In this document: piece by piece, positions 1 through 64,000 of the stretch
Numbering within the stretch: position 1 is the first letter of the stretch
Layout of the letters: every line of letters begins with the position of its first letter
Source of the DNA: Emcibacter sp.
Lineage (GTDB): Bacteria > Pseudomonadota > Alphaproteobacteria > Sphingomonadales > Emcibacteraceae
Direction: 5' to 3'
Assembly: GCA_021774785.1 (NCBI GenBank)
Contig: JAJFIQ010000023.1
Span: 62,001-126,000 of the forward strand
Length of the DNA stretch: 64,000 nucleotides
Made by a program: the position numbers and the translations under genes
The notes under the pieces: generated by a model
The model's database searches: none
What the model was told of the DNA's origin: nothing
The model's input: the letters and a program-made list of their open reading frames with translations, nothing else

Positions 1-881
1 GCACCCAGAGGATTGCCGCCAAAGGTACTGCCATGAATGCCGGGCGTGAAAACGTCCATAATTTCGTCAGAGGTAAGAATGGCTGATACCGGATAAACGC
101 CGCCGCTTAACGCCTTGCCCACAATCAGAATATCGGGTGTGGCATTTTCTTCATGTTGAAAACAGAATAGCTTGCCTGTGCGGCCAAGGCCGGTTTGAAT
201 TTCATCCAGAACGAACAACACATTATTTTGTTTGCATATTTTATGGGCATTGGTGAGAAAACCTTCGTCGGGAATGATGATACCGGCTTCGCCCTGTATA
301 GGTTCCATGATCAGGGCAACTGTGTTGGGCGTAATCGCCTGCTCCAATGCGGTGAGGTCATTATAATCAATCAGTTTGAAACCGGGGGTGAAGGGGCCAA
401 AATTCCTCCGGTAATCCGGTTCGGATGACATGCTGACGGTAGCAATGGTCCTGCCATGAAAATTATCCCGCACCACAATAATCTCAGCCTTATCATCTTC
501 AACGCCTTTTACCTCATAGCCCCATTTACGAACCGCTTTTATGGCCGTTTCAACGGCTTCGGCACCCGTATTCATGGGTAGTGCTTTGTCCATCTTTGCC
601 ATCTGGCACAGCTTTTCAAGGAAAGATCCCATCTGGTCATTATGGAAAGCGCGTGAGGTCAGGGTGATTTTTCCAGCCTGTTCTATCATCGCTCCTATGA
701 TTTTCGGGTGGCAATGTCCCTGATTTACTGCTGAATAGGCACTGAGACAGTCCAGATATCTATTGCCGTCCGTATCCCATACCCATATGCCTTCGCCTTT
801 TTCCAAAACCAGCGGCAGTGGGTTATAGTTATGGGCGCTACGGCGGTCGGTCTGATCTATGATCTGTTGTTGGCTATTCAT
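1..881 (-). CDS. rocD: ornithine aminotransferase, partial (3' end outside window)
   Basis: PLP-dependent class III aminotransferase that converts ornithine and 2-oxoglutarate to glutamate semialdehyde and glutamate. The reverse-strand reading frame starts with [20 protein letters not shown] at 881 and stays open to the window edge, so about 290 residues of an expected ~400 are visible. Visible signatures are the [15 protein letters not shown] block, [29 protein letters not shown], the [15 protein letters not shown]-binding stretch and the lysine-containing VGKALSGG block. It lies 4 bases downstream of the arginase gene, so the two steps from arginine to glutamate semialdehyde are probably cotranscribed. 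Confidence 0.95.
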
Positions 882-885
882 AATA

Positions 886-1821
886 TTATTTTTTCCGATT
901 ATGGTTATGGGGTGGGAAGATTTGCCGACCAAACAGGCTGGCGGTCAGTTCAATGGCAAGTTTCGCCGTACTGTTCTGAAAATCCAGAGCAGGGTTCACC
1001 TCCATAAGATCGAGCGAGATCATTCGACCTGAATCATGGATCATTTCCATACATAGCTGTGCTTCGCGGTAAGTCAGTCCACCGGGTATGGTTGTGCCAA
1101 CACCGGGGGCTATGGTCGGGTCAAGGCTGTCCACATCAAAGCTTACATGAATATAGGCGTCCTTTTCATCCACATCTTTCAGGATTTGCACCATGGCTTC
1201 GCGCATGCCGATCTCATCAATGCAGCGCATGTCATAGGCGACAATGCCCGCATCCATCACAAGCTGTTTTTCGGCGGCATCAACGGACCGGATACCGATC
1301 TGGTATATATCCGTAGCCTCCAGCATGGGAACCGCATGGCCAATTGATAATAATTCTTGTGGACCATATCCGGCGGCAACCGCCACCGGCATACCGTGAA
1401 TATTGCCTGATGGGCTGGTTTCACAGGTGTTAAAATCAGAATGAGCATCTATCCAGATCATGCAGAGTTTTTTCTTGATAGAAGCACAATAGCGGGCAAC
1501 GGCGGCGATTGAGCCGATGGACATGGCATGGTCACCACCCAGCATAACAGGCAGGTTGTCTTGGCTGATCTCGTTAAAGATAGCTTCCTGAACATTCTTG
1601 CACCAGATCACATTTTCCCGTAAGTGGCGATAGCCATCAACAGCTTGGTTTTCAGGGTTTTTTGGCCCGAATAAATTCCCGGTATCTTTGACGGTCAGCC
1701 CAAGTTTTGTCAGCGTGCCGGCAATGCCAGCAACACGCAAAGCCTCCGGTCCCATGGTAGCACCCCGGTCCCCGGCACCAATATCACTGGGTACACCGAT
1801 CAGTGAAATGTTTTTAGTCAT
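886..1821 (-). CDS. rocF: arginase
   Basis: Binuclear manganese hydrolase that splits arginine into ornithine and urea. The 311-residue length is normal for bacterial arginases. The metal-binding motifs are intact: GGDHA (residues 95-99), DAHSD (125-129) and DVDSLDP near residue 230, followed by SLDLMEVNP. An AGGT-type ribosome site precedes the ATG. It is the first gene of a rocF-rocD pair and is divergent from an Lrp/AsnC regulator with 191 bases between them, which suggests arginine- or ornithine-responsive control by that neighbour (inference). Confidence 0.96.
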
Positions 1822-1960
1822 GTAATAATAAACCTCTATTCATCTTGATTCCGCATGTTTTGAATAGTTTTACATGGAAAGGAGAAAATGAAATTTCTAA
1901 TTTAAGAAATGCGCCGAATATTATGCGGAGAACTTGATTATTGTGATAGATTGTTTTAAA

Positions 1961-1977
1961 TTATTGAAAAACAATAA
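1961..1977. promoter_or_regulatory. candidate Lrp/AsnC operator
   Basis: A perfect 6-5-6 inverted repeat (TTATTG, AAAAA, CAATAA) sits in the rocF-lrp divergent intergenic region, 35 bases before the regulator start. Its size and AT-rich centre fit Lrp-type sites. The assignment rests on position and symmetry only. Confidence 0.4.
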
Positions 1978-2012
1978 GTAAAGTAAAAGACTAACCTACG
2001 GAGTATCGAATA

Positions 2013-2498
2013 ATGACTAAAAAAAGAGCCATTGATCGTATTGACCTGAAGATTCTTTCGATCCTGCAAAATAATGCCCGCATCACCAATCACGATTTAT
2101 CCAGTGAAGTTAATCTGTCGCCCAGCTCTTGCTTGCAACGGGTACGCCGTCTTGAGGATGAGGGTTATCTTGAATCCTATATGGCTGTAATCAATCTTAA
2201 CAAGATTTGCCGAACCGTGACGGTTTTACTGACGGTCAGCCTTCACGATCATACCAACACCAATTTCAAGACATTTGAGAAAGTGATCAATGATTTTCCT
2301 GAAATCGTAGAATGTTATACGGTAAGCGGTAATTTTGATTATTTCCTGCGTATTGTCTGTCCGGATATGGATCGTTATCTGGAGTTGAATGATAAACTGA
2401 TTGATTGCATGGAGGGTGTGGCCAACATCAGCAGTCACGTGGCGCTGGCAACCACAAAAACTTTCAAGGGCTATGCTCTGGATCAGTTGGTGGATTAG
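2013..2498 (+). CDS. Lrp/AsnC family transcriptional regulator
   Basis: 161 residues with the standard plan: N-terminal winged helix-turn-helix (DRIDLKILSILQNNARITNHDLSSEVNLSPSSC, residues 8-40) and C-terminal RAM/ligand-binding domain that includes VVECYTVSGNFDYFLRIV-like sequence (residues 93-112). The start has GGAG ten bases upstream. The divergent position opposite arginase and ornithine aminotransferase suggests that it regulates arginine catabolism. Proteins of this group activate rocF/ocd-type genes in other alphaproteobacteria; for this one it is inference. Confidence 0.93.
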   Translation: MTKKRAIDRIDLKILSILQNNARITNHDLSSEVNLSPSSCLQRVRRLEDEGYLESYMAVINLNKICRTVTVLLTVSLHDHTNTNFKTFEKVINDFPEIVECYTVSGNFDYFLRIVCPDMDRYLELNDKLIDCMEGVANISSHVALATTKTFKGYALDQLVD

Positions 2499-2528
2499 GT
2501 GGCTCTAGCCGCTTTGCTCAGAAGCTTG

Positions 2529-4385
2529 CTATAAGCCATATTTATTGAGGGCATATGTCAATGGCTGTAGCTGTTTTTCATAATGCCGCCACCTATTAAT
2601 ACCATCCCGATTGATGGGTTTGCGAACTTGTAATTCACTGAAGGTAAAGCTTGCCGCCTGTTGTTTGTGGTAATCAAGACACGCGGGCTGCCAGTTCAAG
2701 CCACAGAAGGCGGCTATTTCTTGAGTCTTCTCTATTGGGTTTTCAATAAGTTCCTGGTAAACGACTTCCAACACGTGGCCTGGAAAGATTTTTAACCAGT
2801 GGTTCTTGAGTCGTTCCGATTCAGCATAAAAATGTGCGATCTGCTCAAGGTCTATGGCATAGCTATGCACATCGGGAAACAATCGACAATATATGGATAG
2901 GCATACATCCCGTGGGTCTCGGGTCATATATATGACAGGGGCATCGGGGAAGACCTGTGTAATAAGTCCCACATGACGAAAATTATGGGGCATTTTATCG
3001 GTAACAACCGGGCCACTAAATTCTGTCTTACGCCAATAGGCGGCTTGCATTTCTGATAGCTGATCAGCATTCAAGGAAACGGGTTCCGGTTTTTGTCCCT
3101 TTGTTATTTCCCAATAATATTGCCGTGCCACGGATTCAAAAGCTTCGTTTTCGCCCCCAACGTCAACGCCTTCCAGACAGCCTAAAATTTTCTCTACCAA
3201 GGTCGTTCCCGTGCGGGGCATGCCAAGAATAAATATGGGCCGTTTTGGGCTTATATTCTTTGATAGGGAATAATTCGCATCTTTGGGGTAATAACCTATG
3301 ATCTTTTTACTTTCGGCCTCAATGTCTTTGTGTCGATATTCAAAACCACGCTGGATCATGAGGGCCTTATGATCATTATTGGCGCGACAAAAAGCCAGAA
3401 AGGCATCATTGTAACGTCCTATTTTCTCATAAGCTTTTCCCACGGCGAGGGCAAGGTTGGTACGGTCCCAATCGCTACAATCTTTATCCTTTTCCAAGGC
3501 TAGACATTGGACAATAAGTTCGGGAAGTTCTGACTTATCGGCGATCTCAAAAAACAGCTGCCAAGCTTGACCATATGTTGGTCTGCGGTCTATTGCTAAT
3601 TTTAAATATTCTTTTGTTGCCTCATAATCACCGCTCAGGCGGGCGCATTTTCCGGCGATCAGATAGGCTTCTGCGTTATCCACCCCTGACTTAAAAGCTT
3701 TTTGCAATGTTGTCATAGCATCCTTGGGCAGGCGCGCCATGAGATATAAGTCGGCAAGATCAAGAAAGTCTTTTCCGTTTGCCTGCTTGTTATTCATATA
3801 ATTTCCGTAGGACTTGATGGCTGTGTTGAATTCACGAAGATGGGCCGCTGCTGTGGAATGCTCCCGCCACAGGTCAGCATCTTTGGGAAATTGTGCGGTT
3901 AGTATATTCAATAGTTTTAATGCAGCCCCCCAATTGCCCATGTTACCCTGTGCCCGGGCTTTCCATAAATATATGTCCGGGGTTTGTTCGGAAATGGCGT
4001 CAAGGTATGAAAAAGCTTTCTTGGCCAAGCCAAGGGTAATCAACTTTTTGCAGATATTAATCAAAAATCCGGTATTGTTTTGTCCACAATATGCCGCATG
4101 AAGATAAGTTTTTTTAGCTTGTTCGATTTGGCCCAGCGTTTCTTCAACCATTGCCAGATTAATCAGAAATTCTGGCACATTCGGCAACAGGGATGTTGCC
4201 AGTTTCAGATATTTCAATGCTTCTTTGGGTTGTTTCTGCTGCATGTGAATAGTGCCAAGCCCGTAAAGTGCATCAGCATTTTCCGGTGCGTGGGATAGGG
4301 CATTACGATAACAAATTCCGGCTTCCTGTAATTTGCCACCCCGATGTAATCTTTCAGCTTGATCTAAAATCTGATTAATATCCAC
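2529..4385 (-). CDS. TPR-repeat sulfotransferase family protein
   Basis: 618 residues. The N-terminal ~330 residues are tetratricopeptide repeats (for example ADALYGLGTIHMQQKQPKEA). The C-terminal third is a PAPS-dependent sulfotransferase domain with the 5'-phosphosulfate loop PIFILGMPRTGTTLVEK near residue 378 and the 3'-phosphate motif YMTRDPRDVCLSIY about 100 residues later. The substrate is unknown. No signal peptide is seen, so it probably acts in the cytoplasm. It stands alone, convergent with the Lrp gene and divergent from the tandem 127-residue membrane proteins. The TPR-plus-sulfotransferase architecture recurs in proteobacteria, where most members have no assigned substrate. Confidence 0.88.
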   Translation of the reverse strand: MDINQILDQAERLHRGGKLQEAGICYRNALSHAPENADALYGLGTIHMQQKQPKEALKYLKLATSLLPNVPEFLINLAMVEETLGQIEQAKKTYLHAAYCGQNNTGFLINICKKLITLGLAKKAFSYLDAISEQTPDIYLWKARAQGNMGNWGAALKLLNILTAQFPKDADLWREHSTAAAHLREFNTAIKSYGNYMNNKQANGKDFLDLADLYLMARLPKDAMTTLQKAFKSGVDNAEAYLIAGKCARLSGDYEATKEYLKLAIDRRPTYGQAWQLFFEIADKSELPELIVQCLALEKDKDCSDWDRTNLALAVGKAYEKIGRYNDAFLAFCRANNDHKALMIQRGFEYRHKDIEAESKKIIGYYPKDANYSLSKNISPKRPIFILGMPRTGTTLVEKILGCLEGVDVGGENEAFESVARQYYWEITKGQKPEPVSLNADQLSEMQAAYWRKTEFSGPVVTDKMPHNFRHVGLITQVFPDAPVIYMTRDPRDVCLSIYCRLFPDVHSYAIDLEQIAHFYAESERLKNHWLKIFPGHVLEVVYQELIENPIEKTQEIAAFCGLNWQPACLDYHKQQAASFTFSELQVRKPINRDGINRWRHYEKQLQPLTYALNKYGL

Positions 4386-4598
4386 ACAACATCTTTCGCA
4401 ATTTCTTTATTGCAGTTTATTTTATTTTTTAATATTTTTCAACAGCCTAGCCTACAATATGCTGTGATATTAATGGATCGGTATGGTCAGAAATGCTTCT
4501 GAAATTTTGTGGTTTGCACTACCGAAATTTGACCAAATTTGCAAAAATTCTATTTTCGTATTACAGTTTGTTACTTTTAAAAAATAAGGAGAGGTTTA
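4386..4598. promoter_or_regulatory. AT-rich divergent intergenic region
   Basis: 213 bases between the sulfotransferase and the first 127-codon gene. The last ~60 bases, ending in AAAAAATAAGGAGAGGTTTA just before the ATG, are closely repeated upstream of the second copy at about 5050-5109, so this segment probably holds the promoter and the strong AGGAGAGG ribosome site of both genes. No small gene was seen. Confidence 0.5.
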
Positions 4599-4982
4599 AT
4601 GAACAATAAATATTTATATATGGTTGTGGGAGCCATCATTGCAGCAGGGTGGTTTTATACGGGTCAATCTGCTTACTATTCTGCCGGCGCAACCGGCATG
4701 TCAGACATCTGGTGGTATGCTATGATTGTCGCTGTCGGCCTTGGTGCTGGCTCAACGGGAGGTGACGATGTGGTTTCGATTTTTGTCGAATCTATAAAGG
4801 GATATATTCCCACGATGATCCTGCTAGCCATATTCCCTCTAGTCGGACACACTGTATATACACTTGTTACGACTCAGGCAGTGCCAGACGTAATGGGATT
4901 ACTACAGGTTATCGTAACCTTTGTTGTCAGCGGTCTCCTGACTAATATGACACTAAGTTATCTTAGAAAAGCTAACGCATAG
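4599..4982 (+). CDS. unknown small membrane protein, tandem copy A
   Basis: 127 residues, family not recognised. It has about four hydrophobic segments (roughly 7-23, 40-56, 68-92 and 101-120), a glycine-rich GLGAGSTGG turn after the second segment, and a conserved tail LLTNMTLSYLRKANA. It is closely similar along its length to the next gene, most strongly at both ends and in the DVVSIF(V/I)ESIKGYI block. The ribosome site AGGAGAGG is strong. A hairpin terminator follows, so each copy is probably its own transcription unit. Inner-membrane location is inferred from hydrophobicity. Confidence 0.8.
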   Translation: MNNKYLYMVVGAIIAAGWFYTGQSAYYSAGATGMSDIWWYAMIVAVGLGAGSTGGDDVVSIFVESIKGYIPTMILLAIFPLVGHTVYTLVTTQAVPDVMGLLQVIVTFVVSGLLTNMTLSYLRKANA

Positions 4983-5001
4983 ACTAATTATTTATTTATC
5001 C

Positions 5002-5041
5002 AAATATAGCCCGAAGATGATTTTCTTCGGGCTATATTTTT
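5002..5041 (+). terminator. intrinsic terminator after copy A
   Basis: A long stem (AAATATAGCCCGAAGA paired with TCTTCGGGCTATATTT) around a short loop, ending in T residues. It separates the two tandem genes. Confidence 0.85.
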
Positions 5042-5109
5042 GGGTGGATTTGCTAAAAAGCTATTTTCGGAATAGAGTTTCGTACTTTTAAAAAATAAGG
5101 AGAGGTTTA

Positions 5110-5493
5110 ATGAGCAATAAATATTTGTATATGGTTGTGGGAGCTATTGTTGCAGCTGTTTGGTTTTATACGGGCCACGCAACTTATTATTCGGATGGGG
5201 GAACCGGTATGACAGATGACTGGTGGTACGCTATGATCGTGGCCGTTGGTCTTGGTGCGGGTTCCACGGGTGGCGAAGATGTGGTTTCAATTTTCATCGA
5301 ATCCATAAAAGGTTATATCTCAACATTAATCCTGTTTGCGATAATTTCTCTTGTGGGTTTTGGCTTTTATTCACTGGTCTTTGAGGGGGCAATGCCACCT
5401 GTAGCTATGGTGGCAAAAGTTGTCATCAGCTTTGTGGTTAGTGGTCTATTGACCAATATGACCCTAAGTTATCTTAGAAAAGCCAACGCATAG
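5110..5493 (+). CDS. unknown small membrane protein, tandem copy B
   Basis: 127 residues, same length as copy A and clearly its paralogue. Nearly identical parts are the start (NKYLYMVVGAI), WWYAMIVAVGLGAGSTGG and VVSGLLTNMTLSYLRKANA. The third segment and its following loop (around residues 70-100) have diverged most. The ~60-base leader before the start is also shared with copy A, so promoter and gene were duplicated together. No function can be assigned. It may form hetero-oligomers with copy A (speculation). Confidence 0.8.
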   Translation: MSNKYLYMVVGAIVAAVWFYTGHATYYSDGGTGMTDDWWYAMIVAVGLGAGSTGGEDVVSIFIESIKGYISTLILFAIISLVGFGFYSLVFEGAMPPVAMVAKVVISFVVSGLLTNMTLSYLRKANA

Positions 5494-5517
5494 AAGGATT
5501 GTCTTACGGTTTATATT

Positions 5518-5550
5518 AAGCCCGGAGAATGGATACTCTCCGGGCTTTTA
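5518..5550. terminator. bidirectional intrinsic terminator
   Basis: An 11-base-pair stem (AAGCCCGGAGA / TCTCCGGGCTT) with flanking A and T runs lies between copy B and the convergent SDR gene. The symmetry allows it to serve both strands. Confidence 0.85.
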
Positions 5551-5557
5551 TTATGTT

Positions 5558-6325
5558 TCAAGCTGTGGTCAGCCCACCGTCAAAGGCCAGGGCCTGTCCT
5601 GTTGTAAAGCTGTTTTGCTCACTGCATAGCCACATCATGCCGTTGACAATTTCGTCTGCTGTTCCCAGCCGTCCCATGGGGATGACCTGTGCCATATCCT
5701 GTTCCCGCTTCTCGCCGTGTTCGCCGTCAATGATCTGGCCGACCATGGGGGTATAGCAAAAGGCAGGACATATGGCATTAACCCGGATATTCTTGCGGGC
5801 ATATTCCAGTGCCGCCGTCTTGGTCAGGCCAATGACCGCATGTTTGCTGGCACTATAGGCCGCGACGAAAGGCGCGCCGATCAGCCCGGCAACGGAGGAG
5901 ACATTGAGAATTATACCATATCCCTGTTTTTCCATCTGTTTGAGGGCATGCTGCATACACAGAAAGACGCCGCGTACATTAACCGCCATAATCAGATCAA
6001 ATTCCTTCAGGCTGGCATCTGCCGTACGGATCATTTCATGGGCAATCCCGGCATTATTGATGGCAATGTCGAGGCTTCCAAAATGATCAACACCTGCTTT
6101 GGTCATCTGCTCCACATCTTGCGAATTGCTCACATCACAACGCATGGCAATGACGCGGTCTTCATCTAAGCTCAAGAGGTTCACGGTTTCATCCAACCCT
6201 GCCATATTAACATCGGACAGTACTAGTTTTGCGCCAGCTTTGCTAAATTCGAGGGCTGCAGTGCGGCCAAAACCGGATCCCGCGCCTGTGATCTGAACTA
6301 CCTTATCTTCAAATTTTATGTTCAT
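5558..6325 (-). CDS. SDR family oxidoreductase
   Basis: 255-residue classical short-chain dehydrogenase. The NAD(P)-binding motif is TGAGSGFGR (residues 14-22), followed by NNAG near residue 90, catalytic Ser in NVSSVAG and the YSASK dyad (Tyr and Lys near residues 157-161). The C-terminus carries the usual FDGG. It is the last gene of a leftward cluster of five (histidine phosphatase, acyl-CoA dehydrogenase, SDR, APH kinase, SDR) with 9-11 base gaps. The substrate is probably a hydroxyacyl-CoA or related alcohol, judged from the cluster. Confidence 0.9.
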   Translation of the reverse strand: MNIKFEDKVVQITGAGSGFGRTAALEFSKAGAKLVLSDVNMAGLDETVNLLSLDEDRVIAMRCDVSNSQDVEQMTKAGVDHFGSLDIAINNAGIAHEMIRTADASLKEFDLIMAVNVRGVFLCMQHALKQMEKQGYGIILNVSSVAGLIGAPFVAAYSASKHAVIGLTKTAALEYARKNIRVNAICPAFCYTPMVGQIIDGEHGEKREQDMAQVIPMGRLGTADEIVNGMMWLCSEQNSFTTGQALAFDGGLTTA

Positions 6326-6334
6326 GAGTTTTCC

Positions 6335-7354
6335 TTAAATCTTCTGTTGTTCTTTTAAAATAGCGATAGCTTTTTGTGCGAGCGGCGAGACCATTTTCCC
6401 CATTTCGTGGGCGCGCGCGTTGGAGGCATTGCCGTCCAGACTACGCTTCATGACGCCTTGAAGAATGGCAGCCAACCGGAAGAAACTAAACGCCAAATAA
6501 AATGGCCAGTGATCCATTTCGCCCCATCCCATGCGCTCGGCATATTCACTGACATATTCTTCTTCGCTGGGTAAGCCATTGGCTTTGCGATCAAATCCGT
6601 CCAACCCTCTGACCTGAGCATTATGGGGCAGCCGCCATTGCATGCATTGATAGGCCAGATCGGCGAGCGGATGACCCAATGTGGATAGCTCCCAATCGAC
6701 AACCGCAATAATTTCGGGCTTTGTTGGATGAAAAATAAAATTATCCAGCCGGTAATCCCCGTGGATGAGGCTAACCTTGCCGTCATCTTCGGGAATATTG
6801 TCCGTGACCCAACCCATTAAACGTTCCATGGGTTCGATGGTTTCGGTTTCTGATGCTTTATATTGCTTGGTCCAGCGGCCAATCTGACGCTCGAAATAAT
6901 TACCGGGCTTGCCGTAATCCTTTAACCCCTGTGCGGTGAGGTCAACGGAGTGTATGGTGGCCAGCACCCGGTTCATTTCATGATATATGGCGGTGCGTTC
7001 AGAATTACCCACTTCTGGCAGGGCGGGGTCCCAGAAAATGCGACCTTCCATAAAATCCATCACATAAAACCAACTGCCGATAATATCTTCATCGGTACAT
7101 AGGTGAAGGGGTTTAGCCACGGGAACATCCGTACCGATAAGTGCCTTGGTAACCCGATATTCGCGGTCAACCGCATGGGCGGATTTGAGCAGCATTCCCG
7201 GCGGTTTCCGCCGTAGGACATATTTGCCCGACTTAGCAGTTATCATGAAGGTCGGATTTGACTGACCACCAGCGAATTTCTTTAATGTCAGTGGGCCTTT
7301 AAAGCCGACGATATTGTCTTCAAGATAAGCTCTGAGTTTTTTTTCGTCCATCAT
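6335..7354 (-). CDS. APH-family phosphotransferase (ACAD10/11-kinase-like, LvaA-like)
   Basis: 339 residues of the aminoglycoside-phosphotransferase fold, in the subgroup linked to acyl-CoA metabolism. Visible are FAGGQSNPTFMIT (nucleotide loop), YVLRRKPPG (conserved Lys/Arg strand), the catalytic loop LIHGDYRLDNFIFHP (His-Gly-Asp and Asn) and the metal motif AVVDWELSTLGHPLADLAY. In mammals this domain is fused to an acyl-CoA dehydrogenase in ACAD10/11; here the dehydrogenase is a separate gene one gene upstream. By analogy with LvaA of Pseudomonas putida it may phosphorylate the 4-hydroxyl of 4-hydroxyacyl-CoA (inference). Confidence 0.88.
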   Translation of the reverse strand: MMDEKKLRAYLEDNIVGFKGPLTLKKFAGGQSNPTFMITAKSGKYVLRRKPPGMLLKSAHAVDREYRVTKALIGTDVPVAKPLHLCTDEDIIGSWFYVMDFMEGRIFWDPALPEVGNSERTAIYHEMNRVLATIHSVDLTAQGLKDYGKPGNYFERQIGRWTKQYKASETETIEPMERLMGWVTDNIPEDDGKVSLIHGDYRLDNFIFHPTKPEIIAVVDWELSTLGHPLADLAYQCMQWRLPHNAQVRGLDGFDRKANGLPSEEEYVSEYAERMGWGEMDHWPFYLAFSFFRLAAILQGVMKRSLDGNASNARAHEMGKMVSPLAQKAIAILKEQQKI

Positions 7355-7364
7355 TAAGCCCCCT

Positions 7365-8132
7365 TTAGAAGGATTTTACCATATGTCCACCGTCCACCAC
7401 AAGCGTCGTGCCATTGACGAATGAGGATGCCTCACTAGCCAGCAATAACAGCGGACCGTCCAGTTCATCCAATCGGCCAAGACGGCGTGCGGGAATGGTC
7501 TTGATATAAGCTTGCCCCCGTTCCGTTTCAAAGAAGTCGGCGTTTATTTCGGTCTTGAAATAGCCAGGCGCAATACTGTTAACCCGAATACCATAACGCA
7601 TCATTTCCGATGCCATGCAACGGGTCATATGGATAACACCTGCTTTGGATGTGGCATAACTTGTTTGTAATGTCTGGTAGGCTAAACCCAGCAGGGATGA
7701 GATGTTGATCACGACACCCCCCCGTTTGGCGGCAACCAGTCTTTTACAGCCCTCTTGCGCCACCCGCATAACACTTTTAAGGTTGGTATCCATGGTGAAG
7801 TCCCAACTTTCCTCATCAATTTCAAGAAATGCTTTTGAATCGGCTACCCCGGCGTTATTGAGGATAATATCCACAAGTCCCAGATGTTTTTCGGCTTCAT
7901 CATAGGCATTGCGGATGCTGTCCATATCGTTAACATCCATGGTAACGGCGATAACTTCACCGCCCGTATCACTGATTTCCTGTACCAGCTTATCCAGCTT
8001 GTCGCGCCTGCGGGCCGCAACGACCACTTTGGCGCCAGCCTTGGCCAGTGTTTTGGCGAAATGGTTGCCAAGGCCACTGGATGCCCCGGTTACGAGAGCA
8101 ATTTTACCGTTTAAATTGAATAAATTCTGCAT
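7365..8132 (-). CDS. SDR family oxidoreductase
   Basis: The ATG at 8132 (MQNLFNLNGKIALVTG) is chosen because the nucleotide-binding motif TGASSGLGN follows at the normal distance; the longer frame up to 8258 would overlap the upstream dehydrogenase by more than 100 bases. The protein is 255 residues, with NNAG, NISSLLG and YATSKAG active-site motifs and a terminal VVDGG block. It sits between the acyl-CoA dehydrogenase and the kinase in the leftward operon. An LvaD-like role, interconverting keto- and hydroxyacyl-CoA, would fit the context but is not provable from sequence. Confidence 0.9.
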   Translation of the reverse strand: MQNLFNLNGKIALVTGASSGLGNHFAKTLAKAGAKVVVAARRRDKLDKLVQEISDTGGEVIAVTMDVNDMDSIRNAYDEAEKHLGLVDIILNNAGVADSKAFLEIDEESWDFTMDTNLKSVMRVAQEGCKRLVAAKRGGVVINISSLLGLAYQTLQTSYATSKAGVIHMTRCMASEMMRYGIRVNSIAPGYFKTEINADFFETERGQAYIKTIPARRLGRLDELDGPLLLLASEASSFVNGTTLVVDGGHMVKSF

Positions 8133-8142
8133 TGAGTGGTCC

Positions 8143-9396
8143 TTATTTACGTAATGGCGGTGTGAGGTAGGGCAGCGTGAAGCCTTGTTTTTTTTGAGCT
8201 TCACTGATTTCCAAGCGCGCAATGGCTCGCAGATGAACCTCGTCCGGCCCGTCTGCATACCGCAATGCCCGACCCCAAGTCCAGATGTCGGCTAGTGGCG
8301 TGTCCGGTGAAATACCCATGGCACCGAAAACCTGCATAGCGCGGTCGGCGATGGTGGTCTGCATATGGGGGATGATGGCCTTGATCATGGAAATTTCCTT
8401 ACGCGCGCCTTTGGCACCAACCTTGTCGATCATATCAGCGGTTTTCAGGACAAACAGCCGCGCCTGTTCAATTTCCATGCGCGATCGGGCGATCCATTCG
8501 CTGATGGCACCATGCTGGTGGAGATATTTACCAAAAGCCTTGCGCTCCTGCGCCCGTTCCACCATCAGATCAAGGGCCAGCTCCGACTGTCCGATTGAAC
8601 GCATGCAATGGTGAATGCGTCCCGGCCCAAGGCGCGCTTGCGCGATCATAAAGCCGTCACCTTCTCCGGCAATTATATTGCTGATAGGGACGCGTACATC
8701 CTTGAAAACAATCTCACAATGGCCTTCGGGGGAATGGTGGCCCATGATGGTGATATTGCGCTCTACGGTGATACCGGGGGTATCCATGGGCACGATGATC
8801 ATACTTTGCTGACGGTGGCGGTCCGCGCTGTCCGGATCGGTTTTACCCATGACAATCATCACCTTGCAATTTGGGTGGGCAGCGTTGGAGATAAACCATT
8901 TGCGGCCATTTATTACATAGTCACCACCGTCACGCTTGATGATAGTCTGGATATTGGTGGCATCGGATGAGGAAACATCTGGTTCGGTCATGGCGAATGC
9001 GGAACGAATTTTTCCTTCGAGCAGAGGCTCCAGCCATTGTTTCTTCTGTTCAGGTGAGCCGAACATATGAAATACTTCCATATTTCCGGTATCCGGGGCG
9101 CTACAGTTAAAGACTTCGGATGCCCAAACAACCCGACCCATAATCTCAGCCAACGGAGCATATTCAAGGTTGGTCAGGCGCGTGCCGCTTTCATCATTTG
9201 TCAAATGGGGCAGGAAAAGATTCCACAATTCTTCGGACTTTGCCAGTGCTTTCAGGTCTTCCATGAAGGATACGGGAAAAGTTCCGGCTGTCACCTCGTC
9301 ATGATGTTGACGGTAGCGGGGAATGATGTGAGCTTCCATAAAGTTGGATACTCGGCGGCGGAGTTCCTGTGTTTTCGGGCTATGATCAAAATCCAT
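8143..9396 (-). CDS. acyl-CoA dehydrogenase, ACAD11-like
   Basis: 417-residue flavoprotein with the family plan: helical N-domain, the beta-domain FAD/substrate segment (SAFAMTEPDVSSSDATNI, and GRKWFISNAAHPNCKV) and the C-terminal helical bundle with RKAFGKYLHQHGAISEW and QVFGAMGISPDTPLADIWTWGRALR. The C-terminal ADGPDEVHLRAIARLE segment is typical of the ACAD11/LvaC-like subgroup. Adjacent to an APH-type kinase and two SDRs, it may act on 4-phosphoacyl-CoA in place of ordinary saturated acyl-CoA (inference). Confidence 0.93.
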   Translation of the reverse strand: MDFDHSPKTQELRRRVSNFMEAHIIPRYRQHHDEVTAGTFPVSFMEDLKALAKSEELWNLFLPHLTNDESGTRLTNLEYAPLAEIMGRVVWASEVFNCSAPDTGNMEVFHMFGSPEQKKQWLEPLLEGKIRSAFAMTEPDVSSSDATNIQTIIKRDGGDYVINGRKWFISNAAHPNCKVMIVMGKTDPDSADRHRQQSMIIVPMDTPGITVERNITIMGHHSPEGHCEIVFKDVRVPISNIIAGEGDGFMIAQARLGPGRIHHCMRSIGQSELALDLMVERAQERKAFGKYLHQHGAISEWIARSRMEIEQARLFVLKTADMIDKVGAKGARKEISMIKAIIPHMQTTIADRAMQVFGAMGISPDTPLADIWTWGRALRYADGPDEVHLRAIARLEISEAQKKQGFTLPYLTPPLRK

Positions 9397-9407
9397 GATT
9401 TTTCCTT

Positions 9408-10076
9408 TTAGCTAAACGTTATCGCATCAAGTCGACCTTGCTGGTCGAGATGTGGTATATTGTTGAAACTGGACAGCTGCATACTGCCGCTGCCTGAATA
9501 TATATGGCTGAAACTGGCGTTTTTAATTTGTAAGTTCAGTTCGATGATTTTTTTGGGCTGAAGATCAAGGATATGACCAATTGCCATTGAAATGGCGCCG
9601 CCGGAACTGACAACCAGACATTTGCCATCTTCATATTCGTGAATATGGCTCAGTGCATCAGCGACCCGGCCCTTAAATTCTGCCCAGCTTTCCGGTAAAT
9701 CACCCGTTAGTTTATCCTGTGACCATAATTTCAGGGCAAGTTTCAGACGTTGATAGAAGATGCGGCGATTGCCTTCTCTGGATGCTTCCGCTTCTTCTGG
9801 ATGCTGGCGCATATAGGCTTTGTAAAGTGCCCCAAAATCATATTCATTTAGACCTGAATGGACATTGTAATCACTTGCCTTATTGCTGAGGATACCATCC
9901 GCTGTTTGGTTATGGCGAAGCTGTGTTCCCGTGAAAATATGTTCGAAGGAGATGTCGCGGTCCAAAAAATACTGTCCAAGATATTCCGATTGCTGCCGCC
10001 CTAAATCTGATAATCGATCATAATTTTCTGAATTAAATGAAGCCTGTCCGTGCCGGACCAGATATATTTCAGCCAT
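9408..10076 (-). CDS. histidine phosphatase family protein
   Basis: 222 residues with the phosphoglycerate-mutase-type motif LVRHGQASF at residues 5-13 (catalytic His in RHG), a second Arg in FTGTQLRHNQTA, the acid residue in NEYDFG, and VVSSGGAISMAIGH where other members have a second catalytic His (here Ser-Gly-Gly, so the usual SHGG is altered). It is the first gene of the leftward acyl-CoA cluster and is divergent from a LysR regulator. A role in removing phosphate from a phosphorylated pathway intermediate is possible but speculative. Confidence 0.85.
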   Translation of the reverse strand: MAEIYLVRHGQASFNSENYDRLSDLGRQQSEYLGQYFLDRDISFEHIFTGTQLRHNQTADGILSNKASDYNVHSGLNEYDFGALYKAYMRQHPEEAEASREGNRRIFYQRLKLALKLWSQDKLTGDLPESWAEFKGRVADALSHIHEYEDGKCLVVSSGGAISMAIGHILDLQPKKIIELNLQIKNASFSHIYSGSGSMQLSSFNNIPHLDQQGRLDAITFS

Positions 10077-10182
10077 ATGAATCCTCTTTGTTCATGTGAG
10101 TTATAGCTTGAATCTTATTATTATTGAAATTTATTATATGGATAGTATACTATTCATGAAATTAATAATAAGAGCGAAAGAT

Positions 10183-11079
10183 ATGCGCTTAAATCAGGTG
10201 GATTTAAATTTATTCATTGTCTTTGAGACGATTTATACGGAACGGAATTTAACCCGTGCTGCCGAAATATTATGCCTGAGCCAGCCTGCTGTCAGCAACG
10301 CTCTGTCCCGCCTGCGCCAGACATTTGATGACCCGCTTTTCATCCGTAGTAATAAAGCGATGGTACCAACCCCGGTGTCTGAAAATATCATTGGGCGAAT
10401 ACGGGATGCCTTATTGTTAATGAACAGCAGTTTAAATGAAGGCGGTGTTTTTCAGCCGGATAAGGCGGATAAGACTTTTCGGATAAATATGTCTGATTTG
10501 ATTGCGGCGATGATCCTGCCCCCGTTGGAGGGGACGGTTACGGCAAAGGCCCCGCGTATAAATCTGGAAAGTTATCATATACCCCGTCAGGATGTGATCA
10601 GGGAACTGGCCACGGGGGCCATGGATTTTGTCATTGATGCGCCGGTATTGAATGACCCACAATTATGTCACGCGCCGCTTTTGAAAGAACGTTATGTTTG
10701 TATGTTACGGAAAGATCACCCCTTTACGGGGGACCGGCTGACTTTGGACGATTATCTGGGTTTTGATCATATCCATGTGTCCAGTCGACGCAGTGGCCTA
10801 GGACATGTGGAAATTGCCCTGAATAATCTGGGGCAAAGACGGAATATTCATTTAAGAATTCAGCATTATATGGTTGCCCCGTTGGTGGCTATGCAATCTG
10901 ACCTCGCTTTGACGGTGCCGTCCGGTCTGGTGCGGCCATATGACGCGCGTATTCTGGAACTTCCTTTTGAACTGCCAGAAATGGAGCTTCATCTATATTG
11001 GCATAAGAGCCGGGATGCGGATCAGGCTAATCAATGGATGCGGGACCGTATCATAGAAGTTACAGCAGACTACTCATAG
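10183..11079 (+). CDS. LysR family transcriptional regulator
   Basis: Start placed at MRLNQVDLNLF (10183) because the helix-turn-helix begins there. The frame is open further upstream, but that part is AT-rich and unlike the family. 298 residues: winged HTH with TERNLTRAAEILCLSQPAVSNALSRLR, then the co-inducer-binding domain. It is divergent from the acyl-CoA catabolic cluster and so probably controls it (inference). Its 3' end overlaps the convergent GntR gene by 6 bases. Confidence 0.9.
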   Translation: MRLNQVDLNLFIVFETIYTERNLTRAAEILCLSQPAVSNALSRLRQTFDDPLFIRSNKAMVPTPVSENIIGRIRDALLLMNSSLNEGGVFQPDKADKTFRINMSDLIAAMILPPLEGTVTAKAPRINLESYHIPRQDVIRELATGAMDFVIDAPVLNDPQLCHAPLLKERYVCMLRKDHPFTGDRLTLDDYLGFDHIHVSSRRSGLGHVEIALNNLGQRRNIHLRIQHYMVAPLVAMQSDLALTVPSGLVRPYDARILELPFELPEMELHLYWHKSRDADQANQWMRDRIIEVTADYS

Positions 11080-11760
11080 ACCATCTTCCCCTGAAGTGCG
11101 GATGGCCTTGCGGCGGAAATAGGCGGTTGCCTCTTTCTGTGTGGTTTGAATATGATGCCGAAGGTGCGCTACTGCCGCCGGAATATCCTTATTGATGCAA
11201 TGTTCAAGGATTTCAATATGTTCAGTATGGGGCCGTTTCAGTCCGGTGGCCATTGTCACCCAAAGACGTGTGAACAGTCCGGTTTTGGCTTGCAAGTCGC
11301 GGATCATGGACAGCAACCGTGGCCGACCACAGGGCTCATAAAGTGCCAGATGGAAACGGACGTTAAGATCAGACCATCGTTCCATATCTTGCTCTGTCGA
11401 ATATTGATCCAGAATTTCCCGAGCCAATAGCAAATCGGCATTGACCATATTGGGAATAGCCAATTCAAGAGCACGGCATTCCAGCGCCAGACGTATGTCA
11501 TGTATTTCATTCAGGTCTTCGGGGGTAAGCTTCACAACAATGGCGCCGCGTCTTGGTCTGAAAGCCACAATACCGTCCGCTTCCAAAAGCCGTAAAGCCT
11601 CCCGCACGGGTATTTTGCTCAGGCCGAACCGTTTGGCGAGATCGTCCTGACGTAGTGGGGTGTCGCCCGCTATACTACCGGAAAGAATTTCCTTTTTTAA
11701 TACCCCGTAGACGAGCCGGGCTCCACTGGCACCCTTCGCTTTTACACTGGCTGACGGCAT
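11074..11760 (-). CDS. GntR family regulator, FCD subfamily
   Basis: 228 residues: N-terminal GntR winged helix (YGVLKKEILSGSIAGDTPLRQDDLAKRFGLSKIPVREALRLLE, residues 18-60) and an all-helical FCD ligand domain with the metal-binding pattern in DLNVRFHLALYEPCGRP and a late AAVAHLRHHI histidine. It is divergent from the VOC/FAD-oxidoreductase pair with 130 bases between, so those genes are its likely targets. An imperfect ATCGTATACGAT palindrome at about 11804-11815 in that gap resembles a GntR operator. Confidence 0.9.
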   Translation of the reverse strand: MPSASVKAKGASGARLVYGVLKKEILSGSIAGDTPLRQDDLAKRFGLSKIPVREALRLLEADGIVAFRPRRGAIVVKLTPEDLNEIHDIRLALECRALELAIPNMVNADLLLAREILDQYSTEQDMERWSDLNVRFHLALYEPCGRPRLLSMIRDLQAKTGLFTRLWVTMATGLKRPHTEHIEILEHCINKDIPAAVAHLRHHIQTTQKEATAYFRRKAIRTSGEDGL

Positions 11761-11803
11761 ACATCATACTCCTTATTTCAATATTGACTACAATATAATA
11801 AAA

Positions 11804-11815
11804 TCGTATACGATC
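11804..11815. promoter_or_regulatory. candidate GntR operator palindrome
   Basis: ATCGTATACGAT is a perfect 12-base palindrome, containing the GTATAC core often seen in FCD-GntR sites. It lies between the divergent GntR and VOC genes, close to the start of the GntR gene. Confidence 0.55.
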
Positions 11816-11890
11816 AAGTGAGAAATTAATAATTTTGGCTTATGTGATTGTTTCACTGCGCTCATTGCTTAAAGACTGGAGAATATTAGA

Positions 11891-12745
11891 ATGTATAATG
11901 GTATTAAATCTATCGACCATCCTGTTATCGCCATTGCTGATATGGATGCCTCACATGATACCTTTGAAAAACTGGGTTTTACCATACCGCCACGCGGCAG
12001 TCATGTTGAATGGGGTACGGGTAACTGGTGCATAATGTTCCCTAATGATTATCTCGAGCTTCGCGGGGTAATTGATCCGACACGCTATACGGTGAATCTG
12101 CCGGAATTATTGGCGGCGCGAGGAGAGTGCCTGATGGGTATTGCCTTTGGAACAATTGGTGCGCAGGAAACTTACGACCAGATGGTTGCCAAGGGTCTTC
12201 ATCCTAAAGAAGTGCGCCAGTTAACCCGAAATTTCGAGCTAGCCACAGGCTGGGTTCAGCCGCGTTTCTCCCTGTGTTTTCCTAGCGAAGCTGATGCGCC
12301 GGGGCTGATGCATGTGGTGGTTTGTGAACATTTGACACCGGAATTAATCCGGAAACCGGAATATCTTGATCATGCCAACGGCGTGACCGGGGTCATATCC
12401 ATGACGGGCGTGATTGATGATTTTGACAGGGTGGAACAGGCCCATATGCGCTTTCTTGGCCCGGATGCAGTGCAGCGAACAGAAGACGGACTTATATTAA
12501 CGCTTGCCAGTGGACAGGTCATTAACCTTATCACGGCAGCGGCCTATGACCGGGTTTATGGCGTGAAAGAGCAGCCGCAAACACCTTTCTTTGGGTCCAT
12601 CCGCCTTGCAGTAAAGGATATCATGGTCACGTCGCAAGTATTGGAGAATAACGGCGTTGCATTTGAGGTTGTCAATGACGGTAGCTTGCGCATCGGACCG
12701 GATTATACATGCGGTATAATAATGGAATTTACAGAAGGGGCTTGA
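11891..12745 (+). CDS. VOC family protein (glyoxalase-like domain)
   Basis: 284 residues. The N-terminal half starts with IKSIDHPVIAIADMDASHDTFEKLGFTIPPRG, typical of the glyoxalase_3-like branch of the vicinal oxygen chelate superfamily, with WGTGNWCIMF and DYLELRG following. A second, weaker VOC half is present from about residue 140 (LMHVVVCEH). Function within the superfamily is not determined. The next gene, an FAD-dependent oxidoreductase, starts 4 bases later, so the two form an operon under the divergent GntR regulator. Confidence 0.85.
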   Translation: MYNGIKSIDHPVIAIADMDASHDTFEKLGFTIPPRGSHVEWGTGNWCIMFPNDYLELRGVIDPTRYTVNLPELLAARGECLMGIAFGTIGAQETYDQMVAKGLHPKEVRQLTRNFELATGWVQPRFSLCFPSEADAPGLMHVVVCEHLTPELIRKPEYLDHANGVTGVISMTGVIDDFDRVEQAHMRFLGPDAVQRTEDGLILTLASGQVINLITAAAYDRVYGVKEQPQTPFFGSIRLAVKDIMVTSQVLENNGVAFEVVNDGSLRIGPDYTCGIIMEFTEGA

Positions 12746-12749
12746 TGCC

Positions 12750-14015
12750 ATGAGTTTGTCACTCTGGTTAGCGGAAAATAAGACTTCTCCTGAATATAAA
12801 AGTATCGACGAAGGTTTGTCGGTTGATGTGGCGATTATTGGTGGTGGGATTATGGGGCTTTCTACAGCGCGACATCTAGCCATGGCTGGCGTTCGTGTCT
12901 GCGTTCTTGAAGCCGCAGATATTGGCTGGGGGGCATCGGGCAGAAACAACGGGCAAGTGATTCCCGGTTTGAAACGGGACCCCGATGAAGTAATCCATAA
13001 GCTTGGACCATATTTAGGTGGGCGGTTAATAGATTTTTCGGGCAGGGCACCTGACTATGTTTTTTCCCTGATTGAACAATATAAGATTGACTGTGACGCT
13101 GTCCGTAATGGTTGGATTCAGGCTTTTCCGGACCAGGCGTCAAGGCGGCTTGGTGAAAACCGCATTGACCAGTGGCGAAAGAGGGGTGCGCCTGTGGATA
13201 TGATTGCCCGTGATAAGTTAAAGTCCCGTCTCGGTACGGAATGGTATGCCGGAGCAGGCATTGATATGCGGGGCGGGGCGGTAAATCCGCTGGCCTATAC
13301 CCGTGGATTGGCGACGGCGGCGGTTACCGAGGGGGCTTTAATTTACACCAATACACCGGTACAGAATATGAATCGTAGCGGTGCCATCTGGATGTTATCC
13401 ACCCCCAATGGCAAGATACTGGCGGGGAAAGTCATAATATGTACCAATGCTTACCGGGATATTATGAGGGATAAAGCAAGGACCAGTATCATACCTGTTC
13501 GAACTGCACAAATTGCTACTCAACCGTTGCCTGAAAACCAATGGCGAAGCATTCTTCCCGGTGGTGAGGTCGCGTCCGATAGCTGTCACCTGTTGACATC
13601 TTTCCGTATTACGCCTGATAAACGCCTGATCATGGGGGGCGCCGATGCCACGGGTGGCGGCGAACATAGCGGTCTATCGGCCAGTCTGGTTAAGGCTGCT
13701 TCCGTTCGTTTTCCTCAATTGGGCGACGTTGATGTGGCCTATAGCTGGAGCGGGTATCTGGGAATTACCAAGGATCACCTGCCGCGAATTTTTAATCTAG
13801 GGGACGGCATACTGGCACCCATAGGGTGCAATGGTCGTGGCATTGCTATGGCAACCACATCCGGCGAAGTGGTGGCAGATCTTGCCATGGGTCTTTCGCA
13901 AGATAATTCACCTATTCCTGTTTCAGGGCCACGCCCGTTCTTTTTCCATCGCTTCAGAAATGTTGGTATTGCGGCTCATGTCCAGCTTAGTAGGTTCAGA
14001 AGTTGTTTCCTGTAA
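12750..14015 (+). CDS. FAD-dependent amine/amino-acid oxidoreductase (DAO family)
   Basis: 421 residues. The dinucleotide-binding motif VDVAIIGGGIMGLSTARHLA spans residues 25-44, and ADIGWGASGRNNGQVIPGLK is the conserved FAD/substrate-entry segment of the gamma-glutamylputrescine-oxidase-like group. The C-terminal GDGILAPIGCNGRGIAMATTSGE stretch closes the FAD site. It probably oxidises a secondary amine or an N-substituted amino acid in the cytoplasm. It is cotranscribed with the VOC gene; the substrate is unknown. Confidence 0.9.
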   Translation: MSLSLWLAENKTSPEYKSIDEGLSVDVAIIGGGIMGLSTARHLAMAGVRVCVLEAADIGWGASGRNNGQVIPGLKRDPDEVIHKLGPYLGGRLIDFSGRAPDYVFSLIEQYKIDCDAVRNGWIQAFPDQASRRLGENRIDQWRKRGAPVDMIARDKLKSRLGTEWYAGAGIDMRGGAVNPLAYTRGLATAAVTEGALIYTNTPVQNMNRSGAIWMLSTPNGKILAGKVIICTNAYRDIMRDKARTSIIPVRTAQIATQPLPENQWRSILPGGEVASDSCHLLTSFRITPDKRLIMGGADATGGGEHSGLSASLVKAASVRFPQLGDVDVAYSWSGYLGITKDHLPRIFNLGDGILAPIGCNGRGIAMATTSGEVVADLAMGLSQDNSPIPVSGPRPFFFHRFRNVGIAAHVQLSRFRSCFL

Positions 14016-14094
14016 ATTATATCACAAAGCTTTGATGTGTGTGTGATCTGCATTTCAAATAGGATGTCAAACAACATTATTTTTGGAGCACGCT

Positions 14095-15087
14095 ATGATT
14101 ACATTCGGGAATGCCTTGAGCATGAAAAAATTGGCTACTTATTTGAGTATTTTTTTATTAAGTAATATTGCCGTTCATGCCGCTAATGATGTGCCGAGAA
14201 ACTGGAAATATGAATGGGCGAAGACTGATTTCAGGAAAACCAGTATCGACTTTAGCGACATCTTAGAAGGAGGCCCGCCTAAAGATGGTATCCCATCCAT
14301 TGATAATCCCGCTTTCAAGGCGGTATGGGAAATTAAAGATATGGGTAAAAAGGAGCCTGTAATCAGCCTGAATATAAAGGGTGATGTGAGGGCATATCCC
14401 GTTCGTATCCTTATGTTTCATGAAATCGTCAATGATACAGTGGGTGGGGTTCCGGTGACAATAACCTATTGTCCGCTCTGTAATGCCGCACTGGTATTTG
14501 AGCGCACATTGGATGGCCGTGTGCTGGATTTTGGTACCACGGGAAAGCTGCGCATGTCAGATATGGTCATGTATGACCGTCAAAGTGAAAGTTGGTGGCA
14601 GCAATTTACTGGTGAGGGCATTGTTGGAAATTATACTGGAAAAATGCTGAAAGCTATCCCTTCGCGCATTGAATCCTTCACCCTGTTTAAAAACCGCCAC
14701 CCCAGAGGCCGGGTATTGGTCCCCAATAATGATAGCATGCGCCGATATGGTAAAAACCCTTATGTGAAATATGATTCGGAACGGTGGCCATTCCTTTTTA
14801 AGGGGGATTATAAGGGGCCTATACGCCCACTGGCCCGGGTTGTGGCAGTTGGTACAGATGCCTGGCCGCTATCTCTGATTAAAAAGAAAAAAACCATTGA
14901 GCATAATGGTCTGCAGTTAAGTTGGCAGTCCGGGCAAAACTCCGCACTGGATACGCGCTATATCAAAAGAGGCAAGGATATTGGTAATGTCATTGTGACA
15001 AGGGGCGATGAAGACGTGGTTTATCATATCCCGTTTGCTTTTGCGTTTAAGGCTTTTAATCCCAAGGGAACGATTTATACTGAATAA
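14095..15087 (+). CDS. DUF3179 domain protein, exported
   Basis: Start at ATG 14095 is supported by GGAG seven bases upstream; 330 residues. A hydrophobic signal peptide (KKLATYLSIFLLSNIAVHA) ends near residue 29. The DUF3179 core follows, with VRAYPVRILMFHEIVNDTVGGVPVTITYCPLCNAALVFERTLDG and TGKLRMSDMVMYDRQSESWWQQFTGE. The TYCPLCNAAL segment has two conserved cysteines. The biochemical function of the family is not established. It directly abuts the sterol-desaturase-like gene (TAA followed by ATG), so a membrane- or envelope-linked role shared with that enzyme is likely. Confidence 0.87.
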   Translation: MITFGNALSMKKLATYLSIFLLSNIAVHAANDVPRNWKYEWAKTDFRKTSIDFSDILEGGPPKDGIPSIDNPAFKAVWEIKDMGKKEPVISLNIKGDVRAYPVRILMFHEIVNDTVGGVPVTITYCPLCNAALVFERTLDGRVLDFGTTGKLRMSDMVMYDRQSESWWQQFTGEGIVGNYTGKMLKAIPSRIESFTLFKNRHPRGRVLVPNNDSMRRYGKNPYVKYDSERWPFLFKGDYKGPIRPLARVVAVGTDAWPLSLIKKKKTIEHNGLQLSWQSGQNSALDTRYIKRGKDIGNVIVTRGDEDVVYHIPFAFAFKAFNPKGTIYTE

Positions 15088-15885
15088 ATGATATTAGAAA
15101 ATGAAGTAGCGGTGCGATTATTCTTTTTCTTCGGTGTGTTAAGCATCGTTGCAATTTGGGAGGCCCTCAGTCCGAAAAGAACCCGCCATATAAGTCGTTC
15201 TATACGTTGGACCCGTAATTTGTCTCTGGTTTTTCTGAACAGCCTCATCGTCAGACTCATTGTACCCTTTACCGCAGTCGGGGTGGCGATATATGCCGAA
15301 AAAAATCAATTTGGATTGTTGAATTATCTGCCTTTACCTCTAATCGCAGAGGTGATTATTTCCGTTTTGATGATGGATTTGCTCATATATGGGCAACATG
15401 TGGTGTTTCACCATGTGCCGTTACTATGGCGGTTGCATAAAGTCCATCATATTGATCAGGAAATTGATGTGACAACGGGTTTGCGGTTTCATCCGGTTGA
15501 AATATTATTGTCCACCCTTATTAAATGCGCGAGCGTTATATTGCTTGGGGTTCCGGTAATGGCGGTGGTAATTTTTGAAATCCTCCTCAATGGAACGGCC
15601 ATGTTTAATCATGGTAATATCAGTCTGCCGAAAATGTTTGATAATGTCATACGATTATTTGTTGTAACTCCGGATATGCACAGGGTTCATCATTCGGTCA
15701 TTCCCCATGAGATCAACAGCAATTTTGGTTTTAACATGCCGTGGTGGGACAGGATTTTTGGCACCTATCAGGCACAACCGGAACAGGGTCATAAAAAGAT
15801 GGATATTGGGCTGAAGGACTATCGGACCGCTAACAAAACAGGTTTAAGGGCTTTGCTGATAATACCATTTCGAAGAACCCCCTAG
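15088..15885 (+). CDS. sterol desaturase / fatty acid hydroxylase family membrane protein
   Basis: 265 residues with several membrane helices and the histidine clusters that bind the di-iron centre: HVVFHHVPLLWRLHKVHHID (residues ~108-127), HGNI near 173 and HRVHHSVIPHE near 202. The tail NFGFNMPWWDRIFGTY is characteristic. It starts right after the stop of the DUF3179 gene. The substrate is an unidentified lipid. Its end overlaps the convergent phosphatidyltransferase gene by 4 bases. Confidence 0.92.
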   Translation: MILENEVAVRLFFFFGVLSIVAIWEALSPKRTRHISRSIRWTRNLSLVFLNSLIVRLIVPFTAVGVAIYAEKNQFGLLNYLPLPLIAEVIISVLMMDLLIYGQHVVFHHVPLLWRLHKVHHIDQEIDVTTGLRFHPVEILLSTLIKCASVILLGVPVMAVVIFEILLNGTAMFNHGNISLPKMFDNVIRLFVVTPDMHRVHHSVIPHEINSNFGFNMPWWDRIFGTYQAQPEQGHKKMDIGLKDYRTANKTGLRALLIIPFRRTP

Positions 15886-17084
15886 ATTCCTGAAGTGACC
15901 CGTTTTGATTTTAATATTAGCTGGGCATTCATGATTATAGCCAGATTCCATATGACTAACCCAAAAATAAGAAACTCCGGAATATATTTGCCCAGGCCTA
16001 GCAAGCCATATACCGCAAATAAAAAGGCAAAGGCATCTCGTTTCAGGAAATAATTGCAGAAATTAAAAATCTTTAGTAAGCGTGGTTTGTATTGGAAGCG
16101 ATTCCTTATGGTGGTGGACAGAATATCAAACCGACCGCCACCAGGTCCAAAATACAGCAGTGCTGTCATCAATAAAACACCCATAAGGGCCAAAGTCACA
16201 ACATAAACACCCAATATTAAATACTGATCGCCGTAGGTGTTCCATAAGGCATAACTCATGGCACCCATGAATAAAATATTGGTAATCATATCAATGGTCG
16301 TATCAAGCTTAGCTCCGCTCAGGCTAATCTGATATTTGGCACGGGCAATTTCACCATCAATGCCGTCAGCAACGGATGCCACATGGAACAGAACACAACC
16401 CCAGACGATTCCTGTCTCACCACCTGTGATTAAGACATAGGTCATTAACGCCGCGAGCAATGCTGTTACAGCGGTGAAATAAACAGGGCTGATGGGGTAT
16501 TCTGCAAAAAACTTGCTAAAAATGGATGATATGGGCCTGTTTAACTTTCTTGAAATATACCCGTCAGTTTTTTTGCTCAGCCATTTAAACAGTCTCGAGC
16601 GGGCTTCCCCAATATTTTCACTTTGTATTTCAATAATATTAAAAGGATTACCTTCAAATATTTCATCCTTGCTTTGTGTTTGATCAAGTTGGTGGAAATC
16701 ATTTTTTGAAAATATGCACTTGCCACTTGTCGGGCTTAACATCTTAATGGCGCCGGAAGTGATAAATTCTTCCAACATGGAAGTATGGAGTAAAAAGCCA
16801 TCTTCGATATAGATGGGGACTTCCCGGTCACTGATATTTACCTGTGAGGCATTGTCAACATGTTCAATAGTCGAAGATTTTTCATTAGCATATTCAAGAT
16901 AAGAAGTTTTTTTCCCATCTGAAGGACCAATAACAATTATCCTTTTTATATTGCAGGAGACACAGCTTTTGATCAGGCGATCACGTATGCTGATTGAGGA
17001 TACAATATAATTTCCTCTTGCATTTGTTCTTATGACAGCAGTCGTTGGCATATATCTGTCAACTTCTGTTACGGCGTCCTTCAT
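15882..17084 (-). CDS. CDP-alcohol phosphatidyltransferase with N-terminal domain (DIPPS-like)
   Basis: 400 residues. The C-terminal ~200 residues are a multi-spanning CDP-alcohol phosphatidyltransferase with the full catalytic signature D-x2-DG-x2-AR-x8-G-x3-D-x3-D in DGIDGEIARAKYQ onward (about residues 238-260). The linker ARSRLFKWLSKKTDGYISRKLNRPIS is like that of bifunctional inositol-phosphate cytidylyltransferase/DIPP synthases. The N-terminal ~170 residues occupy the position of the nucleotidyltransferase but no NTP-binding signature is evident, so it may be degenerate. It lies 1 base after the flippase gene in the same operon. Probable role: synthesis of a phospho-polyol lipid or osmolyte. 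Confidence 0.82.
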   Translation of the reverse strand: MKDAVTEVDRYMPTTAVIRTNARGNYIVSSISIRDRLIKSCVSCNIKRIIVIGPSDGKKTSYLEYANEKSSTIEHVDNASQVNISDREVPIYIEDGFLLHTSMLEEFITSGAIKMLSPTSGKCIFSKNDFHQLDQTQSKDEIFEGNPFNIIEIQSENIGEARSRLFKWLSKKTDGYISRKLNRPISSIFSKFFAEYPISPVYFTAVTALLAALMTYVLITGGETGIVWGCVLFHVASVADGIDGEIARAKYQISLSGAKLDTTIDMITNILFMGAMSYALWNTYGDQYLILGVYVVTLALMGVLLMTALLYFGPGGGRFDILSTTIRNRFQYKPRLLKIFNFCNYFLKRDAFAFLFAVYGLLGLGKYIPEFLIFGLVIWNLAIIMNAQLILKSKRVTSGI

Positions 17085-17085
17085 A

Positions 17086-18609
17086 TTATGACTTCTTTAT
17101 ACTTAACTTTCGCAAGAGAATAACCTTTTCTTGTCTTTGTGCAATAATAAAAAAGGAAAGAAAATAAACTAAAATCCCGCCGACAATTCCAAAAAACAGA
17201 CCCGGCGCAGACTGTAAATCTGTGAAAGAGGAAAGTAGCCATAGAAAACCCGCAAGAACGGCCGACAATGCGATGGGTTTCAATATTGTTGCCCTAAGAG
17301 GGAAGGCATTAAAAAAATATTTTACGAGGACCAATCGCAGGAATTCCGTAATGCTATAGGAAATAAAGAGACTGGATGCGGCCCCTAATATACCGTACTC
17401 CTTCGTTAAAAAATAACAAAGCCCGGCATGAAGCCCTAAAATCATCAGGGATAAAATTGGATTAATAGATGGTTTCTTATAAAGAAAAATAAGTTCACTC
17501 AATCCAAAACTTCCTTGCACCATGATGGCCGCAATCAAAACCAGAAGGGTCAGGTCAGCATTGCCCCCGGAAATATCAAACATTCTGAGCAGGGTATCGC
17601 CATAGAATATGAGTAACGTGAAGATCAAGGCCTGAATTGAAAATATCCAATAGCTTACCTGTGACAATTCCTTGCTAACATTCTGTATGTTGGATTGTTT
17701 CACTGTCTGGGAAATAACCGGTTCCAATATGGGGTCGAAACTTTGGCGGATTTTCTTGACAATCGTTACAACCTGAAGCGCAATGCCGTATATACCCAAG
17801 GCACTTGGTGAAACAATGGCGGCCAGAAAATAAATATCTATGCGAAGGGTGAGAACCATAATGAGATCATAGGCTGCGGTGGGAGCAGAAAATACAATCA
17901 TAGATTTTGCTTTGTCCCAGGAAAAACCGCGCCAGACCCGAATATCCTTTTTATATATTTTGCCGAAAGCATAAACGGCATAGATGAATATGCTGATATT
18001 CATAACCCAATAGGCAATGAAAAGTCCGTCCTCCACATAGTTGAGGAAAAACAATCCGGCAGAAAATATTAAAAGTACGTAGGGTTCAACGATGCTTTTT
18101 GCTGTCACTTCATAACGCATTTTTCGCGCGGCTCTTGTGGCGGTTAATAAAATTTCTGCCAACGCATAAATGATTGCGGCCGGTAATAAAATAAAAACAC
18201 CTTTCGCCATTTCACCTGGAAAAAGTTGAAAAAGAAAATCTTTCCAAAGATAAATTGGAATTATGACTGCAGCACCAATTCCCAGACAAACCATAAGTGC
18301 CGCTAGGGCCGTATTATATACCCCTGTCATATCACTGCGATGCACATCATCATTTAAAAAGTGAAAAAGGGATCTTTTAAATCCAAACAGAATAATTGCC
18401 GTTAAAGTCTCAACACTGGTTACCGCAAACAGATATTGGCCGAATATCTCTTTGCCATAGAGTAAGGCAACTACAAATAGAAACGGCAGCCGTGCGCCCA
18501 GCCTTATTATAAATCCAAACAGGTTCGCCGCAGCACCCTTTAAGAGGTCTTTTTGATTATTTTGGAAAGTTTTTTCTGATAATTCGGTCAATTTTGGTCC
18601 ATTTGTCAT
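17086..18609 (-). CDS. oligosaccharide/lipid flippase (MATE/MOP superfamily)
   Basis: 507 residues with about 12-14 hydrophobic segments, starting with LLKGAAANLFGFIIRLGARLPFLFVVALLYGKEIFGQYLFAV, typical of polysaccharide-biosynthesis export proteins of the Wzx type. It precedes the CDP-alcohol phosphatidyltransferase with a single-base gap. No glycosyltransferases are adjacent, so the cargo may be a lipid-linked polyol and not an O-antigen unit (inference). Confidence 0.85.
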   Translation of the reverse strand: MTNGPKLTELSEKTFQNNQKDLLKGAAANLFGFIIRLGARLPFLFVVALLYGKEIFGQYLFAVTSVETLTAIILFGFKRSLFHFLNDDVHRSDMTGVYNTALAALMVCLGIGAAVIIPIYLWKDFLFQLFPGEMAKGVFILLPAAIIYALAEILLTATRAARKMRYEVTAKSIVEPYVLLIFSAGLFFLNYVEDGLFIAYWVMNISIFIYAVYAFGKIYKKDIRVWRGFSWDKAKSMIVFSAPTAAYDLIMVLTLRIDIYFLAAIVSPSALGIYGIALQVVTIVKKIRQSFDPILEPVISQTVKQSNIQNVSKELSQVSYWIFSIQALIFTLLIFYGDTLLRMFDISGGNADLTLLVLIAAIMVQGSFGLSELIFLYKKPSINPILSLMILGLHAGLCYFLTKEYGILGAASSLFISYSITEFLRLVLVKYFFNAFPLRATILKPIALSAVLAGFLWLLSSFTDLQSAPGLFFGIVGGILVYFLSFFIIAQRQEKVILLRKLSIKKS

Positions 18610-18712
18610 ATTTTTAGTATTTTAGGGCATATATTCTTTACACGCTTCATTATTTATAGTCTCTTTTCACTTCACAAAAAAATCACAATAAATTCAAAAT
18701 CGGGATAATTAA

Positions 18713-20563
18713 ATGAAATCTACATTAATAACGACCACCGCACTAATAACTTTGCTGACTTTAAGCAGTTGTGGTGAAGGGGAGAATGCCCAAAAAAATA
18801 ATACACAGTCTGAGCAGGCAGTAAAATCTGAAACGCAGCAGACAGAATCAGAACGTCTTAACGCATATTTTGAAAAAACCTTTATGCGCGATGTGATGGA
18901 TAGCCCTGAATTTCAGACTTTTCTTGGTATTAAAAAGGACTATGGCAAATGGACTGTGCGAACAGAAGAGAAAGCCGCCGCTGATCAAGCACGTAATATT
19001 GAAGACCTGAAAATTCTGAAGGCCAATTTTGATTATGATAAGCTGGATGATGCCACTAAACTCAGTTATGTTCTGTCCGAACGAGCATTAACGGAAAATA
19101 CTGAAGATTATAAATGGCGGTATTATCGCTATCCGGTGAATCAGATGTTTGGCTGGCAGTCAAGAATGCCGGCCTTTCTGATTAATTTTCATCGTGTGAC
19201 ATCACTGGATGATGCCGAAGCCTATATCTCACGGCTTGAGGGGTTCAGGGCGTCGGCTGACCAACGAATGGCTGGCATGAAACGTAGCCAGGAAAAGGGC
19301 GTCCTGCCGCCGAAATTTGTTTTTGCCTATGCTATTGATGATGCCAAGAATTTGTTAACTGGCGTTCCATTCAGTGACGGGGATGACAGCACTCTTTTAG
19401 CGGATATAAAGAAGAAAGTCGCCGGTCTTAAAATGGAAGATGAAGCACAAGCGGCTGATCTGATCAAACGGGCTGAAGCTGCCCTGCTGACATCTGTAAA
19501 ACCGGCTTATGAAGAGCTGGTCGTTCTGCTGGAAAGTCAACAGGCGGTTGCCACAACCGATGATGGGGCATGGAAACTGCCCGATGGTGCGGATTATTAT
19601 GATTATCGCCTACGAAAGATTACCAGTACGGATATGACGGCTTCTGAAATTCATCAACTTGGCCTAGATGAAGTTGCCCGCATCCATGGTGATATGCGCA
19701 AAATTATGGAAACGGTAAAATTCGAAGGAACAATGCAGGCGTTTTTTGAATTTACCCGTACCGACAAACAATTTTATTATCCGGAAACCGAGGAAGGTAA
19801 GAAAGCTTATCTCGATAAGGCTGAACAGCTGATCGAAACCATGAAAGGCCGTTTGGATGAGGTTTTCATAACCAAGCCCAAGGCTGACCTTACCGTTAAG
19901 GCTGTCGAAGCTTTCCGTGAGAAATCAGCCGGTAAAGCCTTTTACAGTCGTCCGGCAATTGATGGCAGCCGGCCGGGTATATATTATGCCAACCTTTATA
20001 AAATGTCAGAAATGCCGACCTATCAGATGGAGGCATTGGCTTATCATGAAGGCATTCCCGGACATCATATGCAAATCGCAATCATGCAGGAGCTAAAGGA
20101 TATTCCGAAATTCCGCAAATTTGGTGGTTACACAGCATATGTGGAAGGCTGGGGTCTTTATAGTGAATATCTGCCAAAGGAAATGGGTTTTTATTCTGAT
20201 CCCTATTCAGATTTTGGACGTCTTGCCATGGAATTATGGCGGGCTTGCCGTCTTGTTGTCGATACTGGCCTTCATTATAAAAAATGGACTCGGGAGCAGG
20301 CCATTGATTATCTGGCCACCAATACACCTAACCCCCACGGCGATGTGGTTAAAGCCATCGAACGTTATATCGTCATGCCGGGACAGGCCACGGCCTATAA
20401 AATTGGTATGATCAAGATTCAGAAGTTACGTCAGCATGCCAAGGCCGAATTGGGCGATAAATTTGATATACGTAAATATCATGAGGTCATTCTGCAGGAT
20501 GGTGCCTTACCGCTCTCCATACTTGAGGATAAAGTCAAAGAATGGATAGTCTCCATGAAATAA
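18713..20563 (+). CDS. DUF885 family putative metallopeptidase, lipoprotein
   Basis: 616 residues. The N-terminus is a lipoprotein signal with a LSSC lipobox at about residues 17-20, followed by a low-complexity N/Q/E linker. The DUF885 core has the histidine-rich motif YHEGIPGHHMQ near residue 445, which is the predicted zinc site, and a second acidic block AYVEGWGLYSEYLPKEMG. The family is thought to contain secreted peptidases. It faces the periplasm or outer membrane. The NAD(P)HX repair gene starts 8 bases downstream. Confidence 0.9.
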   Translation: MKSTLITTTALITLLTLSSCGEGENAQKNNTQSEQAVKSETQQTESERLNAYFEKTFMRDVMDSPEFQTFLGIKKDYGKWTVRTEEKAAADQARNIEDLKILKANFDYDKLDDATKLSYVLSERALTENTEDYKWRYYRYPVNQMFGWQSRMPAFLINFHRVTSLDDAEAYISRLEGFRASADQRMAGMKRSQEKGVLPPKFVFAYAIDDAKNLLTGVPFSDGDDSTLLADIKKKVAGLKMEDEAQAADLIKRAEAALLTSVKPAYEELVVLLESQQAVATTDDGAWKLPDGADYYDYRLRKITSTDMTASEIHQLGLDEVARIHGDMRKIMETVKFEGTMQAFFEFTRTDKQFYYPETEEGKKAYLDKAEQLIETMKGRLDEVFITKPKADLTVKAVEAFREKSAGKAFYSRPAIDGSRPGIYYANLYKMSEMPTYQMEALAYHEGIPGHHMQIAIMQELKDIPKFRKFGGYTAYVEGWGLYSEYLPKEMGFYSDPYSDFGRLAMELWRACRLVVDTGLHYKKWTREQAIDYLATNTPNPHGDVVKAIERYIVMPGQATAYKIGMIKIQKLRQHAKAELGDKFDIRKYHEVILQDGALPLSILEDKVKEWIVSMK

Positions 20564-20571
20564 GGAACCCT

Positions 20572-22044
20572 ATGACTGAGAAGGACCAATATTCTATATT
20601 GAGCTGCCAGGAAATGGCGCGAGCGGATCAGTTTACGATCCGCTCCGGCATACCGGGGGCGGACCTGATGGAAGCGGCGGGTCTTACGGTAACCCGGCAT
20701 ATAATGGCCCGTTACGATCAGGTGAAGACATTAGTGCTTTGTGGTCCGGGTAACAATGGCGGGGACGGCTTTGTTATCGCCCGACATCTGGCAGAGGCCG
20801 GATGGGATGTGGATTTGGCCCTGTTGGGGACGGTTAAAAAACTTTCCGTTGATGCGGCTCTCATGGCAGAAAAATGGGATGGTGAGATACAGTCTTTTAA
20901 AATCGGTGATCATAAACTTGTGGTCGATGCCATTTTTGGTGCGGGCCTAAGTCGCCCCATTGAAGGGTCGGTTGCCGCGTTGATCGAAGAAATTAATAAT
21001 CTTGATCTCAACGTGGTCGCGGTTGATGTCCCCTCTGGTGTGGAAGGCAACAGTGGGCAGATACGGGGTGCCGGGCTTAGGGCAAATTCCACCGTGACAT
21101 TTTTTCGTAAAAAACCGGGACATTTGCTTTATCCGGGTCGGGAATATTGTGGTGAAATAGAGGTAACGGACATAGGCATTCTGGAACGGGTTCTGAAGGA
21201 TATTTCTCCTAAAACATATGGCAATGATCCAAATGTATGGATAGACGATTTTCCTGACCTTAAGGAGAATTCTCATAAATATGACCGTGGTCATGCTGTA
21301 GTGATAAGCGGTGGCCCGGCTAATGGCGGGGCAGCGCGCTTAGCGGCTGGGGCAGCACTCAGAATAGGTGCAGGGCTTGTGAGTATTGTCTGTCCAGAAA
21401 ATGCTATTCTGTCCCATGCGGCCCATTTGACGGCGGTGATGATTAAACCCTTTGGCGGGGGGGGCGATATTGTTGATCTTCTGCAAGATGAGCGGTTGAT
21501 GCATTGGTGTGTCGGCCCGGGCTGTGGGGTGACAGAAAATACCAGATTAAAAATATTGAAAATTCTGGCGGCAGGTCGTCATTGTGTGATTGATGCGGAT
21601 GGATTGACCGTTTTTTCTGATAAACCGAATGCGCTTTTTAAAGCAATTAAAGAATCGGCATATGTGCCCATACTGACACCACATGCCGGTGAATTCGCGC
21701 GCCTGTTTCCTGATTTTAACGGTGATGATAAATTGACGGCTGCCCGAAAAGCCGCAACGCAGGCCGGGGCAGTCATTATATATAAAGGACCCGATACGGT
21801 TATCGCCAGCCCGGATGGTCGGGCCGTGATTAACGATAATGCGCCACCCACGTTGGCAACCGCTGGTTCGGGAGATGTTCTGGCGGGAATTTGTTTGGGG
21901 CTTATGGCGCAGGGAATGGAAAGCTTTGAGGCTGCCTGTGCAGCGGTATGGATACATGGGGCGGCCGGGGCGGCCTTTGGCCCCGGTCTTATATCGGAAG
22001 ATATTGAAGGCCAAATCGCGCAAGTTTTGTCCCGCTTGAGGTGA
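20572..22044 (+). CDS. nnr: bifunctional NAD(P)HX epimerase / ADP-dependent dehydratase
   Basis: Start at 20572 (MTEKDQYSILSCQEM) has AAGGA upstream; 490 residues. The N-terminal YjeF domain has GPGNNGGDGFVIARHL (residues ~59-74) and VDAIFGAGLSRPIEG. The C-terminal ribokinase-like dehydratase has RGHAVVISGGPANGGAARLAA, GPGCG, LTPHAGEFARLFP and the ATP-site motif LATAGSGDVLAG. Together they repair hydrated NADH and NADPH. It follows the DUF885 gene closely and precedes tRNA-Leu. Confidence 0.95.
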   Translation: MTEKDQYSILSCQEMARADQFTIRSGIPGADLMEAAGLTVTRHIMARYDQVKTLVLCGPGNNGGDGFVIARHLAEAGWDVDLALLGTVKKLSVDAALMAEKWDGEIQSFKIGDHKLVVDAIFGAGLSRPIEGSVAALIEEINNLDLNVVAVDVPSGVEGNSGQIRGAGLRANSTVTFFRKKPGHLLYPGREYCGEIEVTDIGILERVLKDISPKTYGNDPNVWIDDFPDLKENSHKYDRGHAVVISGGPANGGAARLAAGAALRIGAGLVSIVCPENAILSHAAHLTAVMIKPFGGGGDIVDLLQDERLMHWCVGPGCGVTENTRLKILKILAAGRHCVIDADGLTVFSDKPNALFKAIKESAYVPILTPHAGEFARLFPDFNGDDKLTAARKAATQAGAVIIYKGPDTVIASPDGRAVINDNAPPTLATAGSGDVLAGICLGLMAQGMESFEAACAAVWIHGAAGAAFGPGLISEDIEGQIAQVLSRLR

Positions 22045-22151
22045 TCAATTCACTGTTTGTGCGCGAAAGGCATTTTTTCTGTGGAATTTCGTAATTAAAT
22101 GGCTATAAAGACCAACATATATGCAGATTCGACCATATTGATAAAAATAAT

Positions 22152-22236
22152 GCGGGTGTGGCGAAATTGGTAGACGCGCTAGATTTAGGTTCTAGTGTCT
22201 TATGACGTGGGGGTTCAAGTCCCTTCACCCGCACCA
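22152..22236 (+). tRNA. tRNA-Leu (anticodon UAG)
   Basis: Acceptor GCGGGTG pairs with CACCCGC; the anticodon stem CTAGA/TCTAG encloses loop TTTAGGT with anticodon TAG. It has the long variable arm of class II tRNAs, the GGTTCAAGTC T-arm, and an encoded CCA end. Confidence 0.97.
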
Positions 22237-22310
22237 TTTTTCTTAAATATACCGAATCGTAGGTCAACAACAAACGGGCAGATTGGCCCCACAGGAAAAG
22301 CAGAGTAATC

Positions 22311-23852
22311 ATGCAGGTAACGGAAACAAATTCAGAAGGTTTGAAACGCGGATATAAAGTTGTCATTTCAGCAGATGATATTGACGCAAGAGTTGACGCG
22401 GAAGTGAAAAAAATTCAGGGTCAGGTTAAAATGCCCGGTTTTAGACCCGGTAAAGCACCTTTGTCTCTGTTGAAAAAACTTCATGGCAAAAATCTTTTGG
22501 GTCAGGTGTTGGAAGAAACCATCAATACAACATCTCAGGAAGCCCTAGACGAAAATAAAGTCCGTCCGGCCATGCAGCCAAAAATTGAAGTTATCTCCTT
22601 TGATGAAGGCACAGATCTGGAATATTCCATCGAAGTAGAGATTACGCCGGAAATTGAAATTCCTGACCTGGCTAAACTCAAAATGGAACGATTGGTTGTT
22701 GAGGCCGGTGAAGAACAGGTTATGGAAGCTGTTACCAACATCGCTTCCCAACAGAAGAACTTTAAAAAAGCGGCCAAAACATATAAAGCCCAAAATGGCG
22801 ATGCGGTTCTGATGGACTTCCTCGGCAAAGTGGACGGTGAGGCATTTGACGGCGGCACCGCAGAAGGTCACCAGCTGGAACTGGGATCAAATAGCTTTAT
22901 TCCCGGGTTCGAAGTTCAGTTGGTTGGTGTAAAAGCTGGCGATGAGAAGAATGTAGCCGTTACATTCCCTGCGGATTACCAATCTGAAAATCTTGCCGGT
23001 AAAGATGCTGTCTTTGAAGTGAAGGTTCATGAGGTGCAGAAGCCTGCGGATGTTGAAATTAATGATGATATGGCCAAAAAATTTGGTCTGGAAGATCTTG
23101 ATGCCCTGAAAGATCTGGTGAAGAAACAGGTTGAGCAGGAAAATCAGGGCCTGGCCCGCACCAAGCTGAAACGCTCCCTTCTTGATCTGTTGGCGGAGGA
23201 AGTATCCTTTGACGTACCAGAAGGTATGGTTGAATTGGAGTTTAACCAGATATGGCAGCAGTTGAAAATGGACCTTCACCGGGAAGCACAGGAAGATAAC
23301 CCTGAAGTAAAACCGGAAGATATTGATGAACCCGGTGATGATATCAAGCAAGAATATCAAAATATAGCGGTTCGTCGCGTACGGCTGGGGCTTTTGCTGT
23401 CTGAAATTGGACAGAAGAATGAGGTAACTGTCTCTCAGGAAGAAGTAACCCGTCAGATTTCCAATGAAGCCCGCCGTTATCCGGGACAGGAAAAAGAGGT
23501 TTTTGAATTCTATCAAAAAAATCCACAAGCCATGGCCCAGATGCGTGCCCCGTTGTTTGAAGAAAAAGTGGTGGATTTCATTCTTGAACTGGCCGAGGTT
23601 AATGACAAACCGGTTTCCCATGAAGAAATGATCGCTGCTATTGAGGAAGAAGAAGCAGAAGATACGGCTCAAAAAGCCAAGAAGAAACCGGCCAAGAAAA
23701 AAGCGGCTAAAAAAGCACCAGCAAAAAAGGCGGCTCCAAAAAAAGCTGCGGCTAAAAAGGAACCAGCTAAAAAAGCTGCGACTAAAAAGGCACCGGCTAA
23801 AAAAGCTGTGGCCAAGAAGACGGCCCCAAAAAAAGCCAAAGCTGAGAAATAA
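22311..23852 (+). CDS. tig: trigger factor with lysine/alanine-rich C-terminal tail
   Basis: 513 residues; ordinary trigger factors are about 430-450. The ribosome-binding motif region GFRPGKAPLSLLKK is at residues ~44-57, the FKBP-type PPIase domain (GDAVLMDFLGKVDGEAFDGG) begins near 163, and the helical chaperone arms follow. From about residue 456 the sequence is a basic AKKA/PAKK repeat tail of ~58 residues, like histone H1 or some bacterial HU tails. The reading frame is clean, so the tail is not a frameshift artefact. It is the first gene before clpP-clpX-lon, the usual quality-control cluster. Confidence 0.96.
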   Translation: MQVTETNSEGLKRGYKVVISADDIDARVDAEVKKIQGQVKMPGFRPGKAPLSLLKKLHGKNLLGQVLEETINTTSQEALDENKVRPAMQPKIEVISFDEGTDLEYSIEVEITPEIEIPDLAKLKMERLVVEAGEEQVMEAVTNIASQQKNFKKAAKTYKAQNGDAVLMDFLGKVDGEAFDGGTAEGHQLELGSNSFIPGFEVQLVGVKAGDEKNVAVTFPADYQSENLAGKDAVFEVKVHEVQKPADVEINDDMAKKFGLEDLDALKDLVKKQVEQENQGLARTKLKRSLLDLLAEEVSFDVPEGMVELEFNQIWQQLKMDLHREAQEDNPEVKPEDIDEPGDDIKQEYQNIAVRRVRLGLLLSEIGQKNEVTVSQEEVTRQISNEARRYPGQEKEVFEFYQKNPQAMAQMRAPLFEEKVVDFILELAEVNDKPVSHEEMIAAIEEEEAEDTAQKAKKKPAKKKAAKKAPAKKAAPKKAAAKKEPAKKAATKKAPAKKAVAKKTAPKKAKAEK

Positions 23853-23937
23853 AAATCAGCAGGCTGAAAAATTAAGGATTTGGTGACGGGCGGCACGTAA
23901 GATGCCCTCATTCATTTTAAAAAGCAGGAAGACTGAT

Positions 23938-24570
23938 ATGAGCGATGCACGTGATACATATATGAATACTCTGGTTCCTATGGTCGTGGAACAGACAAGT
24001 CGTGGGGAACGCTCCTATGATATTTTTTCCCGCCTTTTGAAAGAAAATATTATTTTTCTGACCGGGCAGGTAAATGATCAGGTGGCCGGACTTATCACGG
24101 CCCAGCTTTTGTTTCTGGAAGCGGAGAATCCTAAAAAGGATATTGCTTTTTATATCAATTCACCGGGTGGTATTGTGACTGCTGGCATGGGTATTTATGA
24201 TACCATGCAATATATCCGCAACAAAGTAAGCACTATTTGTATTGGACAGGCTTGTTCAATGGGTTCATTGCTTCTTGCGGCAGGTGAAAAAGGCCAACGT
24301 TATTCCCTGCCAAATTCCCGTATCATGGTGCATCAGCCTTCTGGTGGTGCGCAGGGGCAGGCAACAGATATTGAAATTCAGGCTCGTGAAATCTTGGCTT
24401 TGCGGGAAAGATTAAATAAAATTTATGTCAAACATACCGGTCAGAAGCTGGCAAAAATTGTAGATGCCCTTGAGCGTGATACCTTCATGTCACCTGACGA
24501 AGCCAAAGCTTTCGGCCTGATTGATGAAATTTTCGACAAGCGTCCTGTACCAGAGAACAAAGATAAATAA
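23938..24570 (+). CDS. clpP: ATP-dependent Clp protease proteolytic subunit
   Basis: Start at 23938 is chosen because AGGAAG lies seven bases upstream and the protein then begins [20 protein letters not shown], the usual ClpP N-terminus; 210 residues. The catalytic triad is Ser107 (QACSMGS), His132 (MVHQPSGG) and Asp181. It assembles into the tetradecameric peptidase fed by ClpX, whose gene follows after a 263-base gap. Confidence 0.97.
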
Positions 24571-24833
24571 ATAACTGAAATTCAAGATTAATTCTCAAAT
24601 TTATAGTTTTTGTTAATTAATTGTTTTCTAGTTTTTTGCTACAATTGGGTTAAAGTCGTTTAAATAAGACCATTGGATTGTGATAATTGGGACAAAAATG
24701 GGTTCTTGGGAATGATTTTCGGTCATTTAAGGAAATGATCAAAGAAAATATGGTGTTCTGGCAAAAAACCCGTTGAGATTTACGGTATAGTCAGAGTAGC
24801 ATATGGTAAGGAACTTATAGGAATAGATACCTT
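24571..24833 (+). promoter_or_regulatory. clpP-clpX intergenic region
   Basis: 263 AT-rich bases without a convincing gene. A TATAGT hexamer at about 24786 could be a -10 element for clpX, but no good -35 partner was found. AAGGAACTTATAGGAATAG precedes the clpX ATG and supplies the ribosome site. Confidence 0.35.
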
Positions 24834-26108
24834 ATGACGAAATCGAAGTCTGGTGACAGCAAAAATACACTCTACTGCTCATTCTGTGGCAAAAGTCAGC
24901 ATGAAGTTAAAAAACTCATTGCGGGTCCGACTGTCTTTATTTGTGATGAGTGCGTCGAGCTTTGTATGGATATTATCCGTGAGGAAAATAAAACGACCCT
25001 GACCAAGTCGGGGGATGGTGTTCCGACACCGGCGGATATTCTAAAAGTATTGAACGATTATGTTATCGGTCAGGATCAGGCCAAGAAGGTTCTTTCCGTC
25101 GCCGTCCATAACCATTACAAACGCCTGCAGCATTCCACCGAAGGTGATGAGGTTGAACTGGCGAAGTCCAATATTCTTCTGCTTGGCCCAACGGGTTGTG
25201 GTAAAACACTCCTTGCCCAAACATTGGCACGTATTCTGGATGTTCCCTTCACTATGGCTGATGCTACCACTTTGACCGAAGCTGGTTATGTGGGCGAAGA
25301 TGTGGAAAATATCATTCTTAAACTGCTTCAGGCTGCTGAATATAATGTAGAAGATGCCCAGCGCGGCATTGTCTATATTGATGAGGTCGATAAAATCAGC
25401 CGCAAGTCTGATAATCCCTCCATCACCCGTGACGTGTCCGGTGAAGGCGTGCAGCAGGCCCTTTTGAAAATTATGGAAGGTACCGTTGCAAGCGTACCAC
25501 CGCAGGGTGGCCGTAAACATCCTCAACAGGAATTCCTGCAGGTGGATACCACAAATATCCTCTTTATTTGTGGCGGCGCATTTGCCGGTTTGGATAAAAT
25601 TATTGCGCACCGTCTGGAAGGAAAATCAATTGGCTTTGGTGCCAATGTGGCCCCTGATGATGACCGTATGGTTGGCGAAATACTGTCGGATCTGGAACCG
25701 GATGATTTGCTTCATTTTGGCCTGATACCGGAATTTGTTGGTCGGTTGCCCGTGCTGGCAACGCTGATGGATCTGGATGAAGACGCCCTTGTTGAAATTC
25801 TCAGCCGTCCCAAGAATGCTCTGGTTAAACAGTATCAGCGTTTGTTCTCGATGGAGAATGTTGACCTGAATTTCACGGATGGTGCATTGATCGAAATAGC
25901 AAAAAAAGCGATTATCCGCAAAACTGGTGCCCGTGGGCTTCGGTCTATCATGGAAGATATCCTTCTGAATACCATGTTCGAGCTGCCTGGTCTTGACGGT
26001 GTGGACGAAGTGATGGTTAATGCTGATGTGGTCAAGGGAAAAATTCAGCCACTTTATATTTATACCAAAAATAAAAAAGGTGAGGTTGGCGCTACCGTTG
26101 GTGCTTGA
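24834..26108 (+). CDS. clpX: Clp protease ATP-binding subunit ClpX
   Basis: 424 residues. The N-terminal zinc-binding domain has Cys15, Cys18, Cys37 and Cys40 (YCSFCGK...CDEC). The AAA+ module has Walker A GPTGCGKT, Walker [11 protein letters not shown], the GYVGEDVE pore loop, an RKHP-type loop and sensor-2 GARGLR. It unfolds substrates for ClpP. Confidence 0.98.
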
Positions 26109-26242
26109 TTTTGCCTTTATTTACACATAGATAAAATGTAGTATTCAGGGGCTTGTAAACTGTGAAAATCAATGCAAGCCACTTGTATTATGCTGCTTAA
26201 TGCTTAAATGCAGTTAAACAGTATGTAAAATAAAGCCAACGA

Positions 26243-28648
26243 ATGGACGACCTAATGAGCATTACTTATCCCGTACTTCCCTTAAGAGATATTGTGGTTT
26301 TCCCACATATGATTGTGCCGCTTTTTGTCGGTCGGGAAAAATCCGTTAAGGCGCTAGAGGATGTGATGAGCAACGACAAGAAGATTATTCTTGTTTCTCA
26401 GAAAGACGCCAATGATGATGACCCCAGCATAGAAGATATTTATGATATAGGAACGGTGGCGACTATTTTGCAGCTTCTCAAATTACCGGACGGTACCGTA
26501 AAAGTTTTGGTAGAAGGCGGAGAGCGGGCAAAAATTATCCGTTATATTGATAATGATAATTTCTTTGAAGCCGAAGCCGAGTTTGATCAACCAGTTGTGG
26601 AAGATTCAAAAGAGCTACGCGGATTGATGGGATCCGTCGTCAAACAGTTTGAGCAATATATCAAGGTCAATAAAAAAATACCCTCAGAAGTACAGAGCTC
26701 TGTTAATCAGATTGAGGATCCTGCAAAATTATCCGATGTGGTGGCTTCTTATCTGTCTTTGACGATATCTTCCAAGCAGGAACTTCTGGAAAATTCCAAT
26801 CTTCTGTCGCGTCTTGAAAAGATTTACAGCGTTATGGAAGGTGAGATTGGTGTCATGAAGGTGGAAAAGAAAATCCGCCATCGTGTGAAAAACCAGATGG
26901 AAAAAACCCAGCGGGAATATTATCTGAATGAACAGATGAAGGCCATTCAGAAAGAACTGGGGGAATCAGATGAAACCAAAGACGAAATCGCTGAACTTGA
27001 AGATAAAATCAAAGCTACCAAGCTTACAAAGGAAGCCCGTGAAAAATCGCTTGGTGAGCTGAAAAAGCTTAAATCCATGAGTCCTATGTCCGCTGAAGCG
27101 ACCGTGGTTCGTAATTATCTTGACTGGATGCTGTCTGTGCCTTGGTATAAAAACAGCAAGACAAAACATAATCTGGTTCAGGCCGAAGATATTCTGAATG
27201 AAGACCATTACGGGCTGGAAAAAGTTAAAGAACGTATTCTGGAATATCTTGCGGTTCAGCAAAGAACCAAAAAAATTAAAGGGCCTATCCTTTGTCTGGT
27301 AGGCCCACCCGGTGTTGGTAAAACTTCGCTTGGTAAATCCATAGCCCGTGCTACGGGGCGAAATTTTGTGCGCTTTTCCGTTGGTGGTGTTCGTGACGAG
27401 GCCGAAATTCGTGGTCATCGCCGGACTTATATTGGGTCAATGCCTGGTAAGGTGATCCAAAGCATGAAAAAGGCAGGGTCTAGCAACCCTATGTTCCTGC
27501 TGGATGAAATTGATAAAATGGGTGCTGATTTTCGCGGCGACCCATCGTCTGCTTTGCTGGAAGTGCTCGATCCGGAGCAGAATGGAAAATTCAATGATCA
27601 TTACCTAGAAGTGGATTATGACTTGTCCAATGTGATGTTTGTTACAACGGCCAATACATTGAATATCCCGCAGCCACTTCTGGACCGGATGGAAGTTATT
27701 AGCCTTTCTGGTTATACCGAAGATGAAAAAGTGGAAATTGCTAAACGGCATCTGATTACAAAGCTAATGAAGGACCATGGTCTGAAAGATGAAGAATGGT
27801 CAATTTCAGACGGTGCGCTCAGAGAAGTTATCCGAAGCTATACTCGCGAAGCCGGAGTACGTAATCTGGAAAGAGAAATTGCCAAGCTGATCCGCAAGGC
27901 GGTTAAGGAAATTGTTCTGGGCAAGGTTAAAGCCGTTAAAATAACCTGCCGGAATCTGGAAAAATTTGGTGGTGTTAAACGATTCATATTCGGTGAGTTG
28001 GAAGATGAAGATATGGTTGGTGTAACAACTGGCTTGGCTTGGACCGAAGTGGGCGGGGTTATATTGCAAATTGAAGCCATTACATCTGCTGGTAAAGGTA
28101 AAGTAACCATCACCGGAAAGCTGGGTGATGTGATGAAAGAATCAATCCAAGCCGCTATGAGCTATGTTCGTTCCCGGGCATTAGATTTTGGTATCCAGCC
28201 ATCAGCATTTGATAAAACCGATATACATATTCATTTACCGGAAGGGGCGACACCGAAAGACGGCCCTTCTGCGGGTGTGGGTATGATAACCTCAATCGTA
28301 TCTGTTTTGACCAATAACCCGGTGCAGCGCGATGTGGCAATGACCGGTGAAATTAGTCTGCGGGGCAGGGTACTGCCAATCGGTGGCCTGAAAGAAAAAC
28401 TATTGGCAGCGCTTAGAAGTGGTATCAAGACAGTTTTGATTCCCGAAGAAAATATGAAAGACCTTGCAGATATTCCTGATAATGTTATCCGAGGGCTTAA
28501 TATCATACCGGTTAGCAAGGTGCATGAGGTTCTGAAAGTAGCACTGGCAGAATCACTTCTTCCCCTTGCTCCTGAGGATGTGGAAACTACGGCCAATCTG
28601 GTTAAAGACCAGTCCGAATCTGGATTAGAAGTGCCTGTTCGTCATTAA
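26243..28648 (+). CDS. lon: ATP-dependent endopeptidase Lon
   Basis: 801 residues with the substrate-binding N-domain ([14 protein letters not shown]), AAA+ module (Walker A GPPGVGKT near residue 354, Walker [11 protein letters not shown]) and the C-terminal protease with catalytic Ser in DGPSAGVGM (~676) and Lys in [10 protein letters not shown] (~718). A second ATG four codons downstream (26255) is an equally good start. An intrinsic terminator follows. Confidence 0.98.
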
Positions 28649-28681
28649 AATTTGATCATATTTAAGCTCGTTTCGGGCGAT

Positions 28682-28715
28682 AAAGCACTCTTCTGAATAA
28701 GGAGAGTGCTTTTTT
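28682..28715 (+). terminator. intrinsic terminator after lon
   Basis: Stem AAAGCACTCT / AGAGTGCTTT with a short AT-rich loop followed by a T run, 33 bases after the lon stop. Confidence 0.9.
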
Positions 28716-28790
28716 ATTGTCAAAAAACAAAGTTATTTCAATGTCAAGCAAACTTTGTGTGAAAAACCGCAGTTTTGTGAGGTTTTCCCT

Positions 28791-28819
28791 TTGACGAAAC
28801 AAAAAACCGCGTCTACACT
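28791..28819 (+). promoter_or_regulatory. sigma-70-type promoter of hup
   Basis: TTGACG, a 17-base spacer and TACACT. The -10 ends 47 bases before the hup start. Both hexamers and the spacing are close to consensus, in line with the high expression expected of HU. Confidence 0.8.
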
Positions 28820-28866
28820 GCACTCACTTTTAACCAATTCAGTAATATTTTCATAAGGGGAAGATA

Positions 28867-29142
28867 GTGAACAAAAATGATCTAGTTGCCGCAGTGGCAG
28901 AAGCCGCAGGATTTTCAAAAGTAGACGCAGCATCAGCAGTTGATGGTGTTTTCTCATCCATCACGGACGCATTGGCATCAGGAGGTGACGTACGTTTGGT
29001 AGGTTTTGGAACTTTTAGTGTTGCGCAGCGCGCTGCCAGTGAAGGCCGTAACCCACGTACTGGTGAAAAAATCCAAATTCCTGCATCCAAGCAGCCTAAA
29101 TTTAAAGCTGGCAAAGGCCTTAAAGACGCAGTAAATAAATAA
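28867..29142 (+). CDS. hup: DNA-binding protein HU
   Basis: 91 residues, the family's normal length. [18 protein letters not shown] at the start, [17 protein letters not shown] in the middle and the DNA-binding arm with [24 protein letters not shown] are diagnostic. It compacts and bends DNA as a dimer. It lies in the conserved lon-hup arrangement with its own promoter and terminator. Confidence 0.97.
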
Positions 29143-29153
29143 TTTTCTTATTG

Positions 29154-29197
29154 AAAAAAGACGGTTAGTTGAAAAAATACTAACCGTCTTTTTTTTA
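29154..29197 (+). terminator. intrinsic terminator after hup
   Basis: Long stem AAAAGACGGTTAGT / ACTAACCGTCTTTT around an A-rich loop, followed by a T run. Confidence 0.92.
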
Positions 29198-29272
29198 TGC
29201 TTTACATATCTTCAAACAGTCTGTAGATATGCATCCACGTAATGCCTAGTGCGTTACATTATTTAAAAAATG

Positions 29273-29348
<76 letters not shown>

Positions 29349-29469
29349 TTTTTTTAAATATAACAGTGGTTTAATACGTCAGATTTTATTTTGTAAAATA
29401 TGACAATAGCCGCTTGACTGGATAGGGCGAATGCCTTAAATCAGTCACACACCTCAGACAGGTTTCTGG

Positions 29470-29546
29470 GGGGGTGTAGCTCAGTTGGTTAGAGCGCTGG
29501 CCTGTCACGCCAGAGGTCGCGGGTTCGAGTCCCGTCACTCCCGCCA
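29470..29546 (+). tRNA. tRNA-Asp (anticodon GUC)
   Basis: Acceptor GGGGGTG pairs with CACTCCC (one G-T pair); anticodon stem CTGGC/GCCAG with loop CTGTCAC gives anticodon GTC. The discriminator is G and CCA is encoded. Confidence 0.97.
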
Positions 29547-29610
29547 CTTTTCTTAAATTTCTGTACATCATGATATTATTAACATGTGAAGCTTTTTACC
29601 AAAAAAAGCA

Positions 29611-29640
29611 TTGGATTTTTACGTCACTTCGGGCTATTAA
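29611..29640 (+). promoter_or_regulatory. candidate nuo operon promoter
   Basis: TTGGAT, an 18-base spacer and TATTAA, about 75 bases before nuoA. It is plausible but not strong; readthrough from the tRNA genes is also possible because no clear terminator follows tRNA-Asp. Confidence 0.45.
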
Positions 29641-29716
29641 ACCTTAAAGGGTAGGGACGTCATGAATGGCGTGGATTTGGCCTGTAACAATTTAATTAAG
29701 AAGGGGTTGAGCACGG

Positions 29717-30082
29717 ATGAACGAAATGCTGCTCGAATATCTTCCAATACTGATTTTCTTTTTTATTGCCATAATTTTATCATGTATATTCATTGTGCTC
29801 CCCATGTTGATAGTTGAGCAGAAGCCGGATACGGAAAAGCTATCTGCTTATGAATGTGGGTTTGAAGCCTTTGACAGTGCGCGTAAACCTTTTGATGTTC
29901 GCTTTTATCTGGTGGCAATTCTCTTTATCATTTTTGACCTTGAGGTCGCTTTCCTTTTCCCTTGGGCCGTCTCGCTTGGGAAAATTGGTATGTTTGGATT
30001 TGTATCAATGATGATTTTTCTTGGGGTGCTGACCATTGGATTTATTTATGAATGGAAGAAGGGGGCCTTGGAATGGGAGTAG
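29717..30082 (+). CDS. nuoA: NADH-quinone oxidoreductase subunit A
   Basis: 121 residues, three membrane helices, and the conserved [41 protein letters not shown] block that carries the loop cysteine near the quinone site. First gene of a complete 14-gene complex I operon. It overlaps nuoB. Confidence 0.97.
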
Positions 30083-30606
30083 AGATGTCTGGAAATTTAC
30101 CTGTCACGGATCAGGACGCCTATTTTAAATCTCTTTCGGATGACCTGTCTGACAAAGGCTTTGTTGTCGCAAGCCTTGATGACGTGATTGCCTGGGCCCG
30201 TACGGGTTCCTTATGGTGGATGACATTTGGACTGGCGTGCTGCGCTGTCGAAATGATGCATTCCAGCATGCCACGGTACGACGTGGAACGGATGGGCTTT
30301 GCCCCACGGGCTTCCCCGCGTCAATCTGACGTTATGATTGTGGCGGGAACCTTGACCAATAAAATGGCCCCTGCCATGCGCAAAGTTTATGACCAGATGG
30401 CCGAGCCGCGCTATGTGATCTCCATGGGCAGCTGTGCCAATGGTGGTGGTTATTACCATTATTCTTATTCTGTTGTACGCGGGTGTGACAGAATTGTTCC
30501 CGTTGATATTTATGTTCCCGGCTGCCCACCCACAGCTGAAGCGCTGGTTTATGGTATTCTTCAGCTTCAGAAGAAGATTCGCCGTACCACTGCATTGGAC
30601 AGGTAA
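30073..30606 (+). CDS. nuoB: NADH-quinone oxidoreductase subunit B
   Basis: Peripheral-arm subunit that holds the N2 [4Fe-4S] cluster next to the quinone site. The ligand pattern is visible: [11 protein letters not shown] with adjacent cysteines, [23 protein letters not shown] and [13 protein letters not shown]-like sequence. Starts at 30073 (overlapping nuoA by 10 bases) and 30085 are both possible; 177 residues from the former. Confidence 0.96.
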
Positions 30607-30614
30607 GGAATGCT

Positions 30615-31235
30615 ATGAGTAATCTGGAAACACTTAATGATATGGGGCAGGCTATTGTTGGTGCCTTAGAGAACGAAGTGCATGAATTTACGGTTGCGCT
30701 TGGTGAACTAACCATCACCGCACGGGCTGACAAAATTGTAAGCATTCTGACCACATTGCGGGATGATCCTAATTTTAAATTTGTGCAGCTCACCGATATA
30801 TGCGGGGTTGATTATCCCGAACGGTCCAAACGGTTTGATGTGGTTTATCATCTGCTCAGCCTGAAACATAATGTGCGTGTGCGAATCAAGACACAGGCTG
30901 ATGATGAGATTCCAGTCCCATCCGTAGTCGGTGTATACCCCAGTGCCAATTGGTATGAACGTGAAGTATGGGATATGTATGGCGTCATGTTCGACGGACA
31001 TCCTGACCTGCGTCGTCTGTTAACGGATTATGGCTTTCAGGGTCATCCTCAAAGAAAAGATTTCCCCCTTACCGGATATGTTGAGCTTCGTTACAGCGAA
31101 GAAGAAAGGCGGGTTGTTTATGAACCGGTCAAATTACAACAGGAATTCCGCGATTTTGACTTTATGTCACCCTGGGAAGGGGCCAAATATATTCTTCCCG
31201 GCGATGAGAAAGCAGAAGAGGGGCAAGAGAGTTAG
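30615..31235 (+). CDS. nuoC: NADH-quinone oxidoreductase subunit C
   Basis: 206-residue connecting-arm subunit, separate from NuoD as in most alphaproteobacteria. Diagnostic sequences are [61 protein letters not shown] and FDFMSPWEG near the end. Confidence 0.97.
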
Positions 31236-31238
31236 ATT

Positions 31239-32417
31239 ATGGCTGAAGTAGATATTAAAAACTACAATATAAACTTTGGGCCTCAGCATCCTGCGGCTCA
31301 TGGTGTATTACGCTTGATTTTGGAGCTTGATGGTGAGGTAGTGGAACGCGCTGACCCACATGTGGGGCTGTTGCATCGGGGTACTGAAAAGCTGATCGAG
31401 AATAAAACCTATCTACAGGCTATTCCCTATTTTGACCGGCTTGATTATGTATCGCCAATGAATCAGGAGCATGCCTTTTGTTTGGCCATTGAAAAACTTC
31501 TGGAACTGGAAGTGCCGGAACGCGGACAATATATCCGTGTTCTTTATGCAGAAATTGGCCGTATCCTCAATCACATCATGAATGTAACCGCCCACGGCAT
31601 GGATGTGGGGGCCTTGACGCCGATCCTTTGGGGTTTTGAGGAACGTGAACTGCTCATGGAATTTTATGAACGGGTATGCGGTGCGCGTCTGCATGCCAAC
31701 TATTTCCGTCCCGGCGGCGTTCATCAGGATCTGCCGGAGGGGCTGACCGATGATATTCTGCGCTGGTGCGATAATTTCCCGAACACCATGAATGATATTG
31801 AGACGCTTGTTACGGAGAATCGTATCTTTAAGCAACGCAATGTGGATATTGGCAAGGTAACAGCAGAAGAATGTTATGCACTTGGCTTTACCGGTACCAT
31901 GCTGCGTGGCTCAAATGTGCCGTGGGATTTGCGTAAGGCTCAGCCTTATGATGTCTATAGCGAAATGGATTTTGATGTTGTCGTCGGCAAGAACGGTGAC
32001 TGTTATGACCGGTTTGTTCTGCGCATTGAAGAAATGTATCAGAGTATGGCGATAATCCGCCAATGCATTGAGAAAATGCCAAAAGGGGATGTTTTGTCTG
32101 CGGATCATACGGTGACACCACCGCGTCGCACGGAAATAAAGACATCCATGGAAGCTCTGATTCAGCATTTCAAGCTTTATACCGAAGGGTTCAAAGTTCC
32201 TGAAGGTGAAGTTTATGCCGCTGTTGAGGCGCCCAAGGGTGAATTTGGTGTTTATCTGGTTTCAGACGGTAGTAATAAGCCTTACCGTTGTAAAATACGG
32301 GCGCCGGGCTATGCCCATTTACAGGCGATGGATCATGTTGCCAAAGGTCATATGCTGGCAGATATTCCGGCATTGATGGGTTCTTTTGATATTGTGTTCG
32401 GAGAGGTTGACCGATGA
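31239..32417 (+). CDS. nuoD: NADH-quinone oxidoreductase subunit D
   Basis: 392 residues, 49-kDa-type subunit forming the quinone cavity with NuoB. Visible motifs are [57 protein letters not shown] and [19 protein letters not shown]. Its stop overlaps the nuoE start (ATGA). Confidence 0.98.
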
Positions 32418-33031
32418 ACATCAGTGTAAGAAATTCGGAAAGTTTCGTCTTTACGGCCGAAAATATGGAATGGGCTAAGGGGCAGTTGGCTAAATATCCG
32501 TCTAGCCGTAAGCAGAGCGGTGTGATGCCCTTGCTGACCCGTGCTCAGGAACAGAATAACGGCTGGGTTTCGGTTCCGGTGATGGAATATGTGGCTGATA
32601 TGCTGGATATGCCCTATATCCGGGTTCAAGAAGTGGCAAGCTTTTATACCATGTATAATCTTAAGCCGGTTGGCAAGCATGTGATTGAGGTCTGTACCAC
32701 TACACCCTGCTGGCTGCGGGGGTCTGACGATGTGGTAGCTGCCTGTAAGGATGAGTTGGGAATCGGTTTTGGTGAAACGACCGAAGACGGAGAATTTACC
32801 CTTCTTGAAGTGGAATGTGCAGGCGCCTGTGTCAATGCACCGGTTATTGCCTACAAAGAAGAATATTACGAAGATCTGGATAACGACAGTACGCGAAAAT
32901 TTATCAAGGCCATAAAAAGCGGTGAATTGCCGGTTGCTGGTCCTCAAACAACGGACCGACATAAATCGGCTCCGCAGGGCGGTCCAACCACCCTGAAAGA
33001 TTTTTGTGCAGTTCAGGGAGGGCAAGAATAA
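32414..33031 (+). CDS. nuoE: NADH-quinone oxidoreductase subunit E
   Basis: 205 residues; thioredoxin-like subunit with the N1a [2Fe-2S] cluster, whose cysteines are in [11 protein letters not shown] and [12 protein letters not shown]. The C-terminal ~35 residues are a polar extension ([21 protein letters not shown]) common in alphaproteobacteria. It overlaps nuoF by one base. Confidence 0.97.
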
Positions 33032-34314
33032 TGCTTGCAGATAAAGATCGCATCTTTACCAACCTTTATGGCTATCAAAGCTACGGCCTTGACGCCGCCA
33101 AAAAGCGTGGCGACTGGGACGGTACCAAGGAATTGCTCGAAAAGGGCGGTGAATGGATTATTGATGAAATGAAATCGTCCGGCCTACGTGGGCGCGGGGG
33201 TGCTGGTTTTCCGACCGGACTGAAATGGTCTTTCATGCCCAGACAATCCGATGGGCGCCCTCATTATCTGGTGGTGAATGCTGACGAAGGCGAGCCGGGA
33301 ACCTGTAAGGATCGGGAAATTATTCGGCATGACCCTCATAAGCTGATCGAAGGTTGTCTAGTTGCTGGGTTTTCTATGAAGGCCTGTGCAGCCTATATTT
33401 ATATTCGTGGCGAATTTGTTCATGAAGCCGATGTGCTTGATGCGGCCATTCAGGAAGCCTATGCCGCCGGATTGATCGGCGAGAATGCCTGCGGCACTGG
33501 ATATAAATTCGATGTTTATGTTCATCGGGGTGCGGGGGCTTATATTTGTGGCGAAGAAACCGCACTCATAGAAAGTCTGGAAGGCAAAAAAGGTCAGCCG
33601 CGCCTGAAGCCGCCGTTCCCGGCTAATGTGGGCCTTTATGGTTGCCCGTCAACGGTGAATAATGTGGAATCAATTGCGGTGGCACCGACCATCCTGCGCC
33701 GTGGTGGTTCTTGGTTTGCGGGACTTGGCCGGGAAAATAATACCGGAACTAAACTTTTTTGTATTTCCGGCCATGTGAATAATCCATGTAATGTTGAAGA
33801 AGAAATGGGAATTCCGTTAAAAACGCTCATTGAGAAACATGCAGGCGGTGTTCGCGGGGGTTGGGATAACCTGCTGGCGATCATTCCGGGTGGCTCATCT
33901 GTTCATATGCTGCCAAAAAGCATTTGCGATACAGTTTTGATGGATTTTGATAGTCTAAGGGCTGAGGGAACGGGTCTAGGTACGGCAGCGGTTATCGTTA
34001 TGGATAAATCCACTGACCTCATTAAAGCCATTGCCCGCCTGTCATCTTTTTATGCCCATGAGAGCTGTGGTCAATGCACGCCCTGCCGGGAAGGTACGGG
34101 CTGGATGTCGCGGATCATGAACCGTATGGTGACCGGTGAAGCCGAGCTGTCCGAGATTGACATGCTGCTGGATGTGACCAAAAAAATTGAAGGGCATACC
34201 ATTTGTGCGCTCGGGGATGCGGCGGCATGGCCAATACAAGGCCTGTTCCGCCACTTCCGGCCCGAAGTGGAAGCTCGTATTATGGATTATAAAAAAAGCC
34301 GTACCGCGGCGTGA
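33031..34314 (+). CDS. nuoF: NADH-quinone oxidoreductase subunit F
   Basis: Start at [16 protein letters not shown] (33031), overlapping the nuoE stop in TAATG; 427 residues. It contains the NADH site ([20 protein letters not shown]), the FMN site ([29 protein letters not shown]) and the N3 [4Fe-4S] ligands in [11 protein letters not shown] plus a later Cys in [10 protein letters not shown]. Confidence 0.98.
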
Positions 34315-34334
34315 TGAAGTGTGGAGTTTAAATA

Positions 34335-36374
34335 ATGCCAACGCTTACTATTGACGGAATTGAAGTAGAGGTCGAAGGCGGGTCAACCGTACTGCAGGCT
34401 TGTGAAGCTGCGGGTATTGAAATACCGCGTTTCTGCTTTCATGAACGTCTGTCAATCTCGGGCAATTGCCGGATGTGTCTTGTGGAAATGGAAAAGGCAC
34501 CGAAGCTTATAGCATCCTGTGCCATGCCTGCGGGTGATGGTATGGTTATCCATACCAAAAGTGACAAAGTCAAACGCGGTCGGGAAGGGGTGTTGGAATT
34601 TACCCTGATCAATCACCCCCTAGATTGTCCGGTATGTGATCAGGGCGGTGAATGTGACCTTCAGGATCAGTATCTTGCCTATAGTGGTGATGATAACCGC
34701 TACGAAGAGGGCCGCCGTACCGTGGCTAAAGATGATTTCGGTCCACTCGTGAAAACCGTTATGACCCGTTGTATCCATTGTACCCGCTGTGTGCGTTTTG
34801 CAGATGAGATTGCGGGCGTTCCGGCCTTAGGCGGTATTGGTCGCGGTGATCATCTTGAAATTACCACTTATCAGGAACAGCCCTTTGCGTCTGAACTTTC
34901 CGGTAATGTGGTTGACCTTTGCCCCGTTGGCGCGCTGACCAATAAGCCCTATGCTTTTACGGCACGGCCGTGGGAACTGAAATCAACGGAAACCTTCGAT
35001 ATTCATGATGCCATGGGTTCCAGCGTTCGTGCCGATGCACGGGGTGCGCAAGTTATGCGTTTTCTGCCACGGGTTCATGAGGATGTAAACGAAGAATGGA
35101 TTTCCGATAAAACCCGTCAGGCCGTTGACGGTTTGAAATATAATCGCCTTGATCAGCCTTATGTGCGGCGCGACGGAAAATTACAGCCCGCTTCATGGGA
35201 TGAAGCTTTCGACGTCATAGCGTCAAATGTGAAGGGCAAGAAAATTGCTGCACTCATTGGTGATCTTTGTGATCTGGAAAGTATGTATGCCCTGAAAGGC
35301 TTGATGGCGGCGCTGGGCTCTACAGCAATTGATTGTCGTCAGGACGGCGCCAAATATGGCGGCAAACATCGGGTTGGTTATCTGTTTAACAGTAGTATAG
35401 CAGGCATTGATGAGGCAGACACCTGCTTGCTAGTGGGCACGAACCCACGCAAAGAAGCGGCAGTGCTGAATATTCGTCTTCGTTATCTGTCAAAGCGTGG
35501 CCCGATAGCGTCCGTTGGTGAGGTTGAAAATCTGACTTACCCTGTGGAACATCTGGGCAATAACGTAAAGGCATTGGAAGATGTGTTGTTGGGCAAGGGC
35601 GATTTTGCCAAGGCGTTGAAAAAAGCCGAGAAGCCAATGATTATTCTGGGGTCTGGTGCCGTTAGCCATGCAGATGGTGCGGCTATCCTGAAGCTGGCCC
35701 ATGACATAGCCGAAAAATACGGCATGGTCAGTGATTGCTGGAACGGCTTTAACGTCCTGCATACGGCAGCAAGTCGTGTCGGTGCCATGGACCTTGGTCT
35801 GGTGAGTGATGGCGGAGTGGATGGTATTCTGAACGGTGCAGCTAAAGGCGACATAGAGGTTGTTTTTAATCTGGGTGCAGATGAAATTGACACAGCCCGT
35901 TTGGAAAAAGCCTTTGTGATTTATCAGGGCAGCCACGGTGATGAGGGTGTGAAGCATGCTGACGTGATCCTGCCGGGGGTTGCCTATCCGGAAAAACCGG
36001 GCACTTATGTCAATATGGAGGGCCGGGTGCAGTTGGCACCACGGGTAATCTTTGGGCCGGGCGATGCTCGTGAAGACTGGGCCATACTCAGGGCCTTATC
36101 ACAAAAATTGGGCCATACATTGCCATTTGATACGATTTCTGAACTTAGGACTAAGATGATTGCGGATTATCCGCATTTGGATCAAGTGGATCAGGTGCCA
36201 AAAGAAAGTTGGGCTGAATTTGGTGTTACGGCTAAGGCATCTGATGCACCGATAACAAATCTGATTGACGATTTTTATCAGACTAACCCTATCGCAAGGT
36301 CATCTAAAGTTATGGCGGAATGTAGTAGCGCATACGAAGGTGCTCAATTTGTAGCGGAGGCGGTCAATGGCTGA
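34335..36374 (+). CDS. nuoG: NADH-quinone oxidoreductase subunit G
   Basis: 679 residues. The N-terminal ferredoxin domain has [19 protein letters not shown]; then come the N5-type His/Cys motif [18 protein letters not shown], and [18 protein letters not shown] with the distal [14 protein letters not shown] for N4. The C-terminal part is a molybdopterin-oxidoreductase-like domain. Overlaps nuoH by 8 bases. Confidence 0.97.
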
Positions 36375-37431
36375 TTTACTCGTCGAATTCTTTCAGTGGG
36401 CTTTTGGGGTGACCCTTGTGCCGTGGCTGGCCATGATTATGGGTATTGTTGTGGGAATTCTTGCTATAGTGCTACCGCTGCTGATTGCGGTCGCCATGAG
36501 CGTTTATATGGACCGGAAAGTCTGGGCCGGGATGCAGATGCGACGCGGCCCCAATGTGGTTGGCCCGTGGGGATTGTTACAATCTTTTGCCGATGGCCTG
36601 AAGCTTTTCCTGAAGGAAACCATCATTCCTGCCAGCGCCAACAAGTTTATATTTTTGTTGGCCCCCGCGCTGACATTCCTTCTGGCACTTGTGGCATGGG
36701 CGGTGATTCCCTTTGATGCGGGTATGGTTCTGGCTGATCTGAATGTGGGTATATTATATCTGTTTGCCATATCATCCTTGGGCGTTTATGGCATCATCCT
36801 GTCAGGTTGGGCCAGTAACTCGCGCTATGCTTTCCTTGGTGCGTTACGTTCCGCGGCACAGATGGTGTCTTACGAGGTGTCCATTGGTTTCGTACTGGTG
36901 ACGGTGCTGATGTGCGCAGGGTCGCTTAACCTCAGCGAAATTGTCATGGCGCAGAAAGATACTTTTATGGGCGTGAATGGCTATTGGTTCACACCGCTGT
37001 TTCCCATGCTGATCGTATTCTTCATTTCAGCGCTCGCGGAAACCAACAGGCCGCCGTTTGATCTGCCCGAAGCCGAAGCTGAGATCGTCGCCGGTTATCA
37101 GGTTGAATATTCATCCATGGCCTTTGCGCTGTTCTTCCTTGGCGAATATGCCAATATTATTCTCATGTGTGCCATGACCAGCATATTGTTCCTTGGTGGA
37201 TGGTTACCACCCTTGGATTGGGAGCCGTTATATCTTATTCCGGGCTGGGTCTGGTTCTTTGGCAAGATATTATTCATGTTCTTTGTCTTTGCTTGGGTTA
37301 AGGCAACAGTCCCGCGCTACCGCTATGATCAACTGATGCGTCTGGGCTGGAAAATATTCCTGCCGCTGTCATTACTTTGGGTCGTATTAACCGGGTTTTT
37401 CTTGTTGTTAACCGACAAGATACCGGCATAA
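36367..37431 (+). CDS. nuoH: NADH-quinone oxidoreductase subunit H
   Basis: 354 residues with eight or so membrane helices. Conserved [55 protein letters not shown] and [31 protein letters not shown] line the quinone tunnel and E-channel. Confidence 0.98.
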
Positions 37432-37443
37432 GGAATAGATGAT

Positions 37444-37932
37444 ATGACACTTCTCAAACACGCCGCCCGAACATTCTTACTTAGCGAATTTATCAAAGCC
37501 ATGTGGCTGACATTCCGCTATATGTTCCGGCCAAAGGCCACCATTAATTATCCTTATGAAAAGGGTCCGTTAAGCCCGCGTTTCCGGGGTGAGCATGCGC
37601 TGCGTCGTTATCCAAACGGTGAGGAACGCTGTATTGCGTGCAAATTATGCGAGGCCATATGCCCCGCACAGGCCATAACCATTGAAGCCGCTGTGGCTGA
37701 TGATGGCACGCGGCGCACCACGCGATATGACATTGATATGACCAAATGTATTTACTGTGGTTATTGTCAGGAAGCCTGTCCGGTGGAAGCTATTGTGGAA
37801 GGCCCCAATTTCGAGTTTGCCACAGAAACACGCGAAGAACTTTTTTATGACAAGTCGAAGCTGTTGAAAAACGGTGATATGTGGGAACAGGAAATTGCCA
37901 CCAACCTTAAACTTGATGCACCATATAGGTAG
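37444..37932 (+). CDS. nuoI: NADH-quinone oxidoreductase subunit I
   Basis: 162 residues with two [4Fe-4S] ferredoxin motifs for N6a and N6b: [16 protein letters not shown] and [36 protein letters not shown] precedes the first motif, as in other alphaproteobacterial and mitochondrial TYKY subunits. Confidence 0.98.
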
Positions 37933-37937
37933 GGAAT

Positions 37938-38552
37938 ATGATTTATACTTTATGCTTTTATCTTTTTGCCACCATCACGGTATTTTCCGCGATCATGGTG
38001 ATTGCAAGCCGGAACCCGGTGCATTCCGTGTTGTATCTTATACTGGCTTTCTTTAACTCCGCCGGACTTTTTGTCCTGCTGGGTGCTGAATTTGTCGCCA
38101 TGATCCTGGTGATTGTTTATGTGGGCGCGGTAGCGGTATTATTCATGTTTGTGGTGATGATGCTGGATATTGATTACAGCGAACTGCGCAAGGGATTTCA
38201 GAAATATCTGCCCATAGGTGGTTTGATCGGCTTGGTTCTTCTGGCGGAACTGGTTCTGGTAGGAATGGGTTGGGGACTTGGTAGTCCTGTGACAACTGAC
38301 CCTGCGACAGCCACACCGGCATTGACGGAAATGACCAATACAGAAGCTTTGGGCAGCTTGATTTATACCAAATATATCTTCCTGTTTCAGATGGCGGGCC
38401 TGATCCTGCTGGTGGCGATGATTGGAGCCATTGTGCTCACCCACCGTAAAAGACCCGGTGTTAAGAAGCAGAGTGTTAATAAACAGGTTATGAGGCGTCG
38501 TGGCGATGCCTATGAAATTGTGAAAGTTAAACCCGGACAAGGGTTAGGGTAG
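37938..38552 (+). CDS. nuoJ: NADH-quinone oxidoreductase subunit J
   Basis: 204 residues, about five membrane helices. SRNPVHSVLYLILAFFNSAGLFVLLGAEFVAMILVIVYVGAVAVLFMFVVMM is the conserved core with the pi-bulge helix. The cytoplasmic tail KRPGVKKQSVNKQVMRRR is polar and variable. Confidence 0.97.
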   Translation: MIYTLCFYLFATITVFSAIMVIASRNPVHSVLYLILAFFNSAGLFVLLGAEFVAMILVIVYVGAVAVLFMFVVMMLDIDYSELRKGFQKYLPIGGLIGLVLLAELVLVGMGWGLGSPVTTDPATATPALTEMTNTEALGSLIYTKYIFLFQMAGLILLVAMIGAIVLTHRKRPGVKKQSVNKQVMRRRGDAYEIVKVKPGQGLG

Positions 38553-38562
38553 GGAATAAATA

Positions 38563-38871
38563 ATGGAAATCGGACTCGCGCATTATCTGACCGTTGCGGC
38601 CATGCTGTTTACCATTGGCATCTTCGGCATTTTTCTTAACAGAAAGAATGTGATTATTATCCTGATGTCGGTGGAGCTTATTCTGCTGGCGGTCAATATC
38701 AACTTTGTCGCATTTTCTTCGTATCTGCATGACATGGTTGGACAGGTATTCACCATGTTCATTCTGACGGTTGCGGCGGGGGAAGCAGCCATCGGCCTTG
38801 CTATCCTCGTCATATATTATCGAAATCGCGGTACGATCGCGGTTGAAGACATAAATCTGATGGAAGGATAA
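38563..38871 (+). CDS. nuoK: NADH-quinone oxidoreductase subunit K
   Basis: 102 residues, three helices. The conserved glutamates are in [24 protein letters not shown] and [19 protein letters not shown], which lie in the proton path. Confidence 0.98.
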
Positions 38872-38879
38872 GCAATAAT

Positions 38880-40811
38880 ATGTATCAGATAATTGTTTTC
38901 GGACCCCTACTTGCCGCTATCATAGCCGGTTTATTTGGCAGACAGCTAGGCGACAAAGGCGCACAAGCTGTAACCTGTGGCGCATTGGTTCTTTCAGCGA
39001 TTTTGTCATGGCTGGCATTCTTCCAGATTGCTTTGGGACATACCGTTGATCATGTGATAATCATGAATTGGGTAACGTCCGGTGATCTTAGCTTTGACTG
39101 GGGTTTTAAGGTTGATACCTTGACCGCCGTAATGCTGGTGGTCGTTAATACAGTCTCCTGCCTCGTTCATATATATTCTGTGGGCTATATGGCCCATGAC
39201 CCCCATAAGCCACGCTTTATGGCTTACCTGAGCTTCTTTACCTTTGCTATGCTGATGCTGGTAACGGCGGATAACTTCATTCAAATGTTCTTTGGCTGGG
39301 AAGGCGTAGGACTTGCTTCTTACCTTCTGATTGGCTTCTGGTATAAAAAGCCTTCTGCCTGTGCGGCGGCGATCAAGGCATTTTTAGTTAACCGGGTTGG
39401 AGATTTTGGTTTCGCCTTGGGTATTTTTGCCATCTATATGGTGACAGGTGCCGTTGATTTTGAAACGGTTTTCGCTGCAATTCCGGGCCTGCAGGAACAG
39501 ACAATTCACTTCCTGTGGATGGATCTGGATCTGATCACGACCATATGTATTTTACTGTTCATTGGTGCTATGGGTAAATCAGCTCAGCTTGGTCTGCATA
39601 CCTGGCTGCCGGACGCCATGGAAGGGCCGACCCCTGTGTCTGCCCTGATCCATGCAGCGACTATGGTCACAGCGGGTGTCTTTATGGTGGCCCGTTGTTC
39701 ACCGATTTTTGAATTTTCACCGGATGCTTTGGCTTTTGTCGCTTTCATAGGGGCCTCAACTGCGATTTTTGCCGCGACCATCGGTACCGCGCAGAATGAC
39801 ATCAAGCGGGTGATAGCCTATTCCACCTGCTCACAGCTCGGGTATATGTTCTTTGCCCTCGGCGTATCGGCTTATGGCGCGGCGATATTCCATCTGTTTA
39901 CCCATGCCTTCTTTAAAGCGTTGCTGTTCTTAGGGTCCGGTTCTGTGATCCATGCCATGAGCGATGAGCAGGACATGCGAAAAATGGGTGGACTGCGCAA
40001 AAAAATCCCGGCGACCTTTATTCTGATGGTCATCGGAACCTTGGCCTTGACCGGATTTCCGTTCTTCGCCGGATATTATTCCAAGGATATGATCATTGAA
40101 TCCGCCTTTGCATCGGGATCGTCAATTGGGGGATATGCCTTTGCCATGGGTGTTCTTGCGGCACTGCTGACGTCCTTTTATAGCTGGCGTCTGATCTTCA
40201 TGACTTTCTTTGGGGAAAGCAGGGCCACGAAATCTGTGCAGGACCATGTGCATGAAAGTGGCAAATGGATGATCATGCCGCTTTATGTTCTGGCTGCGGG
40301 GGCTATCGCCGCAGGGTTCATGTTCAAGGAATATTTTGTCGGTCACAATTATGAAGATTTCTGGGGTACTGCCCTGTTCCTGAAGGATGCGGCCCATAAT
40401 GTTATGGAAGCCGCCCACCATGTGCCCGGCTGGGTCGTGGTGGCACCGTTTGTTGTTATGGTGACGGGTTTTGTGATTGCGGTATATGCCTATATCCTGC
40501 GGCCAGATATTCCGACCCGCTTTGCGGGAACCTTCACCCATCTCTATAACCTGTTTTATAATAAATGGTATGTGGATGAGATTTATGACTTCCTGTTTGT
40601 TAATCCTGCCAAGAAGCTTGGAACCTTCCTTTGGAAGAAGGGTGATGAGAATATTATTGACCGTTATGGTCCCGATGGCGTGACGGCGAGTGTTTTGACA
40701 TTGGCCCGTAAATTTAAAGCACTGCAAAGTGGATATGTCTATCATTATGCCTTTGCTATGTTGATGGGCGTTGCTGCCTTCGTTACCTGGTTCGTCGGAG
40801 GGGCAAGCTAA
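38880..40811 (+). CDS. nuoL: NADH-quinone oxidoreductase subunit L
   Basis: 643 residues, antiporter-like subunit. Key segments are [58 protein letters not shown] and [12 protein letters not shown], and a long lateral helix region in the C-terminal third. Overlaps nuoM by one base. Confidence 0.98.
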
Positions 40812-42310
40812 TGGAACATTTCCCAATTCTTTCGATTATCACCTTCCTGCCGTTGCTGGGTGTGGTGTTTGTATTGTTGACCAAGGGCGAAAATGCCGAC
40901 CGCAATGCCCGTAATGCGGCACTTTGGGTTACGGTTTTTACCTTCTTGGCGTCATTGATCCTGTGGTTCAGTTTTGACAAGACAACAGCCGACTTCCAGT
41001 TTGTGGAAAAAACAGGCTGGCTTGGTGATAATATCAATTACCACATGGGTATTGACGGGATTTCGATTCTGTTTGTCATGTTAACGACCTTTATCATGCC
41101 GATTGTTATCCTGACTGGATGGGATGCGATCCAGAGCCGGGTCAAGGAATATCTCATAGCCTTCCTGATCTTGGAAACATTGATGATCGGGGTTTTCTGT
41201 GCCTTGGATATTGTCCTGTTTTACCTGTTTTTTGAAGGTGGCTTGATTCCCATGTTCCTAATTATCGGCGTATGGGGTGGCAAGAATCGTGTTTATGCCG
41301 CGTATAAGCTGTTTCTCTATACGCTATTGGGGTCTGTTTTGATGTTGCTGGCCATGCTGTATATGTATTTTCAAGCAGGCACCACCGATATACCGACCAT
41401 GATGCAATATGGTTTTGATACCAATGCACAGACTTGGCTGTTCCTGGCCTTCTTCGCCTCATTCGCAGTTAAAATGCCCATGTGGCCGGTTCATACTTGG
41501 CTGCCCGATGCCCACGTACAGGCGCCAACAGCAGGTTCAGTTATTCTGGCGGGTATTTTACTGAAAATGGGCGGCTATGGTTTTCTGCGATTTTCATTAC
41601 CCATGTTCCCGGTGGCATCCGTTGATCTGGCGTGGCTGATCTACACATTGTCCGTGATTGCGATTATCTATACCTCGCTCGTGGCCCTGATGCAGCAGGA
41701 TATGAAAAAACTGATCGCCTATTCTTCCGTGGCCCATATGGGGTTTGTGACGCTTGGTATTTTCGCCTTTAACTCTCAAGGTATTGAGGGGGCGATTATG
41801 GTTATGTTGGCCCATGGATTTGTGGCAAGTGCCTTGTTTCTGTGCGTCGGTGTTATTTATGACCGGCTTCATACCCGTGAGATTGAACGCTATGGCGGGT
41901 TGGTGAATATCATGCCGAAATATGCCCTGACCTTCATGTTCTTTGTAATGGCATCGGTGGGTTTGCCGGGTACCGGTAACTTTGTTGGTGAAATTCTGGT
42001 ATTGATCGGATTGTTCAAGGTCAGCATCTGGACCACATTCTTTGCGGCAACAGGATTGATTTTAGGTGCGGCATATATGCTGTGGCTATATCGTAAGGTT
42101 GTATTCGGCGAACTGGTCAAGGAAGACCTGAAAGCGATGCTGGACATGAACAAGCGGGAGGTAATCATTTTTGCCCCCTTGATATTCTTCACTATCTGGA
42201 TGGGTATACATCCGTCAACATTTTTGGATTTCATGCATGTGTCCGTTGAAAGCCTCATTACCAATCATCAGGCTGCCCTTGCGGCAGTTGCTGAAACAAT
42301 AGCACATTAG
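40811..42310 (+). CDS. nuoM: NADH-quinone oxidoreductase subunit M
   Basis: 499 residues, second antiporter-like subunit. [21 protein letters not shown] carries the conserved glutamate, and [36 protein letters not shown] the conserved lysine helix. Confidence 0.98.
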
Positions 42311-42322
42311 GGAGAAATCAAA

Positions 42323-43813
42323 ATGACTGAAACAATACTTCCTAATCTGGCCCCGGCATACGGCGAAATTCTCATGGCCATTGGTGCCATGACTTTGCTT
42401 ATGTTTGGTGTATTCCGTGGTAATAAATCCACGGGTTTTGTGTCACTGGTAGCTGCGGCCCTGATGATTGTAACCCTGTTTGTCACGGTGACTTGGGATG
42501 CGACGGCGGTCTATACTTTTGGTGATATGTTTGTGGCGGATCGATTTACGTCCTTCATGAAGGTACTGGTTCTGGTGGCCTCGGCCTTGGCAGTGATTAT
42601 GTCCATGCAGTATTTCCGTGATGAGCAGGAAGAAAGATTTGAATATCCTATCCTTTTACTGCTGGCGACCCTTGGTATGATGGTTATGGTTTCGGCCAAT
42701 GACCTTATGTCACTTTATATGGGGCTGGAGCTGCAATCCCTTAGCCTGTATGTGTTGGCGTCCATTCGACGGGATAGCGAACTTGCCACAGAAGCCGGGC
42801 TGAAATATTTTGTTCTTGGAGCTTTGTCTTCCGGTATGCTGCTGTTTGGTAGCTCATTGATTTATGGCTTCGTGGGCAGTACCAACTTCACGGTTATCGG
42901 ATCAAATCTTGTCCATGCAAGCGCTCATGGCCCCGATATTGGTGTCATCATTGGTATGGTTTTTGTATTGGCGGGACTAGCGTTTAAAATCTCTGCTGTA
43001 CCTTTCCACATGTGGACACCGGATGTTTATCAGGGTGCACCAACACCAGTGACGGCCTTCTTTGCGGTTGCGCCAAAGGTTGCGGCTCTGGCCCTTCTGG
43101 TTCGGGTGCTCTATGTACCGTTTGGTGAATTGTCGGAATCCTGGACACAGGTGATTGTCTTTATGTCACTGGCATCCATGGTATTGGGTTCTGTCGCCGC
43201 CGTGGTCCAGACCAACATCAAACGACTTATGGCCTATAGCTCCATCGGACATATCGGTTTTGCGCTGGTTGGTCTGGCGGCAGGTAGTCAGGAAGGGGTG
43301 CGTGGTCTTGTTATTTATATGGCGATCTATCTGGTGATGAATGTGGGTACTTTCGCCTGTATCCTGTCCATGCGCCGCAAAGACGGTATGGTTGAGGATA
43401 TTTCTGACCTGTCCGGTCTTGCCCAGACGCGCCCCGGTATGGCGGCAGCTTTGTCTATCTTTATGTTGTCATTGGCAGGAATACCGCCATTGGCTGGTTT
43501 TTGGGGTAAATGGTATGTCTTTAAAGCGGTTGTCGCGACCGCAGTAGCTGATCCCATGGCGACTAATTACGGCTTGATTATCTTGGCAGTGATCGGCGTA
43601 ATTGCCAGTGTGGTAGGAGCCTATTACTATTTGAACGTGGTAAGGGTTATGTATTTTAATGAGCCGGACGGCGAATTTATACCGCAGAAGTCATTTAATA
43701 TGACCGCTATTATGGGCTTGGGAGCCGCTTTGATGGTTTTGTTCCTTCTGCCACAGATTAACGCCCCTGTTCTGGAATATGCCAGAATGGCAGCGGCGGC
43801 CCTGATTTCTTAA
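42323..43813 (+). CDS. nuoN: NADH-quinone oxidoreductase subunit N
   Basis: 496 residues, third antiporter-like subunit. [46 protein letters not shown] and [22 protein letters not shown] are diagnostic. Last nuo gene; birA starts 4 bases later, so the transcript likely continues. Confidence 0.98.
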
Positions 43814-43817
43814 AATA

Positions 43818-44576
43818 ATGGCCTTTCAAAGCACATTCAACATGCCCGAGGGTTACGACCTTCGGGCATTTGACGTTCTGGACAGCACAAATGCAGAATG
43901 CCGCCGTATGGCGGACGGGGGCTATGGGGGCAATGTCTGGATTATAGCAGGGGAGCAGTCGGCGGGCCGTGGCCGTCGGGGCCGGGAATGGATATCCCGT
44001 TCGGGGAACCTCTTTGCTTCGCTGTTATATGGCATAGATTGTGACCTTGGCACCGCATCACAGCTTTCTTTTGTAACGGCTCTCGCGGTTCGGGATGCGG
44101 TAGCGGATATATTACAGTCCAACGAGATGGTGACCTGTAAATGGCCCAATGATATTCTGGTGAGGGGCAAGAAGATTTCAGGCATCCTGCTGGAAACGGC
44201 AGGGAAGGGTAGTGAGACACCGTCCCATGTTATTATTGGTATTGGCATTAATGTGCAGCACCATCCCGAAGATTCACAATATCCTGCCACTAACCTGAAT
44301 GATGAGAACGGCAGTAAAATTGATGCAGAACTGGTTATGGAACGTCTTATGGGGTCAATGGCTCACTGGATTTTGTGCTGGAAAGACCATGGTTTTGCAT
44401 TGATTCGCAAAGCATGGAAAGACAATGCTCTGGGTTTGGGTAAAGAAATAATAGTTCGATTGCCGGATGAGGAGCTTAGGGGTCGCTTTGTCGATCTGGA
44501 CGATAATGGCGCACTAATACTTGAGTTCGATGGCGAAAGGCGACATATTACCGCAGGTGATGTTTTTTTCGCTTAA
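43818..44576 (+). CDS. birA: biotin--[acetyl-CoA-carboxylase] ligase
   Basis: 252 residues. The catalytic domain has the biotinyl-AMP loop GEQSAGRGRRGREWIS (residues ~47-62), TCKWPNDILVRGKKISGILLE and IGIGINV. No N-terminal DNA-binding domain is present, so it is a monofunctional ligase and not a repressor. Follows nuoN by 4 bases as in many alphaproteobacteria. Confidence 0.95.
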   Translation: MAFQSTFNMPEGYDLRAFDVLDSTNAECRRMADGGYGGNVWIIAGEQSAGRGRRGREWISRSGNLFASLLYGIDCDLGTASQLSFVTALAVRDAVADILQSNEMVTCKWPNDILVRGKKISGILLETAGKGSETPSHVIIGIGINVQHHPEDSQYPATNLNDENGSKIDAELVMERLMGSMAHWILCWKDHGFALIRKAWKDNALGLGKEIIVRLPDEELRGRFVDLDDNGALILEFDGERRHITAGDVFFA

Positions 44577-44585
44577 GGAAAATCT

Positions 44586-45368
44586 ATGCTTCTAGCTATT
44601 GATGCCGGAAATACGAATATTGTTTTTGCCATACATGAAGGGACAGAGCTTCGCCATAAATGGCGGATATCTAGCACATCGAGCCGAACGGCCGATGAAT
44701 ATATGGTCTGGCTGACCCAACTGATGAATCTGGAAGATATTTCACCGAAGAATATTTCCGGGGCCATCATCGCGACCGTGGTCCCGCAGGCCTTATTCCC
44801 CCTACAGCTTCTCTGTCGGCGATATTTTGACTGCACAGCCCTTGTTATTGGGGAAGATAACGTTGATTTGGGATTGCAGGTAAAATTGGATAATCCAAAA
44901 GAGGTTGGTGCAGACCGGCTGGTGAATGCCGTTGCAGCTCATAAAAAATACGGCGGGCCTATGATTATCATAGATTTTGGTACCGCTACCACTTTTGATA
45001 TCATCGATAACCAAGGTAATTATTGCGGCGGCATTATTTCCCCCGGCGTTAACCTGTCAGTGGAGGCACTGCATATGGCGGCGGCAAAGCTGCCCCGGGT
45101 TGCGGTTGAAAAACCGGATCAGGTTATCGGCACGGGTACGGTATCCGCTATCCAGTCTGGCATTTTCTGGGGCTATGTGGGACTGGTAGAGGGTGTGGTT
45201 GAGCGCATCAAACAAGAATTCTCTTACAGCAATTCAGATGAGGAAATGAAGGTTCTGGCAACCGGTGGTCTGGCCCCCTTGTTTAATGATGAGGTAGCGG
45301 CTATAGAGGTCGTTGACCAGGAATTGACCACTTATGGCCTTTTTGAAATCTATAGCCGGAATAAATAA
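44586..45368 (+). CDS. coaX: type III pantothenate kinase
   Basis: 260 residues of the ASKHA fold. The phosphate motif is LLAIDAGNTNIVFAI at the start, with VGADRLVNAVAA and IIDFGTATTFDIID in the middle and GGIISPGVNLS after. It catalyses the first step of coenzyme A synthesis. Same operon as birA. Confidence 0.96.
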   Translation: MLLAIDAGNTNIVFAIHEGTELRHKWRISSTSSRTADEYMVWLTQLMNLEDISPKNISGAIIATVVPQALFPLQLLCRRYFDCTALVIGEDNVDLGLQVKLDNPKEVGADRLVNAVAAHKKYGGPMIIIDFGTATTFDIIDNQGNYCGGIISPGVNLSVEALHMAAAKLPRVAVEKPDQVIGTGTVSAIQSGIFWGYVGLVEGVVERIKQEFSYSNSDEEMKVLATGGLAPLFNDEVAAIEVVDQELTTYGLFEIYSRNK

Positions 45369-45373
45369 ACTAT

Positions 45374-47047
45374 ATGCCACAGCATAAAAGCAAGGATGAT
45401 CTGTATTTCCTACCCCTTGGCGGGTCGGGCGAAATTGGCATGAACCTAAACCTGTATCAGACACAGGGGAAGTGGCTGATGGTAGATTGCGGCATTTCCT
45501 TTGCGGATACCTATTTGCCGGGTATTGACCTGATTATGCCCAATACAAATTATATAGAACAGCGTAAAGACAAACTGGTGGGTCTGATCATTACTCATGC
45601 CCATGAGGACCATGTTGGGGCGTTGCCTCACCTGTGGCGGCGGTTTCGATGCCCGGTTTATGCGACGCCTTTCACTATGATTATCATCCGGCTTAAGCTT
45701 TCTGAGGCGGGGCTACTTGATGAGGTGCCGTTGATTGAAGTCCCGTTGGAAGGCAGTGTTGCGGTTGGACCTTTCACAGTGGATTTTATGTCTCTGACCC
45801 ATTCCATTCCGGAACCAAATGCGGTACGCATCCGCACAGATGCGGGGACAGTATTTCATACCGGTGATTGGAAACTGGACCCGGAACCTTTGCTGGGCGA
45901 AAAAACCAACGAAGACAAAATGCGACAGGTTGGCGATGATGGTGTTCTGGCTTTGGTATGCGATTCTACCAATGTTTTTAATGTGGAACCGTCAGGTTCA
46001 GAAAGCAAAGTACGGGATAATATTACACAGATGTTATCATCCAAAAAAGGCAAGGTTTTCTGCGCCACCTTCTCATCCAATGTGGCGCGGGTGGATACCC
46101 TGGCACATGCGGCAAAACATAATGGCCGTGAGGTCTGCCTTGTAGGACGGTCACTAAAAAGAAATGTCGCCGCTGCCATAGAAGCCGGTTATCTAAAGGA
46201 CTTCCCAAAAGTAGTAGGGGAAAGTGACGCGGGCTACCTGCCCAATGAGAAAATATTATATATCTGTACAGGATGTCAGGGCGAAGCACGGGCGGCTCTT
46301 ATGCGCATTGTACAGGGCAATAGCCGTGATGTGACCATTAGCCGAGGTGACACGGTGGTTTTTTCTTCCAAAATTATACCGGGCAATGAATTGCATATTG
46401 GGCGATTGCATAATGCTCTTGTGGAACTTGGGGCTGAGGTCATTACGGAAAAGGACAGTTTTGTTCATGTTTCCGGCCATCCGGGCCAAATGGAACTTAG
46501 TCAAATGTATGACTGGATCAGGCCTGAAATACTAGTTCCGGTTCACGGTGAAATTCGCCATATGGTGCGTCAGGCGGAATTCGGACGAGATTCAGGCATT
46601 AAAAATACTATTGTCCCAGAGAATGGAACGCTGATCAGGCTTGCACCGGGGCCCACGAAGATTGTGGAATATGTCGATGTGGGGCGTTTTGCCCTTGATG
46701 GGCAATTCTTAATCCCGGCTGAGGATGATGCCATTGTGACCCGCCGCCGCATATTATATAATGGTGCGCTCGTCGTTTCACTGGTGATTGATGAGACGGG
46801 TGAATTTCTTGCGGCACCAGAGATCACTAATCTTGGTAGTCCGGATGCCGGAATTGAGCGGTTTGAAGATACTATCATAGAGGCTGTCTTTGCCGCAGCA
46901 GACAAGTTAACCAAAAAACAGCGAGCCGATAAAAACAAACTGGCAGAAGCAGTGCGCGTCCAAGCACGCAAAGCGGCTAAAAACTATACATTCAAGGAAA
47001 CAGGGCCGCTTACCACGGTCACCGTGACACAGTTAAAGAAAGACTAG
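45374..47047 (+). CDS. rnj: ribonuclease J
   Basis: 557 residues. Metallo-beta-lactamase core with the zinc motif HAHEDHVGALPHL near residue 75, HTGDWKLDPEP and the beta-CASP domain (DSTNVFNVEPSGSE, VHVSGHPGQ), then a C-terminal dimerisation region. It acts as a 5'-3' exo- and endoribonuclease in RNA maturation and decay. Follows coaX by 5 bases. Confidence 0.96.
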   Translation: MPQHKSKDDLYFLPLGGSGEIGMNLNLYQTQGKWLMVDCGISFADTYLPGIDLIMPNTNYIEQRKDKLVGLIITHAHEDHVGALPHLWRRFRCPVYATPFTMIIIRLKLSEAGLLDEVPLIEVPLEGSVAVGPFTVDFMSLTHSIPEPNAVRIRTDAGTVFHTGDWKLDPEPLLGEKTNEDKMRQVGDDGVLALVCDSTNVFNVEPSGSESKVRDNITQMLSSKKGKVFCATFSSNVARVDTLAHAAKHNGREVCLVGRSLKRNVAAAIEAGYLKDFPKVVGESDAGYLPNEKILYICTGCQGEARAALMRIVQGNSRDVTISRGDTVVFSSKIIPGNELHIGRLHNALVELGAEVITEKDSFVHVSGHPGQMELSQMYDWIRPEILVPVHGEIRHMVRQAEFGRDSGIKNTIVPENGTLIRLAPGPTKIVEYVDVGRFALDGQFLIPAEDDAIVTRRRILYNGALVVSLVIDETGEFLAAPEITNLGSPDAGIERFEDTIIEAVFAAADKLTKKQRADKNKLAEAVRVQARKAAKNYTFKETGPLTTVTVTQLKKD

Positions 47048-47051
47048 GGTT

Positions 47052-47456
47052 ATGATTGGAAAGTTAAATCATGTGGCCATTGCGGTGAATGATCTGGACG
47101 CTGCGGTATCCCTTTACCGCGATACTCTAGGGGCCAAGGTATCTGAGGCCGTGGATCAGCCGGATCATGGTGTCGTGACGGTATTTGTGGAACTTCCGGG
47201 CACCAAGATCGAGCTGCTTTACCCTTTGGGGGATAATTCACCTATCAAAGGCTTTTTGGAAAAGAATAAATCCGGCGGTATTCATCATATCTGTTATGAG
47301 GTGGATAATATCCATGTGGCGCGGGATAAACTATTGGCGGATGGCATGCGAATTTTAGGATCAGGTGAACCAAGAATAGGCGCCCACGGCAAACCGATCT
47401 TGTTTTTACACCCGAAAGACTTTCTGGGTACCCTTGTTGAATTGGAAGAGATATAG
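47052..47456 (+). CDS. mce: methylmalonyl-CoA epimerase
   Basis: 134-residue VOC-fold protein: KLNHVAIAVNDLDAAVSLYRDTLGAKVSE at the start, FVELPGTKIELLYPLGDNSPI, GGIHHICYEVDNI and LFLHPKDFLGTLVELEE supply the metal ligands (two His and Glu). It interconverts methylmalonyl-CoA epimers. Confidence 0.95.
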   Translation: MIGKLNHVAIAVNDLDAAVSLYRDTLGAKVSEAVDQPDHGVVTVFVELPGTKIELLYPLGDNSPIKGFLEKNKSGGIHHICYEVDNIHVARDKLLADGMRILGSGEPRIGAHGKPILFLHPKDFLGTLVELEEI

Positions 47457-47458
47457 AA

Positions 47459-47701
47459 ATGACCATTGCAAATCATATCGTTGTATTTTTAGTCTGTTGG
47501 TGGCTGGTGTTTTTCATGGTACTGCCCTGGGGCGTTAAAGGACATCATGAAAGTGGTGAAGATTTTGAAGCCGGCATAGAACCAGGCTCACCGGTAAAAG
47601 CAAATATTAAAAAGAAAATGCTGATCACTACAGGCATTACAACAATTATCTGGGCCATATTCTGGGCTGTGGTGGAATTTAATCTGATTTCTGTAATGTA
47701 A
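47459..47701 (+). CDS. DUF1467 family small membrane protein
   Basis: 80 residues with two membrane helices. ITIANHIVVFLVCWWLVFFMVLPWGVK-type start with VLPWGVKG and GSPVKANIKKKMLITT are typical of the DUF1467 family found after mce in alphaproteobacteria. Function unknown. It is the last gene of the host operon before the prophage junction; in related genomes proS often follows here. Confidence 0.9.
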   Translation: MTIANHIVVFLVCWWLVFFMVLPWGVKGHHESGEDFEAGIEPGSPVKANIKKKMLITTGITTIIWAIFWAVVEFNLISVM

Positions 47702-47957
47702 AAGATAGTGAGACTCACAAATATTCATTTATTGAGCCAGCTTAATTTAAAATACACTATATCTTTGTCTAAAACGTACATTTAGTGGTTTTTTCTTTAA
47801 ACGTATAAAGTGTGGCAAAAATACTCTTTTAGGTATAATAAGGTGTCATATCATTGAAAATAAAAGCATTTTCCTATTATTTAGATTGTTGCAAAAATAA
47901 CACAGTGTGCCTTTCTTGTTCCATCTAACATATTGTAAAATAAAGATAATTTTTCCC
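47702..47957 (+). other. AT-rich non-coding region upstream of the sRNA
   Basis: About 255 bases, strongly AT-rich, with no open frame of note on either strand and no clear terminator for the preceding operon. Its low GC suggests promoter or leader DNA for the small RNA that follows. Confidence 0.5.
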
Positions 47958-47986
47958 TTGATTTTACATGCTTTACGCCTAAATAT
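47958..47986 (+). promoter_or_regulatory. candidate sRNA promoter
   Basis: TTGATT at 47958, then TAAATA (16-base spacer) or AAATAT (17-base spacer). Transcription would start near 47992, just before the structured region. Confidence 0.5.
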
Positions 47987-47991
47987 AGAGA

Positions 47992-48084
47992 AGAGAGATG
48001 CTCTTGGTGTAGGAGTATTTCTCTAGCCCTTCGTGGGCGTTTCCTCCCTAAACTTGGGCCACTCTTTCGAGGGTGGCCTTTTTT
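47992..48084 (+). ncRNA. small RNA with anti-Shine-Dalgarno hairpin, suhB/mmgR (ar8)-like
   Basis: A ~93-nt transcript is predicted. It has an outer pairing AGAGA/TCTCT, a GCCC-TTCGT-GGGC hairpin (48026-48038), a GTTT-CCTCCCT-AAAC hairpin (48039-48053) that displays an anti-SD loop, and a perfect rho-independent terminator. Hairpins with CCTCCC-type loops followed by a strong terminator are the hallmark of the alphaproteobacterial suhB/mmgR (ar8) family of trans-acting sRNAs. Family assignment is from memory of that architecture; a covariance-model search would decide. Confidence 0.6.
48057..48084 (+). terminator. intrinsic terminator of the sRNA
   Basis: Nine-base-pair stem GGCCACTCT / AGGGTGGCC (one G-T pair) closed by a TTCG tetraloop and followed by six T residues. 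Confidence 0.92.
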
Positions 48085-48121
48085 ATTGGGTTTCTGCGGG
48101 TTTTAGAGGGACGGGAAAAAT

Positions 48122-48157
48122 GTTAGGCACTTTTTTTTCAAAAAGTTAGGCACTTTT
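48122..48157. repeat. direct repeat near attachment site (possible integrase arm sites)
   Basis: GTTAGGCACTTTT occurs at 48122-48134 and 48145-48157, 23 bases apart, that is about two helical turns. The second copy includes the last codons and stop of the integrase gene. The position between the predicted attachment core and int is where arm-type integrase or excisionase sites lie in other phages. Confidence 0.5.
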
Positions 48158-49162
48158 GTCGCCCTTGCTCCATAATTTTATTGTTTTCCGGGCGATCTTT
48201 AACTGGTCACGGCCCCGCGCATACTTCTCAATAGTGGCAAGAGATTGATCTGTTATACTGGCAACCTGTGCGGTCGTGCAGTCAAGTTCAAGCAATGCGC
48301 TTACAGCATTTTTCCGCAAGCCGTGTGGAGAATATCCCTTCACACCCTGCTCTTTGCAGAACTTCATACACCATCTTCTGAAAGCGCCGGGCTTCAAACT
48401 GCCGCCTATTTGGTTTTCAAGAATAGTTACGGCTTTTAAATCTGAGCTTTTCAAGACATCAACCAATTCCCTATGCAGAGGAATAACAATTAATTTGCCC
48501 CGCTTTTTCATTTGCCTGACTTCTATCTCACCTTTTTTAATGGCAGAGCGTGGCATAGGGCAAGCATCAGACGTTCTTTGTCCGGTATAGTAGTGAAGGG
48601 CCACAGCGCGTCTGAAAAGCTCGTCAGGGGCTTCTAGGGCCGCCGCAAGCAATTCATGGGGCCATTGTTCATGTTCACCAAGTCCGGGCTTATGTATGCC
48701 CATGCAGGGGTTGTTGCTTCTTAATTCCAAACCTTCCGCATATGTCATAAGTTTTGATATAGCTGCTAAAAGTTTTATGGTGGTTCCGGGGCGATCATCA
48801 TATTGATTAAGCAAATCTTCAACCTCTATCCGACTGATCGAATATACGTACCTACCCCCGAAAGCCTCTTTGATGATTTTAAAATAATGCCTCTCCCCGC
48901 GTATAGTGCTTTGAGCAAGTTTTTTCCGGTCGGCCCTCGCATTAAATCGCTTGATGAGCCAGTTCATTGTGCCGGGGACTATTGAAGGATAAGTGTCAGT
49001 TTTTCCGGGCTTTGTTTGTTTCAAAAGCTCTTGATAGCGAATAGAAAAATGTGGATCAGTAATATCCGGCATTTTATATTTCTGCCCGCCGCGTCTGAAA
49101 TAATAATAGGTTCGGGTTTTTGATTTATAAGATGTAATATATTTCAAATTGATTGTCCCCAT
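48146..49162 (-). CDS. int: tyrosine-type phage integrase
   Basis: From ATG 49162 (GGGAGAAG upstream) 338 residues; a start at 49189 gives 347 but lacks a ribosome site. In the 347-residue numbering the catalytic residues are Arg205 (YTGQRTSDAC), Lys229, His289 and Arg292 (SPHGLRK) and the nucleophile Tyr323 (IEKYARG). The usual second histidine before the tyrosine is replaced (SITDQSLATI). An N-terminal arm-binding part with YYYFRRGGQKYKMP precedes a SAM-like core-binding domain. It is the last gene of the leftward operon and lies next to the attachment site. Confidence 0.93.
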   Translation of the reverse strand: MGTINLKYITSYKSKTRTYYYFRRGGQKYKMPDITDPHFSIRYQELLKQTKPGKTDTYPSIVPGTMNWLIKRFNARADRKKLAQSTIRGERHYFKIIKEAFGGRYVYSISRIEVEDLLNQYDDRPGTTIKLLAAISKLMTYAEGLELRSNNPCMGIHKPGLGEHEQWPHELLAAALEAPDELFRRAVALHYYTGQRTSDACPMPRSAIKKGEIEVRQMKKRGKLIVIPLHRELVDVLKSSDLKAVTILENQIGGSLKPGAFRRWCMKFCKEQGVKGYSPHGLRKNAVSALLELDCTTAQVASITDQSLATIEKYARGRDQLKIARKTIKLWSKGDKSA

Positions 49163-49371
49163 TGTAAGCCACTTCTCCCATCCAGCCATCTATCAAGAAT
49201 GTGGCGATCCCATCTCACCATAGTACCATCACGCATAGGGGCCGGATAGTAGCCTGAATTTGCCCGTCCTGTCAAAACAGTCTCAGAAACCCCCAAATAG
49301 GCGGCGGCTGTCCGTGCATCCATCATGCGCGGCCAATCTGGTAAATCTGAAAGGGCAAGCTTCTTTTTCAT
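49144..49371 (-). CDS. AlpA/excisionase-like helix-turn-helix protein
   Basis: 75 residues with a MerR/AlpA-type winged helix (MMDARTAAAYLGVSETVLTGRANSGYYPAPMRDGTMVRWDRHILDRWLD). GGAGAG precedes the ATG. Just upstream of and overlapping int, it is the likely excisionase or int regulator. Confidence 0.75.
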   Translation of the reverse strand: MKKKLALSDLPDWPRMMDARTAAAYLGVSETVLTGRANSGYYPAPMRDGTMVRWDRHILDRWLDGRSGLQWGQSI

Positions 49372-49827
49372 TCACTCTCCGCCAGTTTTGCTCTGTTCTT
49401 CGTTTGCCAGTTTAAGCAATACATCCGCATGGCATGGCTGATCGATACGACACCAGCAAGCAAGGTCTTTGCCACGCAATTCTGTTATGTCGGCATAAGA
49501 TAAATACCCCCCATAATTCAAAGTAGATCGGAACCGCTCAACTGCTTCTATCGGGTTTTCAGGGCATGAAAACGGATTGCCCCACTTTGTCGGGCGGCCC
49601 ACATAAACAGTGTTCTCCGGCATCCGCCAGCCTTTGGTTCGCTTGCGCTGGATACGTTTAGGTTTTTCTTTCCATTCTTCAATAATGGCTGTCAGTTCTG
49701 AATCGCCCACCTCATCCAACCCATCACAGCAATCCCTCATATCCATAAGAATTTTTGATGTGGACCAGTCAGCAAACCCTTCTTGGTTTATTTTGGCATT
49801 ATCAAGCCGATCAAAAATATCATGCAT
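49372..49827 (-). CDS. DUF4326 domain protein
   Basis: 151 residues from the ATG at 49827, which overlaps the DUF5131 stop (TGATG). The DUF4326 core is VYVGRPTKWGNPF near residue 80 through LRGKDLACWCRIDQPCHADVLLKLAN at the end. The late CWC...CHAD cluster looks metal-binding. The N-terminal ~70 residues are phage-specific. The family is common in phages; its biochemical role is not established. Confidence 0.85.
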   Translation of the reverse strand: MHDIFDRLDNAKINQEGFADWSTSKILMDMRDCCDGLDEVGDSELTAIIEEWKEKPKRIQRKRTKGWRMPENTVYVGRPTKWGNPFSCPENPIEAVERFRSTLNYGGYLSYADITELRGKDLACWCRIDQPCHADVLLKLANEEQSKTGGE

Positions 49828-50807
49828 CACACGTCCCCCGGATATTGCTGGATGACTTCGCCGGGCATCATTTGCATGGCCTTCTTTTTGCCTGCTTTTT
49901 TTATAAAGTGGACATGCTGACCATGAAACCCGTGGCCGCCTTCCATATTTATGAAGCGTTCATTATTATTTTTTATTTTTGGGACGTTTCGCCAGTCTGG
50001 GTCATCGTTATCTCGATCATAGACCGATATCCACTCCCCCCATTGCTTAAAGAAATATGCCACTCCTGCGGCTTTGCACTGGTCCCTGAGCGACCTTGCC
50101 CAGTTCGGATGCATTGGTCGGGACTTCGGGCCGGATTCACCGCCTACCACAACCCAGTCAATCCCGCCGACCTCATCTAGTTCTCGATCAGGGAGCCATT
50201 CCCATAAATCAATGGTGCCTAGCAAAGGTTCCGCGCTTATCCATCGGAGAGCAGCGGGGGTATCGAAGAGATAAGGGATGCGTTCGTCTGCTGTTTTCTG
50301 GTCTTCCACGGACACGCCAAGCCAGACATTTTTGAAGGGCCAAGAAAACATAGGGGTCTCATTATTTGGAGCATAAATCCATTGACCCGCCATATAGATA
50401 TTCTTCTTTCTGGAATTTATGTAATCCCTCATCCTCTCAGGCCGCTTGGTGAGTATCTGGAATGTGTGCTGTGGACAAAGCCCCATAACAGCAAAGACCT
50501 GATCAATCCATTCGTCTTTGACATTCTCATGAAACAAGTCTGACATGCTGTTAACGAAGATCCGGCGGGGCTTTTTCCATAATAGAGGGTTTAACAGCGC
50601 ATTCCCATCAAAGTTGATCTTGCCCGTCCAGATGGTCCGGTTGCCTGATTTGCGGGTGGTTCCCTGATATTTAGGCAATCCCATAGCTTCGAGCCGGTGG
50701 GCCATCGTCATGGCATAACAGTTATCACAACCGGATGATTTGATAGAGCACCCGGCAATGGGATTCCAGACTTCATCTGTCCATTCGATTTTGGTTTTGT
50801 CGCTCAT
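49827..50807 (-). CDS. DUF5131 (phage Gp37/Gp68) family protein
   Basis: 326 residues beginning KTKIEWTDEVWNPIAGCSIKSSGCDNCYAMTMAHRLEA. The CxxxxSGCxxC cysteine cluster near residues 20-32 and the following barrel-like segments (VFVNSMSDLFHE-type, FQILTKRPERM, VWLGVSVEDQKTADERI, RWISAEPLLG, WVVVGGESG) are standard for the family and resemble a radical-SAM protein. What it modifies is unknown. It lies in the leftward operon between a 52-residue gene and DUF4326. Confidence 0.88.
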   Translation of the reverse strand: MSDKTKIEWTDEVWNPIAGCSIKSSGCDNCYAMTMAHRLEAMGLPKYQGTTRKSGNRTIWTGKINFDGNALLNPLLWKKPRRIFVNSMSDLFHENVKDEWIDQVFAVMGLCPQHTFQILTKRPERMRDYINSRKKNIYMAGQWIYAPNNETPMFSWPFKNVWLGVSVEDQKTADERIPYLFDTPAALRWISAEPLLGTIDLWEWLPDRELDEVGGIDWVVVGGESGPKSRPMHPNWARSLRDQCKAAGVAYFFKQWGEWISVYDRDNDDPDWRNVPKIKNNNERFINMEGGHGFHGQHVHFIKKAGKKKAMQMMPGEVIQQYPGDV

Positions 50808-50962
50808 AATTTTTGCTCCAATTGATCTATAACTCTGTAACCTCGATCTTGGACAACAGGCTTATCTTTTATCTCATTAACCCATTTAAGGGCGGCTTGC
50901 TGGTCCCACACATATGCAGTGACTACACCGCTTTCTATAAGGATATAAATATAATTGCTCAT
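50804..50962 (-). CDS. unknown 52-residue phage protein
   Basis: Starts MSNYIYILIESGVVTAYVWD and ends DQLEQKL. It is joined by ATGA overlaps to both neighbours, which is the main reason to accept it. The N-terminal strands (IYILIESGVVTAYVW) and helix (AALKWVNEIK) look like a small alpha/beta protein. No family recognised. Confidence 0.7.
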   Translation of the reverse strand: MSNYIYILIESGVVTAYVWDQQAALKWVNEIKDKPVVQDRGYRVIDQLEQKL

Positions 50963-51126
50963 AAGTTTCGCTCCAATTCCGCAACGCGCTTTTCCAGTTC
51001 CGTTATCCGCCGATCTTGTTCCTGCTCAGGCATCCAGATAGGTCCAGATACCTGAACTCCCTGATCGGGCAAATCAGATTCTATGGTTTTAAATATCTTT
51101 GCATCTAGGGGTGATGTATCACTCAT
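50959..51126 (-). CDS. unknown 55-residue coiled-coil phage protein
   Basis: Starts at MSDTSPLDAKIFK (51126) with AAAGGA upstream. The C-terminal PEQEQDRRITELEKRVAELERNL stretch is a clear heptad coiled coil. ATGA overlap with the next gene. Confidence 0.7.
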   Translation of the reverse strand: MSDTSPLDAKIFKTIESDLPDQGVQVSGPIWMPEQEQDRRITELEKRVAELERNL

Positions 51127-51137
51127 GGTTTTTCCTT

Positions 51138-51734
51138 TCACACAAAGAAGTCTTCCCAATCAATGGCCGTAATAGGCCTTGCTCCCTCACTATCTTTCCC
51201 ACAAATTTCAATGTAATTATGGCCGTTATCATCCAGATGCATAGCATCATCCCCGTCCCACTCCGGCGACATCGGACCTAAATAAGTGTGGGAGATTGAC
51301 AGATCATCAAAATCTTGTATGTGGTTAGCCTCGATCGCCTCACGGACTAGCTCCATTACATCTTCATCCGCCTTTACCGCCGTCTTGAAATCACTAATAT
51401 CAATATGCCCTTCAGCGTAACTGATCATAGGGCCGGCATCTTCCCAACTTGCTGTTTTTATTTTCATACGCGTGGTTTCTCCGAGTATCCGGCGGACTTC
51501 CTGACATGATTTATCAAGCTCTATAAAATCTTCGCTGTCATGCAGTTCACAATAGAGATCATATAGGGTTTTCAATGCATTATGAGTGTTGTCAATTTCC
51601 CTGTGGAGTCTGCCAAGCTGCAACCTCAACCCTTCCATGCACTGCTGGTCTTTCAGACGGGCGAGGGCGTGTTCTCGAAGGTTGGCGGAATCAGCCAGTG
51701 CGATAATGTCGGCTTCTTTGAAGGGGTTGTTCAT
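51138..51734 (-). CDS. unknown 198-residue acidic phage protein
   Basis: Not recognised. It has a helical, probably coiled N-terminal ~90 residues (LREHALARLKDQQCMEGLRLQLGRLHREIDNTHNALKTLYDLY) and an acidic C-terminal half with several Asp-rich stretches (WDGDDAMHLDDNGHN). It overlaps the methyltransferase stop by 4 bases and so is translationally coupled to it. Confidence 0.75.
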   Translation of the reverse strand: MNNPFKEADIIALADSANLREHALARLKDQQCMEGLRLQLGRLHREIDNTHNALKTLYDLYCELHDSEDFIELDKSCQEVRRILGETTRMKIKTASWEDAGPMISYAEGHIDISDFKTAVKADEDVMELVREAIEANHIQDFDDLSISHTYLGPMSPEWDGDDAMHLDDNGHNYIEICGKDSEGARPITAIDWEDFFV

Positions 51735-52783
51735 GCTGCTTCTTTCATGCTGTTTGTTATGGCGCGGCCTAATATCTCCGCTATTTGTGGGACAATGGCG
51801 TTGCCTAGTCCTTTAAGTCGGTCCACCCGCTTGGGTATTTTGCTTGCTACTCTGGGGATTCCATCGTCTCTAAATTGGTCCAATTCTCTGGATACCCCAT
51901 TAGAATTTCCACCCACACCGGATTTAGTTGTCCAGACCCTTCCAACGCTTGCATCTTGTGATCCAACCTGTCGTTGGCCCTGCTCCGGCCATTCTTGCGG
52001 GTCAGTGTCGCTGGACTGCTGCCCTTGTGCATTGAGGCTGTCGGGGTTGGGAAAAGGTTGTATCCTTCCGTCTTTGCCACGGCATCGTTTAGATTTTGAC
52101 TTCTTTTCGGATCTTCTGTCCTGTGACCTTCGTCCGTCCTGAAGTCCCTTGCTTGAGGGGTCGGCCATAGATTGAATTTCGCTATAGATTGTAAACTGTT
52201 CGGCTTGTTTCCTGTGCGATCGCCGAGCCTTTTTGCTTGATCCTTGGGATGCTCTATTATCTCTATCGCCCGTGGCGTTGGATATAGACAAGGATTGCTC
52301 ACCTGTGTGCGCCACAATCCAGACCCTATCCCTTCTGTGTTTGGCGTCGACGGCGCAAGCTGGAATAATAAACGTCCTTGTTCCGTAACCTTCACTTTCC
52401 AAGTCAGCAAGCACGTCATCGAGGCCCATATTGATGTGTCCAGCAACATTTTCTCCAATAACCCAAGTGGGCCGGTGTTTTTTGATGAGATCAAACATAG
52501 CCGGCCAGAGGTGGCGGTCATCTTCCGCGCCTTTTCGCTTCCCTGCCATACTGAAAGGCTGACAGGGGTATCCTCCGGTAATAATGTCAACTGATCCGTC
52601 ATGCTCTAAAGTCCTTATATCGTCATAAATTGGTACTTCTGGAAAATTCTTGTGCAACACCTTCTGGCAATATGGGTCGATCTCGCAAAATCCCACAGTT
52701 TCAAAGCCGCCGGCCCATTTCAGGCCAAGGGCGAAGCCGCCGATGCCACTAAAAAGATCAAGATGTTTTAAAGGTTTATTCAT
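51731..52783 (-). CDS. dcm: C5-cytosine DNA methyltransferase, phage type
   Basis: 350 residues. Motif I is LDLFSGIGGFALGLKWAG (residues 8-25), motif IV GGYPCQPFSMAGKRKG with catalytic Cys (~74), motif VI GENVAGH, motif VIII RDRVWIVAH and motif X RLKGLGNAIVPQIAEILGRAI. The part between motifs VIII and X (about 160-300), where the target recognition domain should be, is hydrophilic and low complexity, and it coincides with a second open frame. No restriction enzyme is adjacent, so it is an orphan methyltransferase, probably protecting phage DNA. Confidence 0.93.
   Translation of the reverse strand: MNKPLKHLDLFSGIGGFALGLKWAGGFETVGFCEIDPYCQKVLHKNFPEVPIYDDIRTLEHDGSVDIITGGYPCQPFSMAGKRKGAEDDRHLWPAMFDLIKKHRPTWVIGENVAGHINMGLDDVLADLESEGYGTRTFIIPACAVDAKHRRDRVWIVAHTGEQSLSISNATGDRDNRASQGSSKKARRSHRKQAEQFTIYSEIQSMADPSSKGLQDGRRSQDRRSEKKSKSKRCRGKDGRIQPFPNPDSLNAQGQQSSDTDPQEWPEQGQRQVGSQDASVGRVWTTKSGVGGNSNGVSRELDQFRDDGIPRVASKIPKRVDRLKGLGNAIVPQIAEILGRAITNSMKEAA
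51847..52602 (-). CDS. overlapping gene inside dcm, 251 residues
   Basis: Lies wholly within dcm on the same strand, shifted by one base. AAGGA stands nine bases before its ATG. The product does not look like a random frame. It has SGRLCLISSKNTGPLGLLEK, LLTWKVKVTEQGRLLFQLAP, three aromatic-PTP-x-A repeats (YPTPRA 107, WPTPQA 146, FPTPTA 184) and ends with LNPVWVEILMGYPENWT. From memory, proteins with these features recur next to or inside phage dcm genes, sometimes labelled methyltransferase. Function unknown; it may be a partner or inhibitor of Dcm. The alternative is a by-product of Dcm's biased composition. Confidence 0.6.
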   Translation of the reverse strand: MTDQLTLLPEDTPVSLSVWQGSEKARKMTATSGRLCLISSKNTGPLGLLEKMLLDTSIWASMTCLLTWKVKVTEQGRLLFQLAPSTPNTEGIGSGLWRTQVSNPCLYPTPRAIEIIEHPKDQAKRLGDRTGNKPNSLQSIAKFNLWPTPQARDFRTDEGHRTEDPKRSQNLNDAVAKTEGYNLFPTPTASMHKGSSPATLTRKNGRSRANDRLDHKMQALEGSGQLNPVWVEILMGYPENWTNLETMESPE

Positions 52784-52867
52784 ATCTATCCTTCAAGTGA
52801 GGTGTACGGCCTATCCGGCTCGACCGTACAGAGGTGCGTGGTGGGAATATGGACACGCGGGGCGGAA

Positions 52868-53296
52868 TCAGCCGAATTGCTGTATGAGTTCAATCTCAAA
52901 TTCCTCTCCAAAGCCAAAATGCTTTAAAATCACATCTAAGGCCGTGGAATATAGCTTTTCAAATTCTTCCTGGGACATTTTTGCAAAGCTGATTGTTTTT
53001 GATTTCAGACCCTTTCTGCCGTTCAAAAGGCAGATCACTTCATAGTGCCCGGCGGCAATCTGAACGGCTTCTCTCAGGTTTTCCATAGTGGGATATTCCG
53101 CGTTAAACTTCTCAGGCATATTCTGGTGGGCAATATTCAACATGCCGAAATATTTTTTGTGGAACTCATAATTTCTACGCTTCCTAAAATCCGCATAGAC
53201 AACAACACCCGTCTTTTGTTTGACCGCCCATTCTGCGGCTTCTTGATCTGCGGGCTGAAAAGACCCATCATATTGCTTTTTCAAGTGAACTAACAT
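52868..53296 (-). CDS. DUF1367 family phage protein
   Basis: 142 residues: LVHLKKQYDGSFQPADQEAAEWAVKQKTGVVVYADFRKRRNYEFHKKYFGMLNIA matches the DUF1367 pattern of lambdoid recombination/replication regions. Function is unassigned. It overlaps the HNH gene start and lies 84 bases before dcm. Confidence 0.8.
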   Translation of the reverse strand: MLVHLKKQYDGSFQPADQEAAEWAVKQKTGVVVYADFRKRRNYEFHKKYFGMLNIAHQNMPEKFNAEYPTMENLREAVQIAAGHYEVICLLNGRKGLKSKTISFAKMSQEEFEKLYSTALDVILKHFGFGEEFEIELIQQFG

Positions 53297-53625
53297 GGAT
53301 CAAGCCCCAATTCTTGTGATTGTTTGGTTAATTCTGTTGCCGCGTTTACCTCCTCAATCTTGCGCCAGAGGTCTTGAGCTACCTTGATCGCGGTCTTGGC
53401 CCCTTCGACACCGAAAAACTTAACTTCGCTCCCTGCGGCGTGCAAAGCACCGTGGCAAAGACAGCAAAGCGGTATAGTCCAATTATCACCTAATTTTAGC
53501 CCTGTGCCTTTTTTCTGGTCAGGGCATTTAAGCAAGTGATGTGGAATAACGCCGTAATCCGTCCTGCAATTCAGGCAGTCGTGTGACCGGACACATTCCA
53601 GATGTTGTTTGTCCCGTATTCTCAT
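53290..53625 (-). CDS. HNH/DUF968-like zinc-binding nuclease
   Basis: 111 residues. HDCLNCRTDYGVIPHHLLKC and TIPLCCLCHGALHAAG provide a Cys/His zinc site of the kind found in Ref-like and DUF968 phage nucleases (CxxC, HH, CxxCHxxLH). Adjacent to the ERF gene with an ATGA overlap, it is likely part of the phage recombination module. Confidence 0.75.
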   Translation of the reverse strand: MRIRDKQHLECVRSHDCLNCRTDYGVIPHHLLKCPDQKKGTGLKLGDNWTIPLCCLCHGALHAAGSEVKFFGVEGAKTAIKVAQDLWRKIEEVNAATELTKQSQELGLDPC

Positions 53626-54323
53626 TGCGCGGCTTGCTCCGCACCTGTTGGCTGATCAACTGGCGGTAGGACGAACGGATCATCGCCGGGGAATGAGCCT
53701 ATGCGGATTGTTGCCTCTGATTTTGCCTTTAAAGCAGCAGTGTGCCATTTCGGAGCGTCTTTCTTAGCTTGATTGAGGGCCGCCTTATTGTCTATAAATA
53801 GACTATCAAGGAATTCGAGGGTATCTTTTGGGCCCAATTTCTTTAGTTCGTTTGCTAAATTAGTTAATGCCCGCGCTAAAGAAATTCTATCTAATGGCCC
53901 GTGCCATTGGTCAGTATTATCGTTTTTTGGTGTGGCTTGTTGTTTTTTTTGTTCCGCATTATTCCCGTCATCATCTTCATCCGCGCAAATCCCGCAAATT
54001 GATGACCACGCATATCTTCTGGCGTAGGTAAGCTCTGAGCCAAGCTTTTGTGGAGTAAGTCCCGATGGAAGCGGATACTCACTTCGGGCAACTACGTCCC
54101 CTGTTTTATGGACAATTTGCGTAATTAGAATAAAAATACCATCCTGCATGGTTGGATTTTGAATAATCGCAAAACCATATTTGTTTAAAGCTGGCAAAGT
54201 TGCGGCCCGAACAGCCGTTAAATCCGCATATTTTGATTTAAAGTGCGGATTAATCCTATTTAATTCGGCGTTTTTCATTTCTGATTGTGCCAATGCAAAA
54301 TCTGCATAACTGTTATCTGTCAT
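53622..54323 (-). CDS. erf: ERF family single-strand annealing recombinase
   Basis: 233 residues. The N-terminal ERF domain is clear: FALAQSEMKNAELNRINPHFKSKYADLTAVRAATLPALNKYGFAIIQ, then LPSGLTPQKLGSELTYARRYAWSSICGICADEDDDGN. The C-terminal part is variable. It anneals single-stranded DNA during phage recombination and is a frequent partner of the neighbouring unknown 235-residue gene. Confidence 0.93.
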   Translation of the reverse strand: MTDNSYADFALAQSEMKNAELNRINPHFKSKYADLTAVRAATLPALNKYGFAIIQNPTMQDGIFILITQIVHKTGDVVARSEYPLPSGLTPQKLGSELTYARRYAWSSICGICADEDDDGNNAEQKKQQATPKNDNTDQWHGPLDRISLARALTNLANELKKLGPKDTLEFLDSLFIDNKAALNQAKKDAPKWHTAALKAKSEATIRIGSFPGDDPFVLPPVDQPTGAEQAAQ

Positions 54324-55027
54324 TTTGCTACTTTCTTTGAATTAATTTCACAGCCGGGGATAGTCCGGATCCCGGCCCTTACGTCTGTTTCTGCAAGGCC
54401 GCGCACGAAAGCGACCATATCATTAGGCCTTGTCTGATAATAATGGCGCAAACAGGCGGCGGGGTCGGTTATGGTGGTTTCCCAGACGGTGCGCATACCC
54501 TTGACATTATCCTTGGCGATTGCCTTTGCTTTGGCCTTGGCTTTATTCGCTTCAACAATCAGCTTTTCGGCTTCCTCCCGTTCTTCAAGATTTGCCGCTC
54601 TGATAGCTTCCTGTGCCTCGCGTTCTTTGGCCTCGGCTATTTCACGGGCTTTACGGGCCTCCTCATCCTTTATGGCTTGGAGCTTCTGATTCCAAGGTGT
54701 AAGCGTATCCTGACAGGCAGACATAGCCAGAACAGCCTTTCCCGTGGTTACCTTGGTCTTGGCTATCAATGGGGCATATTTGGCTTGGATCGCTTTCTTG
54801 CCCTCATCAAACGGAGTATTTTCGTAAATCCGATGTTCTTCGGCCTTTCTTGCGGCAGCTTTAATCATGGCAAGCAGTTTGGTTATCTGGTCAGCTTGGC
54901 CCTGTGTGGTGATCGGATCGCCATCTATCCACAGCTTTGCTTCATCATACAGATCATTAATTTCACCGGATATGATGGTAAATTCATCCGGTGGGTTGTT
55001 ATCGCCTATGGTTGCTACTTCGCTCAT
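54320..55027 (-). CDS. phage recombination-region coiled-coil protein
   Basis: 235 residues, function not assigned. After an N-terminal NNPPDEFTIISGEINDLYDEAKLWIDG block comes a long charged helix (residues ~125-180, EEARKAREIAEAKEREAQEA) and a C-terminal domain with ITDPAACLRHYYQTRPNDMVAFVRGLAETDVRAGIRTIPGC. Proteins of this shape are common just upstream of erf in phages. ATGA overlaps on both sides. Confidence 0.78.
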   Translation of the reverse strand: MSEVATIGDNNPPDEFTIISGEINDLYDEAKLWIDGDPITTQGQADQITKLLAMIKAAARKAEEHRIYENTPFDEGKKAIQAKYAPLIAKTKVTTGKAVLAMSACQDTLTPWNQKLQAIKDEEARKAREIAEAKEREAQEAIRAANLEEREEAEKLIVEANKAKAKAKAIAKDNVKGMRTVWETTITDPAACLRHYYQTRPNDMVAFVRGLAETDVRAGIRTIPGCEINSKKVAK

Positions 55028-55167
55028 TTGTTTCTTGCCTCAATAATGGTTTGTTCAAGCGGCAATGTGACAGCCAAAGCCATCCACATAAAACCGTAAA
55101 TATATGTAGTCACCAGTACGGTATAGATCAGGTCGCGTATGTGGAACTTGACGCCGTATATAATCAT
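55024..55167 (-). CDS. unknown 47-residue membrane peptide
   Basis: MIIYGVKFHIRDLIYTVLVTTYIYGFMWMALAVTL-type sequence with one hydrophobic segment. The start at 55167 has AAAGGG eight bases upstream; 55173 is possible. Its TGA overlaps the next ATG. Confidence 0.6.
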   Translation of the reverse strand: MIIYGVKFHIRDLIYTVLVTTYIYGFMWMALAVTLPLEQTIIEARNK

Positions 55168-55172
55168 TTGCA

Positions 55173-55604
55173 TTACCCTTTAAATTTCTGGTTAAATTTC
55201 TTAAATGCGGCTTTTAGCTCTTCGTCGGAATAATTGTTTTTATAGGCAATGTATTTTAAAGCTTGATGTTCGGTACCGAAAAAACAACCGCATGATATTT
55301 TTGTAACTCCTTGATTTTTGAGGATATAGGCAGGTCGGTTGTTACCTCCTATTTTATCTATATATAAAACATCCGTGATGCCGGTGCCTCTCAGATAGAG
55401 GCCGCCACCCACGGACAGGTTATCCGGCAGCTCCGTGATGCCGGTGCCTTTCAGATCGAGGGAGCCACCCACGGACAGGTTATCCGGCAGTTCCGTGATG
55501 CCGGTACCTTTCAGATCGAGGGAGCCACCCACGGACAGGTTATCCGGCAGCTTTTCCCCGGATTTAATAAGTTTAATAAATTCGCTTTGTGTGATTTTAT
55601 TCAT
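55173..55604 (-). CDS. leucine-rich-repeat-like phage protein
   Basis: 143 residues. After a short N-terminus come three 20-residue repeats of LPDNLSVGGSLDLKGTGITE type (residues ~19-78), then YIDKIGGNNRPAYILKNQ and a C-terminal SCGCFFGTEHQALKYIAYKNN domain. Phages and their hosts carry many proteins with this repeat and tail; the function is unknown. The repeats are almost identical at DNA level, so copy number could change. Confidence 0.8.
   Translation of the reverse strand: MNKITQSEFIKLIKSGEKLPDNLSVGGSLDLKGTGITELPDNLSVGGSLDLKGTGITELPDNLSVGGGLYLRGTGITDVLYIDKIGGNNRPAYILKNQGVTKISCGCFFGTEHQALKYIAYKNNYSDEELKAAFKKFNQKFKG
55375..55554 (-). repeat. three 60-base tandem repeats inside the LRR-like gene
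   Basis: The unit boundary GTGATGCCGGT recurs at 55375, 55435 and 55495, exactly 60 bases apart. Units differ by only a few bases; the first (gene-distal) is the most divergent. In frame, so changes in number keep the gene open. Confidence 0.92.
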
Positions 55605-55765
55605 AAGTTTGCCTCTGTTCCTGTTATTTTCTTACACACATGACATGCTTTGACCGCTTGGCGTTCTTCCGGCTTGACAGAAAGGTGGGTGCAGATTCCT
55701 TTGTCGTAAGGATCGGTGCTGTTTTGCAAGCGGATGAGATTTATGATTTGCTTGAGAAGTTTCAT
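55601..55765 (-). CDS. unknown 54-residue protein with possible zinc site
   Basis: MKLLKQIINLIRLQNSTDPY start, then GICTHLSVKPEERQAVKACHVCKK, where CxH and CHxC could bind zinc. ATGA overlaps with both neighbours support translation. Confidence 0.65.
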   Translation of the reverse strand: MKLLKQIINLIRLQNSTDPYDKGICTHLSVKPEERQAVKACHVCKKITGTEANL

Positions 55766-56067
55766 ATCCACAGTACCCCCTCATGCTTGCCATCTTCGAT
55801 TTGATTGACAAAGGCCAAGAAATCAGGACGGGACATGGCTTTGTAAGTGTAGCCGGGGACTGAATAGTAGAAACCTGTTGGGCTTATGGCGCAGTAGTAG
55901 TTCTTTTTAAGCCGTTCTTCACGATCCTCATCAATTAACAACACCAGAATATATCCATAATGGTGGGCTATCGTGTCATAACCATCCCGGAAAGCGGCCT
56001 TAACAGCAATGTCCCGGCTGATATTATTAGTCATAAAATCACTTTGCTCTACAGAGAATAATTCCAT
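55762..56067 (-). CDS. unknown 101-residue phage protein
   Basis: First gene of the long leftward operon, starting after an AGGTGG site. The middle is alpha/beta-like (HHYGYILVLLIDEDREERLKKNYYCAISPTGFYYSVPGYTYKAMSRPDF). Not recognised. An internal ATG at 56034 is a second possible start. Confidence 0.7.
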   Translation of the reverse strand: MELFSVEQSDFMTNNISRDIAVKAAFRDGYDTIAHHYGYILVLLIDEDREERLKKNYYCAISPTGFYYSVPGYTYKAMSRPDFLAFVNQIEDGKHEGVLWI

Positions 56068-56173
56068 ATTTCCACCTCATTACCTCAGTTAAACCAACTC
56101 AGTTTCTTGCGGCTCACATCGACCGGACGTATCGCGGCGGGGGAGTGCTTCAATCTAGGTTGGTGAGATAACT

Positions 56174-56223
56174 GTTGCAAATTTTGACACTATCGTCAAG
56201 TATAAAGTTGCAATATTTGACAT
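56174..56223. promoter_or_regulatory. two phage repressor operators upstream of the leftward operon
   Basis: GTTGCA-N3-TTTGACA occurs at 56174 and again at 56207, 33 bases apart. The first copy runs into TTGACACTATCGTCAA, an imperfect palindrome. The same elements with the same 33-base spacing occur in the cI-cro gap, so this is the likely second CI-controlled promoter region. On the minus strand TTGACG within it could serve as a -35 for the 56067 operon. Confidence 0.75.
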
Positions 56224-56299
56224 ATTTTATTTACAACAGGCGGGATCGGGGGTAAAAGGGTGATGCTAATATAGAGGAATGATCCTGTTAATCTGAATA

Positions 56300-56458
56300 T
56301 CAGGAGGCTGTTATGGTAATGGACGGTGAAAGCCCGTTGTGTTTGCGTCTGAACCAATCCTTAGATCGGTGTAGGACGTAGCGGGGCGGCGGTTCCCCTT
56401 CGCTGTATTCGCCATCGATACGGGCAACTGCCACCAAAAGCCGGGCTTCGTCCTTCAT
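56300..56458 (-). CDS. possible 52-residue protein
   Basis: MKDEARLLVAVARIDGEYSE start with AGAAGA a few bases upstream, ending SITITAS. It lies alone in a 443-base gap between the 113-codon gene and the operator region. No family, and no overlaps with other genes to support it. A 22-codon frame with a GGAGG site at 56313-56381 on the plus strand competes with it. Confidence 0.35.
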   Translation of the reverse strand: MKDEARLLVAVARIDGEYSEGEPPPRYVLHRSKDWFRRKHNGLSPSITITAS

Positions 56459-56510
56459 GGTTCTTCTGAGGAATGCTCCCGGTTTTTGTAGCGGGTGCGG
56501 TGTTGATAAT

Positions 56511-56834
56511 TTAGTATTCGACTATTAACCGCAACCACCTTTTATCTTTCCATCTACTTGATATGGTAAAATCATCAATCTTTGCGCTAAGATTAAAACC
56601 TAGGTTTTTTCGTTTAATGAGGGTTTTGGCAGTGCCAGGCTTTATAAATCCAACATAATCTTCATCTTTGAATATAATGCCAGTAATTATATAAACTTTA
56701 CATATATTTTCATAAGGCACAATTTTACACTTTCCCCCTTTGGTCGCACACGCCGCAACAGTTAATGCTAGATCATCATCATCAAGACCCGCCACATAAA
56801 CCCTTTGATTTTTAGGGGGCTTTTTTTTATTCAT
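56511..56834 (-). CDS. unknown 107-residue protein downstream of cI
   Basis: Starts at MNKKKPPKNQRVYVAGLDDDD (56834; a TTG start at 56852 adds six residues). Basic, with a YVAGLDDDDLALTVAACA block and IITGIIFKDEDYVGFI. Not recognised. It is 42 bases downstream of cI in the same direction and may be expressed in the lysogen, where immunity or conversion genes are commonly found. Confidence 0.65.
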   Translation of the reverse strand: MNKKKPPKNQRVYVAGLDDDDLALTVAACATKGGKCKIVPYENICKVYIITGIIFKDEDYVGFIKPGTAKTLIKRKNLGFNLSAKIDDFTISSRWKDKRWLRLIVEY

Positions 56835-56876
56835 ATTAATAACTGCTTTCAACGATTGCTATTATATCAGTTATAT

Positions 56877-57470
56877 TTAAGGTGCTTTTATAGTTGCTTC
56901 TACCACGCGGCCCACGACTTCCATGTCGCCCTTTGGGAAGATGGTTTCATATTCTCCGGTTGAGTAAGGCTCAAGGCGCGGCGGCGCGGCGCGGTATTTT
57001 TTAAAGGTGGTTTCATTATCCCCGTTCAGTCGGATCACATAGAGCCGCCCGTCAACCAGTTCTTTGTCAGCATAATCAACAATAATGGTTGCCCCGTCTG
57101 GCGCGAACCTATCCATTGAATCACCTGACACCTTTAAGGCTATCACGGTTCGCTTGTCATGGGCGGTGTTCACCAATTCGGCATAGTCGCCCTTTTCGTA
57201 AGGATCAAAAACTCCGGTGAAGTCCCCAGCCTGAACAAATGATATGAGAGGGGCTTGATAGACAAGGAATGATAAATCCATATCTTCCCCGAGAATATCA
57301 GCGGGGGAAACATTAAGTACAATCGAAAGTTTCTCAATCCATCCTGAATGAAGTTTTGTTTTCCCCGATTCTAGTTTGGAAATCTGACTTTTTTCAGCTC
57401 CAACAAGTTCGCCTAGTTCTTCCTGAGAAAGTTTCTTTGATAGTCTAATTTTTTTGAGTTGATTCTTCAT
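56877..57470 (-). CDS. CI-like repressor, HTH plus S24 peptidase
   Basis: Start at MKNQLKKIRLSKKLSQEELG (57470), since the HTH begins there and the longer frame would run through the operators; 197 residues. XRE-type HTH at residues 1-55, a cleavage-type Ala-Gly in FVQAGDFTG, then the LexA/S24 domain with catalytic Ser in VSGDSMDRFAPDGA and Lys in YVIRLNGDNETTFKKY. It should maintain lysogeny and be inactivated by RecA-stimulated self-cleavage. Confidence 0.9.
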   Translation of the reverse strand: MKNQLKKIRLSKKLSQEELGELVGAEKSQISKLESGKTKLHSGWIEKLSIVLNVSPADILGEDMDLSFLVYQAPLISFVQAGDFTGVFDPYEKGDYAELVNTAHDKRTVIALKVSGDSMDRFAPDGATIIVDYADKELVDGRLYVIRLNGDNETTFKKYRAAPPRLEPYSTGEYETIFPKGDMEVVGRVVEATIKAP

Positions 57471-57504
57471 ATTTATATTGTTCCATTTTTTAATATAAAA
57501 GTAA

Positions 57505-57563
57505 GTTGCAATGTTTGACATAAATAATTTGACATAAGTTGCATAATTTGACACTATCGTGAC
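57505..57563. promoter_or_regulatory. cI-cro operator region
   Basis: GTTGCA-N3-TTTGACA at 57505 and 57538 (33 bases apart), plus a partial TTTGACAT element at 57528 between them. The central TTGACA (57529-57534) with 17-base spacing to CACTAT (57552-57557) forms a rightward promoter whose start would fall at the cro ATG. Confidence 0.8.
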
Positions 57564-57564
57564 T

Positions 57565-57765
57565 ATGACATTAAAAGATTACATAGAAAAAAACGATTTG
57601 ACCTATTCAGCGTTCGCGGATTTGGTCGGCACCGGAAAGAGTAATATTTCTAAATGGGTGAGTGGATCTATTAAGCCTACTCAACTCCATTATGAGAAAA
57701 TCTATTCTGTAACTGATGGGCTAGTTACTCCAAACGATTTTTACGGAATAGAACTTTCCGCCTAA
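57565..57765 (+). CDS. Cro-like helix-turn-helix protein
   Basis: 66 residues from ATG 57565. LKDYIEKNDLTYSAFADLVGTGKSNISKWVSGSIKPTQLHYEKIYSVTDGLVTPNDF is a single XRE/Cro-type HTH. Divergent from cI. No ribosome site is visible and the predicted transcription start coincides with the ATG, so the mRNA may be leaderless. Confidence 0.85.
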   Translation: MTLKDYIEKNDLTYSAFADLVGTGKSNISKWVSGSIKPTQLHYEKIYSVTDGLVTPNDFYGIELSA

Positions 57766-57810
57766 AACCAGTTTTCCGATGACAAGCATCACGCAAATTT
57801 TCGGAAACCG

Positions 57811-57840
57811 CCGGGTGATTGCCCCCCAACAGTCACCCGG
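57811..57840. repeat. inverted repeat between cro and the CII-like gene
   Basis: CCGGGTGA / TCACCCGG, eight perfect pairs around a 14-base C-rich loop. No T run follows. A second inverted repeat CCACGG/CCGTGG spans about 57854-57888. They could be antitermination or processing structures. Confidence 0.5.
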
Positions 57841-57898
57841 CAAAGACTTCCTACCACGGTTTGAGCAAAACCCTTTTGTACGCCGTGGAAACTAAAAA

Positions 57899-57941
57899 GG
57901 GACGGGGCATATTTAGCGATTTAGCCCCGTCCTGATTTTTT
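57899..57941 (+). terminator. intrinsic terminator after cro
   Basis: GGACGGGGC / GCCCCGTCC stem with a 15-base loop, then TGATTTTTT. It lies before the next early gene, so expression of the rightward operon may need antitermination or a promoter right after it. Confidence 0.8.
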
Positions 57942-57970
57942 AAGAATAAGCCAACAAAGGCCAGAAAGAT

Positions 57971-58426
57971 ATGACAACATCAGCAGAACGAATGAGCAAC
58001 TTTAAGAGCGTTTTTGCTCATTTTGTTGGATATAACACAGCCGGAAAAGCTCATACCATTACCAGCCTGTCCCTGATAACGGGCATACCGAAACCAACAA
58101 TTCAAAGTCATTTAGATGTTAAAGGGTCACATCCCACATGGCCCATGATGCTTCTGTATATGAAGGTACTAGATAGTGCTTTCACGGACGCCATTTTATC
58201 CCCTGCGGGGTTGTCTGTTGCAAGGGCAGAAGAACATGAGTCCCCATCATCAAATCAATTACAAACGGAACTGGCGCGGACGCTTCTAAAATTAGCCCAA
58301 GCTTTGGAAGATGGAAATATTGATAAATATGAGAAGATGAAACTCAGCCCGATTTTCCGCGCTACAGGTCAGGAATTGATAAGTAAATCAAACGAATTTG
58401 ACGATTATTTAAAGGGATTGATATGA
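57971..58426 (+). CDS. CII-like phage regulator with helix-turn-helix
   Basis: 151 residues. The N-terminal part KAHTITSLSLITGIPKPTIQSHLDVKGSHPTWPMMLLYMKVL reads as a helix-turn-helix, and the C-terminal half is helical (LARTLLKLAQALEDGNIDKYEK). Placed first in the rightward operon, like cII of lambdoid phages. GapR-like DUF2312 overlaps its stop. Confidence 0.7.
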   Translation: MTTSAERMSNFKSVFAHFVGYNTAGKAHTITSLSLITGIPKPTIQSHLDVKGSHPTWPMMLLYMKVLDSAFTDAILSPAGLSVARAEEHESPSSNQLQTELARTLLKLAQALEDGNIDKYEKMKLSPIFRATGQELISKSNEFDDYLKGLI

Positions 58427-58695
58427 CAGAAACAGGCGGAATTTCACAAGATGTATTGCGGTCATTTGTGGAAAGAATCGAACGGTTGAATGAGGAAAAG
58501 AAGAATCTCACCGATGATATTAAAGACGTTTATTCAGAGGCCAAGGCATCGGGATTTGACGTAAAAATCATGCGCCAGATAGTAAGGCGGCGCAAGATGG
58601 AGGATTACGAACGGCAGGAACAGGATGCGCTTATTGACCTGTACGAACACGCCTTAATCCAGCCCCAATTAAACTTGGTGAATAATTATGAGTAA
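58423..58695 (+). CDS. DUF2312 (GapR-like) protein
   Basis: 90 residues. QDVLRSFVERIERLNEEKKNLTDDIKDVYSEAKASGFDVKIMRQIVRRRKMEDYERQEQDALIDLYEHAL is the full coiled-coil DUF2312 domain. The host family member GapR binds overtwisted AT-rich DNA ahead of replication forks. A phage copy may do this for phage DNA (inference). Confidence 0.92.
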   Translation: MTETGGISQDVLRSFVERIERLNEEKKNLTDDIKDVYSEAKASGFDVKIMRQIVRRRKMEDYERQEQDALIDLYEHALIQPQLNLVNNYE

Positions 58696-59059
58696 ACATT
58701 ACGAAGATGATTTGTCAATCGCCGTGGCGGATTTTCTGAGACTTTCCGCATTTGATGTTATGTGGTGGCACAGCCCGAACGGGGGCAAGCGCAATGCCCG
58801 TGAAGGGGCGAGGCTCAAGCGTATGGGTGTCCTTGTGGGGGTGCCGGATTATATTTTTATCCTGCCCGATAACAGCGTGGCGTTTATTGAATTAAAGCTG
58901 GCAAAAACGGCATTTCATTCAAAAACATATCAGAGCAAAGTCCAAAAAGAGTTTGAAGCAGAATATAGGTCGCTGGTTGAGCCACATGATAGATATATGG
59001 TTTGTCGATCGGTTGATGAGGTGGCGGCTACGCTAACCGGTTGGGGGATAGAAATATGA
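58688..59059 (+). CDS. VRR-NUC domain nuclease
   Basis: 123 residues. HYEDDLSIAVADFL at the start, WWHSPNGGKRNAREGARLKRMGVLVGVPDYIFILPDNSVAFIELKL contains the PD-(D/E)xK core (GVPD ... IELK). Stand-alone VRR-NUC proteins occur in many phages beside replication genes and are thought to act on branched or nicked DNA. Confidence 0.9.
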   Translation: MSKHYEDDLSIAVADFLRLSAFDVMWWHSPNGGKRNAREGARLKRMGVLVGVPDYIFILPDNSVAFIELKLAKTAFHSKTYQSKVQKEFEAEYRSLVEPHDRYMVCRSVDEVAATLTGWGIEI

Positions 59060-59496
59060 AGTGCCTACCGTATGAACTGGGTGAGAAGGAATATGCGGCA
59101 TCTTTTCCAGCCTATACAAATCTTGAGGTTATAGCCGTAAAGCTAAATAAGAAATTTGGAAACTTCCGAACCATTGCCTCGGTTGCCAATATGCGCACCG
59201 CACTGAAACACAAAGTCCCGCCGAACCCGAACCATAAAAAGCCAAAGAATAACAATAAAGATGATCAGGAAAAGGTGACGGTTCCCTATGTTTACGTTCC
59301 GAGAGGCAAACCGATCATAAAAAGTGGCAATCTTATCAAGGCCATGAATAATACAGACACCAGCCTATTCGATGTAGCGCGGGTAGCAGGGCTGAATATA
59401 GAGAGCGTTCGGGCGTTGGTGAGTAGAGGTGGTATTCCTGAGCAGTATTCGGGGTCGGTGAGGGCGTTTTATGAAGATAGAGGGGTGAGGGTGTGA
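59056..59496 (+). CDS. unknown 146-residue phage protein, possibly DNA-binding
   Basis: Starts MKCLPYELGEKEY at 59056, overlapping the nuclease by 4 bases. Two helix-turn-helix-like segments flank a lysine/asparagine-rich linker (NPNHKKPKNNNKDDQEK): NLEVIAVKLNKKFGNFRTIASVAN and TSLFDVARVAGLNIESVRALVSRGGIP. Not a recognised family. Confidence 0.65.
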   Translation: MKCLPYELGEKEYAASFPAYTNLEVIAVKLNKKFGNFRTIASVANMRTALKHKVPPNPNHKKPKNNNKDDQEKVTVPYVYVPRGKPIIKSGNLIKAMNNTDTSLFDVARVAGLNIESVRALVSRGGIPEQYSGSVRAFYEDRGVRV

Positions 59497-59765
59497 ATAG
59501 AGTTTGTATATGTATAGCAGAAGATGGCGGTTTAAGGATCTATTCTGATGAACTAATTGAATGCTTTATCGTCTCTGATGTATGTAACGCTGACAGGGTA
59601 TATCAGCTTGATTCCCAGAACGGTAACTTGCACATAGGCGTTAAGGAAGTGACTGCGTTGTTGGGAGACAGACCTGTTGGTCATATGAACGATGATAGCT
59701 TGTTAGGCGGTGGCTATACAAGCAAACGCCCCCCATCCACGCGAAAGCTTGAGGTGGTGAAATGA
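59493..59765 (+). CDS. unknown 90-residue phage protein
   Basis: GTG start in a GTGA overlap with the previous gene. MNRVCICIAEDGGLRIYSDELIECFIVSDVC is cysteine-rich for so short a protein; the tail is polar. Not recognised. Overlaps the methyltransferase start. Confidence 0.65.
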   Translation: MNRVCICIAEDGGLRIYSDELIECFIVSDVCNADRVYQLDSQNGNLHIGVKEVTALLGDRPVGHMNDDSLLGGGYTSKRPPSTRKLEVVK

Positions 59766-60808
59766 CTGTTAGAATATACCAAGGCCAATGTCTTGAAATA
59801 TTAAAGTCCATGCCATCCGATTCTGTTGATTGCGTTGTGACTAGTCCCCCTTATTGGGGTCAGCGGGATTATGGCGTTGAGGGTCAATGGGGCATGGAAC
59901 CTACTCTTGAGGAACATATCTCAAATTTAATAGATTTATTTCGAGAAATCCGCCGTGTTTTAAAACCAGAAGGCACGGTATGGCTTAATTATGGTGATTG
60001 TTATGCATCAACGCCAAATGGAAGAAAGGCAGCGGATATAGCCAACGATGACAGAGGGTTTGTTGATAAGCCGTTTTCTACCATACAGGGAAACATGAAG
60101 GCCAAAGACCTTTGCATGGTCCCAAGTAGAATTGCTATTGCGCTTCAAGATGATGGATGGTGGGTTCGTTCTGAAATTATATGGGCCAAACCAAACCCGA
60201 TGCCAGAAAGCATTAAAGACCGCCCCGCTGTGGCCTATGAAAAAATATTTCTACTCACCAAATCAGCAAAATATTTCTACAACGCGGATGCTGTTCGTAT
60301 GCCCCCAACACCGAGCAGCTTGGAAAGGTGGACTCAAGATGTAGCCAACCAAGAAGGGTCAGGTCGCGTTCATAATAAATCTAATGGAAATATGAAGGCG
60401 GTAGGCGGAAAGAAAGACAAGCAACGTGGTCATAGCAGAAGACACGCGGGTTTTAATGATCGTTGGGATAATATGAGTGGTCAAGAGCAAGCAGAGAACG
60501 GTTGCACGCTGAAGAACGTGTGGTGGATATCAACCGCGAACTTTAAAGAATCTCATTTCGCAACATTTCCGCCGCAACTTGCTGAAATTTGTATTAAAGC
60601 GGGATGCCCCAAAGATGGAATAGTCCTAGACCCGTTCGGCGGTGCCGGCACCACGGCCCTTGTCGCAGACCGTCTGCAAATGGACGCGATACTCTGTGAA
60701 CTTAAGCCCGAATACATTGAAATTGCACAGAAGCGCATTGCTAATGAGCAGGGCATGTTTTCAACAGTTGAAATCCATACAAAATTAGATCAGGCGGTGG
60801 CGGAATGA
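59762..60808 (+). CDS. site-specific DNA methyltransferase, N4-C/N6-A type
   Basis: 348 residues with the permuted beta-class order: catalytic motif TSPPYWGQRDYG (residues ~28-39) first, then the SAM-binding motif VLDPFGGAGTTALVADRL near residue 288. SPPY is more typical of N4-cytosine than N6-adenine enzymes. The segment between (about 180-245, rich in Lys, Asn and Gly) may carry target recognition. No cognate nuclease is near. It probably protects phage DNA or alters phage gene control. Confidence 0.93.
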   Translation: MTVRIYQGQCLEILKSMPSDSVDCVVTSPPYWGQRDYGVEGQWGMEPTLEEHISNLIDLFREIRRVLKPEGTVWLNYGDCYASTPNGRKAADIANDDRGFVDKPFSTIQGNMKAKDLCMVPSRIAIALQDDGWWVRSEIIWAKPNPMPESIKDRPAVAYEKIFLLTKSAKYFYNADAVRMPPTPSSLERWTQDVANQEGSGRVHNKSNGNMKAVGGKKDKQRGHSRRHAGFNDRWDNMSGQEQAENGCTLKNVWWISTANFKESHFATFPPQLAEICIKAGCPKDGIVLDPFGGAGTTALVADRLQMDAILCELKPEYIEIAQKRIANEQGMFSTVEIHTKLDQAVAE

Positions 60809-60987
60809 CCGCATTATTCAACTGGTTCATCGCGCTTGGTAGCTTCACCATCGACTTTATCATATCGGTGATGATTATCCCCGTGGTCTATCTGATTGCC
60901 TACGCGTGGAGCGAGAATAACCGCCTGTCATGGGTGGTGGCTATCTTGGCCTATGCGGTGTTCATTTCAATAGCTTGGTGGGGGTGA
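60805..60987 (+). CDS. unknown 60-residue membrane protein
   Basis: Two hydrophobic helices (IDFIISVMIIPVVYLIAYAW and LSWVVAILAYAVFISIAWW) separated by SENNR. ATGA overlap with the methyltransferase. No family assigned; it is too early in the operon to be an obvious holin, though the shape would allow it. Confidence 0.65.
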   Translation: MTALFNWFIALGSFTIDFIISVMIIPVVYLIAYAWSENNRLSWVVAILAYAVFISIAWWG

Positions 60988-60989
60988 AG

Positions 60990-61748
60990 ATGCTCTGGTT
61001 TCGATTACATGCGAAGATATTACATGATCCGATAGTTCAAACGTTAGAACCTGAAATATACCGTTTTTACATCAACTGCCTTTGCTATGCAGCAGAGCGT
61101 GAGGAGGGTGGAAATCTAGGTGAAATCTCTGAAATTTCATTTGTGTTACGTGAAACAAAAAGTAGCGTTTCATCTGCGTTTCATGTTTTAGAAAAAGTTG
61201 GGTTGATTGAAACGGTTGGTGAAACGTTTCACATTCCTCAATGGAAGAAAAAGCAATATAAATCAGATACTTCCACGGAAAGAGTAAAGAAATATAGAGC
61301 TAAGAGGAAACGTTCCAGAAACGTTACTGTAACGGCCCCAGAACAGAGCAGAACAGATATAAAAGATAATGATAAATCATTATCCAAAAACAGCGGTTCA
61401 AAATCCAGTAAGCAGAAAGGTTTAAATCGTGGAAAAAGAATTGATGCAGAGTTCGGAGAAGATTGGCATCTGCCTGAAAAATATCTTGCCTATGCCATCG
61501 GGAAGGAATTCACCAAACCAGAAATTGAAATTGAGTTTGAGAAGTTCACAAACTACTGGAAAGCAAAATCAGGCAGCAATGCCATCAAGCGGGATTGGCT
61601 TGCCACATGGCGAAGTTGGGTACTTAACGCTGCCGAGTGGCGTGGTGGTAACGGCAACAATCCAAACAGGCCATCAGGGGGTGGCGGAACTTCCGTCATT
61701 GACATCACAGCAGAAATCATCGCTGAACGAGATAGTGAGGTTGCATGA
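60990..61748 (+). CDS. phage replication initiator / replisome organiser
   Basis: 252 residues from ATG 60990 (GGTGGGGGTGAAG upstream). N-terminal MLWFRLHAKILHDPIVQTLEPEIYRFYINCLCYAAE is the winged-helix start found in phage replication proteins, a second winged-helix segment follows (SSAFHVLEKVGLIETVGETFHIP), then a basic linker (RAKRKRSRN), and a C-terminal WHLPEKYLAYAIGKEF...NYWKAKSGSNAIKRDWLATWRSWV domain that is typical of initiators loading helicase. Acts at the phage origin. Confidence 0.85.
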   Translation: MLWFRLHAKILHDPIVQTLEPEIYRFYINCLCYAAEREEGGNLGEISEISFVLRETKSSVSSAFHVLEKVGLIETVGETFHIPQWKKKQYKSDTSTERVKKYRAKRKRSRNVTVTAPEQSRTDIKDNDKSLSKNSGSKSSKQKGLNRGKRIDAEFGEDWHLPEKYLAYAIGKEFTKPEIEIEFEKFTNYWKAKSGSNAIKRDWLATWRSWVLNAAEWRGGNGNNPNRPSGGGGTSVIDITAEIIAERDSEVA

Positions 61749-61752
61749 ATCC

Positions 61753-62151
61753 ATGACCAGCCATTACGCCGATCCGCAAGATTATAAATTACCCAAAATT
61801 CCCGAACAGGATATTGAGCTATGGGGTAAGACGTACATTCAGGGCATGGCGGCACTTGAACCGGCCCCGATTAAATCCATTGACGTGCTGGTTGGTGCAT
61901 TGAAGGTCAAGCGGCCCACACAGAGGATGAGCGACAGTGATTTGAAGATGTTTCTCAAACTTACAGCCAAGTTTTTGCATGAAAGCGGCTATGGATATTT
62001 TGCAATAGAGCAGGGTATCAAAAATTTATTGATGAAAGACGAGGGGCAATTCTTTCCGACAGATCAATTATTGCAGAAATATATTTACCCGGTGAATTAC
62101 AAACTCAAGCACAAGATGAATTTGCTTGGCAGAATGTTGGAGAAATCGTGA
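61753..62151 (+). CDS. unknown 132-residue protein after the replication gene
   Basis: Starts MTSHYADPQDYKLPKIPEQ at 61753; the frame is open further upstream but that part is the shadow of the initiator gene. Mostly helical (DLKMFLKLTAKFLHESGYGYFAIEQGIKNLLMK). The location directly after the initiator suggests a helicase-loading or other replication role (inference). Confidence 0.7.
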   Translation: MTSHYADPQDYKLPKIPEQDIELWGKTYIQGMAALEPAPIKSIDVLVGALKVKRPTQRMSDSDLKMFLKLTAKFLHESGYGYFAIEQGIKNLLMKDEGQFFPTDQLLQKYIYPVNYKLKHKMNLLGRMLEKS

Positions 62152-62426
62152 ACATAGAGCATAAATGCCGGATAATCTGCCTGACCAACAAACAAGACCC
62201 TGATGCGGTTTCTAGGTGCTGGCACGGGCCAAAGCCAAAAGAAGCAGGTGACGGACCAGTGCTGCAATGGATGGAGTGGATCACAACGGTTGAGCGTAAA
62301 CGAGAGGTGCGTACACCGAACAATGAAGATGAATTTCGCCGAGCCAATTTACAGCGGCAGATAGCCGAAAGCGAGCCGGGCAGAAAGAGACAACCGAGGT
62401 ATAGCTGCGATGAGGATCCGTTATGA
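62148..62426 (+). CDS. unknown 92-residue phage protein
   Basis: GTG start in a GTGA overlap. MNIEHKCRIICLTNKQDPDAVSRCWHGP has three cysteines and a histidine near the start, and the rest is basic and helical (NEDEFRRANLQRQIAES). Not recognised. Confidence 0.6.
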   Translation: MNIEHKCRIICLTNKQDPDAVSRCWHGPKPKEAGDGPVLQWMEWITTVERKREVRTPNNEDEFRRANLQRQIAESEPGRKRQPRYSCDEDPL

Positions 62427-62488
62427 CTCGTAAACAGGAAATAGCTGAAGTGCTGGAATATCTGAGGGAACTGAAAGGAAATAGCTGA
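62423..62488 (+). CDS. 21-residue peptide
   Basis: MTRKQEIAEVLEYLRELKG is one amphipathic helix. Supported by an ATGA overlap with the previous gene and by tight packing before the next start 2 bases later. Translation is likely but unproven. Confidence 0.4.
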   Translation: MTRKQEIAEVLEYLRELKGNS

Positions 62489-62490
62489 GC

Positions 62491-63084
62491 ATGGCGATTA
62501 AGGGAAGAAAACGGGGTAAGGATATGAAGAAACGACCCACCACGAGGGAAGGGCGTAAGGCGTATGACCCTGGGACATTCAATGGGCTGTTGAAGAAAGC
62601 GGGTTTGCTTCAAGCGCGTTTAATCTGGGATGGTAAGGTTCCCCGTTTCATAAGCTATATTGACGAAAAAGAGATAGCGGTCAAATATGCCGAGTACCCG
62701 CTTGGGGTGTTGTTCGCCCGGCAGATTATAACGATCCGGCAACATGATGTGGGAATTGCGCTGGATAAATTCAGGAACTTTTCAGGTATGAGGTCGATAG
62801 GGATGTGTGGATCGGGCCAGCAGGAATTTGTTGATCGGACAAATATGGAAGTTTTCCACCTTAATGATGAAGATGCGGCAATTCGTGCCACCGCGCGGTA
62901 TCGGGAAGGGTGCAAAGCTATGACCGCCGCCGCCCGTCTAGAGGTGCTTAACGTGGCCTGTTACGGTGAATTGCCTCATTGGATTAACAGCAAGCAGAAG
63001 AATCCCGGACTGTGGCATCTGTTGCATGGGCTGGATACGCTGGTGGAATGTTATGTGAAGGGTGGGAAGCGATGGGTAAATTAG
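62491..63084 (+). CDS. unknown 197-residue phage protein, basic N-terminus
   Basis: MAIKGRKRGKDMKKRPTTREGRKAYDPGTFNGLLKKAGLL is a basic lead, followed by strands and helices with IRQHDVGIALDKFRNFSGMRSIGMCGSGQQEFVDRTN. The last ~70 residues are helical, ending GLDTLVECYVKGGKRWVN, a stretch repeated in a small gene at 63449. Not recognised; late-gene control is possible from position only. Confidence 0.68.
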   Translation: MAIKGRKRGKDMKKRPTTREGRKAYDPGTFNGLLKKAGLLQARLIWDGKVPRFISYIDEKEIAVKYAEYPLGVLFARQIITIRQHDVGIALDKFRNFSGMRSIGMCGSGQQEFVDRTNMEVFHLNDEDAAIRATARYREGCKAMTAAARLEVLNVACYGELPHWINSKQKNPGLWHLLHGLDTLVECYVKGGKRWVN

Positions 63085-63579
63085 GGGAAATATTGGAATG
63101 GGCAGAACGCGCAGCCAGTGGATTAACTGTGGAGGAACTAAAAGCAGGTCTGATATTGGCTCTGGAGAACGACCATCTAGTAGAAGCATTTACATTAGAA
63201 CATGCTCTTAGGTTATCAGGCACATCGTCTACGCCAATATCTGATATGGGGGGTTTTTATAAGCAAACGGAACACCAACAATTTAAATTCAAGCGCTCTA
63301 TATGGATGCTCTCCGAATATATTGGGGAATTGGATAAATATTCAGCAGTAGCCACTAAAGACGACCATCTAGAGCTGCTCTGTTTGAGCCACTCATTGAG
63401 GCAGAAGGTGGTCCAATTTGATTATTGGCGGCGGAAAGGAATGTCTGAATGAAAAATAACGCGAAACATATGACATACGAACAAGCCGAAGAACAGGAAA
63501 TCTGGGATAAGGTAGAATTTGCAATACTGAATGGATTGGATGCGTTGGTGGAATGTTATGTGAAGGGTGGGAAGCGATG
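63041..63579 (+). repeat. pair of 34-base direct repeats
   Basis: 63041-63074 and 63546-63579 are identical over 34 bases. Each copy ends in GGAAGCGATG, which forms the end of one gene and the start of the next. Homologous recombination between them would remove 505 bases. Confidence 0.9.
63072..63452 (+). CDS. unknown 126-residue helical phage protein
   Basis: Starts MGKLGEILEWAERAASGLTVEELKAGLILALENDHL at 63072, overlapping the previous gene by 13 bases. Helical throughout, ending QFDYWRRKGMSE. Not recognised. Confidence 0.65.
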   Translation: MGKLGEILEWAERAASGLTVEELKAGLILALENDHLVEAFTLEHALRLSGTSSTPISDMGGFYKQTEHQQFKFKRSIWMLSEYIGELDKYSAVATKDDHLELLCLSHSLRQKVVQFDYWRRKGMSE

Positions 63580-63580
63580 A
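63449..63580 (+). CDS. 43-residue protein sharing its tail with the 197-residue protein
   Basis: MKNNAKHMTYEQAEEQEIWDKVEFAILNGLDALVECYVKGGKR. The last 15 residues match GLDTLVECYVKGGKR of the gene ending at 63084, and the DNA is identical over 34 bases. ATGA overlaps at both ends suggest that it is translated. Confidence 0.55.
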   Translation: MKNNAKHMTYEQAEEQEIWDKVEFAILNGLDALVECYVKGGKR

Positions 63581-63839
63581 GTGAAATAACACAGGAATTT
63601 TTAAAAGACAGATTCCATCTGCTAATTTAGCTAATAGCAAGCTGAGCGCTAACAACTCATCCGGATATAGAGGGGTTTATTTTAATAAACAGGCCAATAG
63701 ATGGGCGGCGGTAATAACTCATAAAAAGAAAAAACTTTTCTTAGGGTATTTTAGAAGCAGGCATAAGGCCGCAACGGCTTATAATAGGAAATCTACTGAG
63801 TTGTTTGGGGAGTTTGCATATTTGAATAAAATAGAATAA
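63577..63839 (+). pseudogene. remnant of an HNH-AP2 homing endonuclease
   Basis: An ATG at 63577 opens MSEITQEFLKDRFH, the kind of start seen in HNH-AP2 endonucleases, but it stops at 63630. In another frame, open from 63585 to 63839 without a start, is an AP2 DNA-binding domain: ANLANSKLSANNSSGYRGVYF, RWAAVI, KKKLFLGYF and ATAYNRKSTELFGEFAYLN. The HNH catalytic part that should lie between is absent. An internal deletion with a frame change explains this. Confidence 0.8.
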
Positions 63840-63913
63840 CATTTTTTTGCTGTTGACTTGTTATTGACAGTACCTTAACGTGTCTCAATATTGATGATTT
63901 TATAGTTGTCTCC
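63840..63913 (+). promoter_or_regulatory. non-coding segment with possible promoter
   Basis: TTGACA at about 63866 with a 17-base spacer to AATATT could drive a very short transcript into the terminator at 63914. No gene is visible from 63840 to the window end. Confidence 0.3.
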
Positions 63914-63947
63914 AAAGCCCAACCCTCACAGGTTCGGGCTTTTTTTA
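63914..63947 (+). terminator. intrinsic terminator of the phage early region
   Basis: AAAGCCC-AACC / GGTT-C-GGGCTTT stem with one bulged base, a CTCACA loop and seven T residues. Confidence 0.85.
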
Positions 63948-64000
63948 TGCCTAATTCAAAAGACTACAACATGCCCACATCGCCACCACACCCATGCACC

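Follow-up and report, generated by a model that had tools for sequence, protein, structure and literature searches.

A reading frame nested in a prophage-type cytosine methyltransferase gene probably encodes the second subunit of a split enzyme

A methyltransferase gene with a second frame inside it

The window (the whole stretch of DNA analysed, 64,000 nucleotides from Emcibacter sp.) carries at 51731-52783 (-) a cytosine-C5 methyltransferase (C5-MTase) frame of 350 amino acids, here called alpha, with motifs I-VIII and X and matches to PF00145 (E = 2.3e-43), TIGR00675 (8.7e-37) and phrog_363 (4.8e-83). The surrounding genes are prophage-like and include an integrase (48146-49189), DUF4326, DUF5131 and DUF1367 proteins, an ERF recombinase and an S24-type repressor. 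The original prediction placed a 251-codon gene within this dcm gene, on the same strand in a shifted frame and covering about 72 percent of it. Such a frame, here called beta, is present at 51847-52602 (-): 251 codons and a stop, opening with ATG, in +1 register relative to alpha (Dcm) and covering 71.8% of the Dcm gene. A Shine-Dalgarno-like AAGGA (52612-52616, -) lies nine bases ahead of the beta ATG, as had been noted, and two codons ahead of that ATG an in-frame TAG (52606-52608, -) closes the beta frame.

The overlap takes in the catalytic PCQ of alpha motif IV (52559-52567, -), invariant in a 53-row alignment, and HRRDRV of motif VIII (52322-52339, -), about where strong alpha constraint ends in relatives according to the selection and reverse-null tests below. 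Beta has the three evenly placed motifs of the original prediction, an aromatic residue followed by PTP-x-A, at residues 107-112 (YPTPRA; 52267-52284, -), 146-151 (WPTPQA; 52150-52167, -) and 184-189 (FPTPTA; 52036-52053, -), and the letters bear out their placement opposite the low-complexity stretch of Dcm between motifs VIII and X. The C-terminal block reported for the inner frame was also found: LNPVWV starts at residue 226 and opens a motif-IX-like block, LNPVWVEILMGYPENWT (residues 226-242; 51877-51927, -). Alpha motif X, RLKGLGNAIVPQ (51785-51820, -), follows downstream of the beta stop.

A Pfam comparison of ten window neighbours gave no restriction endonuclease match, and two of the ten had no match of any kind. 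The same prophage region holds a second DNA methyltransferase, of N4/N6 type (59762-60808, +). The window also has an ORF with tandem LPDNLSVGGSLDLKGTGITE repeats (55173-55604, -).

Alpha lacks a recognisable motif IX, and beta carries a candidate

The C5-MTase large domain of alpha includes motifs I, IV (PCQ), VI (ENV) and VIII. We compared both chains with a profile of ordinary C5-MTases (30 genome loci), which has motif IX and then motif X at its C-terminus. Alpha aligned with columns 1-163, comprising motifs I-VIII (E = 2.4e-44), and in a second match with columns 264-285, comprising motif X (E = 5.3e-4, probability 31%); nothing credible aligned in the stretch that separates motifs VIII and X. 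A strict pattern for the ordinary motif IX was found in none of 206 beta-seeded and none of 80 alpha-seeded alpha frames (the best 80 of 596), 286 frames of which some come from the same contigs, compared with 23 of 30 ordinary enzymes. A profile-span test for motif IX in alpha was positive in 9 of 206 and 15 of 80 (again the best 80 of 596), which we tentatively put down to alignments bridging the gap. The AlphaFold2 model of alpha is mostly confident over residues 1-163, has pLDDT below 50 at nearly all of residues 164-305 and then forms the motif X helices, so that alpha is predicted to be disordered between motifs VIII and X. This model matches the HhaI/HaeIII fold (E about 1e-14, about 170 columns). 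Because it has no recognisable motif IX, alpha alone would be an incomplete enzyme.

Beta is harder to place. Pfam and NCBIfam hold no family that matches it at E ≤ 1, and the beta profile matches no chain among PDB sequences at E ≤ 1. Its AlphaFold2 model is poor (pLDDT 61.8, pTM 0.27), and a fold search with that model gave no match at E ≤ 0.001. A chain that needs a partner in order to fold could well be predicted poorly by itself, yet the poor model is no evidence that beta is such a chain. The best match of the beta profile to the ordinary profile falls on motif IX, in register (E = 0.054, probability 1%), aligning LNPxWVEWLMGFPIGW with LTxRECARLQGFPDEF. As this match is weak by itself, we base the assignment of a putative motif IX on position, register and selection, including the scores of real and permuted sequences. 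The strict beta-type form of motif IX occurs in the +1 frame of 182 of 206 beta-seeded loci and 57 of 80 alpha-seeded ones (the best 80 of 596).

The nested pair occurs in many lineages

When the inner frame was searched against phage databases, as originally suggested, it matched phrog_1008 over 246 residues (E = 1.1e-36) and could be placed in 86 phage records; Paenibacillus phages, for the most part near-copies, account for 54 of these. The library calls phrog_1008 'DNA methyltransferase', a name that implies a whole enzyme, whereas on this evidence the beta-type relative would be a nested partner chain. Homologues with an intact inner frame proved abundant. A match to phrog_1008 occurs in 17 of 299 genomes of the window's phylum, the window's own included. 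The record titles of genome-contig loci (the best 80 of 142) name Bacillota, Bacteroidota, Roseovarius and other Pseudomonadota, Chlorobiota, Nitrospirales, Verrucomicrobia, Spirochaetes, Anaerolineales and others, a loose host assignment because many are contigs of metagenome-assembled genomes. In one Roseovarius chromosome record (OX638333.1) the locus occurs five times, and the match statistics of the copies are equal (L025, L026, L027, L029 and L030); the stretches of the last four are not letter-identical to L025, and the copies are either repeated prophages or an assembly matter.

A first beta profile matched 204 of 207 loci collected with beta as query (a set that includes the window's own locus and repeats), and in each of the 204 a matched ORF overlaps a dcm-profile ORF in the +1 frame; the three loci without a match to this profile are weak phrog_1008 loci. 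The statement in the original prediction that such proteins occur near dcm genes should thus read inside them, and relatives with merely partial overlap were seen in actinophages. A larger profile found beta in all 206 classified beta-seeded loci. Of the 206 ORFs matched by the first profile, three (L060, L073 and L094) also match the Dcm profile in their own frame, possibly as a result of frameshifts.

Because this collection is biased towards beta, we fetched 80 viral loci with an alignment of the outer protein alone (11 rows, all from nested pairs), taking the best 80 of 596 confirmed; they form 72 clusters at 80% identity and represent the nearest alpha relatives, not a random sample of C5-MTases. 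The beta frame was present in 80 of the 80, with full-length beta in one open frame in 78, and one of the remaining two runs off the end of its contig. By comparison, the beta frame was found in none of 30 ordinary C5-MTase loci, where that frame has 4.6 stops per 100 codons; these 30 were retained from the top-scoring PF00145 matches among 150 genomes of the window's phylum, and the set therefore leans to canonical enzymes.

An open frame of this length is rarely left by the Dcm codons alone. When synonymous Dcm codons were permuted within the window's overlap, the +1 frame stayed open in 0.5% of 200 trials. The same permutation over 161 of 163 representative loci, all found through the inner frame, left it open with a median of 0 and a mean of 3.3%.

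Selection acts on both frames and shifts between them

To separate constraint on the two frames, we scored beta in real loci and after permutation of alpha-synonymous codons, using profiles trained on the other half of the rows and 20 nulls per locus. Alignments of alpha and beta held 154 rows, 9 of the 163 representatives having been dropped as short, overlong or late in starting, and two further loci with too short an overlap were left out, which gave 152 representatives. In the N-terminal part of beta the null median was 65 bits compared with 123 for real sequences, in the PTP-repeat part 1.6 compared with 35 and in the motif-IX part -1.4 compared with 47.6. Real beta outscored every one of its 20 nulls in 143 of the 152 loci for the N-terminal part, in 146 for the PTP-repeat part and in 148 for the motif-IX part. 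Part of the N-terminal similarity of beta is therefore a shadow of conserved alpha codons. In the reverse test, with beta-synonymous codons permuted, alpha motifs IV-VIII beat their nulls in all 152 loci and the middle part of alpha did so in 41; the alpha segment opposite motif IX beat its nulls in 97 of 152 and so keeps some constraint.

Overlap-aware substitution counts gave a consistent picture. For beta, dNN/dNS was 0.66 (95% interval 0.57-0.74) and dSN/dSS 0.39 (0.34-0.45) over 67 pairs, compared with 1.18 (1.05-1.32) and 0.95 (0.80-1.14) for the same +1-frame statistics in an upstream control (59 of the 67 pairs). These values show that the inner frame is under purifying selection, with reduced nonsynonymous change in the overlap and no such signal upstream of it. 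The counts used pairs at 80-98.5% nucleotide identity with duplicates removed; dropping 37 of 283 overlap sequences (the repeat loci L196-L207 and identical overlaps) left 246. Some pairs come from the same lineages, dSS rests on few sites (301 opportunities) and divergent pairs are near saturation. Two earlier runs agree in direction with the final one, giving 0.77 for beta and 0.76 for alpha over 121 pairs at 70-98.5% identity and 0.68 and 0.70 over 80 pairs at 80% identity or more.

Splitting the overlap at motif VIII revealed where each frame is held. Alpha dNN/dSN rose from 0.31 before the motif to 1.07 after it, and beta dNN/dNS was 0.66 before and 0.62 after. Computation thus shows that, past motif VIII, the weight of selection moves from alpha to beta. 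Some constraint on alpha persists in this part, as its dNS/dSS of 0.65 (0.55-0.78), a ratio based on few sites, indicates. Together, the null and substitution tests support purifying selection on both frames, as the proposal of a dual-coding locus had anticipated, though unevenly along the overlap. The refuting conditions set for that proposal were tried and did not overturn it.

Single-chain and tandem relatives in actinophages

The actinophage protein Martik gp71 combines in one chain of 408 amino acids the catalytic core, PTPxA repeats, a motif IX block and motif X, with the repeats between motifs VIII and IX. It shares the PTPxA repeats and the motif IX block with the nested pair, but differs in being read from one frame as one polypeptide, motif X included. 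The nested-beta profile matches the C-terminal half of gp71 (E = 7e-12), and at the level of computed profiles the C-terminal half of beta is shown to be homologous to the VIII-IX part of a single-chain methyltransferase. Phages Goose, Andrew and MadKillah encode the core and the PTP/IX/X part in separate ORFs that overlap partially in the +1 register, the second ORF being covered over 182 of its 636 bases in Goose, 239 of 798 in Andrew and 209 of 570 in MadKillah; the beta profile matches these second ORFs with E-values of 1e-21 to 2e-19. All of these E-values, that for Martik included, refer to a search of the ORFs of nine loci. A tblastn search with the Goose second ORF found 571 phage records, 438 of them from Mycobacterium phages. 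In a tree of the catalytic part, which took 60 of 262 nested rows, the nested rows lie on one side of a weakly supported branch (52/54). The other side holds the ordinary methyltransferases together with the actinophage forms, among which single and tandem ones are intermingled.

At the actinophage loci L318, L322 and L323, both members of tandem +1-overlapping methyltransferase pairs are annotated as DNA methyltransferase, and it is the second ORF that carries motifs IX and X, which makes the split AquI-like. In Mycobacterium phage OfUltron (L319, 1504-2263) an alpha-type enzyme is annotated as gp75 and gp76 in +1-shifted frames, and an ORF matching the beta profile (1872-2240, E = 8e-21) overlaps gp76 in a further +1 shift.

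Beta-like matches, mainly N-terminal, also occur in the +1 frame over ordinary or single-chain methyltransferases at L320, L321 and L326 (E about 1e-6), with a strong one at L325 (Magnar; E = 2.3e-15, a 107-codon ORF); these may be shadows or relics. At L320, in Streptococcus phage P0092, an ORF at 1658-2077 bears the annotation 'DNA methyltransferase'; it runs in the +1 frame across a C5-MTase with a motif IX of its own. This ORF matches the N-terminal profile of beta weakly (E = 1.1e-6) and might be a coding shadow that received a gene annotation.

Two chains of one enzyme as the best explanation

We consider it very likely that alpha and beta are two subunits of one split C5-MTase encoded by a single stretch of DNA. 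Alpha would be the catalytic large domain, with motifs I-VIII, a disordered linker and motif X. Beta would be read in the +1 frame from its own ATG and ribosome site just before the PCQ codons of alpha, and would supply motif IX and the variable PTPxA-repeat region, placed where single-chain relatives have their target-recognition domain. Once beta is translated, the chains would join into an active methyltransferase, with target recognition falling to the PTPxA part of beta. The enzyme would mark phage (and host) DNA, presumably against restriction, as phage methyltransferases in general suggest, and nesting would keep both chains on one message. Among the roles first suggested for the inner protein, that of a Dcm partner is the one favoured, with beta as the missing motif IX and recognition part: alpha has no recognisable motif IX, and beta matches the VIII-IX part of Martik gp71. 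No finding here spoke for an inhibitor or for a separate anti-defence factor.

It is unlikely that beta is instead a separate overprinted protein that inhibits or regulates the enzyme or acts as an anti-defence factor. Such a role would suit the N-terminal part of beta, opposite alpha motifs IV-VIII, which is conserved and lies outside the match to single-chain Martik gp71. It sits poorly with the constant presence of an alpha-type frame in the 204 beta-matching loci (of 207), with an alpha that would be incomplete by itself and with the likeness of the C-terminal half of beta to part of a single-chain enzyme.

Very unlikely is a single chain that enters the inner frame by programmed +1 frameshifting and later returns, although selection changing frame after motif VIII, with motif X in the alpha frame, is what such a double-shifted chain would also give. 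It needs two shifts, constraint on beta already begins in the N-terminal part, ahead of the switch, and in the window a stop closes beta just before the ATG. Candidate starts also argue against it: an in-frame start codon lies at most 60 nucleotides from the conserved beta N-terminus in 150 of 154 loci, and a Shine-Dalgarno match of at least 4 bases accompanies the candidate start in 135 of 154 (79 expected). Matches of at least 5 bases before the best candidate start were found in 102 of 154 loci, where 26 were expected; AAGGA in the window is such a site. Beta thus probably starts by itself. Its stop precedes the alpha motif X pattern in only 88 of 147 loci, so the order of the two ends differs among loci.

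A coding shadow, with alpha the sole gene and the inner frame conserved through alpha codons, is extremely unlikely: it would account for the 65-bit N-terminal match that survives permutation and for the beta-like matches over ordinary and single-chain enzymes, the strong L325 match among them, but real sequences exceed nulls in all three parts, and by most in the PTP and IX parts, for which null scores are close to zero; the overlap gives beta a dN/dS below 1, compared with about 1 upstream for the same statistic, alpha more than beta looks unconstrained after motif VIII, and the actinophage tandem pairs carry beta relatives largely outside alpha.

For the split enzyme read from nested frames, we favour, with some reserve, an old phage family spanning phyla, in which a catalytic and a recognition chain share one stretch of DNA and selection is handed between frames and back. 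If this is true, site specificity evolves almost wholly in the second frame and the first is there a nearly free linker; annotation of the outer ORF only would therefore miss the part that sets specificity. The results show a long same-strand overlap, 251 codons here, that selection maintains across phage and prophage-like loci from many lineages. A suspected curiosity becomes a testable enzyme, a specific role can be proposed for phrog_1008, and an enzyme consisting of the outer 'Dcm' protein alone is predicted to be inactive.

Relation to known split methyltransferases

The small chain of EcoHK31I (YGGCCR) is encoded in an alternative frame within the gene for the large one, the arrangement observed at this locus, and M.EaeI is a relative of M.EcoHK31I. 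M.EcoHK31I has been called naturally split (PMC3439449), and the account of its motif layout gives the large chain motifs I-VIII, X and a predicted recognition domain and the small chain only motif IX (PMC3404938). By that layout the alpha-beta pair would be M.EcoHK31I-like, a two-chain C5-MTase with I-VIII and X in alpha and the putative motif IX in beta, but the large chain of M.EcoHK31I is described with the recognition domain (PMC3404938), whereas alpha is predicted to be disordered there and the repeats are in beta. EcoHK31I is also listed as a Type II restriction-modification system (PMC6456624), whereas no restriction endonuclease match was seen among the ten Pfam-scanned neighbours here. 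M.AquI, as outlined in the same account of motif layouts, is likewise a C5-MTase in two chains split after motif VIII, with IX and X in the small chain (PMC3404938). That plan differs from the present one, as here motif X is in alpha and the window's beta stops before it; the Goose, Andrew and MadKillah tandem pairs are closer to the AquI plan than the nested pair is.

No recognisable EcoHK31I appeared among the listed matches of our plasmid and E. coli searches, and the plasmid methyltransferase loci inspected had, by their annotation, no nested partner. Among the papers listed by literature searches there was none on nested phage C5-MTases, a weak indication because most subscription papers lie outside what was searched. 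The kind of split C5-MTase is thus already known from M.EcoHK31I, with the recognition part apparently moved to beta here; the breadth of occurrence and the hand-over of selection are the notable parts.

In E. coli NZ_CP041110.1 (L329, 2489-3658) the nested pair is open in both frames, and RefSeq records it as two incomplete cytosine methyltransferase pseudogene pieces, a prophage misannotation that the nested reading would explain. In an IMG/VR locus (L009, 2210-3791) an insertion breaks the alpha frame immediately ahead of the catalytic PCQ, where GFP is followed by a stop and then LCQPFS. By eye, the insertion resembles an HNH endonuclease in the beta frame, for which the ShiLan element, as presented in PMC11855218, offers a comparison.
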